DNA of 64,000 nucleotides, taken from the NCBI RefSeq assembly GCF_001434115.1, contig NZ_AZDW01000013.1:1-64000 (forward strand). Reading direction: 5' to 3'. Within the stretch, counting starts at the first letter, position 1. The number at the start of each line of letters is the position of its first letter. Source of the stretch: Levilactobacillus zymae DSM 19395. Lineage in GTDB: Bacteria; Bacillota; Bacilli; Lactobacillales; Lactobacillaceae. The notes beneath the pieces are model-generated. The model had not been told where the DNA came from. It ran no database searches and worked only from the letters and a program-made list of their open reading frames with translations. Position numbers and translations under genes: made by a program. Positions 1-64,000 of this stretch are shown piece after piece.

Positions 1-93
1 TTTTTGAAAAACATGAAAACTGACGACTTTTTTGGAAGGTATGAATAATTCAGGTCATTTTGATTTCAGCGTCAAAAAGCGCTGATAAAGGCT

Positions 94-122
94 TTTTCAA
101 CCCCTAGTAAATGTGGTAAACT
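94..122 (+). promoter_or_regulatory. Candidate promoter for ftsA
   Basis: TTTTCA (94-99), a 17-nt spacer and TAAACT (117-122) lie about 70 nt upstream of ftsA. The match is moderate. The gene upstream of ftsA is outside the window, so read-through from an earlier division-gene promoter is also likely. Confidence 0.4.
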
Positions 123-194
123 GAAGGATAATTAGGAGAAAAAGCGAATTCATACGTGTTAATAGATTGATTAGCTTAGGAGGTTCCTTTTTCT

Positions 195-1532
195 ATGGAT
201 AATTCAGGGATGTACGTAGGTCTCGATATAGGAACCACCTCAATAAAAGTCATTGTTGCTGAAAATGTTAAAGGGCAAATGAACGTTATTGGCGTGGGGA
301 ATGAACGTTCGAATGGTGTCAGTCGCGGTGTGATCGTGGACATTGACAAAGCAGCTGAAGCGATTCAGCGCGCTATTCGACAAGCCGAAGAAAAGGCTAG
401 TATCGAAATTCACGATGTCATTGTGGGAATTCCCGCAAATATGTTAAAAATTGAAACTTGTAGCGGCATGATTGCCATTGATGATCAATCGCGGGAAATT
501 ACCGGGCGTGACGTGCGTAACGTTGCGGCGGCCGCGTTGATTCAAAGCTTACCCCCAGAGCGTGAAGTTGTAGACATCCTCGCCGATGAATTTGTCGTGG
601 ATGGGTTTGACGGCATCAAGGATCCCCGCGGAATGGTGGGCGTGCGCTTGGAACTGCACGGGACCATCTTTACGGGACCCAAGACCATCATGCATAATAC
701 TCGCAAAGCGGTCGAACAGGCCGGGTTACACTTACGAGGAACTGTGATTAATCCGATGGCCCAGGGGATGATGGTCATGAACGATGGTGAACAGGACTTT
801 GGTACGATTCTGATCGACCTGGGGGGTGGCCAGTCGACTGCGGCGGTCATTCACGATCACCAGTTGAAATACATCGACGTCGATCAAGAGGGCGGTCAAT
901 TCATCACCAAGGATATCTCGGTGGTCTTGAACACCTCGCTGGATAGCGCCGAAAAGTTAAAACGCGATTACGGGTATGCGGATTCGACGCAGGCGAGTGA
1001 CGAAGACGAATTTCCGGTCGACGTGGTCGGGCAAAGCCAGCCGACGCCGGTCTCGGAAAAATACTTAGCGGAAATCATCGAGGCCCGGTTAGACCAGATC
1101 TTCAAACGGTTACGGGCCAACTTGGATAAGGTCCAGGCGCTGGAATTACCGGGTGGCATCGTGCTGACCGGTGGGGTCGCGGCCTTACCCGGGATTACGG
1201 AATTAGCGACGGACGAGTTTGGGACCAACGTTCGGGTGTACGTTCCGGACCAGATGGGGTTACGGCACCCGTCGTTTACCCTGGCCTTAGCACTCGTCAA
1301 TTACTTTGGGGGTCTCAACGAGATCGATTTACTGATTAAGAGCGCCTTAACGGGTTCCACCCAGTTAGCCGACGAAACCGACGAGATCCGGCAACGTGAA
1401 GCCGAAGCTGCTCCCCGCAGTTCCGCGCCCGAAGCGCAGCCGACGAGTCAAAGCAACGTTAAGAAACCAAAAGCCAAAAAGAACAATCGGTCCGACCGGT
1501 TCAAGAAGTTCTTTAGCGACTTCTTCGACTAA
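195..1532 (+). CDS. ftsA: Cell division protein FtsA
   Basis: Actin-like ATPase that tethers FtsZ filaments to the membrane at the division site. The actin-fold nucleotide loops are visible: GLDIGTTSIK at residues 9-18, DLGGGQST near 208, and a GGVAALPG adenosine motif in the last third. The protein ends in a basic/aromatic amphipathic helix (RFKKFFSDFFD), the usual FtsA membrane anchor, after a charged Ala/Ser/Lys linker that is longer than in the E. coli protein. The ATG follows an AGGAGG at 178-183. ftsZ begins 21 nt after the stop, so the two are certainly co-transcribed. The identification is secure. Confidence 0.97.
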   Translation: MDNSGMYVGLDIGTTSIKVIVAENVKGQMNVIGVGNERSNGVSRGVIVDIDKAAEAIQRAIRQAEEKASIEIHDVIVGIPANMLKIETCSGMIAIDDQSREITGRDVRNVAAAALIQSLPPEREVVDILADEFVVDGFDGIKDPRGMVGVRLELHGTIFTGPKTIMHNTRKAVEQAGLHLRGTVINPMAQGMMVMNDGEQDFGTILIDLGGGQSTAAVIHDHQLKYIDVDQEGGQFITKDISVVLNTSLDSAEKLKRDYGYADSTQASDEDEFPVDVVGQSQPTPVSEKYLAEIIEARLDQIFKRLRANLDKVQALELPGGIVLTGGVAALPGITELATDEFGTNVRVYVPDQMGLRHPSFTLALALVNYFGGLNEIDLLIKSALTGSTQLADETDEIRQREAEAAPRSSAPEAQPTSQSNVKKPKAKKNNRSDRFKKFFSDFFD

Positions 1533-1553
1533 TGTGAGATGGAGGAAAACACA

Positions 1554-2834
1554 ATGGAATACTCATTAGATTCTGCTCAAAATCATGGCGCCAACATTAA
1601 AGTGATTGGCGTCGGCGGTGGGGGCAACAACGCCGTCAACCGAATGATTACGGAAGACGTCAAGGGCGTCGAATTCATCGTTGCCAACACCGACGTTCAG
1701 GCCTTGGAAGCGTCCAAGGCCGAAACCAAGATTCAACTTGGCCCGAAACTGACCCGCGGGTTAGGGGCCGGCGCCAACCCGGAAATCGGGGCTAAGGCCG
1801 CCGAAGAAAGTGAAGAAGCCATCACCGAAGCCCTGGAAGGGGCCGACATGGTGTTCGTCACCGCCGGGATGGGCGGTGGAACCGGGAACGGGGCCGCACC
1901 GATCGTGGCGAAGATCGCCAAGGAAAGTGGCGCCTTAACGGTGGGGGTCGTTACCCGACCATTTAGCTTCGAGGGTCCCCGGCGAGCTCGGTTTGCGGCC
2001 GAAGGGGTCGCGGCCATGAAGGAAAACGTCGACACGTTGATCATCATTGCCAACAACCGGTTGTTAGAAATCGTCGACAAGAAGACGCCGATGATGGAAG
2101 CCTTCCAGGAAGCCGACAACGTCTTACGTCAAGGGGTCCAAGGGATTTCCGACTTGATCACTAGCCCCGGCTACGTGAACTTGGACTTTGCCGACGTGAA
2201 GACGGTCATGAAGGATCAAGGCTCTGCGCTGATGGGGATCGGGTCGGCCAACGGTGAAAACCGGACGGAAGACGCGACCAAGAAGGCCATTTCCTCACCA
2301 TTGTTGGAAGTGTCCATCGACGGTGCCGAACAAGTGCTGTTAAACATCACCGGGGGTCCCGACCTGTCCTTGTTTGAAGCCCAAGCCGCTTCACAGATTG
2401 TGTCCGATGCGGCCACTAGTGACGTCAACATTATCTTCGGGACGTCCATCGACGAAGACCTAGGCGACGAAGTTCGGGTCACGGTGATTGCCACCGGGAT
2501 CGACAAGAAACGCGAAGAAAAAGAAGCGGCCCGTAGTCGGGTTGCTCGGCGGGCTAGTCAACCTAACGGTAGTGCGGCGGGTCAAGCGTCGCAACCGACG
2601 ACGCGTTCGAACGCTCCAGCCAACGATGACGCCAAGGCGGATCCGTTTGGCAACTGGGATATTCGCGAACCCGCGCACCGGCCAGAACCCAAGCAAAAGT
2701 CGAACAACGACGAATTTGCCGGGGTCGACAAGCCAGATTTTAATATTTTCAACCCAAGTTCCAATCAGAGTTCGGCAGCGGACGACGATCAGGGCGAGGA
2801 CACGCCACCGTTCTTCAAGCGGCGGCGGAAGTAA
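1554..2834 (+). CDS. ftsZ: Cell division GTPase FtsZ
   Basis: Tubulin-like GTPase that polymerises into the Z ring. It shows the N-terminal [13 protein letters not shown] loop, the tubulin signature in the form [10 protein letters not shown] (Asn where many bacteria have Thr), and the [11 protein letters not shown] synergy loop, followed by a variable Ser/Pro/Asp-rich linker and a basic C-terminal tail, [10 protein letters not shown], for partner binding. An in-frame ATG at 1539 exists, but GGAGG at 1541-1545 overlaps it and lies 8 nt before the ATG at 1554, so 1554 is the start (426 residues). It sits between ftsA and sepF, whose product also tethers FtsZ. Confidence 0.97.
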
Positions 2835-2871
2835 CCTGCTCGTTAAGCCGTTGTGAGAGGAGTGACCAACT

Positions 2872-3315
2872 ATGGCGGATAAGTTTAGTCTAAGCAAATT
2901 TTTCGGCATGAACGATGATTACGACGAAGACTATCAGGACCCCAGTCCGGTGACTCAGCAACAACAGCCACAAGCAAAATCGACGGTCCCTCAACGGCCC
3001 GTCGATACTCGGAAGGTGGTTGCCATGCGGTCGGCAAAACCAAATTCAAGCCACATTGCCATTTGTGAACCACGCATCTATTCGGACGCCAAGGGCATTG
3101 CTAAGCAGATTACCACGGGTGACGCGGTGATCGTTAACTTTGCTCGCGTCGACGAGGCGCAGGCCCAGCGGATCGTGGATTTTCTCAACGGGACGGCCTT
3201 TGCGGTCGGTGGTGAAATCAAGCGAATTGGTGAACAGATTTTTCTGTGTACGCCACATAATTTCGAGGTCAGTGGCGACGTCGCGGCGAACCTCGGAACG
3301 CAATTTACGTCATAA
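2872..3315 (+). CDS. sepF: Cell division protein SepF
   Basis: FtsZ-interacting membrane anchor that forms rings bundling FtsZ filaments. At 147 residues it has the family layout: a short N-terminal segment ([12 protein letters not shown]) able to form a membrane-binding amphipathic helix, an acidic/Gln-rich linker to about residue 45, and a C-terminal alpha/beta core containing [26 protein letters not shown] and the RIVDFLNG segment. ATG at 2872 follows GAGAGGAG. It is co-oriented with ftsZ and the YggT gene, the standard Gram-positive order. With FtsA also present, the cell has two FtsZ tethers. Confidence 0.95.
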
Positions 3316-3326
3316 GGAGCGGTGCT

Positions 3327-3635
3327 GTGATTACAACTGGAGTCAGTTTAGCGGTCATTAACTTGGTGGCGCTGATCTTTAAAATTTTGAACTGGCTAGT
3401 GGGGGCCTACGTCTTATTGATCGTGGTTTACGCCCTACTTAGCTGGTTACCAGGCGGGTATCAGTCTCGCTTCGGCCAAATCATTGGTCGGTTAGTCGAA
3501 CCATTCTTAAGTTATTTTAACTTTATTGCTATTGGACCCTTGGGGTTTGGCCCGGTCGTGGCCATCATCGTGTTAACGGTGGTGCAGTACGGCCTCCAAG
3601 CCCTCGAGGAGTTCATTTTGCGGCTGCTGCTATAG
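3327..3635 (+). CDS. YggT family membrane protein
   Basis: A 102-residue integral membrane protein with two hydrophobic stretches (about residues 4-42 and 70-95) around a short polar loop containing SWLPGGYQS and RLVEPFLSYF, which is typical of the YggT/YlmG family. The family is found next to division genes in Gram-positive bacteria; its molecular role is not settled. The start is GTG at 3327 preceded by AAGGAG, 11 nt after sepF. Its place between sepF and ylmH supports the family assignment. Confidence 0.88.
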   Translation: MITTGVSLAVINLVALIFKILNWLVGAYVLLIVVYALLSWLPGGYQSRFGQIIGRLVEPFLSYFNFIAIGPLGFGPVVAIIVLTVVQYGLQALEEFILRLLL

Positions 3636-3658
3636 GGCCACGAGAGGAGTGAACGGCC

Positions 3659-4438
3659 GTGGATGAGAATATCACGCAACATTTTCGGCCGGAGGAAGCC
3701 CCGTTTATCGATGCGGTCGGCAACTGGTTACAACAGGTGCAAGACGAGTATCGACCGGTTTTGACCCACTTCCTGAATCCCCGCCAGGTCTATGTCGCCA
3801 CCACGCTGGCGCGACGGGCCGATATCCCGGTGCGGTTCAGTGGGGGCTTTGCCGCGGCAGAAATGCAGCGGGCGCTCTTTTATCCGGATTATTACACCCC
3901 CGAAGCTCAAGACTTCGAGCTCACGCTGTTACGCGTGGATTACCCGGTCAAGTTCGCCACGCTACATCACAGTCAGATCCTGGGAACCTTGTTGGGATCG
4001 GGCATCGAACGCGAAATTATTGGGGACATTATCACAGACGGTCAGACTTGGCAGTTGGTTACCGAAACCAATATGGCCGATTATTTAACGGGTCAGGTCG
4101 AGCGAATTGGGCGGGTCAAGGCCCGGTTAGTCACGACGACCTGGGACGCGTTAGTCCAACGAGAAGACGAATGGGAACCGGAAGCGGCGACCCTGTCGTC
4201 GTTACGGTTGGATAGCATCGTCGGGACGGGTTTTCATTTATCCCGTCACCGGGCCAAGGAACTGATTGAAGCCGGTCGGGTCCGGGTCAACTGGGCGGAT
4301 ACCGAGAAACCCGACTACGAATTAGCCGTGGCGGATCTGGTTTCCGTGCGGGGGTTCGGGCGCATTCGCCTCGATGAGGTGGGTGGCCGAACCAAAAAAG
4401 AAAAAATTCGGGTTATCCTAGCGGTGCTGAAGAAATAG
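3659..4438 (+). CDS. ylmH: YlmH-type RNA-binding protein with S4 domain
   Basis: A 259-residue protein with an N-terminal YlmH family domain (about residues 1-175) and a C-terminal S4 RNA-binding domain (about 180-240; LRLDSIVGTGFHLSRHRAKELI followed by AGRVRVNW, shown here as two parts of the S4 helix-turn motif). YlmH proteins have been linked to ribosome-associated rescue and to division-cluster context in Bacillus and Streptococcus. The start is GTG at 3659 after GAGAGGAG. It ends 19 nt before divIVA, within the same operon. Confidence 0.9.
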   Translation: MDENITQHFRPEEAPFIDAVGNWLQQVQDEYRPVLTHFLNPRQVYVATTLARRADIPVRFSGGFAAAEMQRALFYPDYYTPEAQDFELTLLRVDYPVKFATLHHSQILGTLLGSGIEREIIGDIITDGQTWQLVTETNMADYLTGQVERIGRVKARLVTTTWDALVQREDEWEPEAATLSSLRLDSIVGTGFHLSRHRAKELIEAGRVRVNWADTEKPDYELAVADLVSVRGFGRIRLDEVGGRTKKEKIRVILAVLKK

Positions 4439-4457
4439 ATGCGGAGGGAACGTACAG

Positions 4458-5168
4458 ATGGTACTAAGTCCATTAGATATTCATAATAAAGAATTCGGAA
4501 CGAAAATGCGGGGTTACAACGTTGATGAGGTCAATGATTTCTTAGATCAAGTGATCAAGGATTACCAAATCACGTTGAATCACAATAAGGAATTAGAAGA
4601 ACAATTAGATGCGGCCAACGAAAAATTAAAGTACTTTAACGACTTAAAGGATTCGTTGAACCAATCGATCTTGGTGGCGCAAGAAGCGGCCGACAAGGTG
4701 AAGGCTAATTCACAAAAGGAATCTGAAATTATTATTCGTGAGGCCCAAAAGCAAAGTTCCGACATCGTTTCTGAAGCAACGAATAAGGGTAACCAGATTA
4801 TGGACGAAGCCTCAAAACGGGCCAAGAAGTTGGCCGTGGAGACCGACGACTTGAAGAAGAGTACCCGGGTCTTCCGGCAACGGCTCCAAGTCATGTTAGA
4901 AAGTCAATTAGAAGTGGTCAAGTCCAACGACTGGGACGACCTGTTGAAGGAAGGCTCGATGTCGAGCTATGAGGAAATCAAGAAGGTCGTGGGTGACCGA
5001 CTTGACAACGCCACGGAACAAGGCGTACACTCGGAAGCACCACAAGATGATGACGGTACCACCCAAGTGGCCGAGACACCGGTCACGGACACGGGTGATG
5101 CGAGTCAAGAAACCGTGGTCATCTTCCCGGATAACGATCAAGACCATTACGACCAAAAAACTAAGTAA
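4458..5168 (+). CDS. divIVA: Cell division initiation protein DivIVA
   Basis: Coiled-coil scaffold that recognises negatively curved membrane at septum and poles. The N-terminal domain carries the conserved LSPLDIHNKEFGTKMRGY and EVNDFLD segments; a long coiled coil follows (about residues 30-165, rich in Glu, Lys, Ala and Asn) and then an acidic Thr/Asp-rich tail. At 236 residues it is in the usual lactobacillus range. It is the last gene of the division cluster. No terminator separates it from the downstream T-box leader, so ileS may partly be read from this operon. Confidence 0.95.
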   Translation: MVLSPLDIHNKEFGTKMRGYNVDEVNDFLDQVIKDYQITLNHNKELEEQLDAANEKLKYFNDLKDSLNQSILVAQEAADKVKANSQKESEIIIREAQKQSSDIVSEATNKGNQIMDEASKRAKKLAVETDDLKKSTRVFRQRLQVMLESQLEVVKSNDWDDLLKEGSMSSYEEIKKVVGDRLDNATEQGVHSEAPQDDDGTTQVAETPVTDTGDASQETVVIFPDNDQDHYDQKTK

Positions 5169-5184
5169 AACGACCAGCATAGAG

Positions 5185-5404
5185 AACCACAACGAGACGG
5201 TAAACGACGATAGCGACCTAGGGACGGTGAAAGCCTAGGAAGTCAGCGACCCGTAGCGTGATCAGTCTCTGAAGCTCTAGAACTGAAGTCAGTAAGTTCT
5301 AGCGGGTACCCCCGTTACGGGTTTGAGGGAAGGTGGCAAACACCTTCTAAAATTGGGTGGTACCACGAACGACTTCGTCCCTTGCGACGGGGTCGTTTTT
5401 TGCG
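5185..5404 (+). promoter_or_regulatory. T-box riboswitch leader (isoleucine), with terminator
   Basis: A tRNA-sensing leader upstream of ileS. Stem I is closed by GAGAC (5194-5198) pairing with GTCTC (5265-5269); immediately 5' of the closing strand lies GTGATCAG, giving an ATC (Ile) specifier codon at 5261-5263, which agrees with the downstream gene. A further stem pairs CTAGAACT with AGTTCTAG. The conserved T-box TGGGTGGTACCACG is at 5354-5367, followed by a 12-bp terminator hairpin (about 5369-5398) and a T-run. Uncharged tRNA-Ile would stabilise the antiterminator and allow ileS expression. Confidence 0.95.
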
Positions 5405-5425
5405 TGGTTGAGAATTAAAATTTTC

Positions 5426-5487
5426 CGGTCAGTCGACCGGTGAGCTGAGGTTGCGTCCACAACTTGAGCTCACCGGTTGACTGACCG
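5426..5487 (+). repeat. Long stem-loop between T-box terminator and ileS
   Basis: The arms 5426-5446 and 5467-5487 are 21-nt inverted repeats with one mismatch. The interior adds six more pairs (AGGTTG with CAACTT) around a 6-nt loop, giving a hairpin of roughly 27 bp. No T-run follows, so it does not look like a terminator. It lies after the T-box terminator and 31 nt before the ileS ATG. It could be a processing or mRNA-stabilising structure; function unknown. Confidence 0.8.
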
Positions 5488-5518
5488 AGGAGATTAAACA
5501 CAAGGAGGAATCACTGGT

Positions 5519-8329
5519 ATGCGAGTGAAAGACACGCTGAACTTGGGTAAAACCAAGTTTAAAATGCGGGGCAACTTACCGGTCAAGGAAGTTGACCGGC
5601 AAAAGGCCTGGGCAGATAACAAATTGTATCAAGCCCGCCAGAAATTAAACGAAGGGAAACCGACCTTTATTCTACACGATGGGCCACCGTACGCGAACGG
5701 ACCGATCCACATGGGCCACGCGATGAACAAGATTTCTAAGGACATCATCGTGCGTTACAAGTCCATGAACGGCTTCCGCGCGCCTTACGTTCCCGGCTGG
5801 GATACGCACGGTCTGCCAATTGAACAACAATTGACCAAGGCCGGTTACGACCGCAAGAAGATGTCGACTTCCGCGTTCCGGGACCTGTGTCGCGAATACG
5901 CCTTAAAGCAGGTCGACCAACAACGGGAAGGCTTCAAGCGCTTGGGCGTTTCGGCCGACTGGGACAATCCTTACCTGACGTTGAAGCCAGAATTCGAAGC
6001 CGCAGAAGTGCGGGTCTTCGGCAAGATGGCCGAACGGGGCTTGATTTACCGGGGTAAGAAGCCGGTTTACTGGTCTTGGTCCTCCGAATCGGCCATGGCC
6101 GAAGCCGAAGTGGAATACCACGACGTGACGTCACCATCCGCGTTCTTCGCCGAAGAAGTGGTTGACGGCAAGGGCGTCTTAGACACCAACACGTACTTCG
6201 TGGTTTGGACCACGACGCCGTGGACCGTGCCCGCTTCCGAAGGGGTCACCCTTGACGCCGGTATTGAATATGCCGTGGTCAAGCCCGCTAACGACGACCG
6301 GCAATTCGTCCTGGCCAGCACGCTGGTCGCCGAAAATGCCGAACGCTTTGGTTGGGAAGACGTGCAAGTGGTCAAGACCGTGCTCGGAAAAGACCTGGAA
6401 AACATCACGGCCCAACATCCGTTCATCGCCGACCGTAAATTAGTGATCATGTTAGGGGACTTCGTGACGACCGAATCCGGGACTGGTCTGGTCCACACGG
6501 CGCCTGGTTTAGGGGAAGACGACTTTAACGTCGGTGCCCTTTACCACTTACCGGTTCTGGTTCCCGTGGACGACAAGGGGTACATGACCGAAGAAGCCGG
6601 TCCCGATTTCAAGGGCGTATTCTACGAAGATGCCAACCAAATCGCTTTGGACAAGCTGAAGGAAAACAACGCCTTACTGAAGTACATGCCGTACGAACAC
6701 AGTTACCCGTTTGACTGGCGGACCAAGAAGCCGGTCATCTTCCGGGCAACGCCGCAGTGGTTCGCTTCCGTGGACAAGGTTCGTGACGAAATCCTGGCCA
6801 GTTTAAAGGACGTTTCCTTTAAGCCGGACTGGGGGCAACGTCGCTTGGCCAACATGATTAAGGACCGTGGCGACTGGGTCATCTCTCGGCAACGGGTCTG
6901 GGGTGTGCCACTACCGATCTTCTACGCTGAAGACGGCACGGCCATCTTAGAAACGGAAACGATCAACCACGTGGCCGACTTGTTTGCCAAGTACGGCTCC
7001 AACGTCTGGTTCGACCGCGATGCCAAGGACCTGTTACCGGACGGGTACACCAACGAACACTCGCCCCACGGTGAATTCACCAAGGAAACCGACATCATGG
7101 ACGTGTGGTTCGATTCGGGGACTTCCCACCAAGGGGTCTTGGCCGAACGCGACGATTTGGTCTACCCGGCCGACCTGTACCTGGAAGGGTCCGACCAATA
7201 CCGGGGTTGGTTCAACTCCAGTTTGATCACCAGCGTGGCCGCCGAAGGTCAGGCGCCGTATAAGCAGGTCGTGTCCCAAGGGTTTACCCTGGATAAGGAC
7301 GGTCACAAGATGTCCAAGTCCTTAGGGAACACGATTGCGCCGAGTGAAATCATCCAGAAGATGGGGGCCGACATCGTGCGTCTGTGGGTCACGTCCGTGG
7401 ATACTTCCGCCGACGTGCGGGTGTCGACCGAAGCCTTCGTCAAGATTTCCGACAGCTACAAGAAGTTACGGAACACCATGCGGTACTTACTGGCCAACAC
7501 CAGTGACTTCGATCCGCAGACCGATACGGTCGCCGTCAATGACTTACAGGCCGTGGACCGGCACATGCTTTATCGGTTGAACGAGTTCGTTAAGGACGTC
7601 AAGGCCGACTACGACGACTACAACTTCTTGAACATTTACAAGGAATTGATGAACTTCGTGATCACCGAATTGTCCGCCTTCTACCTGGACTTTGCCAAGG
7701 ATGTTTTGTACATCGAATCCGCTAACAGTCCGGTCCGGCGCTCGATGCAAACGATCTTCTACCAGATTGCCGTGACGTTGACCAAGTTGTTGACGCCAAT
7801 CCTGCCTCACACCACCGAAGAAATCTGGACCTTCTTGAAGGAACCGGAAGACTTCGTTCAGTTGGCGGAAATGCCGGCTGTCTTGGACTTACCGGACACT
7901 AACGAAGTTGAAGACCAAGGTGAAACGTCGGCTTGGGACCGCTTCATGACGGTTCGAAGCGACGTGTTGAAGGCTTTGGAAGAAGCCCGGAACGCCAAGC
8001 TGATCGGGAAGGCCGCCGAAGCTCACTTGGATCTTTACGTGAGTGCCGACGTGCAAACGCTATTTGACCAACTTGACGTGAACGTTCAACAAATCCTGTT
8101 GGTTTCTGGGTTAGACGTCAAAGCCTACGACCAAAAACCGGCTGATGCGTTAGACTTCGGTAACGTGGCCATTGTGGTCACCCCAGCCGAGGGCGACGAG
8201 TGTCAACGGTGCCGGTTGATCAAGACCGACGTGGGTAGTGATACCGCTTATCCGCACTTCTGTGCGCGGTGTGCCGCCATCGTCCGGAAGGATTTCCCGG
8301 AAACGGCCACGGATGGGTTTGACGAATAG
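5519..8329 (+). CDS. ileS: Isoleucyl-tRNA synthetase
   Basis: Class I aminoacyl-tRNA synthetase that charges tRNA-Ile and edits mischarged valine. The HIGH motif appears as HMGH at residues 64-67 and KMSKS is intact at 597-601. A C-terminal zinc-binding module has Cys at 895, 898, 915 and 918. The length of 936 residues is normal for Gram-positive IleRS. The ATG follows AAGGAGG with good spacing. Expression is controlled by the Ile T-box immediately upstream, and transcription ends at the hairpin at 8364-8404. Confidence 0.98.
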
Positions 8330-8363
8330 GCCTAAACGTTAACTAATCATTAAAGATTCTCCG

Positions 8364-8408
8364 AAAACGGGCGACTAGCGCGATGAGCGCGGGTCGTCCG
8401 TTTTGGCG
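8364..8408 (+). terminator. Terminator after ileS
   Basis: AAAACGGGCGACTAGCGC pairs with GCGCGGGTCGTCCGTTTT around a short loop, with one mismatch and two G-T pairs. The T-stretch is short, but the A/T arms make it a plausible intrinsic terminator. Confidence 0.75.
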
Positions 8409-8422
8409 TCGCAACGCCTGGT

Positions 8423-8451
8423 TTGCGGGGGCCTGCGAAAACGGGTATAAT
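8423..8451 (+). promoter_or_regulatory. Promoter for the cold-shock-like gene
   Basis: TTGCGG (8423-8428), a 17-nt spacer and a perfect TATAAT (8446-8451), 36 nt before the ATG of the cold-shock domain gene. Confidence 0.75.
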
Positions 8452-8486
8452 CTGCTTGTATATCTAGACGGGAGGGAAACCAGCGT

Positions 8487-8708
8487 ATGTTAACCGGTAC
8501 GGTAAAAAGTTATAGTGAACAACGGGGCTTCGGCTTCATCACCACGCCCGCAGACGGCGACGTCTTTGTGTACTACACGGGCATTTTAGGCGACGGCTTT
8601 CGGAAATTAGAAGCGGGTCAGACCGTTCAATTTGTGATTGTGCAGGGCCAACGGGGACCGCAGGCGGCCAAAGTCACGCCGGTCGTCACCGCAGATCAGG
8701 AGGCGTAG
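8487..8708 (+). CDS. Divergent cold-shock domain protein (CspA family)
   Basis: A 73-residue single cold-shock domain that should bind single-stranded RNA or DNA. RNP1 reads RGFGFI and RNP2 reads DVFVYY, whereas typical Csp proteins have KGFGFI and VFVHF; the usual KWF near the N terminus is KSY. The aromatic nature of the binding face is kept, but the sequence is clearly off the main CspA line. It has its own promoter and is followed after 3 nt by the Nudix gene, whose AGGAGG lies inside the end of this gene, so the two are translationally close and co-transcribed. Confidence 0.85.
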   Translation: MLTGTVKSYSEQRGFGFITTPADGDVFVYYTGILGDGFRKLEAGQTVQFVIVQGQRGPQAAKVTPVVTADQEA

Positions 8709-8711
8709 GGC

Positions 8712-9254
8712 ATGGACTTAGAAGAACACGTTGAATCCTCCGAAACGTTATACGACGGGGTAATCGTGCGCTTAGAACGCCAACAAGTGCGTCTGCCTAA
8801 CGGTGAAGCGGCGACCCGGGAGATCGTGCGGCACGTGGGCGCCGTGGGGATTTTAGCCCTACCGGACCCCGACCACATGATTTTGGAACGGCAATGGCGC
8901 GCGCCCATCGCCAAGGCAACGTTGGAGATTCCGGCGGGCAAACTCGATAGTCGCGATGCCGACAACATCGAACACGCGGTCCGGCGGGAATTAAATGAAG
9001 AGATTCGGTATGAACCGGGAACGTTGAAGCGCATCACCGGGTTTTATTCGAGCGTCGGGTTTTCCGATGAATACATGACGCTCTTTTTGGCGACTGACTT
9101 AAAGCCGGTGACCACGGAACTGCCCCGCGACCAGGGCGAAAACTTGGAACTGTTGACGGTCACGAAAGCGGAGGCGCAAGCCATGATTGACCGCGGGGAG
9201 ATCGAAGACGCCAAGACCATTACGGCCATCTATTACTGGCTCTTACAAAAGTAG
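8712..9254 (+). CDS. nudF: ADP-ribose pyrophosphatase (Nudix hydrolase)
   Basis: A 180-residue Nudix hydrolase expected to split ADP-ribose into AMP and ribose 5-phosphate. The ADPRP-type sequence LERQWRAPI, the IPAGKLD start of the Nudix helix and the catalytic RELNEE are present. Compared with the canonical box, there is a two-residue insertion after GKLD, Asp replaces the first Glu, and Arg replaces the usual Gly after NEEI. The REL-x-EE metal ligands are intact, so activity is likely. The substrate is assigned by similarity to NudF and not proven. Confidence 0.88.
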   Translation: MDLEEHVESSETLYDGVIVRLERQQVRLPNGEAATREIVRHVGAVGILALPDPDHMILERQWRAPIAKATLEIPAGKLDSRDADNIEHAVRRELNEEIRYEPGTLKRITGFYSSVGFSDEYMTLFLATDLKPVTTELPRDQGENLELLTVTKAEAQAMIDRGEIEDAKTITAIYYWLLQK

Positions 9255-9262
9255 GTGACGGG

Positions 9263-9577
9263 ATGCGAAACGATTGGCAATCTGATGATGATCAGCCCAA
9301 AACCCGGGCGGATTATCGGCGCGAACAGGAACAAGCGGAGCGGGAAGCTAACGAGCGGGACCGGCAGCGCAATGCCGCGGAACGTAAATCTGCCCGTAAC
9401 CAACCGGCCGATGATTTAGACCCCGACGCCGACCCTAACTCGGCGACCGGGCCGTTGGACGACCACACGCCGCAGGCCAAGCAACGGCGGTTAGGTCGGC
9501 GCCTGAACTGGGCGATTTTTTGGCTCGCGGTGCTGATTGTGGCCGTGTATTTAATCTTATTTTTCGTAGAATTTTAG
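9263..9577 (+). CDS. Small charged single-pass membrane protein, unknown
   Basis: A 104-residue protein I do not recognise by function. Residues 1-80 are extremely hydrophilic, with Arg/Glu/Asp/Gln runs (RREQEQAEREANERDRQR) likely to form a helix and then an acidic linker. Residues about 82-102 are one hydrophobic segment (WAIFWLAVLIVAVYLILFF), giving a C-terminal tail anchor with a cytoplasmic head. It begins 8 nt after nudF and ends 17 nt before mtnN, so it belongs to the same operon. It is probably a lineage-specific lactobacillus protein. Confidence 0.75.
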   Translation: MRNDWQSDDDQPKTRADYRREQEQAEREANERDRQRNAAERKSARNQPADDLDPDADPNSATGPLDDHTPQAKQRRLGRRLNWAIFWLAVLIVAVYLILFFVEF

Positions 9578-9594
9578 AGGAGTGACTCACCAAA

Positions 9595-10287
9595 ATGACA
9601 TTCGGCGTAATTTGTGCCATGGAAGAAGAAATCAAAGAACTTAAACTGGCCCTGCAAGACGAACAAACCACCAATATTCACGGGGTGGAATTCTACCAGG
9701 GAACCATTCACGACCAAAGCGTCGTTCTGGTTCGTTCCGGAATTGGGAAAGTTGAAGCCGGTTTGACCACGGCTTTACTGATCACCCAATTCAACGTGGA
9801 CGTGGTGATCAACTCTGGGTCGGCAGGGGCTTTAGCGGCCGGCTTAAAGATCGGTGACGTGGTCATTTCGACCGAAACGGCCTATCACGATGCCGATGCG
9901 CGGGCCTTTGGCTACGAATACGGCCAACTGCCCCAACAACCAGCCCGGTTCGCGGCTTCCAAAGAATGGGGCGCCAAGATTGCGGCGGCGGCCAGCCAAA
10001 CCGGCCTGACTACCAAGCAGGGCTTGATCGTGTCCGGCGACCAATTCTTAAACGGTCCGGCGGCCACTAAGCCCATTTTGGAACACTTCCCCGACGCACT
10101 TTCCGGTGAAATGGAAGGGGCAGCGGTGGGACAAGTGGCCCATCAATTTGACGTTCCTTACGTGGTCGTGCGGGCGATGTCCGACACGGCGGATAACAAT
10201 TCCGGGGTCGATTTTGACGACTTCATCATCGACGCTGGTCGGCAGTCGGCGCAGATGTTATTAGCGCTCTTTGCCGCACAACAGTAA
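9595..10287 (+). CDS. mtnN: 5'-methylthioadenosine/S-adenosylhomocysteine nucleosidase
   Basis: Cleaves adenine from MTA and SAH, which removes SAM by-products and feeds AI-2 precursor formation with LuxS. The family motifs are present: CAMEEE at the N terminus, SGIGKVEA, NSGSAGAL, SGDQF, the EMEGAA substrate motif and RAMSDTAD with the catalytic Asp. The length of 230 residues is typical. Next to it lies the cysteine desulfurase gene, an arrangement common in lactobacilli. Confidence 0.96.
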   Translation: MTFGVICAMEEEIKELKLALQDEQTTNIHGVEFYQGTIHDQSVVLVRSGIGKVEAGLTTALLITQFNVDVVINSGSAGALAAGLKIGDVVISTETAYHDADARAFGYEYGQLPQQPARFAASKEWGAKIAAAASQTGLTTKQGLIVSGDQFLNGPAATKPILEHFPDALSGEMEGAAVGQVAHQFDVPYVVVRAMSDTADNNSGVDFDDFIIDAGRQSAQMLLALFAAQQ

Positions 10288-10312
10288 CCATAGTTTCTAG
10301 GAGGTTTTGGGA

Positions 10313-11479
10313 GTGAAGGAGATTTACTTGGACAACGCGGCCACCACGCCCTTGTCACCAGCCGTTTTAGCGGAGATGACGGACAAGATGACCCACGTCT
10401 TCGGCAACGCGTCGACCCTGTATGGTTTAGGACGCGAAGCCCATACGATCATGGAAAACAGTCGGCAGGTGATTGCGGATAGCATTCACGCGGCCAGCGA
10501 TGAAGAGATTGTCTTCACCAGTGGCGGGAGTGAAAGTGACAATACCGCCATCACCCAAACGGCTCACGCCCGTCAAGCGTTGGGCAAACACATCATTACC
10601 ACGGCTATCGAACACAAGGCCATCTTAGAACCACTTAAGGCCTTGGAACAAGAAGGGTTCGAGGTCACGTATTTACCCGTCGATCAGCACGGCCGGATCA
10701 GTCTGGACGACTTCAAGGCGGCCCTGCGCGACGACACGATCCTGGTGTCCATCATGATGGGCAATAACGAGGTCGGCAGTCGGATGCCCATCCACGAGAT
10801 CGGTGACATCTTGAAGGACCACCAAGCGTGGTTCCACACCGATGCCGTGCAGGCGTACGGTCTGTTAGACATCGACGTGCAACGCGACCACATCGACCTG
10901 TTGTCGACGTCGGCGCATAAGATCAACGGCCCCAAGATGATGGGCTTCCTGTACCGGCGCGAGGGTATCAACTTCCCAAGTCTGATCAAGGGCGGCGACC
11001 AGGAAGAAAAGCGCCGGGCTGGAACCGAAAACGTGCCCGCCTTGGCCGGTTTTGCCACGGCCGTTCAGGCGTTGACGCCCGAAGTGAAGGCTCAACGGCA
11101 GACCAAGTACCACGACTTTAAGCAACACGTGGTCGACGGGTTGACTCAAAATGGTATCGACTTTGAGGTCAACGGGTCGCTGACCGGTGAAAACCTGAAC
11201 CACGTGCTGAACATTTGGATCAAGGGCGTGTCGACCTACGTGATGCAGACCAACCTCGACTTGGCGGGTATCGCGGTGTCCGGCGGGTCTGCCTGCACGG
11301 CCGGGTCCATCGAGCCGTCGCACGTGCTGACGGCGATGTTTGGGGCCGATAGTCCGCGGATCAGTGAGTCGATTCGCTTGTCGTTCGGGGCCTACACCAC
11401 CATGGCGGATCTGGACGCCTTTATTACCGCCGTGACTAAGATTGTGACGCGTTTAAAGCATACCAGTGAGGTGAAGTAG
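10313..11479 (+). CDS. iscS: Cysteine desulfurase (IscS/NifS family, YrvO-like)
   Basis: PLP enzyme that takes sulfur from cysteine to form a persulfide. It shows YLDNAATTPLSP at the N terminus, the PLP-binding lysine in SAHKINGPK, and the active-site cysteine in GGSACTAGS on the short loop of class I desulfurases. GTG at 10313 is favoured because AGGAGG at 10299-10304 lies 8 nt upstream; an in-frame TTG at 10307 has poor spacing. The usual neighbours in related genomes are DUF1831 and mnmA, so its main job is probably sulfur delivery for tRNA 2-thiouridine. Here mnmA is displaced by about 3.5 kb. Confidence 0.93.
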   Translation: MKEIYLDNAATTPLSPAVLAEMTDKMTHVFGNASTLYGLGREAHTIMENSRQVIADSIHAASDEEIVFTSGGSESDNTAITQTAHARQALGKHIITTAIEHKAILEPLKALEQEGFEVTYLPVDQHGRISLDDFKAALRDDTILVSIMMGNNEVGSRMPIHEIGDILKDHQAWFHTDAVQAYGLLDIDVQRDHIDLLSTSAHKINGPKMMGFLYRREGINFPSLIKGGDQEEKRRAGTENVPALAGFATAVQALTPEVKAQRQTKYHDFKQHVVDGLTQNGIDFEVNGSLTGENLNHVLNIWIKGVSTYVMQTNLDLAGIAVSGGSACTAGSIEPSHVLTAMFGADSPRISESIRLSFGAYTTMADLDAFITAVTKIVTRLKHTSEVK

Positions 11480-11480
11480 C

Positions 11481-11822
11481 GTGTTATTTGAAAAGCAGAT
11501 GCAAATTGACGGGGATACCGACGTCTACGAACTCGACCCCAACATTAAAGCGTACGCCTTAAAGGACGTGGGGTTCCAGGTGTCTAATGCCGGGAACTAT
11601 ACCCTGGAACGGTCGGTCGATCCGACCTCACCGTACAACAAGAACCAGATGTTGAAGGTGACGATTGCCAAGGACCTGTCCGGTTTTAAGATGGCAACGA
11701 CTAATGCTTCGGGGAACCGGCGCTTGAACATCTTCAAGGGCCCGCACGCCGAGGGGAACGTCGAGCAGTATCACTTTATCATGCAAAATTTGATCGACCG
11801 GGAAATCTTGCGGAAGAAATAA
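11481..11822 (+). CDS. DUF1831 family protein
   Basis: A 113-residue protein of a family found almost only in lactobacilli next to cysteine desulfurase and tRNA thiouridylase. No catalytic motif or membrane segment is evident; the sequence is mixed alpha/beta with a basic C terminus (LIDREILRKK). It starts 1 nt after the desulfurase stop with GTG at 11481 and is surely co-translated. The context suggests an accessory role in tRNA thiolation; this is inference only. Confidence 0.85.
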   Translation: MLFEKQMQIDGDTDVYELDPNIKAYALKDVGFQVSNAGNYTLERSVDPTSPYNKNQMLKVTIAKDLSGFKMATTNASGNRRLNIFKGPHAEGNVEQYHFIMQNLIDREILRKK

Positions 11823-11844
11823 CCGGTCACATAAACGAATCAAT

Positions 11845-11883
11845 AAAGGCTCTTTTATCTAAGGATAAGAGGGTTTTTATTTT
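11845..11883 (+). terminator. Terminator after DUF1831
   Basis: CTCTTTTATC (11850-11859) pairs with GATAAGAG (11864-11871) with a small T bulge, followed by GGGTTTTTATTTT. It closes the mtnN-desulfurase-DUF1831 transcript and marks the border with the AT-rich gene downstream. Confidence 0.7.
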
Positions 11884-11972
11884 GACATGTTTTATCTGAT
11901 AATTGACGGAGTGTCGTATAATTGTAAGAGAAAACAGACGGTACTTGGTAAATGTAAAGGAAGGTTGTTGTT

Positions 11973-14063
11973 ATGCAAGGTAGCCCCAAAATGATTATAC
12001 GAATCATACATAACGAAGATAAAATCTATATTCCTCTTTATCAGCGACGCTATAGTTGGGGAACGGACCAAGTTCAACGGTTGGTTGAAGATATTCTTAT
12101 GGCGGAACAACGAGGACTTGATAAGTATTTTGTCGGTAGCTTAATTTTGGATTTAACGACAACGGATGCGGTTGCCGTTATTGATGGACAACAACGATTG
12201 ACGACAATATCGTTATTTTTAATAGCATTACGAGATTTAATGGCGGTAACTGATGAGCGACAAGCAAGGATAATCAATGATAAGTATCTCGTTGATCCTT
12301 ACGATGAAGAAACTGGCTATCATAATCGTTTAAAACCAGTTGACGGGGATGAACAGCAGTATATTGATGTTCTTTTGCATGGTGATCAGGCAAAGCCATC
12401 GTTATTTAAGCTAAACTATCAGTATTTTAAGAATGCTGTTCAAAGTGGTGTGCTCTCAGTTGAAGACTGGTTAAATTTATTACAAACGAAATTACAAGCG
12501 ATGGTGATTACAGTTCAACCAGGAGATGATGCCCAACTTATCTTTGAAAGTCTTAACTCGACTGGGTTAGGGTTAACTGAGTCAGATAAAATTAGAAATT
12601 ATCTATTAATGGGCTTAGAACGTGATGCTCAAACGCAAGCTTTTGAAGTTTGGAAATCAATTGAAAGATTAGTTCATCGTGAAAATATCTCGAATTTTTA
12701 TCGACATTACTTAACATCGTTGGCAACTTCATCGAAGCCAGTGAAGAAGAATGATATCTATGATAATTATCGGCAGGAGATTGGACTCCATCCTAATTTT
12801 GACCGTTATACGGAATTGTTAGAAGAAGAAAAGGTTGCCAAAATTTATGCTAAAATTCAGTTTCCGCAAGAGTATCAGTTTACAGATCAGACTACGCAAC
12901 GATTATTGATTAGATTATCTCATTTACATATGGATGTGATGATGCCGTATTTCCTACAAATTTTTAATTTGTACGAAAAGCAAAAACTATCGCTTAATGG
13001 ATTAAATGAAGTTCTGAAAACAGTTTTAGGCTATCTTGCAAGACGACTATTTGTCGGTATTCCAAGTACAGGATTAAATAACTTTTTTACGACTTTGAAT
13101 CGTCAAGTACAGCGTCTAACGAAAAATAACGATATTAATTATCCACGAGCATTAGAAGTGGTATTAACACACAAGGTTAAAGAAAATAAGATTTTTCCGT
13201 CTAATGCAATGCTAATGGATGCACTGACATCTAAGGATTACTATCATATTAGAACAGAATCTTTCTGGTTTATTATGGATGAACTGAATAATTGGCGTGG
13301 AGAAACGCAAATGTTATTTGAGCGAGCTGAGAATGGCGATTTTTCAATTGAGCATATTTTGCCGCAGACGTTAAGCCGAAGCTGGCAACAAAACTTAGGA
13401 GAAAATTGGCATGATGTTCAGGTTACCTGGACTAACCGACTCGCTAATTTAACATTAACAGGTTTTAATTCACAGATGAGTAACCATAGTTTTCGTGATA
13501 AGCGAGATGCTCCTAATGGTTACAGAGATTCTGGGATAAAATTAAATCAGACCTTGGTTGGAATGGATGAGTGGAATGAAAATTCGTTAAAACAGCGACA
13601 ATTTGATTTATATCAACGAGCACTTAAGGTTTGGCCATTGCCGAGTGTTGCCGATGTTGAGGTAGATGCGGGTGAGTGGGTAAGTTTAGCGGATATTGAT
13701 CCAAAGGGAGAGAAACCAATAACGTTTAGTTTTAAGGAGCAAAGGGATGTTTCGATTAAGAGTTGGAAAGAACTTTATGATCGAATTGTTAATATATTGT
13801 GGTTGGATAATCCACCAATATTCTATAAATTAGCCAATGATGATGCGGAATGGTTAGTAAAATATAATCATGAGGTAAGTGATTCAATTCAGTATCGTCA
13901 GTTAGATAATGCAGATCAACATCAGGGGTTAAGTGTTTATTCCGGCGGTGCATCGGCTCAGGATCGGAAAAGGCATATTCAACGTTTTCTAACAGCAAGC
14001 AATGATTCATTAGAGAGTGTCCAAGTGAAGTTGAATAAGGGATTAGCTTTGCATGAAAAATAG
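11973..14063 (+). CDS. DUF262-DUF1524 (GmrSD-like) restriction-type protein
   Basis: A 696-residue protein with the layout of fused GmrSD type IV restriction enzymes. The N-terminal DUF262 domain has YQRRYSW at residues 23-29 and DGQQR at 71-75 (the nucleotide-hydrolysis motif of GmrS). The DUF1524 part has an HNH-like EHILP at 460-464 followed by conserved Asn and a SNHSFRDKR segment. Residues from about 560 form a C-terminal domain I cannot name. Two 60-base samples are about 37-38% GC against about 62% in a neighbouring core gene, a strong sign of horizontal transfer. Likely role: defence against modified or phage DNA. The reading frame and key motifs are intact; the ATG follows AAGGAAGG. 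Confidence 0.88.
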   Translation: MQGSPKMIIRIIHNEDKIYIPLYQRRYSWGTDQVQRLVEDILMAEQRGLDKYFVGSLILDLTTTDAVAVIDGQQRLTTISLFLIALRDLMAVTDERQARIINDKYLVDPYDEETGYHNRLKPVDGDEQQYIDVLLHGDQAKPSLFKLNYQYFKNAVQSGVLSVEDWLNLLQTKLQAMVITVQPGDDAQLIFESLNSTGLGLTESDKIRNYLLMGLERDAQTQAFEVWKSIERLVHRENISNFYRHYLTSLATSSKPVKKNDIYDNYRQEIGLHPNFDRYTELLEEEKVAKIYAKIQFPQEYQFTDQTTQRLLIRLSHLHMDVMMPYFLQIFNLYEKQKLSLNGLNEVLKTVLGYLARRLFVGIPSTGLNNFFTTLNRQVQRLTKNNDINYPRALEVVLTHKVKENKIFPSNAMLMDALTSKDYYHIRTESFWFIMDELNNWRGETQMLFERAENGDFSIEHILPQTLSRSWQQNLGENWHDVQVTWTNRLANLTLTGFNSQMSNHSFRDKRDAPNGYRDSGIKLNQTLVGMDEWNENSLKQRQFDLYQRALKVWPLPSVADVEVDAGEWVSLADIDPKGEKPITFSFKEQRDVSIKSWKELYDRIVNILWLDNPPIFYKLANDDAEWLVKYNHEVSDSIQYRQLDNADQHQGLSVYSGGASAQDRKRHIQRFLTASNDSLESVQVKLNKGLALHEK

Positions 14064-14140
14064 TATCGTTTGTGTTTTTTAGTTGGTGTGATGCGGGCAA
14101 CGTTGCCTTTAAAGTACTGTAGGCTTAAATGCACAGTGTA

Positions 14141-14298
14141 CAGCCTGGAGGCGAGCAGGGGCTCAGCCAGCGAAATTGTGGTTAGTCAGTGTACCTTGCT
14201 GACTTACCACAAGGCCGAGTTTTGAAACTCGCGGGTCTAGCGAGGTTCAAAATCGTGCCCGCAGGCGTTCCAGCCCCTGAGCGCCGGAAGGCGACCAG
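14141..14298. other. Highly structured noncoding element, unclassified
   Basis: The 290-nt gap between the DUF262 gene and the metallophosphoesterase holds a compact nested fold. CAGGGGCT (14156-14163) pairs with AGCCCCTG (14272-14279) and encloses two long hairpins: 14176-14212 (13 of 14 pairs, 9-nt loop) and 14216-14255 (about 16 pairs with one bulge). Small hairpins flank it: GCC-TGGA-GGC (14143-14152) and CGCC-GGAA-GGCG (14282-14293). It is GC-rich like the host, unlike the adjacent gene. I see no open frame. It could be a noncoding RNA or a repeated extragenic element; I do not recognise it. Confidence 0.7.
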
Positions 14299-14353
14299 CT
14301 TTATCCCAATCAGCATTATACGTAGTAGTTTTTCAAGAAGGTGAAGAGAGTTT

Positions 14354-15211
14354 ATGGCAAAAATTGCAGTGATTTCGGACGTGCACGGTAACGTCACGGC
14401 GCTTCGGGCGGTCCTCGCCGATGCCCGGGCGGCCGGATGTACGGCGTATTGGTTCCTCGGGGACCTGTTCTTCCCGGGACCGGGCGCCCACGACCTGTTA
14501 ACGATCCTCGACGCCCTACCCATCACGACCTACGTGCGGGGCAACTGGGAAGATATTCTGTTCGCAACGGTCGACGGGGCCATCGACAGAGATGACCCGA
14601 TTGACGTTTACGCCACCATTCTGGGGCACTACGTCTGGACGCACCTAACGCCAAGCGACCACCACCGGTTGCGGGCCTTGCCGATGGTCCAACGGCGCAC
14701 CGTCAACGGCTTGACCTACCAGCTGACCCACAACCAACTGACCAAGAATTTCGGTCACACGCTGATGCCGGCACAGGACCAAGCGGCCTTTGACCAACTG
14801 GCGGCCGGTCCCGCCGACGTCTTCTTATACGGCCACACCCATCATCAGCTGGTGCGGCAGAGTAGCGCCGGCCAACTGATCATTAATCCGGGGACCGTGG
14901 GGATGCCCTTCACTCAGTGGGCAGCCTTTGCCAAGGACTTACGGGCCCAGTACGCGATTCTGACCACCCACGACTTTGACGCGCCCACCGTGGATTTACG
15001 CCGGGTGGCTTACGACGCCGAGGCCGAGCTGGCCTTAGCCCAAGCGGCGCAATTGCCGTACCTCGACTTGTATACGGCCCAGCTCCACACCGGGGTGGTG
15101 CGGACCCACGACCGGCCGGGGTTAGCGGCGGCGACCCAACGACACGGGTACCAAGCCGAGTTTGCCCGGTTATGCGCCCAATTTCCGGCTAGCGGGCACG
15201 CTCAGGACTAG
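14354..15211 (+). CDS. Calcineurin-like metallophosphoesterase
   Basis: A 285-residue two-metal phosphoesterase. It shows the family motifs in order: ISDVHGN (residues about 7-13), a GD in LGDLFFPG, GNWE (usually GNHD or GNWD), a THNQ motif and the GHTHHQ metal site, plus NPGTVGMP, typical of YfcE/ApaH-like cytosolic phosphodiesterases. The substrate cannot be told from sequence. It has no clear promoter of its own and is preceded by the structured element at 14141-14298. Base composition is host-like, in contrast to the DUF262 gene. Confidence 0.88.
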   Translation: MAKIAVISDVHGNVTALRAVLADARAAGCTAYWFLGDLFFPGPGAHDLLTILDALPITTYVRGNWEDILFATVDGAIDRDDPIDVYATILGHYVWTHLTPSDHHRLRALPMVQRRTVNGLTYQLTHNQLTKNFGHTLMPAQDQAAFDQLAAGPADVFLYGHTHHQLVRQSSAGQLIINPGTVGMPFTQWAAFAKDLRAQYAILTTHDFDAPTVDLRRVAYDAEAELALAQAAQLPYLDLYTAQLHTGVVRTHDRPGLAAATQRHGYQAEFARLCAQFPASGHAQD

Positions 15212-15246
15212 GCCGGCCGCCGGTTGATTGAAAAGAAACACCAGGC

Positions 15247-15275
15247 TTGCAATCTGGAAACGAAATCGTTACACT
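15247..15275 (+). promoter_or_regulatory. Promoter for mnmA
   Basis: TTGCAA (15247-15252), 17-nt spacer, TACACT (15270-15275). The resulting leader is about 70 nt and contains a small hairpin, AGATTC-TCCA-GAATCT (15311-15326). Confidence 0.7.
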
Positions 15276-15280
15276 GATAA

Positions 15281-16477
<1,197 letters not shown>

Positions 16478-16518
16478 TCTTGAAGCAGGGTCCGGGCCAG
16501 CACCCGGATGCTTAATCA

Positions 16519-16566
16519 ACAGAAAGAAAGTTCTCGAAAAATTGAGACTTTTCTTTCTGTTTTTAT
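16519..16566 (+). terminator. Terminator after mnmA
   Basis: ACAGAAAGAAAG pairs with CTTTTCTTTCTGT, with an inner TTCTC/GAGA stem, followed by TTTTTATTT. Confidence 0.88.
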
Positions 16567-16627
16567 TTAGGTCGCTTGGGTTTTTCCGAATGAACGGTGG
16601 TGAAACGGGCTTTTTGACCCAGTTACT

Positions 16628-16655
16628 TTGAAAACGCCGCGAAAACTGGCATAAT
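16628..16655 (+). promoter_or_regulatory. Promoter for the phosphatase-TPR-recD2 operon
   Basis: TTGAAA (16628-16633), 16-nt spacer, CATAAT (16650-16655). Confidence 0.65.
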
Positions 16656-16724
16656 ATGTAGAGATTGCTTCACCAGAATTTTAAACGCAACGCGCAAGAG
16701 GACGTTGAAAGGACGCTTATAATC

Positions 16725-17381
16725 ATGAAACTATACTTTATTCGTCACGGGAAGACCCAGTGGAATCTGGAAGGGCGTTTCCAGGGGGCCGGGGGCGATT
16801 CCCCACTATTACCGGAGAGTTACCAGCAAATGGTCCAGGTGGGTCGCTACCTACGCGGGATTACCTTTACCCACGCCTATGCCAGCCCCATTAAACGGGC
16901 CCGGGTCACGGCCCAGCACGTCATCCGCGAACTTCACCAGAAGGTGCCGTTGACCCTGATGAGCCGCCTAGAGGAATTTCATCTGGGCCGAATGGAGGGG
17001 CAGACCTTTACGTCGATTCAGGAGCGGTTCCCGGCGGAATTGGATGCCTTTCGCAACCATCCCGACCGGTATACCACGACCGCGATTGGCGGGGAGACCT
17101 TCCAGCAGGTGATCGACCGGATGACCCCGGCGATTCAGACCATCGTGGCCAACAACCCCCGACCACAGGATAACGTGTTGATCGTGGGGCACGGGGCGGC
17201 GTTAAACGCCGAAATCAACGCCCTACTGGCGACCCCGCTGGCCGATTTACGCAAGCGCGGCGGGATTCGTAACACCAGCGTCACGGTCCTCGAGACCAGC
17301 GACGGGCAACACTTTGACCTGTTGGACTGGAACAACACCAGCTTTCTGACGGCCGCCGCGACGCCAACCGATACGATTTAA
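16725..17381 (+). CDS. Histidine phosphatase (phosphoglycerate mutase-like)
   Basis: A 218-residue member of the histidine phosphatase superfamily. The catalytic RHG appears as FIRHGKTQWN at residues 5-14; the general acid Glu is in EEFHLGRMEGQ, and the second His is in VGHGAAL. It is likely a broad phosphatase of the GpmB/PhoE/CobC type and not the glycolytic mutase. ATG at 16725 starts exactly at the fold and is preferred over 16665, which has no ribosome-binding site. It heads an operon with a TPR protein and RecD2. Confidence 0.9.
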   Translation: MKLYFIRHGKTQWNLEGRFQGAGGDSPLLPESYQQMVQVGRYLRGITFTHAYASPIKRARVTAQHVIRELHQKVPLTLMSRLEEFHLGRMEGQTFTSIQERFPAELDAFRNHPDRYTTTAIGGETFQQVIDRMTPAIQTIVANNPRPQDNVLIVGHGAALNAEINALLATPLADLRKRGGIRNTSVTVLETSDGQHFDLLDWNNTSFLTAAATPTDTI

Positions 17382-17394
17382 ATGAGGTGATCAC

Positions 17395-18078
17395 ATGACA
17401 GAACCCACTTCCGCCGGCCGAGCGGCGGATAAACAACGCTCAGAAAAATTAGTTCACCAATTAGTGCAACAGATTACCCAAGAACCCGGGAAGTTCGAAC
17501 CCTACTACGAGTTAGCGACCGTGCTGGTCGACCTGAACTCGTACGCGCAGGCCGAAGAACTCTTGATGAAGGCCCTGGGACTTTTCGCCGCTCAGCCGGA
17601 CGCCGTGGAACGGTTGCACTACGGCTTGGGCAACGTGTATTACGCGGCCCAAGATTACCCCAAGGCCATCGCCCAGTTCGACCAGTTGGGTGACCAACTC
17701 AAGGGCGCCGGCTATTTGATGATCGCCCAGAGCCACATGGCGAATGGCGACCACAAGCGGGCCTTGGCCTTCGCGTTGACCGCGCTGACTAGTCAACCGC
17801 AAGACGTGGCGACCCTCCAGGTCGTGGCCGAAAACCTGCTGGCTTTGGGGAACATGGCCCAGGCGGCGCAGTATTACGACCAGGTCTTAGCCCTCGACGC
17901 GCAGAACGGGCGAGCTACGTTTGACCGGGGCCTAGTCGCCATGGTGCAGGGCGACCCGTACGCGCAGTACTTTGACCGTGCCAAGCAACTGGACCCGACC
18001 TACTACGCGCAGGGACAGAAGAAGCTGGTCGACATCGAAAAGTTTATTCAAGCACAGCACAACCAAAAGAAGGAGTAA
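17395..18078 (+). CDS. TPR-repeat protein
   Basis: A 227-residue soluble protein built of tetratricopeptide repeats. Helical pairs with the Y-x-Ala/Gly pattern are visible, for example PYYELATVLVDLNSYAQAEE, YGLGNVYYAAQDYPKAIAQF and AAQYYDQVLALDAQNGRA, giving about five repeats from residue 40 onward. There is no signal peptide or membrane segment. It starts 13 nt after the phosphatase gene and ends 6 nt before recD2. It is likely an adaptor; this phosphatase/TPR/recD2 order recurs in lactobacilli but the partner is not known to me. Confidence 0.85.
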   Translation: MTEPTSAGRAADKQRSEKLVHQLVQQITQEPGKFEPYYELATVLVDLNSYAQAEELLMKALGLFAAQPDAVERLHYGLGNVYYAAQDYPKAIAQFDQLGDQLKGAGYLMIAQSHMANGDHKRALAFALTALTSQPQDVATLQVVAENLLALGNMAQAAQYYDQVLALDAQNGRATFDRGLVAMVQGDPYAQYFDRAKQLDPTYYAQGQKKLVDIEKFIQAQHNQKKE

Positions 18079-18084
18079 TCAGGC

Positions 18085-20598
18085 ATGGCAACCGAATCTT
18101 TGGACTTACTCGCAACCGATAACGGCACGCAGGCCGACTACGTGGTGGGCACGGTGAGTGCGGTCTTCTTTGCCAGCCAGGATAGTTTCTATAAGGTCAT
18201 GCTGGTCAAAATCAGTGAGACCAGTTTAGATTGGCACGAAGACGAGATCGTGGTCACCGGTAACTTTGCGGATATCAAAGACGACGTGGCCTACCGGTTC
18301 ACCGGTAAGCGGGTGGAACACCCCAAGTACGGGGTTCAGTTCCAAGCAGACAACTACCAAAACGAAACGCCGACCTCGCGGAACGGTGTGATTGCCTACC
18401 TGAGTGGCGAAGACTTCCCGGGCGTCGGTAAGAAGACTGCCGAACGGGTGGTGGACGCCCTGGGCAACGACGCCATCGAGGCCATCCTAAACGATCACAC
18501 GGTGCTGGACCCGTTGGGGCTATCGCCGAAGGTCACCCAGACGCTGATCGATAACCTGCAGGCCAATAACGGCATGGAGCAGATCATCATTGGGTTAAAC
18601 GGCTACGGCTTTGGGAGCACCTTAGCCGCCGCGATTTATAACCACTATCAGGAAAAAACGCTCGACGTGATCCACGAAAATCCGTACCGACTAGCCGAGG
18701 ACATCGCCGGGGTGAGTTTCAAACGCGCCGACCAGATTGCCACGCAGCTGGGGTATGCCCCGGACCGCCCCGAGCGGTTACGCGCCGGCATTCTCCAGAC
18801 GCTACGGGACCTGTCCGTGGCCAACGGGGACACCTATACCACGGCTAAACCCTTGTTGACTAACGCGTTGGGCCTATTAGAGAATAGCCGCAACGTGCGG
18901 TTGAACCCCCAAGACCTGGCGACCCAGCTTCTAGAGTTAGCCAAGCAGCAAAAGGTCGTGGGTGACGACCAGCGCATCTACTTAAAGCCGTTGTACGACG
19001 ACGAATGGCAAATCGCCGAACATCTGAACCGGCTCTTACAGGCCGACGATGACGACCCGGCGGCCAAGTTCAACGACGAGGCCATTCAAAAACAATTACG
19101 TATCGTCGAAAAACAAACGGACATCACCTACGACGACTCCCAGACCGCAGCGCTGACCGCGGCGATTCGGGCCAAGGTCTTGCTACTGACCGGGGGGCCG
19201 GGGACCGGAAAGACCACAATCATTCGCGGTTTGGTCCAGTTATATGCCCGGCTACACGAGCTTTCTTTAGACATTAACGAGTACAAGGAACGGCCGTTTC
19301 CGATTCTGTTGGCGGCCCCGACCGGCCGGGCCGCAAAGCGGATGAGTGAGACCACCGGCCTGCCCGCCAGTACGATCCACCGCTTATTGGGATTGACTGG
19401 TCGCGAAGCCGACATCGAAGACGCCACCACCAAGGATTTAGAGGGTGGCTTATTGATCGTCGACGAGGTGTCGATGGTCGATGTCTCACTGATGAAGGTC
19501 CTGTTACGGGCCGTGCCGGTGGGCATGCAGGTGATCTTCGTGGGAGATAAGGACCAGCTGCCTTCCGTGGGGCCGGGCCAGGTCTTTCACGACCTCTTAG
19601 CCAGCGACCAACTGACCAAGATTCAACTGGATACCATTTACCGGCAGGGGGATGGGTCGTCGATCATTCCGTTGGCCCACGCCATCAAAAACGGGCAGCT
19701 CCCCGCCGACTTCACCCAGAATCAGCCGGACCGGTCGTTTATCGCCTGTCACGCCAACCAGGTGGCCGACGTGATCGACCAAATCGTGGGGAAGGCCCAC
19801 CAGAAGGGCTTTAGCGCCGCCGACATCCAGGTGCTGGCCCCGATGTACCGGGGAACGGCCGGCATCGACCGGCTCAACGACATCCTGCAGGGGATTTTGA
19901 ACCCCAAGAAGAGCGAGCGCACCAAGGAAGTTGAGTTTCGCCATCAGCGTTTTCGAATCGGTGATAAGGTCTTACACCTGGTCAACAGCCCCGAAAACAA
20001 CGTGTTTAACGGCGATATCGGGACCATTACCGGGATCGACTTGGCCAGCGATAAGCACAGTAAGGTCAAGAGCGACCAGTTGACGATCGCCTTCGAGCAG
20101 ACCGAGGTCACTTACGCGCGTAACGACTGGATTCGCTTGACCCTAGCCTACTGCATGTCAATTCACAAAGCCCAGGGGTCCGAATTTAAGCTGGTCATCC
20201 TCCCGATGGTCAGTCAGTACAGCCGCATGCTCCAACGCAATCTGCTGTACACGGCGGTGACCAGAGCGGCGCAGATGCTGATCCTGGTGGGTGAACCGCA
20301 GGCCTTTACCGCGTGCGTGGAAAACTTGTCGGTCAACCGGCACACCACGTTGACCCAACGCATCCAGGCGGTCTTAGCCCCGGACGCCCCGCAAACGCCG
20401 ACTGCTGGCGAAACGCCAACGTCGACCGCCCCGACACCGCCGGCTACGGCGGCCGAGGCTTCACCGGAGCAGCCGGTCGCTCAGCCAACGACGCCACCGG
20501 ATTACCGCTTAACGCCGGAGTTGGCGTTGGCCGGGCAAATCGATCCGATGATCGGCATGCAGGGTATCACGCCCCAACAATTTATGCCCCGGGCCTAA
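18085..20598 (+). CDS. recD2: ATP-dependent DNA helicase RecD2
   Basis: Superfamily 1B 5'-3' helicase of the RecD2 (YrrC) type, found in bacteria without RecBCD and involved in replication fork stability and repair. The N-terminal OB-like region (residues about 1-100) is followed by helix-hairpin-helix motifs (FPGVGKKTAERV), Walker A GGPGTGKTT near residue 369, Walker B LLIVDEVSMVD, and the C-terminal SIHKAQGSEF motif of UvrD_C_2. After the helicase core there is a Pro/Thr/Ala-rich tail of about 85 residues that looks disordered. ATG at 18085 follows AAGGAG. Confidence 0.95.
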   Translation: MATESLDLLATDNGTQADYVVGTVSAVFFASQDSFYKVMLVKISETSLDWHEDEIVVTGNFADIKDDVAYRFTGKRVEHPKYGVQFQADNYQNETPTSRNGVIAYLSGEDFPGVGKKTAERVVDALGNDAIEAILNDHTVLDPLGLSPKVTQTLIDNLQANNGMEQIIIGLNGYGFGSTLAAAIYNHYQEKTLDVIHENPYRLAEDIAGVSFKRADQIATQLGYAPDRPERLRAGILQTLRDLSVANGDTYTTAKPLLTNALGLLENSRNVRLNPQDLATQLLELAKQQKVVGDDQRIYLKPLYDDEWQIAEHLNRLLQADDDDPAAKFNDEAIQKQLRIVEKQTDITYDDSQTAALTAAIRAKVLLLTGGPGTGKTTIIRGLVQLYARLHELSLDINEYKERPFPILLAAPTGRAAKRMSETTGLPASTIHRLLGLTGREADIEDATTKDLEGGLLIVDEVSMVDVSLMKVLLRAVPVGMQVIFVGDKDQLPSVGPGQVFHDLLASDQLTKIQLDTIYRQGDGSSIIPLAHAIKNGQLPADFTQNQPDRSFIACHANQVADVIDQIVGKAHQKGFSAADIQVLAPMYRGTAGIDRLNDILQGILNPKKSERTKEVEFRHQRFRIGDKVLHLVNSPENNVFNGDIGTITGIDLASDKHSKVKSDQLTIAFEQTEVTYARNDWIRLTLAYCMSIHKAQGSEFKLVILPMVSQYSRMLQRNLLYTAVTRAAQMLILVGEPQAFTACVENLSVNRHTTLTQRIQAVLAPDAPQTPTAGETPTSTAPTPPATAAEASPEQPVAQPTTPPDYRLTPELALAGQIDPMIGMQGITPQQFMPRA

Positions 20599-20615
20599 AA
20601 ACGTTCGGTTAAGCG

Positions 20616-20644
20616 TTGCGTTTCCGGCGGTAAATTGCGATAAT
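20616..20644 (+). promoter_or_regulatory. Promoter for the PRPP synthetase paralogue
   Basis: TTGCGT (20616-20621), 17-nt spacer, GATAAT (20639-20644), 45 nt before the start codon. Confidence 0.7.
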
Positions 20645-20688
20645 GAAGACGAGTTAATTTAACCAGTGAACAAGCATAGGAGGCTGTT

Positions 20689-21675
20689 ATGGTAGAACAG
20701 GTCGAAGCGGGCAAAATGAAGCTCTTTGCCTTAAGCTCTAACCGGCCCTTAGCCGAAAAAATCGCCCGGGTAGCCGGCGTGGAATTAGGTAAGGCAACCG
20801 TTAAACATTTTAGTGACGGTGAAATTCAAATCAGTATTGATGAAAGCATCCGGGGGGATGAACTCTTTATCATTCAGTCCGTCTCTGATCCCGTGAACAC
20901 CAACCTCATGGAATTATTGATCATGGTGGATGCCGCACGGCGGGCCAGCGCAGCGAAAATCAACGTGGTCATTCCGTACTACGGGTATTCGCGGGCCGAT
21001 CGGAAGGCGCGGTCGCGGGAACCCATCACGGCTAAACTGGTGGCGTCGCTCTTACAAATGGATGGCGTCAGCCGGGTCATCGCGTTGGACCTCCATGCGG
21101 CGCAACTGCAAGGGTTCTTCGACATTCCCGTCGATCATCTGCAGAGCGACCGGCTGTTGGCCAGCTACTTTGAGAACAATACCGACCTGAACGCGGAAAA
21201 CACGGTGGTCGTGGCACCCGACCATGCGGGGGTCAGCAGAGCCCGGCGGTTAGCCGAATTATTGGGTACGCCGATTGCTATCATCGACAACCGGAGTGAG
21301 ACCGAAAATGCGGCTCATCCGGAAGCTGTGATTGGGGACGTGCGGCAGAAGCACGCCATCCTAGTGGACGACATCATCGATACGGCCGTACGGATCTCCG
21401 TGTCGGCGGTGGCCCTGCGAAACGCGGGGGCGGCCAGCGTGTACGCTTGTGCGACCCACGCCGTGTTGTCCGGGGACGCGACTAAGCGAATCGACGCCGC
21501 GCCGCTAGAAAAGGTGGTCGTGACCGACTCGATTCAGATTCCAGCCGACAAACAAAGCGATAAGTTCGTGGTCATGTCCGTGGACGAACTCTTCGGGCGG
21601 GCCATTAACCTGATCTATCACGAACAACCCGTTGATCAGCTGTTCCATTCACCAATTACCAAGCAACAGCAGTAA
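20689..21675 (+). CDS. prs: Ribose-phosphate pyrophosphokinase paralogue with altered catalytic loops
   Basis: A 328-residue homologue of PRPP synthetase, clear from [30 protein letters not shown] and [19 protein letters not shown]. Key sites differ from the classical enzyme: the ATP-binding Arg-Gln is R102-A103; the catalytic flexible loop, normally DKRRPRP, reads DNRSETE (200-206) and lacks the catalytic Lys; the PRPP loop DDMIDTAGT reads DDIIDTAVR (227-235). His and metal-binding segments remain. It may be a regulatory or inactive subunit that works with a canonical Prs elsewhere, or an enzyme with changed specificity. It is monocistronic, with its own promoter and terminator. Confidence 0.88.
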
Positions 21676-21699
21676 CGGCAGACATGACAAATGGTTTAG

Positions 21700-21725
21700 G
21701 GGGACTCGGTGGAGTCTCCTTTTTT
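21700..21725 (+). terminator. Terminator after prs paralogue
   Basis: GGGGACTC (21700-21707), loop GGTG, GAGTCTCC (21712-21719), then TTTTTT. Confidence 0.92.
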
Positions 21726-21741
21726 AGTGAGGATTGAGAAA

Positions 21742-22797
21742 ATGCAGCAAGCAGCAACCACGCCGACCGCCGACATCGGCGACTATCTCAAGGTCGCGGC
21801 CTGTACCGCGGTCATGTTACAGTCGGTTTTAGGCTTTGCCATGGCGGCCCATCCCACGGTGCGGCAACAATGGGTCTTCGGCAGCGCCTATAACTTGGTC
21901 AAATTTACGGCTCCGGCCTTTATCTTTGGCATCCTGTACACCACGTTACGGCAACACGCCCGGACCCCGACCCAACCCAAACGGCAGTACTGGCGCCAGC
22001 AGTGGTCGGCCCTGGGAGTTCCCACGGCCTGGTGGACGGCGGTGTATCTGGGTCTCCTGCCCGGCGTTCAACAACACGGAACGGCGCAATCGGTCGGCCA
22101 ATTTCTCTGGCAGGCCGTTAACGGTAACGCCGCCCCGCACCTGTGGTACAACACCATGATGCTCCAATTCATCGGGGGGATGCCACTTTTCTGGGCGTGG
22201 TCCCGGTGGGTCGGGCATGACGGCCACCGCGCCCGCCTCAGTCTGGGCGTCACGGCGCTCTTTTACGTAGGCTGGCTGTGGTGGTTTCCCCACGCCCCCA
22301 CTTATCTGGTCGACCGCTTGGCGTTGAGCTTTCTGCCCTACGCCGTGGTGGGCGTCTTGTGGGGCCAATTCAAGACGGGGGCCGTAGCCCTACAACGTCA
22401 CTGGCCCCTAGTAGTGCTGGCCTGGCTAGCGGCCTACGGGTGGCTGAGTGCCCAACTCGTAGCTCGCGGCAGACCGGTGCGGTTGGCCGCGGCGAGTTAT
22501 TACCAGCCTTCGGCGACCCTCTACGCTTTTGCCGTGATCGGCCTGGTCAGTTGTTTAGCAATCGCCCAGTTACGGCGACGCTCGGCGTGGCTGAAACCCA
22601 TGCACTGGTTAGCGACCTACGCTTACCGGGCCTATCTCGGCCACGTCTTCTGGCTGGTCGGGGTGTGGGCGGTGACCAGTGGGCTACCACTCGGCTGGCG
22701 GGTAGTGGTCAGTTATTTGGTGACGTGGCTCCTGGCGTTTATCACGACCTACGGCTTACACGTCGGCTGGCACCGGTTAAAATGGCAAGGGCATTAG
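21742..22797 (+). CDS. Acyltransferase 3 family membrane protein
   Basis: A 351-residue polytopic membrane protein with about ten hydrophobic segments, resembling acyltransferase-3 (OafA/YrhL-like) proteins of lactobacilli, which O-acylate surface polysaccharides. Polar segments such as RQQWSALGVPTAWW, NAAPHLWYNTMMLQFIGGMPLFW and the late YRAYLGHVFW fit the family's catalytic and membrane pattern. The strict N-terminal Arg/His motif of the family is not obvious, so the enzymatic role is less sure than the fold. ATG at 21742 follows GAGGA; a longer frame would start inside the preceding terminator and is rejected. Confidence 0.7.
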   Translation: MQQAATTPTADIGDYLKVAACTAVMLQSVLGFAMAAHPTVRQQWVFGSAYNLVKFTAPAFIFGILYTTLRQHARTPTQPKRQYWRQQWSALGVPTAWWTAVYLGLLPGVQQHGTAQSVGQFLWQAVNGNAAPHLWYNTMMLQFIGGMPLFWAWSRWVGHDGHRARLSLGVTALFYVGWLWWFPHAPTYLVDRLALSFLPYAVVGVLWGQFKTGAVALQRHWPLVVLAWLAAYGWLSAQLVARGRPVRLAAASYYQPSATLYAFAVIGLVSCLAIAQLRRRSAWLKPMHWLATYAYRAYLGHVFWLVGVWAVTSGLPLGWRVVVSYLVTWLLAFITTYGLHVGWHRLKWQGH

Positions 22798-22834
22798 GGA
22801 ATGGCCCCAATTTCTCATCTGAGGGCCGTTCGAC

Positions 22835-22863
22835 TTGCAAACGATTTTAAAAATCGGTATGGT
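22835..22863 (+). promoter_or_regulatory. Promoter with palindromic spacer for the oligopeptide-binding gene
   Basis: TTGCAA (22835-22840), 17-nt spacer, TATGGT (22858-22863). The spacer contains a perfect palindrome, CGATTTT-A-AAAATCG (22842-22856), ideally placed for a repressor. A second inverted repeat, CGAAAA-N7-TTTTCG, is at 22884-22902. The leader downstream also pairs TGTCCGAG with CTCGGGACA. Confidence 0.65.
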
Positions 22864-22978
22864 GGAAACAGATGTTTTGCTTACGAAAAATTAGTATTTT
22901 CGGTGAACCGTTTGTCCGAGTTACCACGAGACGGTTGGCTCGGGACATCGCAGAAATTAAATTGAGGAGCGAGTGATT

Positions 22979-24625
22979 TTGAACGGAAAACACGTTGGCG
23001 TTTTAGTAGGAGTGAGTTTGCTGGTCATTGGGGGACTAGCCGCTTGTGGGAAGTCGTCGTCGAGCAGTTCGTCGCAGGGCTTAGCCACGAAGCAAACCGT
23101 AAAATTGTCGGCCAAGTCGGAAGTGACCACGTTGGATGTTTCCAAGGCGGCCGATTCGACGAGTCTGACCATGCTGTACCACACGCAAGAGGGGCTCTTT
23201 CGGCTAGGGAAGAACGAAAAGTTAATTAACGCGCTAGCCACCAAGACCACGGTGACCAACGGGGGAAAACGCTACGTCTTTAACTTGCGCAAGACCAATC
23301 ACTGGAATGACGGAAAACCGGTCACGGCCCACGATTTCGTCTACTCGTGGCAACGGACGGCTAACCCTAAAACGGCTTCGGAATACGCTTATCTGATGGC
23401 CGGGGTCAAGAACTTTAACCAGGTCCAATCGGGAAAGGTCGCGCCGAGTCAATTGGGAGTCAAGGCCCTGGGCAATTACCGCTTGGAAGTCACGTTGAGC
23501 AAGCCGGTCGCTTACTTTAAGCTGTTGCTGGCCTTCCCAACGTTCTTCCCGCAAGAAAAGAGCGTGGTGGTCAAGGAAGGAAGCCACTACGGTCATTCCG
23601 GCAACGCCACGGCTTATGACGGACCGTTTAAGATGACCAAGTGGACCGGGACGTCGCAGAGCTGGAAGCTGGTCAAGAACCCGAAGTTCTGGGATAAACG
23701 GCACATTCACCTGCAGACCATGAACTTCCAGGTCGTGGCCGATCCGTCGACCGGATTGAACCTTTATCAGAAGAAGGCCCTCGATGCCACCACGCTGGAC
23801 GGCACCCAGGTGGCGAACCTCAAGAACAATTCCGATATGAAGACGTTCGTGGGGGGCTCGACCTACTACATGCAGATGAACGAAAAACGGGTCAAGGCGT
23901 TAAAGAACGTCAAGGTCCGGCAGGCCTTGTCGTTAGCCATCAACAAGCAACAGTTGGCCAGTCACGTCTTACGGGACGGGTCGAAGGCCCCGCTAGGGTT
24001 CGTTTCCCAAAACCTGACGCAAAACCCGCAGACTAAGGCCGATTTTGCCAAGGACGCTTACGTTAAGCAGGGCGTGGCTTACGATTTGCCACAAGCGAAG
24101 CGCTTATTAAAGGCGGGCTTGAAGGCGACCGGCACCAAGCAACTGAACCTGACGTTGATGTGTGACGACTTAGCGGTCACCAAGACCGTGGCCCAGTACA
24201 TCCAAGCCGAATTGGAGAAGTTACCTAACGTGAAGGCTTCCCTGAACACGTTGCCGTACAAGACCCGGTTGAGCCGGTCGAACTCCGGAAACTTCGATCT
24301 GGTCCTCTCGAGTTGGGGAGCCGACTTCGCGGATCCTATCAACTTCTTATCGTTGATGACCACGGGGAACACCAATAACAACGGAAGTTTCAGTGATGCG
24401 CAATACGACGCGTTGATCAAGAAGTCCGAGAACCAAGACGCTAACCGGCCCACGGCGCGGTACAACGACCTGGTCAAGGCCGAAAAACGGTTGATGACCC
24501 AACAAGGGGTCATCCCACTGTATCAACCGGCCACGGTGGAATTGTGGAACCCCAAGGTCACCGGTTACGTTTGGAACCCAGCCGGCATGAGTCGCGGGTA
24601 CCAATGGATGGCCGTTGAAAAGTGA
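22979..24625 (+). CDS. Oligopeptide ABC transporter substrate-binding lipoprotein (OppA/DppE family)
   Basis: Extracellular solute-binding protein, family 5, that captures peptides for an ABC importer. The N terminus is a lipoprotein signal with lipobox LAAC (Cys about residue 23) followed by a Ser-rich linker; the mature part has the SBP family 5 pattern, including LTMLYHTQEGLFRL, HDFVYSWQRTANP and a YDGPFKMTKW segment. TTG at 22979 is preferred: GGAG at 22966-22969 is 9 nt upstream, while the in-frame GTG at 22973 is only 3 nt away. No permease or ATPase genes adjoin it, so it is an orphan binding protein. It sits beside murQ, which suggests, without proof, muropeptide or wall-peptide uptake. 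Confidence 0.92.
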   Translation: MNGKHVGVLVGVSLLVIGGLAACGKSSSSSSSQGLATKQTVKLSAKSEVTTLDVSKAADSTSLTMLYHTQEGLFRLGKNEKLINALATKTTVTNGGKRYVFNLRKTNHWNDGKPVTAHDFVYSWQRTANPKTASEYAYLMAGVKNFNQVQSGKVAPSQLGVKALGNYRLEVTLSKPVAYFKLLLAFPTFFPQEKSVVVKEGSHYGHSGNATAYDGPFKMTKWTGTSQSWKLVKNPKFWDKRHIHLQTMNFQVVADPSTGLNLYQKKALDATTLDGTQVANLKNNSDMKTFVGGSTYYMQMNEKRVKALKNVKVRQALSLAINKQQLASHVLRDGSKAPLGFVSQNLTQNPQTKADFAKDAYVKQGVAYDLPQAKRLLKAGLKATGTKQLNLTLMCDDLAVTKTVAQYIQAELEKLPNVKASLNTLPYKTRLSRSNSGNFDLVLSSWGADFADPINFLSLMTTGNTNNNGSFSDAQYDALIKKSENQDANRPTARYNDLVKAEKRLMTQQGVIPLYQPATVELWNPKVTGYVWNPAGMSRGYQWMAVEK

Positions 24626-24640
24626 AATTAGCATCTCGAA

Positions 24641-24671
24641 AAAGGAATTGATCATTACCAATTCTTTTTTT
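24641..24671 (+). terminator. Terminator after the binding-protein gene
   Basis: AAGGAATTG and CAATTCTTT form the stem, followed by a run of T. Confidence 0.8.
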
Positions 24672-24682
24672 ATGGCCCCGAA

Positions 24683-24697
24683 ATGAAAACGGTTACT
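24683..24697 (+). promoter_or_regulatory. cre site (CcpA operator) upstream of murQ
   Basis: The 15-mer ATGAAAACGGTTACT fits the cre consensus WTGNAANCGNWNNCW at every position. It lies 20 nt upstream of the murQ -35 box, so carbon catabolite control of murQ by CcpA is expected. Confidence 0.75.
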
Positions 24698-24716
24698 AAC
24701 ATTTTATAAATCAGAA

Positions 24717-24745
24717 TTGAAATTCGGTATGGAACATGGTATACC
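24717..24745 (+). promoter_or_regulatory. Promoter for murQ
   Basis: TTGAAA (24717-24722), 17-nt spacer, TATACC (24740-24745). GGTATACC around the -10 is itself palindromic. Confidence 0.65.
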
Positions 24746-24817
24746 TAAGATAGGTTTTATGAAAACGAATACATAAAATGAAAAATAACGTTTTGTGTTA
24801 GGTTGGAGGATGACGAG

Positions 24818-25726
24818 ATGCAATTAGATGAAATCTTAACGGAACAGCGGAATCACCGTTCAACCCATATCGATCGCGAATCGACGCTGGAAATGGTTGC
24901 GACGATCAACCGGGAGGACCAACGGGTGGCCCGGGCGGTGCAGAAGCAGCTTCCCCAGATTGCGGCGGCCATTGATGCGGCGTACCCGAAGTTCGACCAA
25001 GGGGGCCGGTTGATTTACATTGGTGCTGGGACGTCTGGGCGTCTCGGGGTGATCGATGCGACGGAATTACAACCCACGTACGGCTTGACCGCCCAGCAAA
25101 CCTTTGGCCTGATTGCGGGCGGTCCCCGGGCGTTGACCCAAACCGTTCAGGCGGCCGAAGACTCCCCGGAATTAGCGCAGGCGGATCTCGCCGCCGTACA
25201 TCTGACCAGCGATGATGTGGTGGTCGCCAGCGCCGCATCGGGCCAGACGCCCTACACGGTGGCGGCCTTAAAGGATGCCCAGTCCCAGGGCGCGTTAGGC
25301 ATTGGGTTTTCCTGCATTGCCGACAGTCCCTTGGCCCAATTAGCGGACTATCCAATTACCCCGGTCGTGGGCCCCGAAGTGATTACGGGGGCGACCCTGT
25401 TGAAGGCGGGAACGGCCGAAAAGATGGTTTTGAACATGCTGTCGACCGGGATCATGATCAAGACGGGGAAGGTGTACCAGAACCTGATGATCAACGTGGT
25501 TCCGACCAACGATAAGACCTTCGAACGGTCCAAAAAGATCATCGCGGAAGCCACGCAAACCTCGACGTTAGCGGCCGAACGGGCCTTAGCCCGGGCCAAC
25601 AATAACGTGCCGTTGGCCATCGTTTTGATCGAAACTAAGGGCACGATTGCGGAGGCCAAGGAACTGCTGGCGACCACGAACGGTCACGTTTCCCAAGCGG
25701 TTAAGTTGAGTGACGATCGGCATTAA
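24818..25726 (+). CDS. murQ: N-acetylmuramic acid 6-phosphate etherase
   Basis: Cleaves the lactyl ether of MurNAc 6-phosphate to give GlcNAc 6-phosphate and D-lactate, a key step of peptidoglycan recycling. The SIS-domain signature is clear: YIGAGTSGRLGVIDATEL, SASGQTPYTVAAL and GPEVITGATLLKAGTA. ATG at 24818, 8 nt after GGAGGA, gives 302 residues, the family length; an upstream TTG overlaps the ribosome-binding site. No MurNAc PTS gene (murP) adjoins, so the substrate must come from another locus or from internal muropeptides. Controlled by a cre site. Confidence 0.96.
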   Translation: MQLDEILTEQRNHRSTHIDRESTLEMVATINREDQRVARAVQKQLPQIAAAIDAAYPKFDQGGRLIYIGAGTSGRLGVIDATELQPTYGLTAQQTFGLIAGGPRALTQTVQAAEDSPELAQADLAAVHLTSDDVVVASAASGQTPYTVAALKDAQSQGALGIGFSCIADSPLAQLADYPITPVVGPEVITGATLLKAGTAEKMVLNMLSTGIMIKTGKVYQNLMINVVPTNDKTFERSKKIIAEATQTSTLAAERALARANNNVPLAIVLIETKGTIAEAKELLATTNGHVSQAVKLSDDRH

Positions 25727-25761
25727 ATTGGACCGACCAACTTGACTGGTCCACACCAATT
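25726..25761 (+). promoter_or_regulatory. Operator-like inverted repeats over the AKR promoter
   Basis: AATTGG (25726-25731) and CCAATT (25756-25761) frame two inner half-sites, GGACC and GGTCC. The pattern overlaps the -35 of the aldo-keto reductase promoter. The same half-sites recur as a perfect AATTGGTC-N6-GACCAATT at 26916-26937, downstream of the gene, so one transcription factor probably binds both. Confidence 0.6.
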
Positions 25762-25770
25762 CTCTATACT
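25742..25770 (+). promoter_or_regulatory. Promoter for the aldo-keto reductase
   Basis: TTGACT (25742-25747), 17-nt spacer, TATACT (25765-25770). Transcription would begin about 25777 and leave a leader of about 100 nt that can fold: TAAGGG pairs with CCCTTG and ATGAG with CTCAT, enclosing a C-rich/G-rich inner stem. Confidence 0.78.
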
Positions 25771-25878
25771 TTAGGTGGTATAAGATGGATGAGATTAAGG
25801 GCCACCCCCCGGTAACTTTCGGGTGAGGAACCCTTGACCTCCTCATTGGTATGGAGCAGAAAGGAATGTGGCAATTAC

Positions 25879-26868
25879 ATGTACGTAGCAGATGAACACC
25901 GATACGAAAAAATGCCGATTCGGCGCGCTGGTAATACGGGATTTCAACTTCCCGCAATCTCCTTTGGGATGTGGCACAGCTTTGGGGAAGACGCGAACTA
26001 CGCCGACACCCGCGACATTATCTTAAAGGCGTTTGACGCCGGCATCTTTAGTTTCGATTTGGCCGCGAACTACGGTCCCGGTACCGGGGAAGCCGAACGC
26101 CTCTTCGGTCAGGTTTTTCACCGGGAGATGGAAGCTTACCGTGACGAAATGGTCATCAGTACCAAGGCGGGCTTTCACATGTGGCCCGGCCCTTACGGCC
26201 AAATGAGTTCCCGTAAGGCCTTGATTGCCTCACTGGACCAATCGCTGGAACGGATGGGCTTAGACTACGTGGATATTTACTACAGTCACCGGTACGACGC
26301 CGAAACGTCGCCCGAAGAAACGGCCGTGGCCCTAGACGACCTGGTCAAGCAAGGGAAAACGTTATACGTCGGGATTTCCAACTACACGGCGCCGCAAGCC
26401 ATGGCGATGGTCAAGATCTTTAAGGACCTGCACACGCCGTTTGTGATGGACCAAGTGTCCTATAACATGTTGAACCAAAAGACCGCCCAAGACGGCTTAT
26501 TTGACCGGATGCGGGAAAATAACGCCGGGATCATGGCCTATGGTCCCTTGGCGGAAGGGTTGTTGACTGATAAGTATCTGGACGGTATTCCGGATGACGT
26601 CAACATTCATTGGTCGAGCCAATACATCTTTAAGGATGGTCGGGATAAGATTTGGCACAAGCTGCAGGCGCTAAATAAGATCGCCCACAGCCGGGGTCAA
26701 AAGCTGTCCCATATGGCGTTGGCTTGGTTACTCCACGATCCCGTGGTGACCAGCGTGATCACCGGGGCTTCCAAAGCGGAACACCTGTATGAAAACGTAA
26801 AGGCCGTTCAGAATCTGACGTTCGATCCGGAAGAATTGGCCGCCATTGATAAGATTCTCAAAGCGTAA
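25879..26868 (+). CDS. Aldo-keto reductase (YghZ-like)
   Basis: NADPH-dependent oxidoreductase of the AKR superfamily, closest in pattern to YghZ (reported to reduce L-glyceraldehyde 3-phosphate and methylglyoxal). The catalytic tetrad is visible: Asp and Tyr in FDLAANYGPGTGEAE, Lys in ISTKAG and His in YYSHRYD. The nucleotide-binding end GASKAEHL is intact. ATG at 25879 (329 residues) follows AAAGGA; the longer frame from 25834 includes leader sequence. It lies between murQ and a LacI-type regulator and has its own regulated promoter. Confidence 0.92.
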   Translation: MYVADEHRYEKMPIRRAGNTGFQLPAISFGMWHSFGEDANYADTRDIILKAFDAGIFSFDLAANYGPGTGEAERLFGQVFHREMEAYRDEMVISTKAGFHMWPGPYGQMSSRKALIASLDQSLERMGLDYVDIYYSHRYDAETSPEETAVALDDLVKQGKTLYVGISNYTAPQAMAMVKIFKDLHTPFVMDQVSYNMLNQKTAQDGLFDRMRENNAGIMAYGPLAEGLLTDKYLDGIPDDVNIHWSSQYIFKDGRDKIWHKLQALNKIAHSRGQKLSHMALAWLLHDPVVTSVITGASKAEHLYENVKAVQNLTFDPEELAAIDKILKA

Positions 26869-26882
26869 GTGAAACCAATTTA

Positions 26883-26908
26883 GGCGATGTCTGCGGGCAT
26901 CGCCTTTT
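26883..26908 (+). terminator. Terminator after the aldo-keto reductase
   Basis: GGCGATG, 8-nt loop, CATCGCC, then TTTT. Confidence 0.85.
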
Positions 26909-26915
26909 GTGTGGA

Positions 26916-26937
26916 AATTGGTCGAACCAGACCAATT
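26916..26937 (+). promoter_or_regulatory. Perfect operator-like palindrome upstream of the LacI-type gene
   Basis: AATTGGTC and GACCAATT are exact inverted repeats separated by 6 nt. It lies about 36 nt upstream of TATAAT (26973-26978), the probable -10 of the regulator gene, and matches the half-sites over the reductase promoter. The regulator that binds it is not identified. Confidence 0.65.
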
Positions 26938-27010
26938 TCTGAAAAAGACCACCGCAGCGGCGCATGGTGGGGTATAATTTAAAAAAACGGTAATGATTGT
27001 GGAGGATCCT

Positions 27011-28027
27011 ATGACACGAAAAGTGACGATTCGAGACCTCGCCGAGGCAGCTGGTGTTTCGGTCACGACGGTTTCACAAATTTTAAACGGTAAGGGTGAA
27101 CGGTTTAGTCTGGAGACGCGCCAACGCGTGCATCAACTCCAAGACAAGATGGGCTACGTCCCCGATTTTAACGCCCGCAACCTCATCATGAAATCTGCCC
27201 AAACCATCGGGGTGTTGGTGCCGAACCTGGGCAACCCCTTTTTTAGCATGTTCATCAAGGGGGTTCAAGCGGCCAGCCGGGAGCGCCACTTTATTCCGCT
27301 GATTTTTGGGGCCAATCACGACCAAGAACTCGAGAGTTACTACCTGCAGGAGTTGATCAAGCGGGCGGTTGACGGGCTGATCATTGCCAGCGCGTCCATC
27401 ACCGGGGAAGCCATCGATAATATTCTCAAGAAAAACGGCATACCGTACCTGCTGATCGACCAAAACGGGGGTCCCAGTCTGGACCGGATTCGCATCGACG
27501 ATACCCGGGGCGGGCAACTGGCGGCCCAGCACTTGGTAGCGTTGGGGCACCGCAAGATCGCGGTGGTCATGCCTGATCAGCCGACCCAGAACCTGACCGT
27601 GCGGTTGGCGGGTTTTCGCCAAACCCTGCAGGCGGCGGGAATCGCGTTTACCGATGCTAACGTGGTCCACTCGCCGATGACCAAGCTGGGCGGCTACCAA
27701 GCCACGGCGGCAATCGTGGCCCAGCAGCCCACGGCGGTCTTTGCCATTAACGACGAGACGGCGTTGGGGCTGATCCGGGGGTTACACGAACGGGGCCTGC
27801 GGGTGCCGGAAGACCTTTCCGTCCTGGGATACGATGACATTGATCTCGACGAATACGTGGTGCCGAAGCTAAGTAGCGTTCATCAACCGGTGGTGACCAT
27901 GGGGGAACAGGCCACGGAATTATTGATCAAGCGGATTCACAACCGTCGCCAAAGCGGTCAGACCGTGGATCTGCCGGTGGACTTGCGGCAGCGGGAAAGC
28001 ACGGGGCCGGTCGATTCACAGAAATAA
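27011..28027 (+). CDS. LacI/GalR family transcriptional regulator (RbsR-like)
   Basis: A 338-residue repressor with an N-terminal LacI helix-turn-helix (VTIRDLAEAAGVSVTTVSQILNG, here residues about 5-27) and a periplasmic-binding-protein-like effector domain with the RIDDTRGGQLAAQHL and YDDIDLDEYVVPKL patterns of ribose/purine-type regulators. ATG at 27011 lies just after GGAGG (27001-27005); an upstream ATG at 26993 lacks a site. rbsK follows and carries a LacI-type operator in its leader, so this protein is its likely regulator. The effector is presumably a pentose or its phosphate. Confidence 0.92.
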   Translation: MTRKVTIRDLAEAAGVSVTTVSQILNGKGERFSLETRQRVHQLQDKMGYVPDFNARNLIMKSAQTIGVLVPNLGNPFFSMFIKGVQAASRERHFIPLIFGANHDQELESYYLQELIKRAVDGLIIASASITGEAIDNILKKNGIPYLLIDQNGGPSLDRIRIDDTRGGQLAAQHLVALGHRKIAVVMPDQPTQNLTVRLAGFRQTLQAAGIAFTDANVVHSPMTKLGGYQATAAIVAQQPTAVFAINDETALGLIRGLHERGLRVPEDLSVLGYDDIDLDEYVVPKLSSVHQPVVTMGEQATELLIKRIHNRRQSGQTVDLPVDLRQRESTGPVDSQK

Positions 28028-28030
28028 TCC

Positions 28031-28059
28031 TTGTAAGCCTTTTCGGAATATGGTAATCT
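28031..28059 (+). promoter_or_regulatory. Promoter for rbsK
   Basis: TTGTAA (28031-28036), 17-nt spacer, TAATCT (28054-28059). TGTAAG and CTTACA form an inverted repeat around it (28032-28062). Confidence 0.65.
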
Positions 28060-28100
28060 TACAGGTAGCGAAAACGAACAATAATTTATGTCAGTGATGC

Positions 28101-28114
28101 GTAAAACGTTTTAC
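28101..28114 (+). promoter_or_regulatory. LacI-type operator upstream of rbsK
   Basis: GTAAAACGTTTTAC is a perfect 14-bp palindrome with the central CG typical of LacI-family operators. It lies downstream of the rbsK promoter in the leader, so a bound repressor could block elongation. It does not meet the cre consensus at the conserved TG. Confidence 0.78.
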
Positions 28115-28146
28115 ATGCGATAGAGAACGAAGGAGTGAAGGTCATT

Positions 28147-29067
28147 ATGGCAAATCAGGTGACAGTTTTAGGAAGTTTAAACGTGGATACGACGTTACGG
28201 TTAGCGCGGATGCCGCAACCGGGGGAAACGTTATCGACGGAAAATAAGACCAGTGCCGCTGGGGGTAAGGGTGCCAACCAGGCCGTCGCTGCTGCACGGG
28301 CCGGGGCCGTTACGCGGTTCATCGGTAAGGTCGGCAACGACGACGCGGGGCGGTTTATGGTGGAATCGTTGAATAACGACCACATCGATACCAGTGCCAT
28401 TGTGACCGATCAGACGGTGGGGACGGGTTCGGCGTTCATTCTGTTGGATGAAGCCGGCCAAAACAGTATTCTGGTTTACGGGGGCTCTAACCAACAAATC
28501 AAGTCGGCCGAAGTGACGGCCGTTGAAGCCGACATCGCCAAGGCGGACTTCTTGATCACCCAGTTCGAAACGCCACAAGCCGCCACCTTAACGGCCTTCA
28601 CGATTGCTAAGCAGCACGGTGTGACGACCATTTTGAATCCCGCACCGGCCGCTAAGATCGATCCGGCCATCCTGAAGGTGACGGACCTGGTCGTTCCGAA
28701 CGAAACGGAAAGTGCCATCTTAACGGGGATCGAAGTGACCGACGTGGCCTCTATGGACGCCAACGCCAAGAAGTTCCGGGAAATGGGCGCCAAAAATCTG
28801 ATCATCACGGTCGGCAGTAAGGGTGCTTACTATTCAACGCCGGCCGGGTCTGGCTTCGTTCCCGCCTTTAAGGTCAAGGCAGTGGATACCACGGCGGCCG
28901 GGGATACCTTCATTGGTGCGCTGAGTTCGCAATTAAAGCCGGACTTGAGCAATATCGAAACGGCGTTGGTCTTTGCTCAACGGGCCAGCTCCTTGACGGT
29001 TCAGGGCTTAGGGGCTATGCCATCGATTCCAACCTACGATCAAGTGATCGCGGCGAGCCAAAAGTAA
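28147..29067 (+). CDS. rbsK: Ribokinase
   Basis: PfkB-family sugar kinase that converts ribose to ribose 5-phosphate. It shows GSLNVDTTLR, AAGGKGANQAVAAARAG near the N terminus and the catalytic anion-hole motif DTTAAGDTFIGAL with the general base Asp. ATG at 28147 gives 306 residues; the frame can be extended 12 nt upstream to a GTG that overlaps the ribosome-binding site. No rbsD or ribose transporter is adjacent; the regulator is upstream and a transketolase downstream. Confidence 0.95.
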   Translation: MANQVTVLGSLNVDTTLRLARMPQPGETLSTENKTSAAGGKGANQAVAAARAGAVTRFIGKVGNDDAGRFMVESLNNDHIDTSAIVTDQTVGTGSAFILLDEAGQNSILVYGGSNQQIKSAEVTAVEADIAKADFLITQFETPQAATLTAFTIAKQHGVTTILNPAPAAKIDPAILKVTDLVVPNETESAILTGIEVTDVASMDANAKKFREMGAKNLIITVGSKGAYYSTPAGSGFVPAFKVKAVDTTAAGDTFIGALSSQLKPDLSNIETALVFAQRASSLTVQGLGAMPSIPTYDQVIAASQK

Positions 29068-29094
29068 TTTTTCAGAAAACTAACAAACTAAGCA

Positions 29095-29134
29095 GCGGTG
29101 TTTTTCGATTTTTTCGGAAAACACCGCTTTTTTT
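29095..29134 (+). terminator. Terminator after rbsK
   Basis: GCGGTGTTTT pairs with AAAACACCGC around a 13-nt loop, followed by seven T. Confidence 0.93.
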
Positions 29135-29238
29135 GACCACCCAAAACAACCGGTTGCAATTGGTATAGGAACGGTATAGTGGCCAATTTAAAATCTCGTT
29201 TCCGATAAACCCCGCTAAAATAACTTTTGTGAGAGGGG

Positions 29239-29267
29239 TTGCAATTATCACGTCGAATTGGTATAGT
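29239..29267 (+). promoter_or_regulatory. Promoter for transketolase
   Basis: TTGCAA (29239-29244), 17-nt spacer, TATAGT (29262-29267). A related sequence upstream, TTGCAA at 29154 with TATAGT at 29175, has only a 15-nt spacer and is a weaker candidate. Confidence 0.72.
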
Positions 29268-29291
29268 TAAAAAAGTCGATGAAGGACGTCG

Positions 29292-29307
29292 ATTTTACCG
29301 GTAAAAT
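29292..29307 (+). promoter_or_regulatory. Operator-like palindrome upstream of transketolase
   Basis: ATTTTACCGGTAAAAT is a perfect 16-bp palindrome located 25 nt downstream of the -10 box. It resembles LacI-family operators in having a central CG, but the half-sites are oriented differently from the rbsK operator, so the same regulator is not assured. The rest of the 312-nt gap holds the rbsK terminator and the promoters. Confidence 0.65.
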
Positions 29308-29379
29308 TAACGTTTAGCATCATCACTTAAAACGGATGGCCGTGAGTGGTCCGGTCAACTCAAAGCGAGGTTTTATGAG

Positions 29380-31404
29380 ATGTTAAATGAAAAAGCGATT
29401 GAACAACAAGCAAGTTTTGATGCAGTGGACACCCAAGCCGTGACGGCGGTGCGGATGCTCAGTATGGATATGATCTCCCGGGCCCGGTCCGGTCATCCGG
29501 GATTGCCGTTAGGCGTTGCGCCGATGGCCTACGTGTTATTCTCCCGGCATTTACGGGTGGACCCCTCGTTCCCTCAATGGTTCAACCGGGACCGGTTCGT
29601 GTTATCAGCCGGTCACGGCTCCGCGATGCTGTACAGCCTGTTGAACCTGAGTGGGTTTGCGGTCACTCGCGACGACTTGATGCATTTCCGCCAATTGGGC
29701 AGTAAGACGCCGGGACATCCGGAATACGGGGTGACGCCAGGGGTCGATGCCACGACCGGTCCGCTGGGCCAAGGGGTCGGCATGGCCGTAGGGATGGCCA
29801 TGGCGGAAAGCCACTTGGCGGCAACCTATAACCGGACCAATTACGCGGTCGTGGATCACTATACTTACGCCATTTGTGGTGACGGGGACCTGATGGAAGG
29901 GGTCGCCGCCGAAGCCGCTAGTTTAGCGGGTCAGCTACAATTAAACAAGCTGATCGTACTTTACGATTCTAACGACGTATCGTTGGATGGGCCCTTAAGT
30001 AACGCCTGCCACGATAACGTGGGCCAACGCTTCATGAGCTACGGTTGGAACTACTTAAGAGTGGAAAATGGCAACGATTTAGACGCCATCGATACCGCCA
30101 TCAACGCGGCCAAGGATAATCAAAACGGGCCGACCCTGATCGAAGTTAAGACCCAAATTGGGGCGGGGAGTCCTCATGCCGGAACTAACAAGGTTCACGG
30201 GGCCCCCCTGAATGCCGAAGACCTTGCCGCCACGCGGGACTTCTACAACTGGCATAACGATCCTTTCACGGTGCCCACGGCGGTGCATGATCGGTTCATG
30301 AGCACCATTAAGGCACGGGGCTGGGCCAGTCATCAGGAATGGTCGAACTTGGTGGCCCATTACTCTAACGCGGAACCTGGGTTGGCCGCTCAATTCGCGC
30401 AGGGCATCAGTCAAACTTTACCGAAAGACTTGGCGGAACAACTGCCGACCTACTACAAAAAAGATCAATTGGCTTCCCGGGCCAGCGGTCACGAGATCCT
30501 GCAACGGATCAGTGCCGCGTGCCCGAACCTCTGGGGGGGCTCAGCCGATCTCTTCAGTTCTAACAAGACCAACGTGGCCGATGAAGACCGGTTCAGTGCG
30601 ACGAACCGGACGGGCAAGAACCTGTGGTTTGGGGTCCGGGAATTTGCGGAAGCCGCCGCGATGAACGGGATTGCGCTCCACGGGGGCACCCGGGTTTACG
30701 GGTCGACGTTCTTCGTCTTCTCGGATTACATGAAGGGGGCCATTCGGTTGGCCGCTTTGCAAAAGCTGCCGGTCATCTACGTGTTTACGCACGATTCCTT
30801 GGCCGTCGGGGAAGATGGGCCGACCCACGAACCCGTCGAACAGTTGGCGGCGTTGCGGTCGATTCCGGGACTGACGGTGTACCGGCCCGCCGATGGTAAC
30901 GAAACCGCGGCGGCCTGGTTAGCGGCGTTGCAAGCCACCGACCACCCAACGGCCATCGTCTTGACACGGCAAGGGTTGCCGACGTTACCGAAGCCCGCAC
31001 AACGGGTCCACGCCGGGGTTAAACGCGGCGGTTACGTCGTGGCCGACGCGCAGGACCAAGCCGAAGGGATTCTCATCGCTTCGGGTTCCGAGGTCCAAGT
31101 CGCCTTGACGGCGCAAAAGCAACTGTTGGCACAAGGGCACGACGTTCGGGTCGTTTCTATTCCGAGTTTTGAAGCCTTCAACCAACAGTCGGCGGATTAC
31201 CGAGAAAAGGTCTTGCCTAAGGCCTTACGGCGGCGGGTCGCCATCGAAATGGCGAGCGGCTTAGGCTGGTGCCAATACACCGGTTTAGACGGCGCAATCA
31301 TTTCCCAAGACCGGTTTGGGGCCAGTGGGAACGGCGAACAGGTCATTGCCATGGCCGGGTTTACGCCGGAACGGGTCGTCCAAACGTACCTTAATTTAAA
31401 CTAG
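29380..31404 (+). CDS. tkt: Transketolase
   Basis: Thiamine-diphosphate enzyme that moves two-carbon units between pentose and triose/hexose phosphates. It has the expected features: SGHPGLPLG near the N terminus, the TPP/Mg motif GDGDLMEG ending with SNDVSLDG, and the TPP pyrimidine region HDSLAVGEDGPTHEPVEQ. The length is 674 residues. ATG at 29380 follows AGCGAGG. With rbsK and the LacI-type regulator it forms a probable pentose-use group, but it has its own promoter and terminator. Confidence 0.96.
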   Translation: MLNEKAIEQQASFDAVDTQAVTAVRMLSMDMISRARSGHPGLPLGVAPMAYVLFSRHLRVDPSFPQWFNRDRFVLSAGHGSAMLYSLLNLSGFAVTRDDLMHFRQLGSKTPGHPEYGVTPGVDATTGPLGQGVGMAVGMAMAESHLAATYNRTNYAVVDHYTYAICGDGDLMEGVAAEAASLAGQLQLNKLIVLYDSNDVSLDGPLSNACHDNVGQRFMSYGWNYLRVENGNDLDAIDTAINAAKDNQNGPTLIEVKTQIGAGSPHAGTNKVHGAPLNAEDLAATRDFYNWHNDPFTVPTAVHDRFMSTIKARGWASHQEWSNLVAHYSNAEPGLAAQFAQGISQTLPKDLAEQLPTYYKKDQLASRASGHEILQRISAACPNLWGGSADLFSSNKTNVADEDRFSATNRTGKNLWFGVREFAEAAAMNGIALHGGTRVYGSTFFVFSDYMKGAIRLAALQKLPVIYVFTHDSLAVGEDGPTHEPVEQLAALRSIPGLTVYRPADGNETAAAWLAALQATDHPTAIVLTRQGLPTLPKPAQRVHAGVKRGGYVVADAQDQAEGILIASGSEVQVALTAQKQLLAQGHDVRVVSIPSFEAFNQQSADYREKVLPKALRRRVAIEMASGLGWCQYTGLDGAIISQDRFGASGNGEQVIAMAGFTPERVVQTYLNLN

Positions 31405-31420
31405 TTCACCCCATTAAAAT

Positions 31421-31452
31421 AAAAGATCAGGTCGGGAGACCTGATCTTTTTT
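31421..31452 (+). terminator. Terminator after transketolase
   Basis: AAAAGATCAGGTC pairs with GACCTGATCTTTT around GGGA, then T. Confidence 0.94.
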
Positions 31453-31463
31453 GGGTGATTAAC

Positions 31464-31492
31464 TAGTCACCGCCTAAGATTATTGGTATATT
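31464..31492 (+). promoter_or_regulatory. Candidate promoter for the YkfC-like gene
   Basis: TAGTCA (31464-31469), 17-nt spacer, TATATT (31487-31492). Confidence 0.55.
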
Positions 31493-31520
31493 TGAGGCAA
31501 ATGGATTTGGAGGCGGTTTT

Positions 31521-32411
31521 ATGGAAATTCGACGGGTAAAGGTGCCGACGGCTATCGTGTGGGCCGCACCGACCAAAGCTAAGGTGGCGCAGGCCTATTT
31601 TAACGCACCGGATATTGCAACGTGGCTGGCCCAATTAAGCGTCACGGACCAAGCGGCGTTGGCGGACCAAAATACGATGGTGACCCAGGCGTTGTTAAAC
31701 GACCGGGTGATCTTAGACCAAGTGCAGGGCGACTGGGCCCACGTCTTTGTGAAACGGCAGGCCACGCGATTAGAACGCCGGGGATACCCGGGCTGGTTAC
31801 CGGTACGTCAACTGACCGCACGTGATCAGGAACTCGATTATCCTACGACTACGGTCCGGTTAGTCCAGGCGGAAACGCCGTTATTGGACGATCAGGGACA
31901 GGTCGAACTAACGCTTCCCTTGGGAACGGTCTTGACCACGACGGGACAGGACGCCCAACACATCCAGGTTTTGACCCCGTTAGGTAGCGGAAAAATCAGT
32001 GCTCAGGCTGCCCGGTTGACCCTGGGCGGGGTCGACGATGGGGACCGTTTATTGGCACTGGGACGAGAATTTTTGGGGACCCCTTACTTATGGGGCGGCA
32101 TTACGCCACAGGGATTTGACTGTTCCGGATTGGTCTATGCGTTACACCGGGCGTTAGATTACGCAATTCCCCGGGATGCTCAGGACCAATTTACCAGCGG
32201 GTATCCCATCGCGCCCGAAGCCTTAGCCCCCGGCGACCTGGTCTTCTTTGCGCATGATCACGGGACCGGGGCCATTCATCACGTGGGCATTTACGCGGGC
32301 AAGGGCCAGATGCTGCACGCGCCTAAGCCTGGCGAAACCGTGACGCTGACGTCGCTGGCTCAGGCACCGTACGCGGCCGAATATGCGGGCGGTCGCCGGT
32401 TCTGGCAATAA
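31521..32411 (+). CDS. YkfC-like NlpC/P60 muropeptide endopeptidase
   Basis: A 296-residue protein without a signal peptide. Residues about 1-170 have bacterial SH3-like character; residues 175-296 are an NlpC/P60 cysteine peptidase with Cys in FDCSGLVY, His in HHVGIYAG and a third His in LHAPKPG. This layout is that of YkfC, which cuts gamma-D-Glu-diamino-acid bonds in short peptides with a free N-terminal L-Ala, inside the cell. It fits peptidoglycan recycling with MurQ and the peptide-binding lipoprotein upstream. ATG at 31521 follows GGAGG. Confidence 0.85.
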   Translation: MEIRRVKVPTAIVWAAPTKAKVAQAYFNAPDIATWLAQLSVTDQAALADQNTMVTQALLNDRVILDQVQGDWAHVFVKRQATRLERRGYPGWLPVRQLTARDQELDYPTTTVRLVQAETPLLDDQGQVELTLPLGTVLTTTGQDAQHIQVLTPLGSGKISAQAARLTLGGVDDGDRLLALGREFLGTPYLWGGITPQGFDCSGLVYALHRALDYAIPRDAQDQFTSGYPIAPEALAPGDLVFFAHDHGTGAIHHVGIYAGKGQMLHAPKPGETVTLTSLAQAPYAAEYAGGRRFWQ

Positions 32412-32514
32412 TAAGAATCCTCTAAGGTCACGGGTGACCCCGCACGGAGCGGGGGAGGCCATGCTATACTAGGCCTAGGGTCAGATAATATTCGTGAAAG
32501 AAGAGGACAGATTA

Positions 32515-33555
32515 ATGAAAGCCAAACGACTTTTACTAGGTCTTGCCACGGTCACGGCAGCCTTGGCCTTAGGGGGCCATGCGTTAGCCGGTCACGCGGA
32601 TACGACCGATACCACGGACAGCAGTTCGGTGGTAAGTGATAGCAGTTCCACGACCAGTGATAGTGGCAGTACCGTCCAAACCAAGGCGCTCTCGAAGGCC
32701 TACGTGGTCTACGGGGCCGGTCTGGCGAGTGAAGACAAGGACTCGGTAGCGACCGCGTTAGGCGTTAAATCGAACTACGCGGCCTTGACCGCCACGGGAA
32801 GCGACTACGCTAAATATCTAAATTCGGCGGGAACCACGGACGCCAGTATGATCAGCTCGGTGGCGTTAGCGCCGGCCGATCCCGGTTCGGGCGTCAAGGT
32901 CAATATTGCTAAGTATAACGGCAGTAATAACATTACGCAGGTGACGGCTCAACAGTATTCCATGGTCGCGACCATGGCGGGCGTCAAAGATGTGATCATT
33001 ACGGTCACGGCCGACAAGTCGGTGTCCGGTGAATCCGCGTTGACCGGGGTCTACAAGGCCTTAGCCGCCGATGGGTTAACCTTGAATGCGGAAAATACCC
33101 AAGCTGCCAACGGGGTGTTGGACGCCACCCAACCGGCCATCAACGATAACAGTAGCGATAAGAAGTATCCCGGTAAGCTGATGGCGGCCGTGGGGTCGGT
33201 CTCCTCGGATTTGGCCAAGCAACGGCAAAACGGCAACGACCTGGCCACTAAGGCCGACATCGAAGCCATGCTGCAAAAGGCTTTAGCCAAGCAGGGAATC
33301 ACCAATCAAACCACGCAAACCCAAATCAACAATATTTCGATTGCGTTGAGTAAGGTGCAACAAGCACCGGTCTCGACCAGCAAAAACTACGTGTCTAACG
33401 TGAAGAACGTTGCCAATAATCTGGCTAACAGCATTGGCAATAAGATGGCGAGCGTGAAGGACTTTGCGAATAGTGCGGACGCCAAACAAGCGGAGAACTT
33501 CATCGTCCGAATCTGGCACCAAATCGTGAACTTCTTTACGGGGCTATTTAACTAG
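32515..33555 (+). CDS. Secreted DUF1002 family protein
   Basis: A 346-residue exported protein. ATG at 32515, after AGAGG, starts a typical Sec signal (MKAKRLLLGLATVTAALALG) with probable cleavage near ALAGHA, followed by an Asp/Ser/Thr-rich stretch and then the DUF1002 domain (related to B. subtilis YpuA), recognisable from YVVYGAGLA, a helical core with KYNGSNNITQVTAQQY, and ALAKQGITN. No catalytic motif is known. A Lys/Ala-rich C-terminal helix ends in a hydrophobic segment (FIVRIWHQIVNFFTGLF), which may bind membrane. Confidence 0.85.
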   Translation: MKAKRLLLGLATVTAALALGGHALAGHADTTDTTDSSSVVSDSSSTTSDSGSTVQTKALSKAYVVYGAGLASEDKDSVATALGVKSNYAALTATGSDYAKYLNSAGTTDASMISSVALAPADPGSGVKVNIAKYNGSNNITQVTAQQYSMVATMAGVKDVIITVTADKSVSGESALTGVYKALAADGLTLNAENTQAANGVLDATQPAINDNSSDKKYPGKLMAAVGSVSSDLAKQRQNGNDLATKADIEAMLQKALAKQGITNQTTQTQINNISIALSKVQQAPVSTSKNYVSNVKNVANNLANSIGNKMASVKDFANSADAKQAENFIVRIWHQIVNFFTGLFN

Positions 33556-33579
33556 CTTGAGATAGATACTGAACAAATT

Positions 33580-33603
33580 AACGGGCATTTAGCCCGTTTT
33601 TTT
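33580..33603 (+). terminator. Terminator after the DUF1002 gene
   Basis: AACGGGC, loop ATTTA, GCCCGTT, then a T-run. Confidence 0.94.
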
Positions 33604-34039
33604 GTGGTCAGCAACCGATTTCACAATAACGGGGAGCAGCCGGGATATTGTAGAATACAAAAAGCGTTGGGCCGAATAGATTGTAGACTACAATTGTTGG
33701 GAAAATTTACCGGAATTTTTGAATAATTAATCAGGTAGGCCAACTGATTGCAGTAGCGAAATGAACGCTTGTTCTCTTAAAACGGATGATTAGTTGTTGG
33801 TATGATAGCGTTATGAAGGGAAAAGCAGAAATGTAATCGTTTTAGTAGAACACACGTTTCGGGATAAAAATTCGTTAATCTTTTCTTAATAATTCACAAG
33901 AAACGCGCAAAACGTGTGGTAAGATGGATTTGTAATTCGTATTCGTTATGAACCAACGGGGATCAAGCGGAATTCTGATCAGAATTTCGTGGGGGAATGC
34001 ATCAGTAAAAATTGAGGAATAAAGGACGTGTGTGTGGAA
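33604..34039 (+). promoter_or_regulatory. Long regulatory region upstream of the LysM-P60 gene
   Basis: About 430 nt without a gene. It holds two related inverted repeats, ATTGTAGAATACAA (33647-33660) and ATTGTAGACTACAAT (33680-33694), 33 nt apart; a tandem TTAAT-N6-TTAAT (33875-33890) like OmpR-family response-regulator sites; and a 9-bp inverted repeat CACACGTTT/AAACGTGTG (33851-33859, 33910-33918) that brackets it. TAAGAT at 33920-33925 is the likely -10 and has no good -35, as expected of an activated promoter. Confidence 0.55.
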
Positions 34040-35701
34040 ATGAGTACAGAACAGCGAAAAACGAAAGTCGCAGTTGGCGTTGTCGGCGCTCTCGGGGCCT
34101 TAGCCGCCGGCGCACAAATGACGGCTAGCGCCAATAGTATTCAGGTTCAATCCGGCGATACGGTTTGGGGACTTTCCCAGAAGTATGGCGTCTCGATCCA
34201 AACCCTAGAAGAACAAAATTCATTAGATACGAACACCGATTTAATTTTTGTCGGGCAACGGTTGCAAGTTAAAACGGCGAACCCGCAAATTGACTATACG
34301 GTCAAGTCTGGCGATACCCTGTGGGATTTAGCCCAGCACTATCACACCACGGTCGCCCAATTGCAAAAGGCCAATCATTTAACGGGGGACATGCTGAGTG
34401 TCGGACAAAAACTGGTCATCCCGCAAGCTAAACAACAGGCGACCACCACGGCGCCCGCGACCAATCCCACGGTAGCGGCCACCACGCCATCGGCTAGTCG
34501 GCAGATCACCCAAAAGGCCAACGCCTTTCAGGCCCAGATCTTAGCGCAACAACAAGCGGCGGCTAGTCAACAACAGCAACGGCAGAGTAGTAGTACGCCG
34601 ACCGTCACTAGTCAGTCCTCCACGGCCAGTGCTCAGAGTTCGTCAACCGTTGCGGCGACCTCCGAGGCGACCCAACGGACGAGTTCCACTACGGCGGTCT
34701 CTCGTGCCCAGCATACGGCGACGTCCCGGGTCACCACGCCGGCAAAAGCCACGAGTTCGGCGACTCAATCGACGTCAGCGACCACGCCACGCCAGTCGAG
34801 TGCGGCGGCCACTACTTCAACGACCCAGTCAGCGGCTGTAAGCGCAACGACGAGTACGCCGAAGACGAGTTCCGTGGCTCCTTCAACGAGTCAGCAGGTC
34901 CAGTCTGCGACGACCCAACCAACCACGACACCGACTAGTCGGGCTAAGACCGTTAAGCGGGTGACCCGTTCGGCGACCCCGAAGGCCACGACGCCTTCCA
35001 AGGCCGCTCAGTCAACTGCCACGAGTTCGGCAACTAGTCAGTCGGTAGCGTCGTCAACGCCAAAGACCAAGACGGTGACGACGCCAAAGGCCCAAAAGAC
35101 GTCGAAGACTACGACGGCCACGACTTATAGCGCAACGGTGACCAGCAGTAGCAGTTCTGCGACGACGCAAACCAGTTCGTCGACGTCAGCGGCTGCTCAG
35201 ACCAGTTCACAAGCCACGGCCACGTCTCAACCGAAGACGACCACTAAGACCCCTAAGGCCACCAAAGCCGCAACTTCAACGACGGCTACCAACACCAGCA
35301 GTTCGAGTACCACCACTAAAAAGAATACTGCCGGTTTGACCAGTGGTTCCGTCACGGGACTGGCTTTAAAATTAGCTTCGGCCAACATCCCTTACGTTTG
35401 GGGTGGGTCTTCACTGAGCGGGATGGATTGCTCTGGCTTAGTGGCGTACGTTTACCAGCACGCCATGGGCATCAGTCTGCCTCACAGTACCACGGCCCAA
35501 GAGGGCATGGTCTCCACGCATTCCGTGGGTTCGGCTAAGCCCGGGGACATTCTGTTCTGGGGAAGCCACGGGTCGACGTACCACGATGCCATTTACTTAG
35601 GAAACAATCAATTTGTGGCCGCACCACAACCCGGACAAAACGTGTCGGTCCAACAGATCAGCAAGTACTTTATGCCGTCCTTTGCCGGCACGGTCAAGTA
35701 A
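34040..35701 (+). CDS. Secreted LysM-NlpC/P60 cell-wall hydrolase
   Basis: A 553-residue peptidoglycan hydrolase. After a signal-like hydrophobic N terminus (VAVGVVGALGALAAGAQ, cut near ASAN) come two LysM domains (about residues 33-78 and 87-131), then about 300 residues of Ser/Thr/Ala/Gln-rich linker that is probably glycosylated, and a C-terminal NlpC/P60 domain with WGGSSLSGMDCSGLV and HDAIYLG. The usual third catalytic His is Ala (FVAAPQPG). It likely cleaves stem peptides for daughter cell separation. The start is ATG 34040 or GTG 34034; AAAGGA at 34021-34026 is better spaced for the GTG. Confidence 0.92.
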   Translation: MSTEQRKTKVAVGVVGALGALAAGAQMTASANSIQVQSGDTVWGLSQKYGVSIQTLEEQNSLDTNTDLIFVGQRLQVKTANPQIDYTVKSGDTLWDLAQHYHTTVAQLQKANHLTGDMLSVGQKLVIPQAKQQATTTAPATNPTVAATTPSASRQITQKANAFQAQILAQQQAAASQQQQRQSSSTPTVTSQSSTASAQSSSTVAATSEATQRTSSTTAVSRAQHTATSRVTTPAKATSSATQSTSATTPRQSSAAATTSTTQSAAVSATTSTPKTSSVAPSTSQQVQSATTQPTTTPTSRAKTVKRVTRSATPKATTPSKAAQSTATSSATSQSVASSTPKTKTVTTPKAQKTSKTTTATTYSATVTSSSSSATTQTSSSTSAAAQTSSQATATSQPKTTTKTPKATKAATSTTATNTSSSSTTTKKNTAGLTSGSVTGLALKLASANIPYVWGGSSLSGMDCSGLVAYVYQHAMGISLPHSTTAQEGMVSTHSVGSAKPGDILFWGSHGSTYHDAIYLGNNQFVAAPQPGQNVSVQQISKYFMPSFAGTVK

Positions 35702-35784
35702 CTACCGCTATTGCGCGGTCAAGATGATTTAGCTTAAATTTTTGACCATTTTTGCGTGGGTGCCGAAATTTTTTAAGATAATCG

Positions 35785-35813
35785 TTAACAAATCCGAATA
35801 CGCGTGGTATTAT
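35785..35813 (+). promoter_or_regulatory. Promoter for the small coiled-coil gene
   Basis: TTAACA (35785-35790), 17-nt spacer, TATTAT (35808-35813). Confidence 0.7.
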
Positions 35814-35879
35814 CTTCCAGTAGTCATTTTACGGCGACTGAATATTTAATATCTAGTGGAAAAGGAGTTGTTGAAGGTT

Positions 35880-36086
35880 ATGAGTAATCGGATGGAGATC
35901 TTGGCAGAATACCGCCAAGCTAATACGCAATTAGCGACGTTAAAGGAAAAGGAAGCTGTTGGGATCCACTCAGGCACAGAAACGGTTAAAATCGAGCCCC
36001 GGTACGGCGAAGAAATGACGTACCTGACCAATAAGTGCGCTCAGCTTGATATGATTCTGGAAGCAATGGCTGCTTCGGAAGATTAA
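35880..36086 (+). CDS. Small coiled-coil protein, unknown
   Basis: A 68-residue soluble protein not recognised by function. It is highly helical, with two stretches (RMEILAEYRQANTQLATLKEKE and YLTNKCAQLDMILEAMAA in separate halves) suggesting an antiparallel coiled coil around a central SGTETVKIEPRYG turn. ATG at 35880 follows AAAAGGAG; an in-frame GTG at 35856 lies before that site. It has its own promoter and a shared terminator. The good translation signals support a real gene. Confidence 0.7.
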   Translation: MSNRMEILAEYRQANTQLATLKEKEAVGIHSGTETVKIEPRYGEEMTYLTNKCAQLDMILEAMAASED

Positions 36087-36102
36087 CCTAAAATTGATTC
36101 TA

Positions 36103-36143
36103 AAAATCCGCACCTCCCATTTTCGGAGGTACGGATTTTTTTG
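36103..36143. terminator. Bidirectional terminator between the small gene and dagK
   Basis: AAAATCCGCACCTCC pairs with GGAGGTACGGATTTT around a 7-nt loop, with T-runs on both strands. It serves the plus-strand small gene and the minus-strand dagK, which ends at 36150. Confidence 0.9.
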
Positions 36144-36149
36144 ATGATG

Positions 36150-37112
36150 TTAAAGGGTCACGTCGATCCAGAAGGGGTACTGTTGTAACCCCACGTAAAC
36201 GTCGAAGAACCGGCCACCCATTTCTTCGCCGTCTAATTGGCCGTATTCGATGGCCGGCACGGTCAGGTGGAGATTAGTCGCGGTGTAGTAGTGAACTGCC
36301 TTAGACGTCAAATGACGCTTAAATACCAGGCGTAAGGCCAGCCAGATCAACTTAAGGAAGTTAGGCTTTTCAATTACGACCAGGTGGAGCTGGTGATCCG
36401 TCAACGTGGCGTGGGGCACGATGCCCACACCCCCGCCGAAGTAGGGGTGGTTGGTCGTTGTGACCAGAAAGGCGTTGGGGTAAATATCGCGTTGATTATT
36501 GACGTGCACGGTGAGCGTAAATCCCGATTGGTTATAATAAACGCTCAGGGCAGAAGCCAGATAGGACAGCGACCCCAGGTGATGCTTGTTGAGCCACACC
36601 TTGGCCTTTGATTGATTCGCTTGAGCAATGATGCTAGCGTCGAACCCGATTCCCAGATTATTGGTGAAGACGCCGCGTTCCTGCTTGATGGTTTCGTTGT
36701 AGTTACCCACGTCGTAAAGGGTTGCGTGGGTGCAGTGAATAATCTGATCGAGCGCCTGGGACCAGTCGTGGGCCATGCCGGCACCGCGGGCGAAGTCGTT
36801 GCCCGAGCCAACGGGTAGGTAGGCGACGGGAATCAAATGCTGCCGGTGTTCATGGGTCAGCCCGTTGATGACTTCGTGTAAGGTGCCATCACCGCCCACG
36901 GCAAGGACCACCCAATCGTTGGAACCGGTATCAGGCAGGTGCTTAGCAAACTGTTCGCTTAAGAGGATAGCGTGATTAGCATACTCGGAAACCGCCACCT
37001 GATAGGTGACCGCCGCGGCATCCAGGCGTTCTTTGATTTGGGGCCACAGGGTACCGGCACGACCACTCCCCGCATGCTCGTTTAAGATAATATAGTACTG
37101 GACACTCACCAT
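36150..37112 (-). CDS. dagK: Diacylglycerol kinase family lipid kinase
   Basis: A 320-residue soluble lipid kinase of the DagK/YegS family that phosphorylates diacylglycerol to phosphatidate, returning the lipid left by lipoteichoic acid synthesis to phospholipid metabolism. Motifs: LNEHAGSGRAG, the nucleotide-binding GGDGTLHEVINGL, and GSGNDFARG. The C terminus has the beta-sandwich DGE motif (QLDGEEMGG). The ATG at 37112 follows GAGAGGAG on the minus strand. It is transcribed toward the convergent terminator at 36103-36143. Confidence 0.92.
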   Translation of the reverse strand: MVSVQYYIILNEHAGSGRAGTLWPQIKERLDAAAVTYQVAVSEYANHAILLSEQFAKHLPDTGSNDWVVLAVGGDGTLHEVINGLTHEHRQHLIPVAYLPVGSGNDFARGAGMAHDWSQALDQIIHCTHATLYDVGNYNETIKQERGVFTNNLGIGFDASIIAQANQSKAKVWLNKHHLGSLSYLASALSVYYNQSGFTLTVHVNNQRDIYPNAFLVTTTNHPYFGGGVGIVPHATLTDHQLHLVVIEKPNFLKLIWLALRLVFKRHLTSKAVHYYTATNLHLTVPAIEYGQLDGEEMGGRFFDVYVGLQQYPFWIDVTL

Positions 37113-37221
37113 ACTGCTCCTCTCAATTTTTTTCTCTCTTATTATAACGAACTTTTTTTCACGTGCCTAGTCATTCCGTAAGAACTTTGACGGGACGTAA
37201 GAAATCGGGCCGGATTTCAGC

Positions 37222-37248
37222 AAAAAAGGCCGAGACAAACGTCCCGGT
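37222..37248 (-). terminator. Terminator after rnjA
   Basis: On the minus strand, CCGGGAC, loop GTTT, GTCTCGG, then CCTTTTTT. It separates rnjA from dagK. Confidence 0.8.
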
Positions 37249-37264
37249 CTTCAGCGTAAAATCG

Positions 37265-38944
37265 TTATTTCGTCATGATAAACATCGGTAAGATCATCGG
37301 GTGACGTTCCGTCTTCTCGAACAAGAAGTTTTGCAGATCGTCGATGACCGCGTTGCGAATCGAGGCTTCGGTTGCCTTAGGGTTCCGCATCGCACGGCGG
37401 ATGGTCTGGAAGACCCGCCGACGACCCTCGTTAAGGAGTTCGCCGGATTCACGCATGTAGACAAAACCACGTGATAACAGATCGGGTCCCGCTTTGATTT
37501 CTTGATTCTTGAGGTCGATGGTGGCCACGACGACCACTAAGCCTTCTTCGGAAAGCAGTTGCCGGTCGCGGAGCACCACGTTACCAATGTCGCCAATGCC
37601 GGAACCGTCGATGTAGACGTCCCCAGCGGCGAAGTGACCGGCGACCCGGGCAGAATCCTTGGTCAGGGCTAAAACGTCCCCGTTTTGAAGGATAAAGCTG
37701 TGGTCTAACGGCACACCGCATTGTTCAGCTAACTCGGTGTGAATCTTCAACATCCGATATTCCCCGTGAATCGGCATAAAGAATTTCGGTTGCATCAGCC
37801 GGAGCATCAGCTTCTGTTCTTCTTGACCACCGTGACCGGAGGTGTGGATGTTGTTGACCTTCCCGTGAATGACCGTGGCACCGGCTTCTTCCAGTTCGTT
37901 GATCACTCGGTTCACGGAAATCGTGTTCCCGGGAATCGGGTTACTGGAGAAGACCACCGTGTCGCCCGGCTGAATCGAAATCTGCCGGTGCGTTCCGTTG
38001 GCAATCCGGGAAAGGGCGGCCATGGGTTCCCCCTGAGACCCGGTACACAGAATCATGACCTTGTCCGCAGGAAGGGAACGAATGGCGTTGGCATCCACTA
38101 ACGCGTCGTCGGGAATGTTCAAATAACCTAATTCCCGGCCGTTGACGATGGCGGCTTCCATGGAACGCCCGAAGACGGCAATCTTACGACCGTGGGCTAA
38201 CGCCGTTTCACAGGCCGTTTCAATCCGCGAGATGTTGGAAGCGAAGGTGGCAAAAATGACCCGGCCTTGCACTTGATCAAAAATCCGGCGAATTGATTTA
38301 CCGACCCATTTTTCGGATTTGGTCCAAATTGGGCGTTCGGCGTTGGTGCTGTCGGACATTAGGCAGAGCACACCTTCTGCCCCCAGCTTCGCCATCTTTT
38401 GAAGATCAGGCGGCTGGTTGGTAACGGGGGTTAAGTCGAACTTATAGTCCCCAGTTTCGACGATGGTTCCGACCGGCGTGTGGACCGCAATCCCTAACGT
38501 ATCCGGAATGGAGTGCGTGGTCCGGAAGAACGAAACGCTCATTTTGCGGAACTTAAGCACCGTATCATCGTCAATTGTGTGTAGTTCAGTTGATTTAAGT
38601 AATCCGTGTTCTTCGAGTTTGTTCTTAATCAAGGCCAACGCTAAAGGACCCGCGTAAACCGGAACATTAAGAGCCTGGAGCAAATAAGGAATACCGCCAA
38701 TGTGGTCTTCGTGGCCGTGGGTGATCACTAGCGCCTTGATCTTGGATTGGTTCTCAACGAGATATTGATAATCGGGAATCACATAGTCGATCCCTAATAA
38801 TTCGTCCTCGGGAAATTTGATCCCGGCATCAATCAAGATGATTTCATCTTGGAATTGAATCCCGTAAGTGTTTTTCCCGATTTCACCTAATCCACCCACG
38901 CCAAAGATAGCAGTTTCGTTATTTTTGACGTTTAACTTGTTCAT
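37265..38944 (-). CDS. rnjA: Ribonuclease J1
   Basis: Metallo-beta-lactamase/beta-CASP ribonuclease with endo- and 5'-3' exonuclease activity, central to mRNA decay. Visible motifs are [17 protein letters not shown] (zinc site), the ETGDYKFD region, a beta-CASP segment with STNAERP, and [17 protein letters not shown]. The length of 559 residues is that of RNase J1. The ATG overlaps the stop of rpoY by 4 nt (ATGA), a conserved pairing in Firmicutes. A second RNase J is encoded at 59585. Confidence 0.96.
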
Positions 38945-39159
38945 TCAGTGAACTCCGTTAATTTAAAATTTGGTTCCTTTTGTTCATAAGCCAGGGTGTC
39001 CCCCTCGATGGCTTCAATGAACTCAATATTGTGGTCCGTATGCGCTTCAACTAAAGCCCGGGCTTCAACTTCCGTCGGGGCTTCAAGGTAAAGTGCGTGG
39101 GTATCCTCGCGCTTAGGATTCCGTTTCATGTCTTCTTGGTAATAAACTTTGTAAATCAC
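38941..39159 (-). CDS. rpoY: DNA-directed RNA polymerase epsilon subunit
   Basis: A 72-residue RNA polymerase accessory subunit (formerly DUF1447/YkzG) found in Firmicutes. The family start IYKVYYQED and the [15 protein letters not shown] helix are clear. GTG at 39159 is the probable start, 8 nt after AAGGAG; an in-frame TTG two codons upstream is less well spaced. Translationally coupled to rnjA by a 4-nt overlap. Confidence 0.93.
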
Positions 39160-39265
39160 TAACAAGACTCCTTTTCTATAGTAGATTTGATCTGACCGTG
39201 AAAAAGCGCCAAATCAGTTTTTTGATCTTTCCGAACTGCGGGTTGCTTACACAACAATTAGCACA

Positions 39266-39294
39266 ATTTTAGCATAGTTTTGGCGAATTGTATA
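39266..39294 (-). promoter_or_regulatory. Promoter for rpoY-rnjA
   Basis: On the minus strand TATACA, 17-nt spacer, TAAAAT, with an extended TGC in front of the -10. Confidence 0.65.
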
Positions 39295-39318
39295 GAATTA
39301 CCCCTAGACGACAATTCA

Positions 39319-39327
39319 TGCTATGAT
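39319..39327 (+). promoter_or_regulatory. Extended -10 promoter for the membrane protein at 39360
   Basis: TGCTATGAT, an extended -10 element 33 nt upstream of the gene, with no convincing -35. It is back to back with the rpoY-rnjA promoter. Confidence 0.5.
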
Positions 39328-39359
39328 AATTGTAAGAAAACCGGAACGGAGGGACTGAG

Positions 39360-39857
39360 ATGGCTTTAGGAATTGAGATTCTCATTGGCGTGATCATCGC
39401 CTGGGGCGTATACGTGTTGATTCACCGGACGGTCGTTCAACGGGCGACGCGGATCGTTCGTCGCTCGGCACAAACGGAGACGGACGTCGCGGTGACTGCC
39501 GCGATTCAACGGCTGGTGAACGATAAGGTGTTGACGGCTGCGGAAAGTCAGCTGAGTCCCTCCGAAACCGTGGCGGACGTGTGGGGACGGGGCGTGATGG
39601 CCTTTGAATACACGTTAGCGGTGGGACTGGCGACCGAGCATCAGGTACCGCAACTAGAACGGGCTTTAAATGAAGCGTTAGCCAGTTACAGTGCGGATCA
39701 CCAGGTCAAAGCCGTCATCGCGGGTTCGGCGTTCGTGGTCAGCGACATTTGGGTCTACGAGGATCGGTTACATCTCGATGTGGCTTATCTGATGAACGAA
39801 TCCACCGTGGAATACTTGAAGGATCTGAAAAAGTTGAACGATCCAGCTGTTCAATGA
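39360..39857 (+). CDS. Membrane-anchored protein, unknown
   Basis: A 165-residue protein I do not recognise. Residues about 4-21 form one transmembrane segment (GIEILIGVIIAWGVYVLI), followed by a basic stretch (RATRIVRRS) that places the rest in the cytoplasm. The soluble part is alpha/beta with no known motif; the C terminus includes VIAGSAFVVSDIWVYEDRLHLDVAYL. It starts with ATG after GGAGG and is a single-gene unit ending at a bidirectional terminator. Probably a lactobacillus-specific family. Confidence 0.75.
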   Translation: MALGIEILIGVIIAWGVYVLIHRTVVQRATRIVRRSAQTETDVAVTAAIQRLVNDKVLTAAESQLSPSETVADVWGRGVMAFEYTLAVGLATEHQVPQLERALNEALASYSADHQVKAVIAGSAFVVSDIWVYEDRLHLDVAYLMNESTVEYLKDLKKLNDPAVQ

Positions 39858-39895
39858 TGCACAAGATCGTCTATATAATGGAAGAAAAAATTAAA

Positions 39896-39932
39896 GGGCG
39901 TACCCAATTCTAAGATTGGATGCGCCCGTTTT
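39896..39932. terminator. Bidirectional terminator between the membrane protein and def
   Basis: GGGCG...CCCAAT pairs with ATTGG...CGCCC with small internal loops, T-rich on both sides. It serves the plus-strand gene and the minus-strand def. Confidence 0.8.
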
Positions 39933-39951
39933 AATTGGTGAAATAAAATAC

Positions 39952-40518
39952 TTAGTCGATCATGACCATGTCGTCATCGCGACCGAAGGGTTGGTCTTGG
40001 TCGATGTGGTCGTAGAACAAGATGCCGTGTAAATGGTCGATTTCGTGTTGGCAAACGATGGCTGGATAGTTCTTTAAACGAACTTGATGCTTTTCCCCGT
40101 TGACGTCGTAGTACCGTAAGGTGATCCGGTCGTGACGGGGCACGAAGCCGGGGACGTCCTTGTCGACGGACAAGCAACCTTCGCCCTCAGTCAACGCGCC
40201 GTTTTGAACGGATTCGGAGATGATGACGGGGTTGATGATCACGTCGGTGAAGGGGGACTTCCCGCCTTCTTCGGGTGCGGGAACCAGCACGGAGGCCATT
40301 TTCTTGGAAACGCCCACTTGTGGTGCCGCTAAGCCTACGCCGGCCCGTAAGCCGTATTTCTTACATTGTTCTGGATCTTGAGAAACCACTAAGTATTCCA
40401 TTAAGTCTTTTGCCAGTTGTTGGTCTTCTGCAGACAACGGAAAGGTCACGTCGGCAGCTTCTTGGCGTAAAACCGGGTCGCCGTCACGGACAATATCTTT
40501 CATTAAGAACAAGGACAT
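39952..40518 (-). CDS. def: Peptide deformylase
   Basis: Metalloenzyme that removes the formyl group from nascent proteins. All three motifs are present: GVGLAAPQVG, EGCLSV (metal Cys) and QHEIDHLHG (two metal His and catalytic Glu). The 188 residues and the insertion after motif 1 mark it as type 2, as in Gram-positive bacteria. ATG at 40518 follows GGAGGT on the minus strand. Single gene convergent with the membrane-protein gene. Confidence 0.97.
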   Translation of the reverse strand: MSLFLMKDIVRDGDPVLRQEAADVTFPLSAEDQQLAKDLMEYLVVSQDPEQCKKYGLRAGVGLAAPQVGVSKKMASVLVPAPEEGGKSPFTDVIINPVIISESVQNGALTEGEGCLSVDKDVPGFVPRHDRITLRYYDVNGEKHQVRLKNYPAIVCQHEIDHLHGILFYDHIDQDQPFGRDDDMVMID

Positions 40519-40585
40519 TACCTCCGAGAATTAATCATAGTTACCATTCATTTTAGCATAATTGGTCAATAAAATGAAATGAAAA

Positions 40586-40604
40586 GAAAACGGTTTCCGT
40601 TTTC
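40586..40604 (+). promoter_or_regulatory. Cre-like palindrome upstream of pdhA
   Basis: GAAAACGG-TTT-CCGTTTTC is a perfect inverted repeat. It is close to the cre consensus but lacks the T of the TG and the final W, so CcpA or another LacI-family protein could bind. TATAAT at 40651-40656 is the probable -10 of the pdh operon, with no strong -35. Confidence 0.55.
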
Positions 40605-40789
40605 AAAAAAATCCTAAATCCAGAAATCATAGATTTCATAAGGGATTAGCTATAATTGCCGAATTTATCCTAATGAAAGGGCTTGCAACCTTTATGAAAA
40701 GATGTTACTTTATAAACGTAGTCAGGAAACGCAACGTTGACTCACCTTTAGTTAACAATTTCATATCAAGTGAAAGGAAAGTGTTACTT

Positions 40790-41905
40790 ATGGCTAATGG
40801 AAGCAAACAGATTGTAGACTTTGCCAAGATCAAAGCTACGATGGCCGATCCTTACAAGCACCCGGTTCAAGTCATTGACCGGGAAGGGAAGGTTGTCAAT
40901 CCCGACATCTTAGCAAAATATTCAGATGATCAACTGGTTGACTTCATGAAGAAGATGGTTTGGGAGCGGACACTGCACGAACAAACCATGAACTTCTCGC
41001 GTCAAGGCCGTCTGGGTTTCTACGCGCCAACTGCTGGTGAGGAAGCAAGTGAAATGGGTAGTGTGACTGCCTTTAAGGAACAAGATTTCTTAGCACCTGC
41101 TTACCGTGATTTACCACAAATGATTCAACACGGCACAACTGTTGCAAAAGGTTTCTTATGGTCCAAGGGTCACGTCGAAGGAAACATTCATGAAAACAAA
41201 AACATGCTGTTTCCACAGATTATCATCGGCGCCCAATACGTTGAAACGGCGGGCGTTGCCTTAGGGATTAAGAAGAATAAAGATAAGGACCGCGTGGCCT
41301 TTGTCTACACTGGTGATGGTGGGACGTCACAGGGTGACTGGTATGAAGGGGTTAACTTCACCAGCGCCTTCCAAGCACCAGCAGTGTTCTTCGTTCAAAA
41401 CAACGGCTGGGCAATTTCCGTGCCACGGTACAAGCAAACCGCAGCGGAAACCTTAGCTCAAAAGGCCGTTGCCATGGGTGTTCCTTCCGTACAAGTTGAC
41501 GGGATGGATATCGTGGCGGTTCACGAAGTCTCTAAGTTAGCACGGGAATACGCCGCTGCTGGCAACGGGCCAGTGGTCATCGAAACGTTAACTTACCGGT
41601 TCGGTGCTCACTCCTCCGCGGGTGATGATCCTTCGCGTTACCGGACCAAGGAAGAAGAAAAGCCATGGTTCGACGCCGATCCATTAATTCGGATGCGCAA
41701 GGTCTTAACCGACAAGAAGCTTTGGTCACAAGATCAAGAAGACAAGTTGGTTGAACAGTATAAGGACGACTTCAAGGAAGCTATGAAGGAAGCCGAAGCA
41801 GCTCCTGCTCAAAAGGTTTCCGACTTCCTGAAGTGGACTTACAACGTTCCTACTCCAAGTGTGAAGAAGCAAATTGCAGAATTTGAAGCAAAGGAGTCGA
41901 AGTAA
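40790..41905 (+). CDS. pdhA: Pyruvate dehydrogenase E1 component, alpha subunit
   Basis: TPP-dependent decarboxylase subunit of the pyruvate dehydrogenase complex. It has the TPP motif GDGGTSQGDWYEGVNF ending in NNGWAIS and the phosphorylation-loop-like region HSSAGDDPSRYR. ATG at 40790 (371 residues) gives the normal N terminus and follows AAAGGA; the frame extends upstream to 40673, but the extra part is not PdhA-like. First gene of pdhABCD, with codon use more T-rich than its neighbours, as in highly expressed genes. Confidence 0.96.
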   Translation: MANGSKQIVDFAKIKATMADPYKHPVQVIDREGKVVNPDILAKYSDDQLVDFMKKMVWERTLHEQTMNFSRQGRLGFYAPTAGEEASEMGSVTAFKEQDFLAPAYRDLPQMIQHGTTVAKGFLWSKGHVEGNIHENKNMLFPQIIIGAQYVETAGVALGIKKNKDKDRVAFVYTGDGGTSQGDWYEGVNFTSAFQAPAVFFVQNNGWAISVPRYKQTAAETLAQKAVAMGVPSVQVDGMDIVAVHEVSKLAREYAAAGNGPVVIETLTYRFGAHSSAGDDPSRYRTKEEEKPWFDADPLIRMRKVLTDKKLWSQDQEDKLVEQYKDDFKEAMKEAEAAPAQKVSDFLKWTYNVPTPSVKKQIAEFEAKESK

Positions 41906-41907
41906 TC

Positions 41908-42885
41908 ATGGCTAAAATGACGTACATTAAAGCGATCACTTCTGGACTAGATCAAGTCTTAAACGATGATCCAAAGACTCTGATCTTCGGTGAAGATGTT
42001 GGGAAAAACGGTGGTGTGTTCCGGACGACTGTCGGCTTGCAAGACAAGTACGGCGAAGACCGGGTCTTCGATACGCCATTAGCTGAATCCGGAATTTTAG
42101 GATTAGCCATTGGGTTAGCTTTGACCGGTTGGCGGCCAATCCCCGAAATCCAATTCATGGGCTTCACGTTCGAAGCCATGGATGGGATCGTGGGCCAGTT
42201 AGCCCGGGATCACTACCGCTTCGGGGGCACTAAGAACTTCCCAGTCACGATCCGGACACCATTTGGTGGGGGGACTCATACCGCCGAAATGCATGCGGAT
42301 AACCTGGAAAACTACTTTGTTAGCACCCCAGGGCTGCGGGTGGTTACCCCAGCTAACCCTTACGATGCCAAAGGAATGATTATCTCCGCGGTTGAAAGTG
42401 ACGATCCGGTTCTCTTCATGGAAAACCTGAAGCTTTACCGGTCCATGAAGGACGAAGTGCCCGATGACAAGTACACGGTGCCGTTGGATTCCGCTAAGGT
42501 CGTTCGCGAAGGTAAGGATATTACCATCGTGGCTTACAGTGCCGAAGTTAACGAATCCTTGAAGGCCGCCGATGCCTTGGCTAAGGACAACATCGATGCC
42601 GAAGTCATTGACTTACGCTCCTTGTCACCAATCGACACCGACACCATCTTTGCTTCTATCGATAAGACCCACAAGGTCGTTGTCGTTCAAGAAGCCCAAA
42701 AGATGGCCGGGGTTGGAGCCCAAGTGGCTTCCGACATCGCCGAAGAAAAGATTATGTCCCTGGATGCGCCAATCGGTCGGGTTGCGGCCCCAGATAGCGT
42801 TTACCCATTTGCCCAAGCTGAAAACGATTGGATTCCGAACGCGGATGACATCGAAGCTAAGGCTCGCGACATTTTCAACTACTAA
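41908..42885 (+). CDS. pdhB: Pyruvate dehydrogenase E1 component, beta subunit
   Basis: Partner of PdhA in the E1 heterotetramer; it carries the catalytic transketolase-pyrimidine and C-terminal domains. The segments FGEDVGKNGGVFRTTVGL, DTPLAESGILGLAIGLA and VIDLRSLSPIDTDTI are characteristic. It is 325 residues long and begins 2 nt after pdhA. A 78-nt gap before pdhC contains a small hairpin, ATGTGGG-TGACAT-CCTACAT, which might separate the E1 and E2/E3 parts of the mRNA. Confidence 0.97.
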   Translation: MAKMTYIKAITSGLDQVLNDDPKTLIFGEDVGKNGGVFRTTVGLQDKYGEDRVFDTPLAESGILGLAIGLALTGWRPIPEIQFMGFTFEAMDGIVGQLARDHYRFGGTKNFPVTIRTPFGGGTHTAEMHADNLENYFVSTPGLRVVTPANPYDAKGMIISAVESDDPVLFMENLKLYRSMKDEVPDDKYTVPLDSAKVVREGKDITIVAYSAEVNESLKAADALAKDNIDAEVIDLRSLSPIDTDTIFASIDKTHKVVVVQEAQKMAGVGAQVASDIAEEKIMSLDAPIGRVAAPDSVYPFAQAENDWIPNADDIEAKARDIFNY

Positions 42886-42963
42886 TTTTAAAATAAACTC
42901 AAAAACAAAAAAATACGATGTGGGTGACATCCTACATTATGATGAAAGAAAGGAAGTTTTCCC

Positions 42964-44280
42964 ATGGCTTATACGTTCAAACTCCCGGAGCTTGGTGAAG
43001 GGATGGCCGAAGGCGAAATTTCTTCATGGCTAGTTAAAGAAGGCGACCAAGTTAAGGAAGACGATACGTTAGTCGAAATCCAAAACGATAAGTCGGTTTC
43101 GGAATTGCCATCGCCCGTAAATGGTACCGTTTCCCAAATTGTTGCGCAAGAAGGTGACACCGTTGAAATTGGTGATCCCCTGATTGTGATTGATGACGGT
43201 TCAGACACGCCTGCCGACTTAGGTAAGGGTGGCGACGCCAAGGAAGAAGCTGCGCCCGCCGAAGAGGCCGCACCAGCTGCTACTGAGACGGCTGCTCCTG
43301 CCCCAGCCGCCGCAACCGGCGTACCCGCAGCCTCCGACCCGAACAAGTTAGTGATGGCCATGCCATCCGTGCGGCAATACGCCCGTGACAAGGACGTGGA
43401 CATTACCTTGGTCACCCCAACTGGGAACCATGGTCAAGTCTTAAAGGCCGACATCGATAACTTCAACGGTGCTGCTGCACCGGCTAAGGCCGCTGCGCCA
43501 GCTGCTGCCGCAGCCCCAGCTGCCACTAAGAGTGCTGCTGGTGGTGCCATCAAGCCTTGGCAAGCTGATCGTCCTGATCTGGAGACGCGTGAACCAATGT
43601 CACCAATGCGGAAGATCATTGCGAAGAGCATGCGGACTTCCAAGGACATTTCGCCACACGTTACCTCGTTTGACGAAGTTGAAGTTTCTAAGTTGATGGC
43701 TAACCGGAAGAAGTACAAGCAAGCTGCCGCTGACCGCGACATTCACTTGACCTTCTTACCTTACATTGTGAAGGCTTTGGTTGCTGTGATGAAGGACTTC
43801 CCTGAAATCAACGCTTCGATCGACGACACGACTCAAGAAATCGTCTACAAGCACTACTACAACATCGGGATTGCGACGAACACGGATCACGGGCTGTACG
43901 TGCCAAACATCAAGGCGGCGGATTCTAAGGGTATGTTCCAAATCGCCAAGGAAATCACCGAAAACACCCAAGCCGCTTACGACAACAAGTTGTCGCCAGC
44001 TTCCATGGCCGGTGGTTCCATTACCATCAGTAACGTGGGCTCCATCGGTGGTGGCTGGTTCACGCCAGTTATCAACCAACCTGAAGTAGCAATCTTAGGG
44101 GTTGGCCGGATTGAAAAGGCACCGTACGTCAACGACGATGGCGACATTGTGGTTGGTCGGATGCTGAAACTTTCCTTGAGTTACGATCACCGTTTAATCG
44201 ATGGTGCCTTAGCTCAAAACATTTTGAACGAAATGAAAGCATTGCTGCATGATCCAGAAATGCTGTTAATGGAAGGATGA
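42964..44280 (+). CDS. pdhC: Dihydrolipoamide acetyltransferase (E2)
   Basis: Core of the pyruvate dehydrogenase complex. One N-terminal lipoyl domain with the lipoylated Lys in [10 protein letters not shown] (about residue 43), an Ala/Pro-rich linker, a peripheral subunit-binding domain ([15 protein letters not shown]), a second Ala-rich linker, and the catalytic domain ending in [12 protein letters not shown] with the active-site His. It has a single lipoyl domain and 438 residues. The linkers are typical flexible swinging arms. Confidence 0.97.
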
Positions 44281-44287
44281 TCGAAAT

Positions 44288-45715
44288 ATGGCAGATGTTG
44301 AAAAAAAGGATACCGTCATCATTGGTGCCGGCCCCGGCGGTTACGTCGCTGCAATTCGGGCTTCAGAATTAGGCCAAAAGGTTACGCTGGTCGAAAAGTC
44401 TGACACCGTTGGTGGGGTATGTTTGAACGTTGGCTGTGTTCCTTCCAAGGCCTTAATCCAAGCTGGTCACCGCTTAGAGGCGGCCAACCATGGCGACCCT
44501 TACGGAATTACAACCCAACCCGCAACGATTGACTTTAAGAAGACCCAAGACTGGAAACAACACAAAGTGGTTGACCGGATGACCGGTGGGGTCAACATGT
44601 TGCTCAAGAAGCACCACGTTGACGTCGTAAACGGTGAAGCCGTCTTCTTAAGCGATACGCAATTGCGGATTATGCCAACCGGTGAAAAGCAATTCATGTC
44701 GACGGATACGGGTCGGACTTTCGAATTCAATAACTTGATTATTGCTTCCGGGAGTCACCCCATTGAAATCCCTGGCTTCAAGTTTGAAGGCCGGGTCATC
44801 GACTCCACTGGTGGGTTGAACTTACCAGAAATCCCTAAGGAATTCGTCGTGATTGGTGGGGGTTACGTTGGGACCGAATTAGCTGGCGCGTACGCGAGCT
44901 TAGGGTCACACGTGACGATCATTGAAGGAACGAAGTCCATTCTGCCTAACTTCGAAAAAGATATGGTTTCAGTTGTCCTGAAGAAGTTGAAGAAGAAGGG
45001 TGTTGACGTGATTACCAACGCCATGGCCAAGAGTTCTTCTCAAGACGACAACGGTGTGGCGGTCACCTACGCGGTGGACGGTAAGGAAACCACGATTAAG
45101 GCGGACTACTGCATGGTCACCGTTGGTCGGCGGGCAAATACCGATAACTTAGGCTTAGAATACACTAAGGTTGAGTTAGACGATCACGGTTTGGTCAAGG
45201 TGGATAACCAAGGCCGGACGGCTTCCGAACACATCTTCGCCGTTGGGGACATTGTGGCTGGGCCTGCCCTGGCACACAAGGCCTTCTACGAAGCCAAGAC
45301 GGCGGCCGGTGCCATTGCGGGCAAGAAGGTGGCCAACGATTACGTCAGTGTTCCGGCGGTCTGCTTCGCGGACCCAGAATTAGCAACGGTGGGTTACACG
45401 GCCGCCGAAGCTAAGGACAAGAACATTGCCGTGAAGACCGCGAAGTTCCCATTTGCCGGGAATGCTCGGGCGGTTTCACTGGACGAACCCGATGGCTTTG
45501 TTCGGTTCGTTTACACGGACGACGACAACAAGAACATCGTGGGGGCCCAAGTGGTTGGCCCTGAAGCCAGCACCATGGCTGGTGAATTGTCACTGATCGT
45601 TAACGGCGGCATGAACGTCGAAGACGTTGCCTTGACGATTCACCCACACCCAACCTTGAACGAACCAATTCAAGAAGCGGGCGACATTGCGTTGGGCTTC
45701 CCAACTCATCTGTAA
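44288..45715 (+). CDS. pdhD: Dihydrolipoamide dehydrogenase (E3)
   Basis: FAD/NAD flavoprotein that reoxidises lipoamide. FAD-binding GAGPGGYVAAIRASELG, redox-active disulfide GGVCLNVGCVPSK, NAD-binding GGGYVGTELAGAYASLG, and the C-terminal HPHPTLNEPIQEA with the catalytic His-Glu pair are all intact. It is 475 residues long, starts 7 nt after pdhC and ends at a strong terminator. Confidence 0.97.
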   Translation: MADVEKKDTVIIGAGPGGYVAAIRASELGQKVTLVEKSDTVGGVCLNVGCVPSKALIQAGHRLEAANHGDPYGITTQPATIDFKKTQDWKQHKVVDRMTGGVNMLLKKHHVDVVNGEAVFLSDTQLRIMPTGEKQFMSTDTGRTFEFNNLIIASGSHPIEIPGFKFEGRVIDSTGGLNLPEIPKEFVVIGGGYVGTELAGAYASLGSHVTIIEGTKSILPNFEKDMVSVVLKKLKKKGVDVITNAMAKSSSQDDNGVAVTYAVDGKETTIKADYCMVTVGRRANTDNLGLEYTKVELDDHGLVKVDNQGRTASEHIFAVGDIVAGPALAHKAFYEAKTAAGAIAGKKVANDYVSVPAVCFADPELATVGYTAAEAKDKNIAVKTAKFPFAGNARAVSLDEPDGFVRFVYTDDDNKNIVGAQVVGPEASTMAGELSLIVNGGMNVEDVALTIHPHPTLNEPIQEAGDIALGFPTHL

Positions 45716-45744
45716 ATCGATTTGAAGTTAGCTTAAACCTAGAG

Positions 45745-45779
45745 GAGAACAGCGGGCCACGACCCGCTGTTCTCTTTTT
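45745..45779 (+). terminator. Terminator after the pdh operon
   Basis: GAGAACAGCGGG, loop CCACGA, CCCGCTGTTCTC, then TTTTT: a perfect 12-bp stem. Confidence 0.95.
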
Positions 45780-45815
45780 GTGTCTTAAGAACCAGCGGGG
45801 GTGGCGGGCTGTGGC

Positions 45816-45843
45816 TTGCTATCCCGGCGGCATCACTTATAAT
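45816..45843 (+). promoter_or_regulatory. Promoter for the LDH-fold/UPF0223/phosphatase operon
   Basis: TTGCTA (45816-45821), 16-nt spacer, TATAAT (45838-45843). Confidence 0.72.
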
Positions 45844-45883
45844 GGGATTATGACGATAATTCAGAGAAAAGTGGAGGGGTTTA

Positions 45884-46789
45884 ATGAAACCAACACTACT
45901 CATTCAAGGGGAGCTGACCCAGACCTGTCAGTTGCTCCAACAATTGCTAATTGCTGATTTACCGGTGGACTGTGTGGTCTTACCTGAACACACGACCGAT
46001 ACGCCGCAGTATCAAACCCTAGTCGTGGCGAGTGCGTTGTGTGCGCAACTCTCCATTCGGGTGGGGACCAACACGGATTACGGCCAGGCGGCTTGGTTGG
46101 TGGTGCTCGACCGGTCGAGTGCGGAGGTCGCCTTGCCCGAACGCGTCGCTAATTTACGGCGGTTGATCAGCCGGATCCTAGAGAACGGGTTTCAGGGCCA
46201 AATCATTTTTGCCGGGCAGCATGACGAACTGTTGACCTACTTTGCTTGGAAATATTCGGGAGCGGCCCCGGGCCAAATCTGGGGGTTGGGCACTTACCCG
46301 ATGACGCGGTTACTGACGTGCCGCCTGGCGGAACGACTCGGCGTGGGACCGGGCGCCATTCAAACCACGGTAGTGGGGCGGGCGGCCGAACCCATCCCGG
46401 CGTGGAGTCGAACCTACGTGGGACCAACGCCGATTTTAATGTATCTGGCCACGGCCGATGCAAAGTTTAACGCCGACGATTTGGGCAAGATGGGGACTTG
46501 GCTCCAACGGGAAGCCGTGGCATCGCAAACGACGTTACGGCTAATGGTGTTGATCCGCATTCTACGGGCTGTTTTGGCCAATCAACCCCTGATCGTGCCG
46601 GTCGCTCATCCCCAACCGACGGCCCCGACCTACGCGGCGGCGACCCCGGTGCTGGTGACGGCCAACGGGTGGAAACCGCTACCGAACTTAGCCTTATCTG
46701 AAGATGAGCAGCAACCCTATGCGGCCACTTTGGCGGCTATCCAAGATGAAATCGCCCAGATTGAGGGCACCCAAACGGAGGGAAAATAA
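45884..46789 (+). CDS. Lactate/malate dehydrogenase-fold protein lacking catalytic residues
   Basis: A 301-residue protein that aligns by eye with Gram-positive L-lactate dehydrogenases: NGFQGQIIFAGQHDELLTY against the NGFDG...NPVDILTY block, then WKYSG, GLGT at 134-137, and VVGRAAEPIPAWS (163-175) against IIGEHGDxxxPVWS. The NAD-loop glycines (GxGxxG) are gone (LLIQGELTQT), the Asn of NPVD is Gln, the catalytic Asp of LDTAR is Met, and EHGD with the catalytic His is RAAE. It should not be an active dehydrogenase. It starts an operon with UPF0223 and an inositol-phosphatase family gene; role unknown. Confidence 0.7.
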   Translation: MKPTLLIQGELTQTCQLLQQLLIADLPVDCVVLPEHTTDTPQYQTLVVASALCAQLSIRVGTNTDYGQAAWLVVLDRSSAEVALPERVANLRRLISRILENGFQGQIIFAGQHDELLTYFAWKYSGAAPGQIWGLGTYPMTRLLTCRLAERLGVGPGAIQTTVVGRAAEPIPAWSRTYVGPTPILMYLATADAKFNADDLGKMGTWLQREAVASQTTLRLMVLIRILRAVLANQPLIVPVAHPQPTAPTYAAATPVLVTANGWKPLPNLALSEDEQQPYAATLAAIQDEIAQIEGTQTEGK

Positions 46790-47089
46790 ATGGCGCAAAC
46801 CACGAATTATGAGTATCCACTGTTCCCGGACTGGTCAACGGCCGACATTTTAACGGTCACGCGGTTGTATCAAGCAATCGAGGCCGCTTACGAGCAACCG
46901 CGAGGCGTTGAGGCCGCGAAAATTTTGGCGGCCTACCGGGAGTTTCAAACGGTGGTGCCCCAAAAATTTGAGGAAAAGCAACTGGACCGGGACTTTCAAA
47001 CAGCTTCCGGGTATAGTATTTACCGCACCGTCAAACTGGCGCGGCAATTGGGAACGGGACGGGTCAACATGAAAGGAACGCAGAACTAA
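46790..47089 (+). CDS. UPF0223 family protein (YktA-like)
   Basis: A 99-residue helical protein of the UPF0223 family, found in Firmicutes next to inositol-monophosphatase family genes. The family pattern YEYPLFPDWSTADILTV and the end GYSIYRTVKLAR are clear. Its biochemical function is unknown. ATG at 46790 directly abuts the stop of the LDH-fold gene, and its own stop overlaps the next start. Confidence 0.9.
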   Translation: MAQTTNYEYPLFPDWSTADILTVTRLYQAIEAAYEQPRGVEAAKILAAYREFQTVVPQKFEEKQLDRDFQTASGYSIYRTVKLARQLGTGRVNMKGTQN

Positions 47090-47880
47090 TGGCAACCGAT
47101 TGGCAACAACTTAGTCGCGACGTCGAGGCACTTCTCAAGGAAGCCCGGCGTCAAGTGATCGCGAAGATGCACCAAACTTTGACGGTGGACGAAAAGACGG
47201 GACGTAAGGACCTGGTCACCAACGTGGATAAGGGCAACGAACAGTTCTTGATTCGCGCGATTCGCCAACTCGACCCGCAAGCGCAGGTGTTAGGCGAAGA
47301 AGGGTTTGGCGATAACGTCACGTCCGTGAAGGGCCGGTTATGGATCGTGGACCCCATCGACGGGACCATGAACTTCGTGAAGCAACGGGACAACTTTGCC
47401 ATGATGATTGGGATCTACCAAGATGGCGTGGGCCAACTCGGCTTTATCTATGACGTGATGAACGACGTTTTGTACCACGGCGGGCCCCAGCTCGGCGGCG
47501 TCTGGGCCAATCAGCAGCAACTCGGGGCGCCGGCGGACTTGGCGTTAGCGGACGGTCTGATCGGGATGAGTTCCCCGTTGGTTATCAAAGACGTTGCGCA
47601 CACCCAGGCCATTGTGCATGCCAGTGCAGGGATGCGGGTCTACGGGAGTGCCGGGATTGAAATGATTAATATTATGTTGGGAAAGACCCTCGGCTACATC
47701 TCCTACTTGAAGCCGTGGGATTTTGCGGCGGGTCAAGTCCTGTTAAATACGTTAGGGGTTCGAACCTCAACTATTGACGGGCAACCGCTCGATATGCTAT
47801 CATCTAACCTTGTACTAGTAGCGACGAAACAAGCGCAACGTGATATTCTCCAAATTGAAGAAGATGACGTCTCACTGTGA
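47089..47880 (+). CDS. Inositol monophosphatase family protein (SuhB/YktC-like)
   Basis: A 263-residue metal-dependent sugar phosphatase. The three metal-binding motifs are present: GEEG, WIVDPIDGTMNF and PWDFAAGQVLL. In Gram-positive bacteria the physiological substrate is uncertain (inositol phosphate, NADP or fructose bisphosphate have been shown in relatives). The ATG overlaps the UPF0223 stop by one base (TAATG). The stop codon lies inside the terminator stem. Confidence 0.93.
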   Translation: MATDWQQLSRDVEALLKEARRQVIAKMHQTLTVDEKTGRKDLVTNVDKGNEQFLIRAIRQLDPQAQVLGEEGFGDNVTSVKGRLWIVDPIDGTMNFVKQRDNFAMMIGIYQDGVGQLGFIYDVMNDVLYHGGPQLGGVWANQQQLGAPADLALADGLIGMSSPLVIKDVAHTQAIVHASAGMRVYGSAGIEMINIMLGKTLGYISYLKPWDFAAGQVLLNTLGVRTSTIDGQPLDMLSSNLVLVATKQAQRDILQIEEDDVSL

Positions 47881-47898
47881 CCCGGTCACAGTTTTTTT
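47875..47898 (+). terminator. Terminator beginning inside the phosphatase gene
   Basis: CTGTGAC, loop CCG, GTCACAG, then seven T. The first arm contains the TGA stop codon at 47878-47880, so a terminating ribosome would cover the stem. Confidence 0.93.
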
Positions 47899-48016
47899 AT
47901 GCGACCGGCCGGTATGGATGGACTTTGCCGGTCATTGACGCTACAATAAGGCGTACTTACCCTGTGGGTGCGTCAAGCACCATCTAATTCAACAAGCACG
48001 AAAGGAAGAAATACAC

Positions 48017-49861
48017 TTGAAAACCAGAGATGATATCCGTAACATTGCCATCATTGCCCACGTTGACCACGGGAAAACGACCTTAGTTAACGAAATGCTG
48101 AAACAGTCCGATACGTTGGACTCCCATGCGTCCATTGAGGACCGGGCACTGGACTCGAACGCAATTGAACGGGAACGGGGAATTACGATCCTGTCCAAGA
48201 ACACTGCGGTTCGTTACGGCGACAAGCAAATCAACATTTTGGACACCCCAGGACACGCCGACTTTGGTGGTGAAGTGGAACGGATCATGCGCATGGTTGA
48301 CGGCGTTTTGTTAGTTGTCGATGCCTACGAAGGAACGATGCCACAAACCCGTTTCGTTTTGAAGAAGGCCTTGGACCAACATTTGACCCCAATCGTGGTC
48401 ATCAACAAGGTTGACCGTCCGGGCGCTCGCCCATCCGAAGTGGTGGACGAAGTTTTGGACCTCTTCATTGAATTAGGTGCCGACGAAGACCAATTGGACT
48501 TCCCCGTGGTTTATGCATCTGCCATGAACGGAACGTCCAGCTACGATCCAGACTTGGACACCCAAGAACACACCATGCAACCAATCTTCGACACGATCGT
48601 TAAGCACATTCCAGCGCCTATCGATAACGAAGACGAACCTTTACAATTCCAAGTTGCCATGCTGGACTACAACGATTTCGTTGGTCGGGTCGGGATCGGC
48701 CGGATTTTCCGGGGCAAGATCAAGGTCGGCGATAACGTTACCGTGATGAAGTTGGATGGCTCCAAGCAAAACTTCCGGGTGACCAAGTTATTTGGGTACT
48801 TCGGTTTGAAGCGTTTGGAAATCAACGAAGCCAAGGCCGGTGACTTGATTGCCGTTTCCGGGATGGAAGAAATCAACGTTGGGGAAACCGTTGTGGACCC
48901 GAACCACTTGGAACCACTTCCACTGTTACGGATCGACGAACCAACCTTGAAGATGACTTTCCGGACGAACGACTCGCCATTTGCTGGTCGTGAAGGGAAA
49001 TTTGTCACTTCTCGTCAAATCGAAGAACGGTTGAAGCGTGAACTGCATACCGACGTTTCCTTGCGGGTCGACGACACGGATAACCCAGGTGCCTGGGTCG
49101 TTTCCGGTCGTGGTGAATTGCACTTGTCCATCTTGATTGAAACTATGCGGCGTGAAGGCTACGAATTACAAGCTTCCCGTCCAGAAGTTATCTACAAGAC
49201 GATTGACAACACGCGTTGCGAACCATTTGAATCCGTCCAAATCGACACCCCTGACGAATACACCGGGGCCATCATTGACTCCCTGTCCAAGCGGAAGGGT
49301 GAAATGAAGAACATGGAATCCGTTGGGAACGGTCAAACCCGTTTGACCTTCTTAGCCCCAACTCGTGGGTTGATTGGGTACTCCACGGACTTCTTGTCCA
49401 TGACGCGGGGTTACGGGATCATGAACCACACGTTCTCCAAGTACATGCCAGTGATCAAGAACTGGAACCCAGGTCGTCGTAACGGGACTCTGGTTTCCAT
49501 CAACTCTGGGAAGGTCACGACTTACGCCATCATGGCCGTTCAAGACCGGGGGATTATCTTTACGCCTGCCGGAACGGAAGTCTACGAAGGGATGATCATC
49601 GGTCAGAACAGTCGTGAAAACGACATCTCCGTGAACATCACGCGTGGTCGGAACCAAACCAACGTCCGGGCCGCTGGGTCTGAAGATATCGCTAAGGTTA
49701 AGACGCCATTAGTGATGTCACTGGAAGAATCTCTGGAATTCATCAACGAAGACGAATTCTGTGAAATTACCCCAGAACACGTTCGTTTGCGGAAGCAAAT
49801 CTTGAACACCAGTGAACGTGAAAAGGCAGCCAAGAAGTTGCGTCACGGGAACAACAAGTAA
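48017..49861 (+). CDS. typA: Ribosome-associated GTPase TypA/BipA
   Basis: Translational GTPase involved in ribosome assembly and stress or cold adaptation. G1 [10 protein letters not shown]3 [12 protein letters not shown] and G4 NKVDRPGA are intact, followed by EF-G-like domains and the BipA-specific C-terminal domain. The length of 614 residues is typical. The start codon is TTG at 48017, 8 nt after AAAGGAAG, giving the conserved N terminus [15 protein letters not shown]; no ATG is available. A TTG start in a core gene could lower its translation rate. Confidence 0.97.
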
Positions 49862-49881
49862 TTTTAAACTTTAAAAATTTT

Positions 49882-49925
49882 GCCGGAAGACTCAGTGGGA
49901 AACCACGGGCCTTCCGGCTTTTTTT
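49882..49925 (+). terminator. Terminator after typA
   Basis: GCCGGAAG and CTTCCGGC around a 21-nt loop (with inner GTGG/CCAC pairing), then seven T. Confidence 0.92.
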
Positions 49926-50061
49926 GACCGCAATTTGGTGCGAGCTGCGGGGAAATACCTCGACTGCTGGGCGGGCGTGGCGGATCTTGGCTAGTAGCGG
50001 TCGGCAGGGGGATTAAGAAATGTTAAAACGTGATGACACGGCGATTCCGCGCGGTATCTGT

Positions 50062-50090
50062 GATACAATTAATTCCGAGTTTGGTATAAT
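50062..50090 (+). promoter_or_regulatory. Candidate promoter for ftsW and its leader
   Basis: GATACA (50062-50067), 17-nt spacer, TATAAT (50085-50090). The stretch 49926-50061 upstream shows nothing else I can name. Confidence 0.6.
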
Positions 50091-50099
50091 GTAAACATT

Positions 50100-50283
50100 A
50101 CGCGGAGTGCTGGTTAAGGCTGGCGGCTTGCCGTAAGGGGCGCGGCCATCTGGACGCTGTCGGCGAAAGCCGGTGGTGTCAATCGTGGGCCCGTTGACTG
50201 ACGGGAATGAGCCCCATCAATCGGCAACGCTGCGGACACATTCGAATGCCGGATTAACCGGCAGGCTTGGGGCGAACGAACGT
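50100..50283 (+). ncRNA. Structured leader RNA upstream of ftsW, unclassified
   Basis: About 180 nt of GC-rich sequence with four consecutive hairpins: CGGC-TT-GCCG (50124-50133); a 12-bp stem with a GAAA tetraloop at 50153-50180 that includes several G-T pairs; CCCGT-N6-ACGGG (50190-50205) with an outer GGG/CCC pair; and GCCGG-ATTAA-CCGGC (50248-50262) just before the weak ribosome-binding site of ftsW. It matches no riboswitch or housekeeping RNA that I recognise. The position suggests a cis-regulatory element for ftsW. Confidence 0.6.
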
Positions 50284-51438
50284 ATGCGAAGATTAAAATA
50301 TTTAGATTATTGGTTGGTGGTCCCTTATCTGGTGTTAAGCCTGTTAGGGATCGTCATGGTGTACTCGGCCAGTGCCGACATCGGTAACCAAAATGGGGGC
50401 AGCCCGACCAGCTATCTGGTCAAACAGTCCCTGTACGTGATCATGGGACTGATCATTGTGGGGTTCATGTTGGCGATGAATTTAGAAAAATTACGCCACC
50501 CAACCTTACTGCGCTGGTTGAGTTACCTCGCGATTGGCTCGTTGGCGGCGTTACTGTTGGTCGGTAAGACCGTTAACGGGGCCGCGGGCTGGTTTCACTT
50601 TGGCCCCATCAGCATTCAACCAGCCGAGTTTGTGAAATTTTATTTGATTATTTGGATGGCCAACACCATCACTAACCGGCAAGATGACCTGGCGACCGAG
50701 GGTTGGTGGACGACCATGTGGCAACCCATCGTGACCAGCGCGCTGATCGTCGGGTTGATTTTTATTCAACCTGACCTTGGCGGGGCGGCCATTAACGCCA
50801 GCATCATCGTGGTCCTGCTCTTTGCCAGTGGGTTTAACTGGAAGTGGGCGACGGGCATCATGAGCGCGGGATTACTTGCCATCGTGGTCGTGATTATCCC
50901 CCTCCTGGTCAAGCTTTCGGAGACCAGAATGGCACAGGGGTCCTACCAGTTACAACGAATGGTGGCGTTTAAGAACCCGTTTATTCATTCCCAGGGAGTC
51001 GGCCAACAACTGGTGAACTCCTACTATGCGCTGAGTAACGGGGGCATTTTTGGGGTCGGGTGGGGCAACAGTATCCAAAAGACGGGATATTTACCGGAAC
51101 CCAATACCGACTTTATTATGGCCATTCTGGCCGAGGAACTGGGCTTGCTGGTGGCGTTAGGCGTGATTGCGTTACTTTTCTTGATGATCACCCGGATTGT
51201 CCTGGTGGGCGTCCGCAGCAACTCGACCTATTACGCGCTGGTGTGCTACGGGGCGGCGACCTACTTGACCGTGCAAACGTTCTTTAACATCGGCGGGGTC
51301 TTGGGTCTCTTACCAATCACCGGGGTCACGTTCCCGTTCATCAGTTACGGGGGGTCCAGTACCTGGACGTTAGCCCTGGTCCTGGGTATCGTTTTAAATA
51401 TCAGTGCGCGGCAGAAGCACTACCGCGCCACACATTAA
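50284..51438 (+). CDS. ftsW: Peptidoglycan polymerase FtsW (SEDS family)
   Basis: SEDS glycosyltransferase that polymerises septal peptidoglycan with a partner PBP. About ten transmembrane segments; the family signatures NGAAGWFHFGPISIQPAEFVK and the C-terminal TGVTFPFISYGGSS are evident. ATG at 50284 gives 385 residues starting RRLKYLDYW, as in related FtsW proteins; the frame is open upstream to 50173, but that part coincides with the hairpins and is unlike FtsW. The only ribosome-binding site is a weak GGGG at 50269-50272. RodA is the alternative; the context favours FtsW. Confidence 0.9.
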   Translation: MRRLKYLDYWLVVPYLVLSLLGIVMVYSASADIGNQNGGSPTSYLVKQSLYVIMGLIIVGFMLAMNLEKLRHPTLLRWLSYLAIGSLAALLLVGKTVNGAAGWFHFGPISIQPAEFVKFYLIIWMANTITNRQDDLATEGWWTTMWQPIVTSALIVGLIFIQPDLGGAAINASIIVVLLFASGFNWKWATGIMSAGLLAIVVVIIPLLVKLSETRMAQGSYQLQRMVAFKNPFIHSQGVGQQLVNSYYALSNGGIFGVGWGNSIQKTGYLPEPNTDFIMAILAEELGLLVALGVIALLFLMITRIVLVGVRSNSTYYALVCYGAATYLTVQTFFNIGGVLGLLPITGVTFPFISYGGSSTWTLALVLGIVLNISARQKHYRATH

Positions 51439-51459
51439 CCACAAGAAGGGGTGAGTCCC

Positions 51460-51744
51460 ATGGCATTTGAAATTCAGCCACGGCAGAGTTTGATCGTGTA
51501 TACCTATAGTCTCAAACAGACGCGCCAACTGAAACGCTACGGTACCGTGATGTACGTCTCAAAGAAGATGCGGTACGTGGTACTGTACGTGAACCAGGAT
51601 GAAATTGACGAGTTGACCCAGAAACTGCAGCGGTTACGATTCGTTAAACGGGTCGTGCCGTCGATGCGGCCTAAAATCAAGGAAACGTTTAATGGGGTCA
51701 CGGATCCCGAAGAAGACGCGGAAGCAAAGGATGATGACGCATGA
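51460..51744 (+). CDS. ylbG: YlbG family protein (UPF0298)
   Basis: A 94-residue DUF2129 protein with the family segments LIVYTYSLKQTRQLKRYG and VVLYVNQDEI, and an acidic tail. Its function is unknown; it is conserved next to rsmD in Bacilli. ATG at 51460 is 8 nt after AAGGGG; the GTG at 51451 overlaps that site. The stop overlaps the rsmD start by 4 nt. Confidence 0.92.
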   Translation: MAFEIQPRQSLIVYTYSLKQTRQLKRYGTVMYVSKKMRYVVLYVNQDEIDELTQKLQRLRFVKRVVPSMRPKIKETFNGVTDPEEDAEAKDDDA

Positions 51745-52298
51745 GAATTGTTGCAGGTGATTTTGGTGGCCGGCGCTTGAAGGCCGTGCCCGGGATGGCG
51801 ACGCGACCCACTACGGATAAGGTCAAGGAAGCCATGTTCAACATTATCGGTCCCTATTTCGACGGGGGCCAAAGCCTGGACCTGTTTGCGGGGTCGGGCG
51901 GGTTAAGCATCGAGGCCGTCTCGCGGGGCATCGACCGTGCGGTGTTGATCGACCGCCAGTATGCCGCGATTAAAACCATCAAGGACAACGTGGCGGTTAC
52001 CAAGGCGCCGGAACGCTTTGAAATCCTCAAACGCGACGCTAACCGGGCCGTGCAGGAACTCGCCGGTCGGGGAGAACAGTTCGACCTGGTGTTCTTTGAC
52101 CCGCCGTACGCCCAACAAAAAATCGTGCAACAAATGACCCAATTACGGGAATTAAAGTTATTGACGGCCACGGCGCGAATCATCTGCGAGACGGATCAGA
52201 ACGCCCAGTTGCCGGAAACGGTGCCGGGGTTTGAGTTTGTGGAACAGCGAAACTATGGGATTACCGTCTTAACCATTTATGCAGTAGGAAGGGATTAA
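51741..52298 (+). CDS. rsmD: 16S rRNA (guanine966-N2)-methyltransferase RsmD
   Basis: SAM-dependent methyltransferase acting on the small ribosomal subunit. It has the RIVAGDFGGRRLKA start, the SAM-binding DLFAGSGGLSIEAVSRG and the catalytic FFDPPY. It is 185 residues long. The ATGA overlap with ylbG and the 2-nt gap to coaD place it in the classic ylbG-rsmD-coaD operon. Confidence 0.96.
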   Translation: MRIVAGDFGGRRLKAVPGMATRPTTDKVKEAMFNIIGPYFDGGQSLDLFAGSGGLSIEAVSRGIDRAVLIDRQYAAIKTIKDNVAVTKAPERFEILKRDANRAVQELAGRGEQFDLVFFDPPYAQQKIVQQMTQLRELKLLTATARIICETDQNAQLPETVPGFEFVEQRNYGITVLTIYAVGRD

Positions 52299-52300
52299 CG

Positions 52301-52789
52301 ATGACGATTGCGGTTTTTCCGGGGAGCTTTGACCCCTTAACCAATGGCCACTTAGACTTGATCACCCGGGCCAGCCACCTGTTTGACCAATTGATTGTGG
52401 CGGTCGGTCAAAATACGGCCAAAAAAGGCGTTTTTACGCCCGCCGAACGGGTCGCCTTTATCGAACAGAGTATTCCAGACTTGCCTAACGTGACGGTGCA
52501 GATCGAAACGGGATTGACCGTGGCGTTCATGCAGCAATGTCACGCCACGGTGCTGATCCGGGGACTACGCAACAGCGTCGACTTCGAGTACGAACAGGGC
52601 ATCGCCGGAATGAACCATCATTTAGATGCGCACATCGAAACGGTGTGTCTGATGGCCGATCCGCAGTACCAGTTCGTGTCGTCGAGTTTATTGCGAGAAG
52701 TCGCCAAGTTTGGCGGGGACCTGACCACGCTGGTGCCGGTCCCGGTCGCCCAGGCGCTAGCCCAACGGTTGGGAAGTGACCGACCATGA
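52301..52789 (+). CDS. coaD: Phosphopantetheine adenylyltransferase
   Basis: Fourth step of coenzyme A synthesis: joins ATP and 4'-phosphopantetheine to dephospho-CoA. FPGSFDPLTNGHLDLI with the nucleotidyltransferase TxGH (TNGH) motif, RGLRNSVDFEYE and QYQFVSSSLLREVAKFGGD are diagnostic. It is 162 residues long. The stop overlaps the start of the protease gene (ATGA). Confidence 0.97.
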   Translation: MTIAVFPGSFDPLTNGHLDLITRASHLFDQLIVAVGQNTAKKGVFTPAERVAFIEQSIPDLPNVTVQIETGLTVAFMQQCHATVLIRGLRNSVDFEYEQGIAGMNHHLDAHIETVCLMADPQYQFVSSSLLREVAKFGGDLTTLVPVPVAQALAQRLGSDRP

Positions 52790-53847
52790 TACGACGGTTA
52801 CGGCAGACTACCCGGGAACAACGGACCCAATTTGTGGGGATGCTGGTGGCGGTCCTGGCCATCCTAGCCTTCTTCATGCTCCCCTTACCGGAGTACATCG
52901 AAGGGCCGGGGTCAGCGGATAATTTGAAATCGTTCGTGAAGATGCCCGGCCATCCGGATAAACGGAGTGGGAAGTTTATGATCACTTCCGTGGCGGTGGC
53001 GCAGGCCCGCCCGGTCAGCTATCTGTACGCCAAGCTCAATCCCCATTATTCGGTCGAGTCCACGGCGAACGTCACGGGGGGCGAAAGTAACGCCACTTAT
53101 GACAAGGTGCAGGACTTCTACATGCAAAGTGCGATCAACGAGTCGATCTACACGGCTTACCGGGCGGCCAAACGACCGGTGACCCGGCAATATCTGGGAA
53201 TTTACGTGGTCAGCGTAGATGACCAGTCGCCGTTTAAACACGACCTACAGGTTGGCGACACCGTGACCAAGGTCAACGGCCGCCATTTCAACAACATGGT
53301 GGGCTACCAGACTTACATCCAACGTCAAAAGGTTGGCAGCCGGGCCACCATTACCTACCAACATAACGGCAAGACCCGCACGGCCACCGCAAAGTTGATG
53401 AGTTTGCCGACCAAGAAGGCCGGAATCGGCATCACGCTGACCGATAACGTTAAGGTCGTGCCCAAGACCAAGGTCACCGTGAATCCCGGCAACATTGGGG
53501 GGCCGTCCGGTGGGTTGATGTTTAGCCTCCAAATCTACCAACAGCTGACCAACGAAAATCTACGTCACGGCCGCAAGATTGCCGGGACGGGGACCGTGGA
53601 CAGTAACGGTGACGTGGGGGAAATTGGCGGTATCGATAAGAAGATCATCGCCGCTAAGCGGGCCGGGGCCACGATTTTCTTTGCTCCGTATGTCAAACCC
53701 ACCAAGGCCTTGTTGAAGTATGAAGAACATCACCAGACGAACTATCAGTTGGCTAAGGCCACGGCGAAGAAGTACGCGCCGAACATGAAGGTCGTCCCGG
53801 TGAAGAACTTTCAGGACGCCTTGCACTATCTCCAAACGCATCCTTAA
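52786..53847 (+). CDS. Membrane-anchored PDZ-Lon-type serine protease (SepM/YlbL-like)
   Basis: A 353-residue protein with one N-terminal transmembrane segment (about residues 19-36), a PDZ domain (DLQVGDTVTKVNGR region) and a C-terminal S16 Lon-type protease domain. The catalytic Ser lies in GGPSGGLMF and the Lys in GGIDKKIIAAKRAGA. In streptococci the relative SepM processes the competence/mutacin peptide CSP; in Bacillus YlbL is linked to cell-division control. The substrate here is unknown. The next operon encodes ComE proteins, but it is separated by a terminator. Confidence 0.92.
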   Translation: MIRRLRQTTREQRTQFVGMLVAVLAILAFFMLPLPEYIEGPGSADNLKSFVKMPGHPDKRSGKFMITSVAVAQARPVSYLYAKLNPHYSVESTANVTGGESNATYDKVQDFYMQSAINESIYTAYRAAKRPVTRQYLGIYVVSVDDQSPFKHDLQVGDTVTKVNGRHFNNMVGYQTYIQRQKVGSRATITYQHNGKTRTATAKLMSLPTKKAGIGITLTDNVKVVPKTKVTVNPGNIGGPSGGLMFSLQIYQQLTNENLRHGRKIAGTGTVDSNGDVGEIGGIDKKIIAAKRAGATIFFAPYVKPTKALLKYEEHHQTNYQLAKATAKKYAPNMKVVPVKNFQDALHYLQTHP

Positions 53848-53861
53848 CCCCAATCGGGTCG

Positions 53862-53890
53862 CCACCTTTCCAGCGAAAGGTGGTTTTTTT
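53862..53890 (+). terminator. Terminator after the PDZ-Lon protease
   Basis: CCACCTTT, loop CCAGCG, AAAGGTGG, then seven T. Confidence 0.95.
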
Positions 53891-53954
53891 ATCACTTGAA
53901 AAAAATTATCGCGCGGTTAGCCGGAGTTATCTGCGTGACGAGGAGGTGAGAGGG

Positions 53955-54674
53955 ATGCAACGAATCATAACGTGGTGGGAACAGCTCCCCCACTACCAAC
54001 GACTGCTAGGGATGGTGATCGTTGGGGGCTTGGTCATTGGCGGGCTGTGGAGCGCTTTACGCCCCGCGCCAGCGACCACGTCGACCGGACTGGGAACGCC
54101 GCCACCGGCAACCACGGAGGTGACGAGTTCGTCGGGAACTGGTTCGACGCGTACGAGTCGGCCCGTTACCGAGGCGCCCGGGGCTTCTGGGGCGGTCAGC
54201 CACGACACCCAAGTCTGGGTCGACGTTCAGGGGGCGGTCAAACACCCCGGCCTGTATCAGTTTGCCCAGGGGATGCGGGTGGCCGACGCACTCAAGACGG
54301 CCGGTGGGGTGACGCCGCGCGCGGATCGGCGACAGATTAACTTGGCCTTACGCCTGACGGATCAGCAACAACTTTACGTGCCCTTAAAGGGCGAGAAGGC
54401 GCCAGCAGCGTCGGCTGGCAGTGGGACTGGTAGTCCGGCAACGCCAACCAGCGGGGCGACAAGTGGGACTAGTTCGGGGAGCACGCCGGTCAACCTGAAC
54501 ACGGCGACCGTGACCGAATTACAGCAACTCACGGGAGTCGGGGCGAAAAAGGCCCAGAAAATCGTGGACTACCGGACCCAGCATGGACCGTTCAAAAGCG
54601 TCAAGGATCTGACGCAGGTCGCGGGCTTTGGGGAGAAGACGGTCGCCCATTTACAAGCTCAGCTGACGACTTAG
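53955..54674 (+). CDS. comEA: DNA-binding competence protein ComEA
   Basis: Membrane-anchored receptor for double-stranded DNA in natural transformation. ATG at 53955 follows AGGAGG by 8 nt and gives 239 residues: one transmembrane segment (about 17-35), a Ser/Thr-rich linker, a SLBB-type domain (VDVQGAVKHPGLYQF ... ADALKTAGG), a second Ser/Gly/Thr linker, and a C-terminal helix-hairpin-helix DNA-binding domain (VNLNTATVTELQQLTGVG). The domain order is complete. Many lactobacilli carry the com genes without demonstrated transformation. Confidence 0.94.
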   Translation: MQRIITWWEQLPHYQRLLGMVIVGGLVIGGLWSALRPAPATTSTGLGTPPPATTEVTSSSGTGSTRTSRPVTEAPGASGAVSHDTQVWVDVQGAVKHPGLYQFAQGMRVADALKTAGGVTPRADRRQINLALRLTDQQQLYVPLKGEKAPAASAGSGTGSPATPTSGATSGTSSGSTPVNLNTATVTELQQLTGVGAKKAQKIVDYRTQHGPFKSVKDLTQVAGFGEKTVAHLQAQLTT

Positions 54675-54721
54675 GGCGTGGTATACTGAATTGTAAACTG
54701 AAGAAACGGGGTAATAGCGAC

Positions 54722-55204
54722 ATGACGAAAGAACGAATTCCGTGGGACCAATATTTTATGTTACAAGCGTTAGTGATTTCGACCCGGAGCACCTGTAACC
54801 GGTTGTCCGTCGGGGCCATCGTGGTCCGCGACCGCCGGATCATTGCGGGCGGGTACAACGGCTCGGTTTCGGGCGACGACCATTGTCTCGACCAGGGGTG
54901 TTACCTGGTCGACGGGCACTGTGTCCGGACGATTCACGCGGAAATGAACGCGATTTTGCAGTGCGCGAAGTTCGGTGAAGCCACGGATGGCGCGGAGATC
55001 TACGTTACGGACTTCCCGTGCTTACAATGCACCAAGATGTTATTGCAGGCGGGGATCACTAAGATTACCTACCTGCGGAATTACCATAACGATCCGTACG
55101 CGCAAAAACTGTTAGATTTGAAGCACGTGGCCGTCCAACAGGTCACCGTCGATTCCCAATTGTTAACGCATTTATCGTTTGACCAACCCAAGACGGAGCG
55201 GTGA
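54722..55204 (+). CDS. comEB: dCMP deaminase family protein ComEB
   Basis: Zinc deoxycytidylate deaminase, converting dCMP to dUMP. The zinc motif HAEMNAIL and the two Cys in PCLQCTKM are present; 160 residues. It sits between comEA and comEC as in B. subtilis, where it is not itself essential for DNA uptake. The stop overlaps the GTG start of comEC (GTGA). Confidence 0.94.
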   Translation: MTKERIPWDQYFMLQALVISTRSTCNRLSVGAIVVRDRRIIAGGYNGSVSGDDHCLDQGCYLVDGHCVRTIHAEMNAILQCAKFGEATDGAEIYVTDFPCLQCTKMLLQAGITKITYLRNYHNDPYAQKLLDLKHVAVQQVTVDSQLLTHLSFDQPKTER

Positions 55205-57459
55205 CTGCGGCTCACTGGTTTTTGGCCAGTCTGCCGGTCGCCGCGTTAAGCGTAATGCTAGGCGGTCACTGGTTGGGTGGCGGGGTACTGCTCCTACTGA
55301 GTGTTGGGCGAGTCCTCACGTTACGGTCGTTACCCACCCTCTTGGTGACCGGGGGATTATTACTGGGATTCGCTGGGTGGTTCGGTTGGCGGCAAACGCA
55401 GCTGGATCAGCGGCGGTTAGCCGTGACGGCGCTGCAGCCGGTCACCCTGCATCTCCGAGTGCAACCGGACAGTCCCGTGATTCACGGTAGCGGGTATACG
55501 CTAGTGGGGCAACGTCCGAACGGGGAGCGCCTGACGGTCCACGGAACCCTGCATTCGGCTAACGAGTTAACGCAACTTCGGCAATTGCGGCGGCCAACTT
55601 GGTGGACGGTCACGGGCCAGGCGAGTGGCCTGTTACCGGCGCCGAACTTTAACCAGTTTGATGCGGCCCGCTACTGGGGCAACCGGGGCATTGTCAACAC
55701 CGTCAAGGTGACGAGTGCGACTTGGCGACCGGCCGCTAGCCGGGGGCTGACCTGGTGGGCGGATACCTGGCATGGTTGGCGCAGCAGTCTGATTCGGTAC
55801 TGTGAGCAACTCCCCGGAGCGTTACGTGTGTACGCGCTGGGCCTATTTCCGGGTAGTCGGGCCAGTGAGGCGCCCCAGGAACTCGCTGGGATGCAGCGAC
55901 TAGGATTGATCCACCTCTTTGCCATTTCGGGCTTGCACGTCGCGTTGGTCCTGACGGTGGCCGAGTGGGGACTGATCCAGGCACGGTTACCGCGCGAATG
56001 GTGGGAGTGGGGCCTATTAGCGGGACTACCGGGCTATGCGATCCTGGCCGGCGGTGGCAGTGGTGTCTTGCGGGCCTGCTGGATGCGTGGTTTACAGCTG
56101 GGGGGCCGCCGGCTGAAGCGGCCCGTTAGCCCACTGGGTGCCTGGACGGGCGCCTTTTTGGTGGGGCTGGCGCAAAATCCGGGATTGGTGTTCGAACTGG
56201 GGAGTCAGCTCAGTTACGGCCTATCGTTGGCGTTGATCCTGCTCAAGGAAGAGACTTCGCGTTGGCGGGAGCTGGGATTGACCCTACTGGGCTTGCCCAG
56301 TCTCCTGAGCGGTGTCTTTCAGTGGCACAGTCTGACCATTCTCGCCAACTGGGTGGTGGTCCCGTTGTTTCCCGTGCTCCTGTTACCTTTGACCGTGCTG
56401 GGCACGCTGACGGGACCTCGTTGGCCGGCAATCACGAACGGGTGTGCCGCCGGTTTAGCGGGGATCGATGACCTGTTGCGCCGGGTCGCGGCGTTACCGG
56501 GCAATGTGGCCTTTGGCAAACCCTATTGGGGAATTGCGGTCGCGTGGTACCTGGGAACCTGGTGGATCTGGAGTCGGCCACCCCAGCAACGGCGACGCTG
56601 GCTGGTGGGCCTGCTGGTGAGCTATGGCCTGGTCTTTGTCGGCATCCACTATCCGCTCCACGGTGAAGTGGCCTATTTCGACGTGGGGCAGGGGGATAGC
56701 ATCCTGATTCGCACGCCCGGTAACCGCCGGGTGACGCTGATCGACGTGGGTGGACGCCTGGCGTTTCCCCAACCCGCCTGGGCACCGGTACGGCCGGTGA
56801 CCTACGGGGCCGAATATACCAGTGTGACTTACCTGAAGAGTCGGGGAATCACCCACATCAACGACATTTATTTGACCCATCATGATGCGGACCACATTGG
56901 CGATTTACCGGCGCTCTTGGCCGCGTTTCGGGTCGATTGTGTGTGGGTCTCGACGGGAATGGCGCGGGAAGCGGCCTGGCAACGGACCGTGGCCCGGTAC
57001 CCCGGCTTACGGGTCCGCCCCTTACAGGTGGGCGTTCCGGCGTCACTAATGGTCCACCATCCCTTCGCGGTCATGCCGGCCGATAATGCCGGTTCACTCG
57101 CTTTACAGGGGGACTTTGGTGGGTTAAACTTCCTATTTATGGGAGATTTAGACCAGGCGGGGGAACAGAAGATTTTAGCGGCCCAGCCCCACCTGCGGAC
57201 CGACGTCTTAAAGCTAGGACACCACGGCAGTAAGACCGCCACGGCGGCGAACTTTGTGGCCCAAGTCCGGCCCCGACTAGCCATTATCTCGGCGGGCCGG
57301 CATAATCGCTACGGTCATCCCAGTCCCGAAACCTTACGGACGCTACAAGCGGCGAACCTACCATGGGTCAGCACCCAGCAACGGGGGATGATCCGCTACG
57401 TTTATCGGGGCCAGCACGGAACTTGGCAAACCAAATTAAATTTAAAAGGGGAATCCTAG
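55201..57459 (+). CDS. comEC: DNA internalisation channel ComEC/Rec2
   Basis: Polytopic membrane protein that forms the channel for single-stranded DNA entry. A DUF4131-like N-terminal part, the Competence domain with GLIHLFAISGLHVALV and several membrane helices, and a C-terminal metallo-beta-lactamase domain with LTHHDADHIGDL near residue 559 and LGHHGSKTA. It is 752 residues long and reads without interruption, so the uptake channel is not decayed. It starts with GTG at 55201, coupled to comEB. Confidence 0.95.
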   Translation: MTAAHWFLASLPVAALSVMLGGHWLGGGVLLLLSVGRVLTLRSLPTLLVTGGLLLGFAGWFGWRQTQLDQRRLAVTALQPVTLHLRVQPDSPVIHGSGYTLVGQRPNGERLTVHGTLHSANELTQLRQLRRPTWWTVTGQASGLLPAPNFNQFDAARYWGNRGIVNTVKVTSATWRPAASRGLTWWADTWHGWRSSLIRYCEQLPGALRVYALGLFPGSRASEAPQELAGMQRLGLIHLFAISGLHVALVLTVAEWGLIQARLPREWWEWGLLAGLPGYAILAGGGSGVLRACWMRGLQLGGRRLKRPVSPLGAWTGAFLVGLAQNPGLVFELGSQLSYGLSLALILLKEETSRWRELGLTLLGLPSLLSGVFQWHSLTILANWVVVPLFPVLLLPLTVLGTLTGPRWPAITNGCAAGLAGIDDLLRRVAALPGNVAFGKPYWGIAVAWYLGTWWIWSRPPQQRRRWLVGLLVSYGLVFVGIHYPLHGEVAYFDVGQGDSILIRTPGNRRVTLIDVGGRLAFPQPAWAPVRPVTYGAEYTSVTYLKSRGITHINDIYLTHHDADHIGDLPALLAAFRVDCVWVSTGMAREAAWQRTVARYPGLRVRPLQVGVPASLMVHHPFAVMPADNAGSLALQGDFGGLNFLFMGDLDQAGEQKILAAQPHLRTDVLKLGHHGSKTATAANFVAQVRPRLAIISAGRHNRYGHPSPETLRTLQAANLPWVSTQQRGMIRYVYRGQHGTWQTKLNLKGES

Positions 57460-57461
57460 GC

Positions 57462-58496
57462 GTGACGATAACACAACTCTTAAAACAACTGGCGGCCGGT
57501 CAGGTGACCGCCCCCATCTACGTTATTCTGGGCGAAATGCCCTATTTTCAGCACCGCTTAAAGACGGCGTTTAAGCAACTGGTGCCTACGGAAGAACAGA
57601 CCATGAATTATGCCAGTTATGACCTGGAGACGGTCCCGTTAGCCGTAGGACTCGACGATGCGATGGCGGCCCCGTTCTTTGGGGAACGTCGGGTGGTCTG
57701 CCTGGACAATCCCGTTTTTCTGACCGGCGAGACCAAGAAAAGCAAGGTCGACCACGATTTGAACAGTCTCGAGCAATACTTAACGGCGCCGATGACCAGT
57801 ACCGTGTTGGTCTTTTTCGCCCCGTATGCCAAGTTAGACGGGCGCAAGAAGATCGTTAAGCAACTCAAAAAGGTGGCCACCACGGTCGAATTAGGGGACT
57901 TTGCGGAACGTGAAGTCCGCCAATTCTTTCAGGCACAGTTAAAGCAGGACGGTTACACCATGGTACCGGCCGCGCTGAACGATTTGATCCAACGAACGGA
58001 TGCCGACCTGTCACTGATGATGAATGAACGCGAAAAATTGGAACTCTTTACGTTACCCGACCATGAGATCCAACCCGCTGCGGTCCAGGGTCTGGTCCGC
58101 CAAACGCTGACTCAAAACGTGTTTGACCTGGTCAACCGGGTCCTGGCCAAGAATACGGCGGGAGCCGTGGCGTTGTATCGCGAACTCCTTCAGGCCAAGG
58201 AAGAGCCCTTACGGATCAACGCGATTCTGCAGGGACAGTTTCGTCTGTTGATCCAGACCAAGGTGTTGGCCCAACAGGGGTATAGTCAAGGGAAGCTAGC
58301 CAGCACGCTCAAGGTCCATCCGTACCGCATCAAGTTAGCTTTGCAGACGCACCGCCGGTTTCACTTGGACGATCTCAACCGGGCCTACCTGGGCCTGTTC
58401 AAGGTGGAACAGCAGATGAAGTCGACATCTTTAGATCCCGAGCTGCTCTTTTCACTTTTCATGACGCAGTTTGCGGGCCAAAAAGCCACGGTCTAA
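57462..58496 (+). CDS. holA: DNA polymerase III delta subunit
   Basis: Clamp-loader subunit that opens the sliding clamp. GTG at 57462 gives 344 residues and a normal N terminus with IYVILGEMPYFQ; the frame is open back into comEC, but that part is unlike HolA. The C-terminal helical domain has INAILQGQFRLLIQTKVLAQ. AAAGGGG lies 10 nt upstream. The order comEC-holA-rpsT is common in Firmicutes. Confidence 0.93.
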   Translation: MTITQLLKQLAAGQVTAPIYVILGEMPYFQHRLKTAFKQLVPTEEQTMNYASYDLETVPLAVGLDDAMAAPFFGERRVVCLDNPVFLTGETKKSKVDHDLNSLEQYLTAPMTSTVLVFFAPYAKLDGRKKIVKQLKKVATTVELGDFAEREVRQFFQAQLKQDGYTMVPAALNDLIQRTDADLSLMMNEREKLELFTLPDHEIQPAAVQGLVRQTLTQNVFDLVNRVLAKNTAGAVALYRELLQAKEEPLRINAILQGQFRLLIQTKVLAQQGYSQGKLASTLKVHPYRIKLALQTHRRFHLDDLNRAYLGLFKVEQQMKSTSLDPELLFSLFMTQFAGQKATV

Positions 58497-58512
58497 AAAA
58501 TCGGGAACACAA

Positions 58513-58544
58513 AAAGGCGCAACCAATAAATTGGTCGCGCCTTT
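58513..58544. terminator. Bidirectional terminator between holA and rpsT
   Basis: AAAGGCGC-A-ACCAAT pairs with ATTGGT-C-GCGCCTTT, with A/T runs on both strands; the genes converge here. Confidence 0.92.
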
Positions 58545-58574
58545 ATTACATCATCTCATGAGGTTGATGTGTGA

Positions 58575-58829
58575 TTACTTAGCTAAACGGGCAGCCATCC
58601 GTGACTTGTCACGGGAAGCCTTGTTCCGCTTGATTAAGCCCTTGGAAGCAGCCTTGTCTACGGCAGCACTAGCTAAACGGAATAATTCTTCCGCGTTGTC
58701 AGCACCGGCAGTCTTAGCTTGTTCGAAACGCTTAACAGCAGTCCGCATCGTGCTTAATTGTGCGGAGTTACGTTCGTTAGCCTTAACGTTAGTCTTGGCC
58801 CGTTCGATAGCAGATTTGATAATTGGCAT
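58575..58829 (-). CDS. rpsT: 30S ribosomal protein S20
   Basis: An 84-residue basic helical protein that binds 16S rRNA early in assembly. The start [20 protein letters not shown] and the end [20 protein letters not shown] are typical. ATG at 58829 follows GGAGGTG on the minus strand. It has its own promoter at 58890-58918 and ends at the shared terminator. Confidence 0.97.
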
Positions 58830-58889
58830 GAAAATTTCACCTCCGAATGAGAAATCCTGGTACCGGAAATCTTAATTTCAACGTATGTC

Positions 58890-58918
58890 ATTATACAGAA
58901 CCCTGAGGGGGAATGCAA
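58890..58918 (-). promoter_or_regulatory. Promoter for rpsT
   Basis: On the minus strand TTGCAT, 17-nt spacer and a perfect TATAAT; the spacer contains CCCTCAGGG. It leaves a leader of about 55 nt. Confidence 0.82.
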
Positions 58919-58976
58919 TAGCTACGCCAGATTATTGTAAAGCAATTTTACTTGATAGCCACTTTTGGCGAAAGCC

Positions 58977-59005
58977 TTGCGTTTTGGTAATTTTTCCAGT
59001 ATGAT
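58977..59005 (+). promoter_or_regulatory. Promoter for rpsO
   Basis: TTGCGT (58977-58982), 17-nt spacer, TATGAT (59000-59005). Confidence 0.75.
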
Positions 59006-59011
59006 AAATAA

Positions 59012-59106
59012 CTGTGCGAAAAGCACAAACCTCTGACTTAGTTTGTCGGCGGCCACCGACGACTTACTCAGTTTGGGGCACTTATTTGAAAGGGTGGTAA
59101 TTTACC
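59012..59106 (+). promoter_or_regulatory. rpsO leader, probable S15 autoregulatory structure
   Basis: The 95-nt leader folds into GTGC-GAAAA-GCAC and GTCGG-N6-CCGAC hairpins before the AAAGGGTGG ribosome-binding site. S15 is known to regulate its own mRNA through leader structures that mimic its rRNA site in several bacteria; that this one does so is inference. Confidence 0.5.
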
Positions 59107-59376
59107 ATGGCTATCAGTCAAGCACAAAAGAACGAAATCATCAAGCAATACGCACGTCACGAAGGTGACACCGGTTCGACGGAAGTTCAAGTTGCCGTTT
59201 TAACCGCTGACATCAACGAAATCAACAAGCATATGCAAGCCCACCGCAAGGACTTCCATTCCCAACGTGGGTTGATGAAGAAGATCGGTCACCGTCGTAA
59301 CTTATTAGCTTACTTACGGAAGACTGACGTTCAACGTTACCGTGAATTAATCAAGAGCTTGGGCCTGCGTCGTTAA
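59107..59376 (+). CDS. rpsO: 30S ribosomal protein S15
   Basis: An 89-residue primary 16S rRNA-binding protein. The sequence has the family landmarks [34 protein letters not shown] and [15 protein letters not shown] at 59107. It is monocistronic, with a strong promoter and terminator. Confidence 0.98.
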
Positions 59377-59395
59377 TTCGTCGTGGAACCTACGA

Positions 59396-59427
59396 GTCCA
59401 TTCCCGTTTTGGGGATGGGCTTTTTTT
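59396..59427 (+). terminator. Terminator after rpsO
   Basis: GTCCATTCCC, loop GTTTT, GGGGATGGGC, then seven T. Confidence 0.93.
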
Positions 59428-59584
59428 GTTGGGCGAGCCTCGCATCATAGTTCTGTATTTGGGTAAAGTATGGTAAACTGAAAGAAGTTTAACTACGGAC
59501 GAAATTCGGTACCCATACCGATAAGCAATCTGCGCAACGTTGCGGGATTGACCAAATTAAAGAAAAGATACTTGAGGTGAACTT

Positions 59585-61450
59585 ATGAGTGCAAAAATTA
59601 AAATCATTCCGTTTGGCGGGGTCCGCGAAAACGGAAAGAACATGTACGCCGTGGACGTTAACGGCGGCATCTACATCTTAGACTGTGGGTTAAAATACCC
59701 GGAAAATGAACTCCTAGGGATCGACGTGGTGATTCCGGATTGGGATTACCTGCGGGAAAATAAGGACCGGATCGTGGCGGTCTTTCTGACCCACGGCCAT
59801 GCCGATGCCATCGGCGCGTTACCCTACTTTTTGAGTGAATTTAACGTACCCGTCTTTGGGTCGGAAATGACGGTGGCCTTAGCTAAGATTAGTGTGGCCA
59901 ACGAGCCGAAGGTCAAAAATTACGATGATTTTCACGTGATCGACGAAAAGACCGAAATCGACTTTGGTGACGTGGTGGTTTCCTTCTTCGCCACGACCCA
60001 CTCGATTCCCGAATCCTTGGGGATCGTGCTGAAGACCGATGAAGGCCGAATCGTCTACACGGGCGATTTCAAGTTCGACCAGACGGCACAACCAGGGTAC
60101 CAGACCGACTATGCGCGGCTGGGGGCCATTGGTCAGGCGGGCGTTTTAGCGTTACTCAGTGATTCCGCAAATGCCGAAAACCCTAAGATGAACGCCTCCG
60201 AACAAGAATTGGCGGAAGCCATCGAAGAGACCTTCCATTACCGGGATGGCCGTATCGTGGTGGCTTGCGTGGCGTCTAATATCTTACGGATTCAACAAAT
60301 CTTCGACGCCGCCGTCAAGACGGGCCGGAAGGTTTGTTTGACGGGCCAGGATTTAGAAAAAATCGTCCACACGGCGATGGATCTAGGCAAGTTGTCCTTT
60401 GACGACGACCTGCTGATCACACCGGAACAAGTGGAAGCCTTAGACCCGACCGAGACGGTCATTTTGCAGACGGGGAAGATGGGGGAACCTATCAAGGCCC
60501 TCCAACGCATGGCTAATAAACAAGAAAAGCAATTAAACATCCAACCCGGGGACCTGGTCTACATCGTCACGACCCCATCACACGCCATGGACACCACGGT
60601 GGCCCAGACGCGGGACATGATTTATCGGGCCGGGGGCGAAGTCAAGGCAATCTCCGATGAACTCAATTCGTCGGGGCACGCTTACAAACGCGACCTGCAA
60701 TTAATGCTGAACCTGATGAAGCCCCAGTACTTGATTCCTATTCAAGGGGAGTACCGGCTGTTAAACGCGCACGCACAAGCGGCGTTAGAATTAGGGATGC
60801 CGGCCGACCACATCTTTATTTTGGCTAAGGGCGACGTTTTGACCTATGCCGACGGTAAGATGGGACTCGGTGACGGCATCGACGTCAGTGATACCATGAT
60901 TGACGGGATCGGTGTGGGTGACATTGGCAACATCGTCCTTCGCGACCGGAAAGTTTTGGCGGACGATGGGATCTTCATCGCCGTAGTGACGATCGATCGC
61001 AAGAAAAAGCAAATCGTCGCGGCACCGAAGATTACGTCACGGGGCTTTGTTTACGTGAAGGCGAACAAGGACCTGATGCAGGAGAGTTCGGATATCATCT
61101 GCAAGACGGTGCAAAATAATCTGGATAATAAAGAGTTTGACTGGGGCCACCTGAAACAAGATGTCCGTGAACACCTGAGTCATTACCTCTTTGACCAGAC
61201 CCACCGGCGGCCCGTGATCTTACCCGTCATCATGGAAGTTAACCAGCATCACCGGCGGACGGGAAAGAGCAAAACGGCGAAGGCCGCTCAGTCGGAAGCC
61301 AAGCCCGCAACCAAGGGGCACCAGACTAAGGGCCAAAAGGCGCAAAAGGCCAAATCGGCCGATCAGGCACCGTCGGAACACCCGAAGAGTAAAAATCATC
61401 GGCGTCGGCGGCGGAACAATCACGCCACCGCAACGGATAAAAAAGATTAA
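59585..61450 (+). CDS. rnjB: Ribonuclease J2
   Basis: Second RNase J of the cell, which forms a complex with RNase J1 to mature and degrade RNA. Beta-lactamase motif FLTHGHADAIGALPYFL (the usual HxHxDH reads HGHADA, with Ala replacing the final His, as expected of RNase J2 with weak activity), SDSANAENP and SSGHAYKRDLQL. It is 621 residues long; after residue 555 there is a Lys/Ala/Ser-rich basic tail (ending RRRRNN...) absent from the J1 gene. The leader (about 59510-59555) folds into CGGTA-CCCA-TACCG and a CAATC...GATTG stem. Confidence 0.94.
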   Translation: MSAKIKIIPFGGVRENGKNMYAVDVNGGIYILDCGLKYPENELLGIDVVIPDWDYLRENKDRIVAVFLTHGHADAIGALPYFLSEFNVPVFGSEMTVALAKISVANEPKVKNYDDFHVIDEKTEIDFGDVVVSFFATTHSIPESLGIVLKTDEGRIVYTGDFKFDQTAQPGYQTDYARLGAIGQAGVLALLSDSANAENPKMNASEQELAEAIEETFHYRDGRIVVACVASNILRIQQIFDAAVKTGRKVCLTGQDLEKIVHTAMDLGKLSFDDDLLITPEQVEALDPTETVILQTGKMGEPIKALQRMANKQEKQLNIQPGDLVYIVTTPSHAMDTTVAQTRDMIYRAGGEVKAISDELNSSGHAYKRDLQLMLNLMKPQYLIPIQGEYRLLNAHAQAALELGMPADHIFILAKGDVLTYADGKMGLGDGIDVSDTMIDGIGVGDIGNIVLRDRKVLADDGIFIAVVTIDRKKKQIVAAPKITSRGFVYVKANKDLMQESSDIICKTVQNNLDNKEFDWGHLKQDVREHLSHYLFDQTHRRPVILPVIMEVNQHHRRTGKSKTAKAAQSEAKPATKGHQTKGQKAQKAKSADQAPSEHPKSKNHRRRRRNNHATATDKKD

Positions 61451-61457
61451 GTGAATT

Positions 61458-61490
61458 GGGGCCAACTTTCGGTAAGAAAGGGGCCCTTTT
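61458..61490 (+). terminator. Weak terminator between rnjB and the TPR-like gene
   Basis: GGGCC pairs with GGCCC and inner CTTTC with GAAAG, followed by TTTT. The next gene starts 27 nt later, so read-through is likely. Confidence 0.55.
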
Positions 61491-61516
61491 CGTTTCCAGT
61501 ATTAAGGAGGAAATCC

Positions 61517-62446
61517 ATGGATTCAGCACAATTTCAGCGGGCGCTCGCGGCGTTTCAGCAGGAACAGTGGTCCCAGGCCAGTGCGGCGTTTACCACGCTC
61601 TATCAGGCCCACCAGACGGCAGAACTGAACCGGTATCTGGCGACTAGTCTCTACCATGATCAACAGTTCTTGGCGGCGGAACAAATTGCCGCGGAAAACG
61701 ACCGGGCATATTTGATCGATCAACGGTGGTTTACCCAGCGATTGACGATTGCGTTAAAGAATCAACAATTTATCTTTGCTCGCCAGTGGTGTCACTTACC
61801 GGAAGCTCAAGCGTGGGCGCAGGCGGGATTGGCCCAGGTCGTTACGGCCGAAGACCAAGCCCGACAAACGCTGGGCGCAACGCAACGGGTCATCGCTAAG
61901 CAGTTTTACCATTTGGGGGATACCGACTTAGCCGAGCAACAGCGGCGGATTAAGCGGGCGCAGCAGCTGCCCCTGCGAGAGTTTTTGCGGGGAGTTCAGT
62001 ATTTATTGGTGGATCCGTTCTTACACCCGCTGCTGCGGGCGACCCTATTAGAGGAACTTTCGCGCTTACAGCTCGATCAGCCGGTGCGGCTCCAATGGCT
62101 CGACGACCAGATTTACACCGTTGAGACGGCTAAATTGGGACCGGTGGCGGCCGGTCCGGCAGCGCAAGCCGCGTTGACCTACCTGACCACGCAATTTGCG
62201 CAAACTAATCCCGGATTAGTGGCTAACGTTCGGCAAACGCTTAATTTACAATTAATGTTGTTATACCCGTTTGCGGACAAAGTTTTAACTGCGCCGGAAG
62301 CGTGGATCGATTATTTAGCGGGTCGCCCCGTGCAAACCGCAATTTCACCGGAACAAGCTAAACAGCTAAAAACTTGGCAAAAACGCTTAGGGAAGCACTT
62401 ACAGGACCTATTTGCCGCAATAAATAACGAAAAGCCCGAAAATTAG
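61517..62446 (+). CDS. TPR-like helical protein
   Basis: A 309-residue soluble protein. The N-terminal part has TPR-type helices (FQRALAAFQQEQWSQASAAF, then AELNRYLATSLYHDQQFLAA), followed by Gln/Ala/Leu-rich helices without known motifs. It has no signal or membrane segment. ATG at 61517 follows AGGAGG (61505-61510). It is immediately downstream of rnjB and shares its direction; an RNA-decay role is only a guess. The function is not recognised. Confidence 0.75.
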   Translation: MDSAQFQRALAAFQQEQWSQASAAFTTLYQAHQTAELNRYLATSLYHDQQFLAAEQIAAENDRAYLIDQRWFTQRLTIALKNQQFIFARQWCHLPEAQAWAQAGLAQVVTAEDQARQTLGATQRVIAKQFYHLGDTDLAEQQRRIKRAQQLPLREFLRGVQYLLVDPFLHPLLRATLLEELSRLQLDQPVRLQWLDDQIYTVETAKLGPVAAGPAAQAALTYLTTQFAQTNPGLVANVRQTLNLQLMLLYPFADKVLTAPEAWIDYLAGRPVQTAISPEQAKQLKTWQKRLGKHLQDLFAAINNEKPEN

Positions 62447-62457
62447 TGATTTTTTAG

Positions 62458-62486
62458 TTTACAAATAATTGGTGAGCAGATATACT
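62458..62486 (+). promoter_or_regulatory. Promoter P1 for tuf
   Basis: TTTACA (62458-62463), 17-nt spacer, TATACT (62481-62486). A second -10, TATAAT, is at 62541-62546 with a poor -35 (TTTCCC), so two start points are possible. Confidence 0.75.
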
Positions 62487-62619
62487 AGTCAAGGATTCTT
62501 TTTTAGAGGGTTCCAGCTTTCCCTTTCAAAGAAGAAGTAGTATAATTTTACGCAAAGAGTTGTTAATTTTCGTCTGAAAATTAAGGATTCTTGCGATAAA
62601 ATACAGGAGGGTTTCATTA

Positions 62620-63810
<1,191 letters not shown>

Positions 63811-63837
63811 TTAAGTTTTCTTAATTAGCTGTACCGC

Positions 63838-63878
63838 AAAAAGGAGTGCGAAAAGCTTTGCTTTTCGGCTCCTTTTTT
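63838..63878 (+). terminator. Terminator after tuf
   Basis: AAAAGGAG and CGAAAAGC pair with GCTTTTCG and CTCCTTTT across a small internal loop, then a T-run. Confidence 0.93.
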
Positions 63879-63899
63879 GTATGCAGTCATAAAATGAAT

Positions 63900-63935
63900 A
63901 ACCCCCGTTGACGATTGTTGGTCAACGGGGGTTTT
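63900..63935. terminator. Second stem-loop downstream of tuf
   Basis: AACCCCCGTTGAC and GTCAACGGGGGTT form a perfect stem with an 8-nt loop. Only a short T-run follows on either strand. It may end a gene converging from beyond the window or back up the tuf terminator. Nothing else is called in 63936-64000. Confidence 0.7.
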
Positions 63936-64000
63936 GGTCGTTTACCGGGAGTCTCACGGTTGAGCCCTTAGGATTCTCGATAACTACTAGCTGAAATGAA

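Follow-up and report, generated by a model that had tools for sequence, protein, structure and literature searches.

A dispersed, self-pairing repeat family of lactobacilli that looks like mobile or once-mobile DNA

The interval 14141-14298 of the stretch analysed here (64,000 nucleotides of Levilactobacillus zymae DSM 19395, hereafter the window) is one copy of a large dispersed family of self-pairing repeats present in many lactobacilli. The family looks like mobile or once-mobile DNA rather than a single-locus RNA gene, and we think it somewhat probable that the interval represents one half of a non-autonomous mobile palindromic DNA element, moved or flipped in folded form by a trans-acting enzyme. 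Searches of the open-access literature brought up no description of this repeat family.

The minimum free energy (MFE) of the plus strand of 14130-14310 is -87.4 kcal/mol, against -60.2 +/- 4.1 kcal/mol for shuffled sequences (z -6.63), and that of the minus strand is -79.8 kcal/mol (z -4.47); on neither strand was any of the 200 shuffles as stable, which bears out the view of the first-pass annotation that such dense nesting of stems is unlikely by chance. The overall shape is that of a rod, P1, leading through an internal loop and a short helix, P2, into a three-way junction with the hairpins P3 and P4. Homology among the copies extends over approximately 14134-14305, slightly beyond 14141-14298, and the features are as follows:

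11973-14063, plus strand: AT-rich GmrSD-type restriction-like gene, outside the repeat (PF03235, E 3.6e-32; PF07510, E 9.6e-20)
14134-14305, plus strand (the orientation of the model): solo A-type unit of the repeat family (17 other BLAST matches in its own genome, 75-88% identity)
14143-14163, plus strand: 5' arm of P1, with paired blocks 14143-14146, 14150-14153 and 14156-14163 separated by unpaired GGA and AG (MFE; alignment consensus much alike)
14166-14172, plus strand: 5' side of P2, whose partner is 14260-14266 and which closes the three-way junction (MFE, alignment consensus)
14176-14212, plus strand: hairpin P3, 37 nt (MFE, alignment consensus, 40-copy alignment)
14213-14259, plus strand: hairpin P4, 47 nt (MFE, alignment consensus, 40-copy alignment)
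14272-14292, plus strand: 3' arm of P1 and 3' end of the unit, with paired blocks 14272-14279, 14282-14285 and 14289-14292 that are likewise interrupted by unpaired AG and GGA (MFE, alignment consensus)

The enclosing stem described at first sight is confirmed as CAGGGGCT (14156-14163) base-paired with AGCCCCTG (14272-14279). The first of the two inner hairpins stands at its 37 nt, while the second, put at 40 nt, measures 47 nt to its base. A pair of short flanking hairpins, each with a 4-nt loop (14143-14152 and 14283-14292), had also been proposed; they are absent from both the MFE structure and the alignment consensus, where the two segments are instead base-paired to one another as an extension of the enclosing stem, such that either these hairpins or the outer part of P1 can form. 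The stems are real, as the z-score indicates, and in place of the original five-stem picture they make up a rod that forks into a Y, with P2 as an extra helix. The sequence of P1 varies between copies, yet its pairing is retained in the copies folded, and P2 takes the compensatory form GCCGGTG/CACTGGC in copy L011. A tRNA-like or terminator reading is ruled out by the three-way-junction rod and by the lack of a T-run straight after the outer stem, so that the earlier dismissal of a terminator holds good. ARAGORN found no tRNA or tmRNA gene in the whole window, and among 4227 Rfam families none matched above its gathering threshold, two weak matches lying far below it.

In its own genome (2.70 Mb, 59 contigs) BLAST returned 18 matches including the window copy, of which 16 entered the whole-unit alignment (A1), L012 with its run of N and the partial L017 being excluded. 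A covariance model, made from 40 chosen within-genus cores (A2) and extending only to the innermost P1 pairs, matches the window copy at 14159-14275 with 132.9 bits, this copy being part of the training set. With 150 candidates scored in each genome, the model counts 71 copies in the own genome, 60 in G001, 115 in G018, 135 in G019, 39 each in G034 and G272, 52 in G281 and 101 in G375. Across a sample of Lactobacillaceae at least 121 of 397 genomes and at least 15 of 40 genera have a model match at E<=1e-5, these being lower bounds from nine scored candidates per genome and strict filters; in an order-wide sample 12 of 295 genomes have a match, all 12 of them in Lactobacillaceae. An exact-pattern scan of contigs gave at least seven stretches, in L. 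acidifarinae and L. namurensis (records near the own genome were possibly omitted). Unpaired motifs of the repeat are kept across genera. Among plasmids, two Levilactobacillus brevis records carry an A unit, and one Lacticaseibacillus record has a weak match covering 15% of the query; two queries of phage records gave no match. On the two Levilactobacillus brevis plasmids, which are mobilizable, the repeat adjoins an S8 peptidase gene (L152 4013-4128, L153 4013-4128), and on one of them a gene annotated as peptidylprolyl isomerase spans it. As to local arrangement, G112 (L221, L222) has units in short tandem series, at intervals of 168-181 nt, with a single inverted unit after them, and as to chromosomal position, the region of G019:C1 opposite the origin (approximately 0.93-1.72 Mb, with dnaA at position 1) holds none of the 135 matches.

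The units are characteristically paired. In G019 the 135 matches fall into 84 groups, comprising 48 '-+', one '--', one '-++' and 34 solo units, so that 48 of the 50 multi-unit groups are divergent pairs (composites) with their 5' ends facing, as in palindromic inverted doublets. The cores of '-+' pairs are separated by 77 to 109 nt in one set of pairs and by 146 to 348 nt in another. The copy in the window stands alone: once filters are switched off, the matches that come next are its own minus strand at 19.3 bits and one at 10021-10074 with 16.3 bits (E 0.07), and approximately 80 bp separate it from the upstream gene. It is probably an immobile half, left over from a pair.

The first-pass annotation had proposed that many intergenic copies would indicate a repeat family and compensatory changes a noncoding RNA. 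Both outcomes were positive, and the balance of G-U and A-C pairs together with the symmetry between the strands were needed to decide. Two-sided changes occur in 25 of 54 pairs in A1 (16 own copies) and in 27 of 42 pairs in A2 (40 copies). Within helices G-U cells amount to 3.0% in A1 and 3.1% (51 cells) in A2, against 15.0% (475) in RNase P RNA sequences from 30 members of the genus; A-C cells amount to 1.0% and 1.3% (22 cells), against 0.03% (one cell), although the depth of this control is unequal, the mean identity being 0.943 for RNase P RNA and 0.83-0.86 for the repeat. The pattern expected of an RNA, in which wobble is tolerated and A-C avoided on the transcribed strand, is thus not that of the repeat, and this count rules out taking the covariation as proof of RNA. 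Similarly, of the pairs predicted on the plus strand 52 of 54 (A1) and 39 of 42 (A2) are also predicted on the minus strand, the corresponding values being 41 of 106 for RNase P RNA and 12 of 13 for 15 short REPs from 200 kb of E. coli. Pairs common to both strands hold 21 G-U and 19 A-C cells in A2, and 14 and 7 in A1. The 12 shared pairs of the REP control are Watson-Crick in 180 of 180 cells, with one further plus-strand column containing 14 G-U and with no A-C, and this control backs the DNA reading on strand symmetry only, not on the ratio of G-U to A-C. The constraint reads as DNA-level because the covariation is poor in G-U and near strand-symmetric, unlike that of the RNase P RNA of the genus.

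The comparison of orthologues, covering the 19 of 22 pairs that are more than 85% identical, gave 21 one-sided and 9 two-sided changes in 1071 base pairs versus 64 changes in 820 unpaired sites. When the pairs are taken from both strands, the one-sided changes number 21 G-T versus 12 A-C. Transversions (GC to CG, for example) make up seven of the nine two-sided changes; wobble intermediates are skipped, and three two-sided changes cluster in one hairpin between close orthologues. It looks as if selection or correction acts on DNA hairpins or cruciforms, the folded DNA presumably being the form that is maintained. There is nevertheless a weak lean to the plus strand, given by the 21:12 ratio of one-sided changes, the 14:7 ratio in A1 and the better fold of the plus strand in both alignments.

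One alternative then is that the dispersed copies form a family of structured RNAs, with a role in mRNA stabilisation or in regulation, under selection either as plus-strand RNA or as transcripts of both strands. Such a family would be consistent with the two-sided changes in both alignments, the conserved unpaired bases and the better plus-strand fold (-58.0, against -45.9 for the minus strand), and an RNA made from both strands would give a similar pattern of pairs; we nonetheless consider it quite unlikely, in view of the scarcity of G-U, the 22 A-C cells against one in RNase P RNA, the comparable G-U and A-C counts of the pairs common to both strands and the lack of an Rfam match. The setting among genes, with ORFs defined by length only and no gene caller, bears on the same question. 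Composites have neighbouring genes in the orientations ++ (10), -- (9), +- (8) and -+ (7), none being preferred; no fixed orientation to genes was thus found for composites, and these even counts speak against the RNA. Solo units turned to plus show -- 14, +- 7, ++ 7 and -+ 6, the 14 of 34 that are antisense to both neighbours being a tendency in favour of the RNA. Genes turn their stop towards the 3' side of a unit in 56 cases and their start in 42, compared with 318 stops and 360 starts over all gaps longer than 100 bp in these loci. No promoter-like motif common to the 24 spacers was seen by eye, which also counts against a transcribed family.

Direct comparison of G018 and G019, which are approximately 95% identical and collinear over the parts compared, revealed that elements lie flipped in place. 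At multi-unit loci with collinear flanks 6 of 14 are flipped and 8 have the same orientation, a count from which one locus (flanks not collinear) and two groups (close to where the fetched stretches end) are omitted. Four of the six flips, in elements of approximately 370 bp, are clear (flipped scores of 344-358 versus unflipped scores of 88-97) and two are partial (127.5 vs 38 and 192.5 vs 57); among solos one of five is flipped, its counterpart being a pair. The flipped site at c59:68971 is bounded by an 18-bp perfect inverted repeat. Between G000 and G001 a composite (L129/L119) again lies in opposite orientation, the copies being more diverged, while L128/L118 was rejected as a flip of one copy by the differing hairpin sequences of its two units. 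Inverted repeats could give rise to flips through ordinary recombination or through template switching, with no need of a dedicated enzyme.

Very similar composites are found at different places in G019, each time with different flanks. Composites 2524997 and 803768 are 93.5% identical over 541 bp, with similarity stopping 25 and 25 nt past the outer cores; 354667 and 380742 are 95.6% identical over 384 bp (61 and 30 nt past the cores); and 2216221 and 809211 are 90.6% identical over 615 bp (25 and 34 nt). The pair 347942/354667, which belongs to a larger duplication, was not counted as evidence of mobility. These near-identical sequences at unlinked loci suggest that the family is, or has been, mobile, and together with the many copies per genome they uphold the mobile extragenic repeat among the options first listed. 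The ends of composites carry an inverted repeat around CGCCTTACCGG (CGCCTTACCGG...CCGGTAAGGCG at unit 3' ends, as examined in G019), the unit end that corresponds to the 3' arm of P1 bearing CCGGTAAGGCG in that genome. Of the 94 CCGGTAAGGCG motifs in the fetched G019 loci, 82 are found no more than 70 nt from a unit, in every case at its 3' end, and 12 sit more than 70 nt from a model match. Two such end motifs, pointing outward and 2 kb apart in G019, flank an AT-rich gene, MFS-transporter-like by eye, with no intact units (L154 14458-16466, G019:C1 approximately 334458-336466); its middle is replaced by a shorter stretch in G018, and no transposase was seen between these motifs in the part of the genome covered.

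Among the absences inspected there was no clean empty site; they proved to be deletion remnants or wholly different intergenic sequence. Two candidates were rejected on this ground, namely the absence of a solo B unit in G018, where the 3' end of the unit is still present, and that at L136/L124, a deletion keeping part of the unit. Over the roughly 200 kb compared, no clear new insertion distinguishes G018 from G019, and a few loci differ by one unit, by gain or loss (e.g. c59:56284 and c18:88731).

The search for the mover was centred on the Y1/RAYT transposases (PF01797). Among nine genomes, four have matches to this family (G001, G012, G034 and G375) and five have none (G000, G018, G019, G272 and G281). 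G012, with five PF01797 matches, gave no repeat match among its nine scored candidates. The repeat has no model match in the seven Y1 loci scanned, the remaining two of nine being overlapping pieces of one, and no conserved GTAG tetranucleotide was seen by eye in the 16 own copies and the G019 composite ends. A RAYT as the mover in today's genomes is ruled out by the absence of Y1 from several repeat-rich genomes and of repeats from the seven Y1 loci scanned, and by this test the repeats are not a REPIN family, because several repeat-rich genomes are without any Y1/RAYT transposase. With PF01797 as the family searched, no enzyme moving or flipping the repeat was found.

The repeats could also simply be passive palindromes, relics of an extinct transposon which host replication and repair alone flip, correct and delete, with no dedicated enzyme today. 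This would sit well with the lack of a transposase found with the repeats, the 18-bp inverted repeat around the flip at c59:68971, the deletions that leave one unit end, the two-sided changes without wobble intermediates (including a cluster of three within a single hairpin) and the absence of a clear new insertion between G018 and G019. We judge it fairly unlikely, since occurrence in at least 121 of 397 genomes, with up to 135 copies and very similar copies at unlinked loci, needs past or present amplification, and since passive decay leaves the conservation of unpaired motifs across genera unexplained.

At the window locus itself, the copy lies between the GmrSD-type gene and a metallophosphoesterase gene; the former, the neighbouring restriction-type gene noted from the start, is matched also by the PADLOC Orf5/HEC-06 models and has a GC content of 0.33-0.41. 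G001 is collinear around this locus and has both the GmrSD gene and, at the corresponding position, the repeat. G034, whose neighbouring proteins are 95-100% identical where matched, has neither the gene nor the repeat at this site and has an unrelated short intergenic sequence instead. The metallophosphoesterase gene seems to be likewise variable there; before mnmA this gene (14354-15211 in the window) occurs, besides the window, only at L226 among 30 loci with a reach of 1.5 kb. The neighbouring DUF1831 gene has a model match somewhere in the fetched stretch at 4 of 28 other loci. That the repeat marks the border of an AT-rich insertion, having arrived together with the GmrSD-type gene, had been a further suggestion, which holds locally in so far as G034 is without both, and the AT-rich MFS-transporter-like gene between two unit ends in G019 provides a second instance of the kind. 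With 71 copies in the genome, the repeat is not specific to that insertion, and no partner unit is present on the other side of the GmrSD gene, which makes this origin highly improbable.

We return to the favoured reading, that of a non-autonomous palindromic element moved or flipped in trans. In its complete form the element would consist of two cloverleaf-like palindromes, B and A, arranged divergently such that their 5' ends face each other and their 3' ends point outward; it spans approximately 360-630 bp in the species measured and is bounded by short inverted repeats. A putative trans-acting recombinase or transposase would recognise the folded ends, as hairpins or cruciforms, and pairs would be duplicated into new sites and inverted in situ, the bacterium presumably tolerating them between genes. 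Lone units, the window copy among them, would then result from decay or deletion of the partner, as with REPIN singlets, and would probably be immobile. More tentatively, and with some doubt on our part, the repeats may represent a family-wide class of invertible mobile DNA, in which a predicted recombinase reads folded single strands or cruciforms of paired three-way-junction palindromes, multiplies them within genomes and flips them so frequently that orientation is near-randomised between species 5% apart.

Known systems offer partial parallels. For REPs, 93% of 430 doublets are reported as inverted (PMC3116915), and the abundance of inverted doublets, with singlets as remnants, is shared with the repeats described here (PMC3116915; 48 of 50 groups in G019), as are the intergenic location, the imperfect palindromes and the near-identical pairs on both strands (REP 12/13). 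The repeats differ from REPIN/BIME elements in their units of approximately 165 nt with a three-way junction, REPs being given as 20-40 bp (PMC3733652), in having no Y1/RAYT genes in G000, G018, G019, G272 and G281, in showing no conserved GTAG tag, and in being flipped in place. The bcr1 repeats of Bacillus cereus, which are described as folded, lineage-restricted and 147-167 bp long, with 11 to 130 copies per genome (PMC2267715, PMC6542083), resemble ours, as compared by description, in size, copy number, folding, mobile-element features and lineage restriction (PMC2267715, PMC6542083); their mobility is tied in that account to a TTTAT motif (PMC6542083), whereas ours have inverted repeats at their ends and divergent pairs. 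MITEs are likewise non-autonomous and intergenic, with short terminal inverted repeats (82/82 motifs within 70 nt of a unit at unit 3' ends, as counted in G019); they differ in that the interior of our repeat consists of two conserved junction-bearing palindromes. No parent insertion sequence came to light in the part of G019 covered, and among the absences inspected no clean empty site offered a target duplication to judge. CGTC-tagged REPs share the palindromic form and, as portrayed in PMC3733652, the lack of a known dedicated transposase, but are short and have a CGTC end tag (PMC3733652), no such tag being noted in the repeat. By analogy, these large paired palindromic repeats appear to work like REPINs, the moving unit being the inverted doublet and singlets its remnants, which is a likeness of operation and not an assignment to that class.

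These observations have consequences beyond the locus itself. Strong covariation alone is no proof of RNA, and the balance of G-U and A-C together with strand symmetry helps to separate DNA palindromes from it, a test that screens for RNA discovery could adopt. A large repeat family, without an Rfam match and with up to 135 counted copies per genome, is carried by bacteria of food and gut, and its flips pose a testable question, namely which enzyme, or which process of replication, is responsible for inverting segments of a few hundred base pairs flanked by short inverted repeats.
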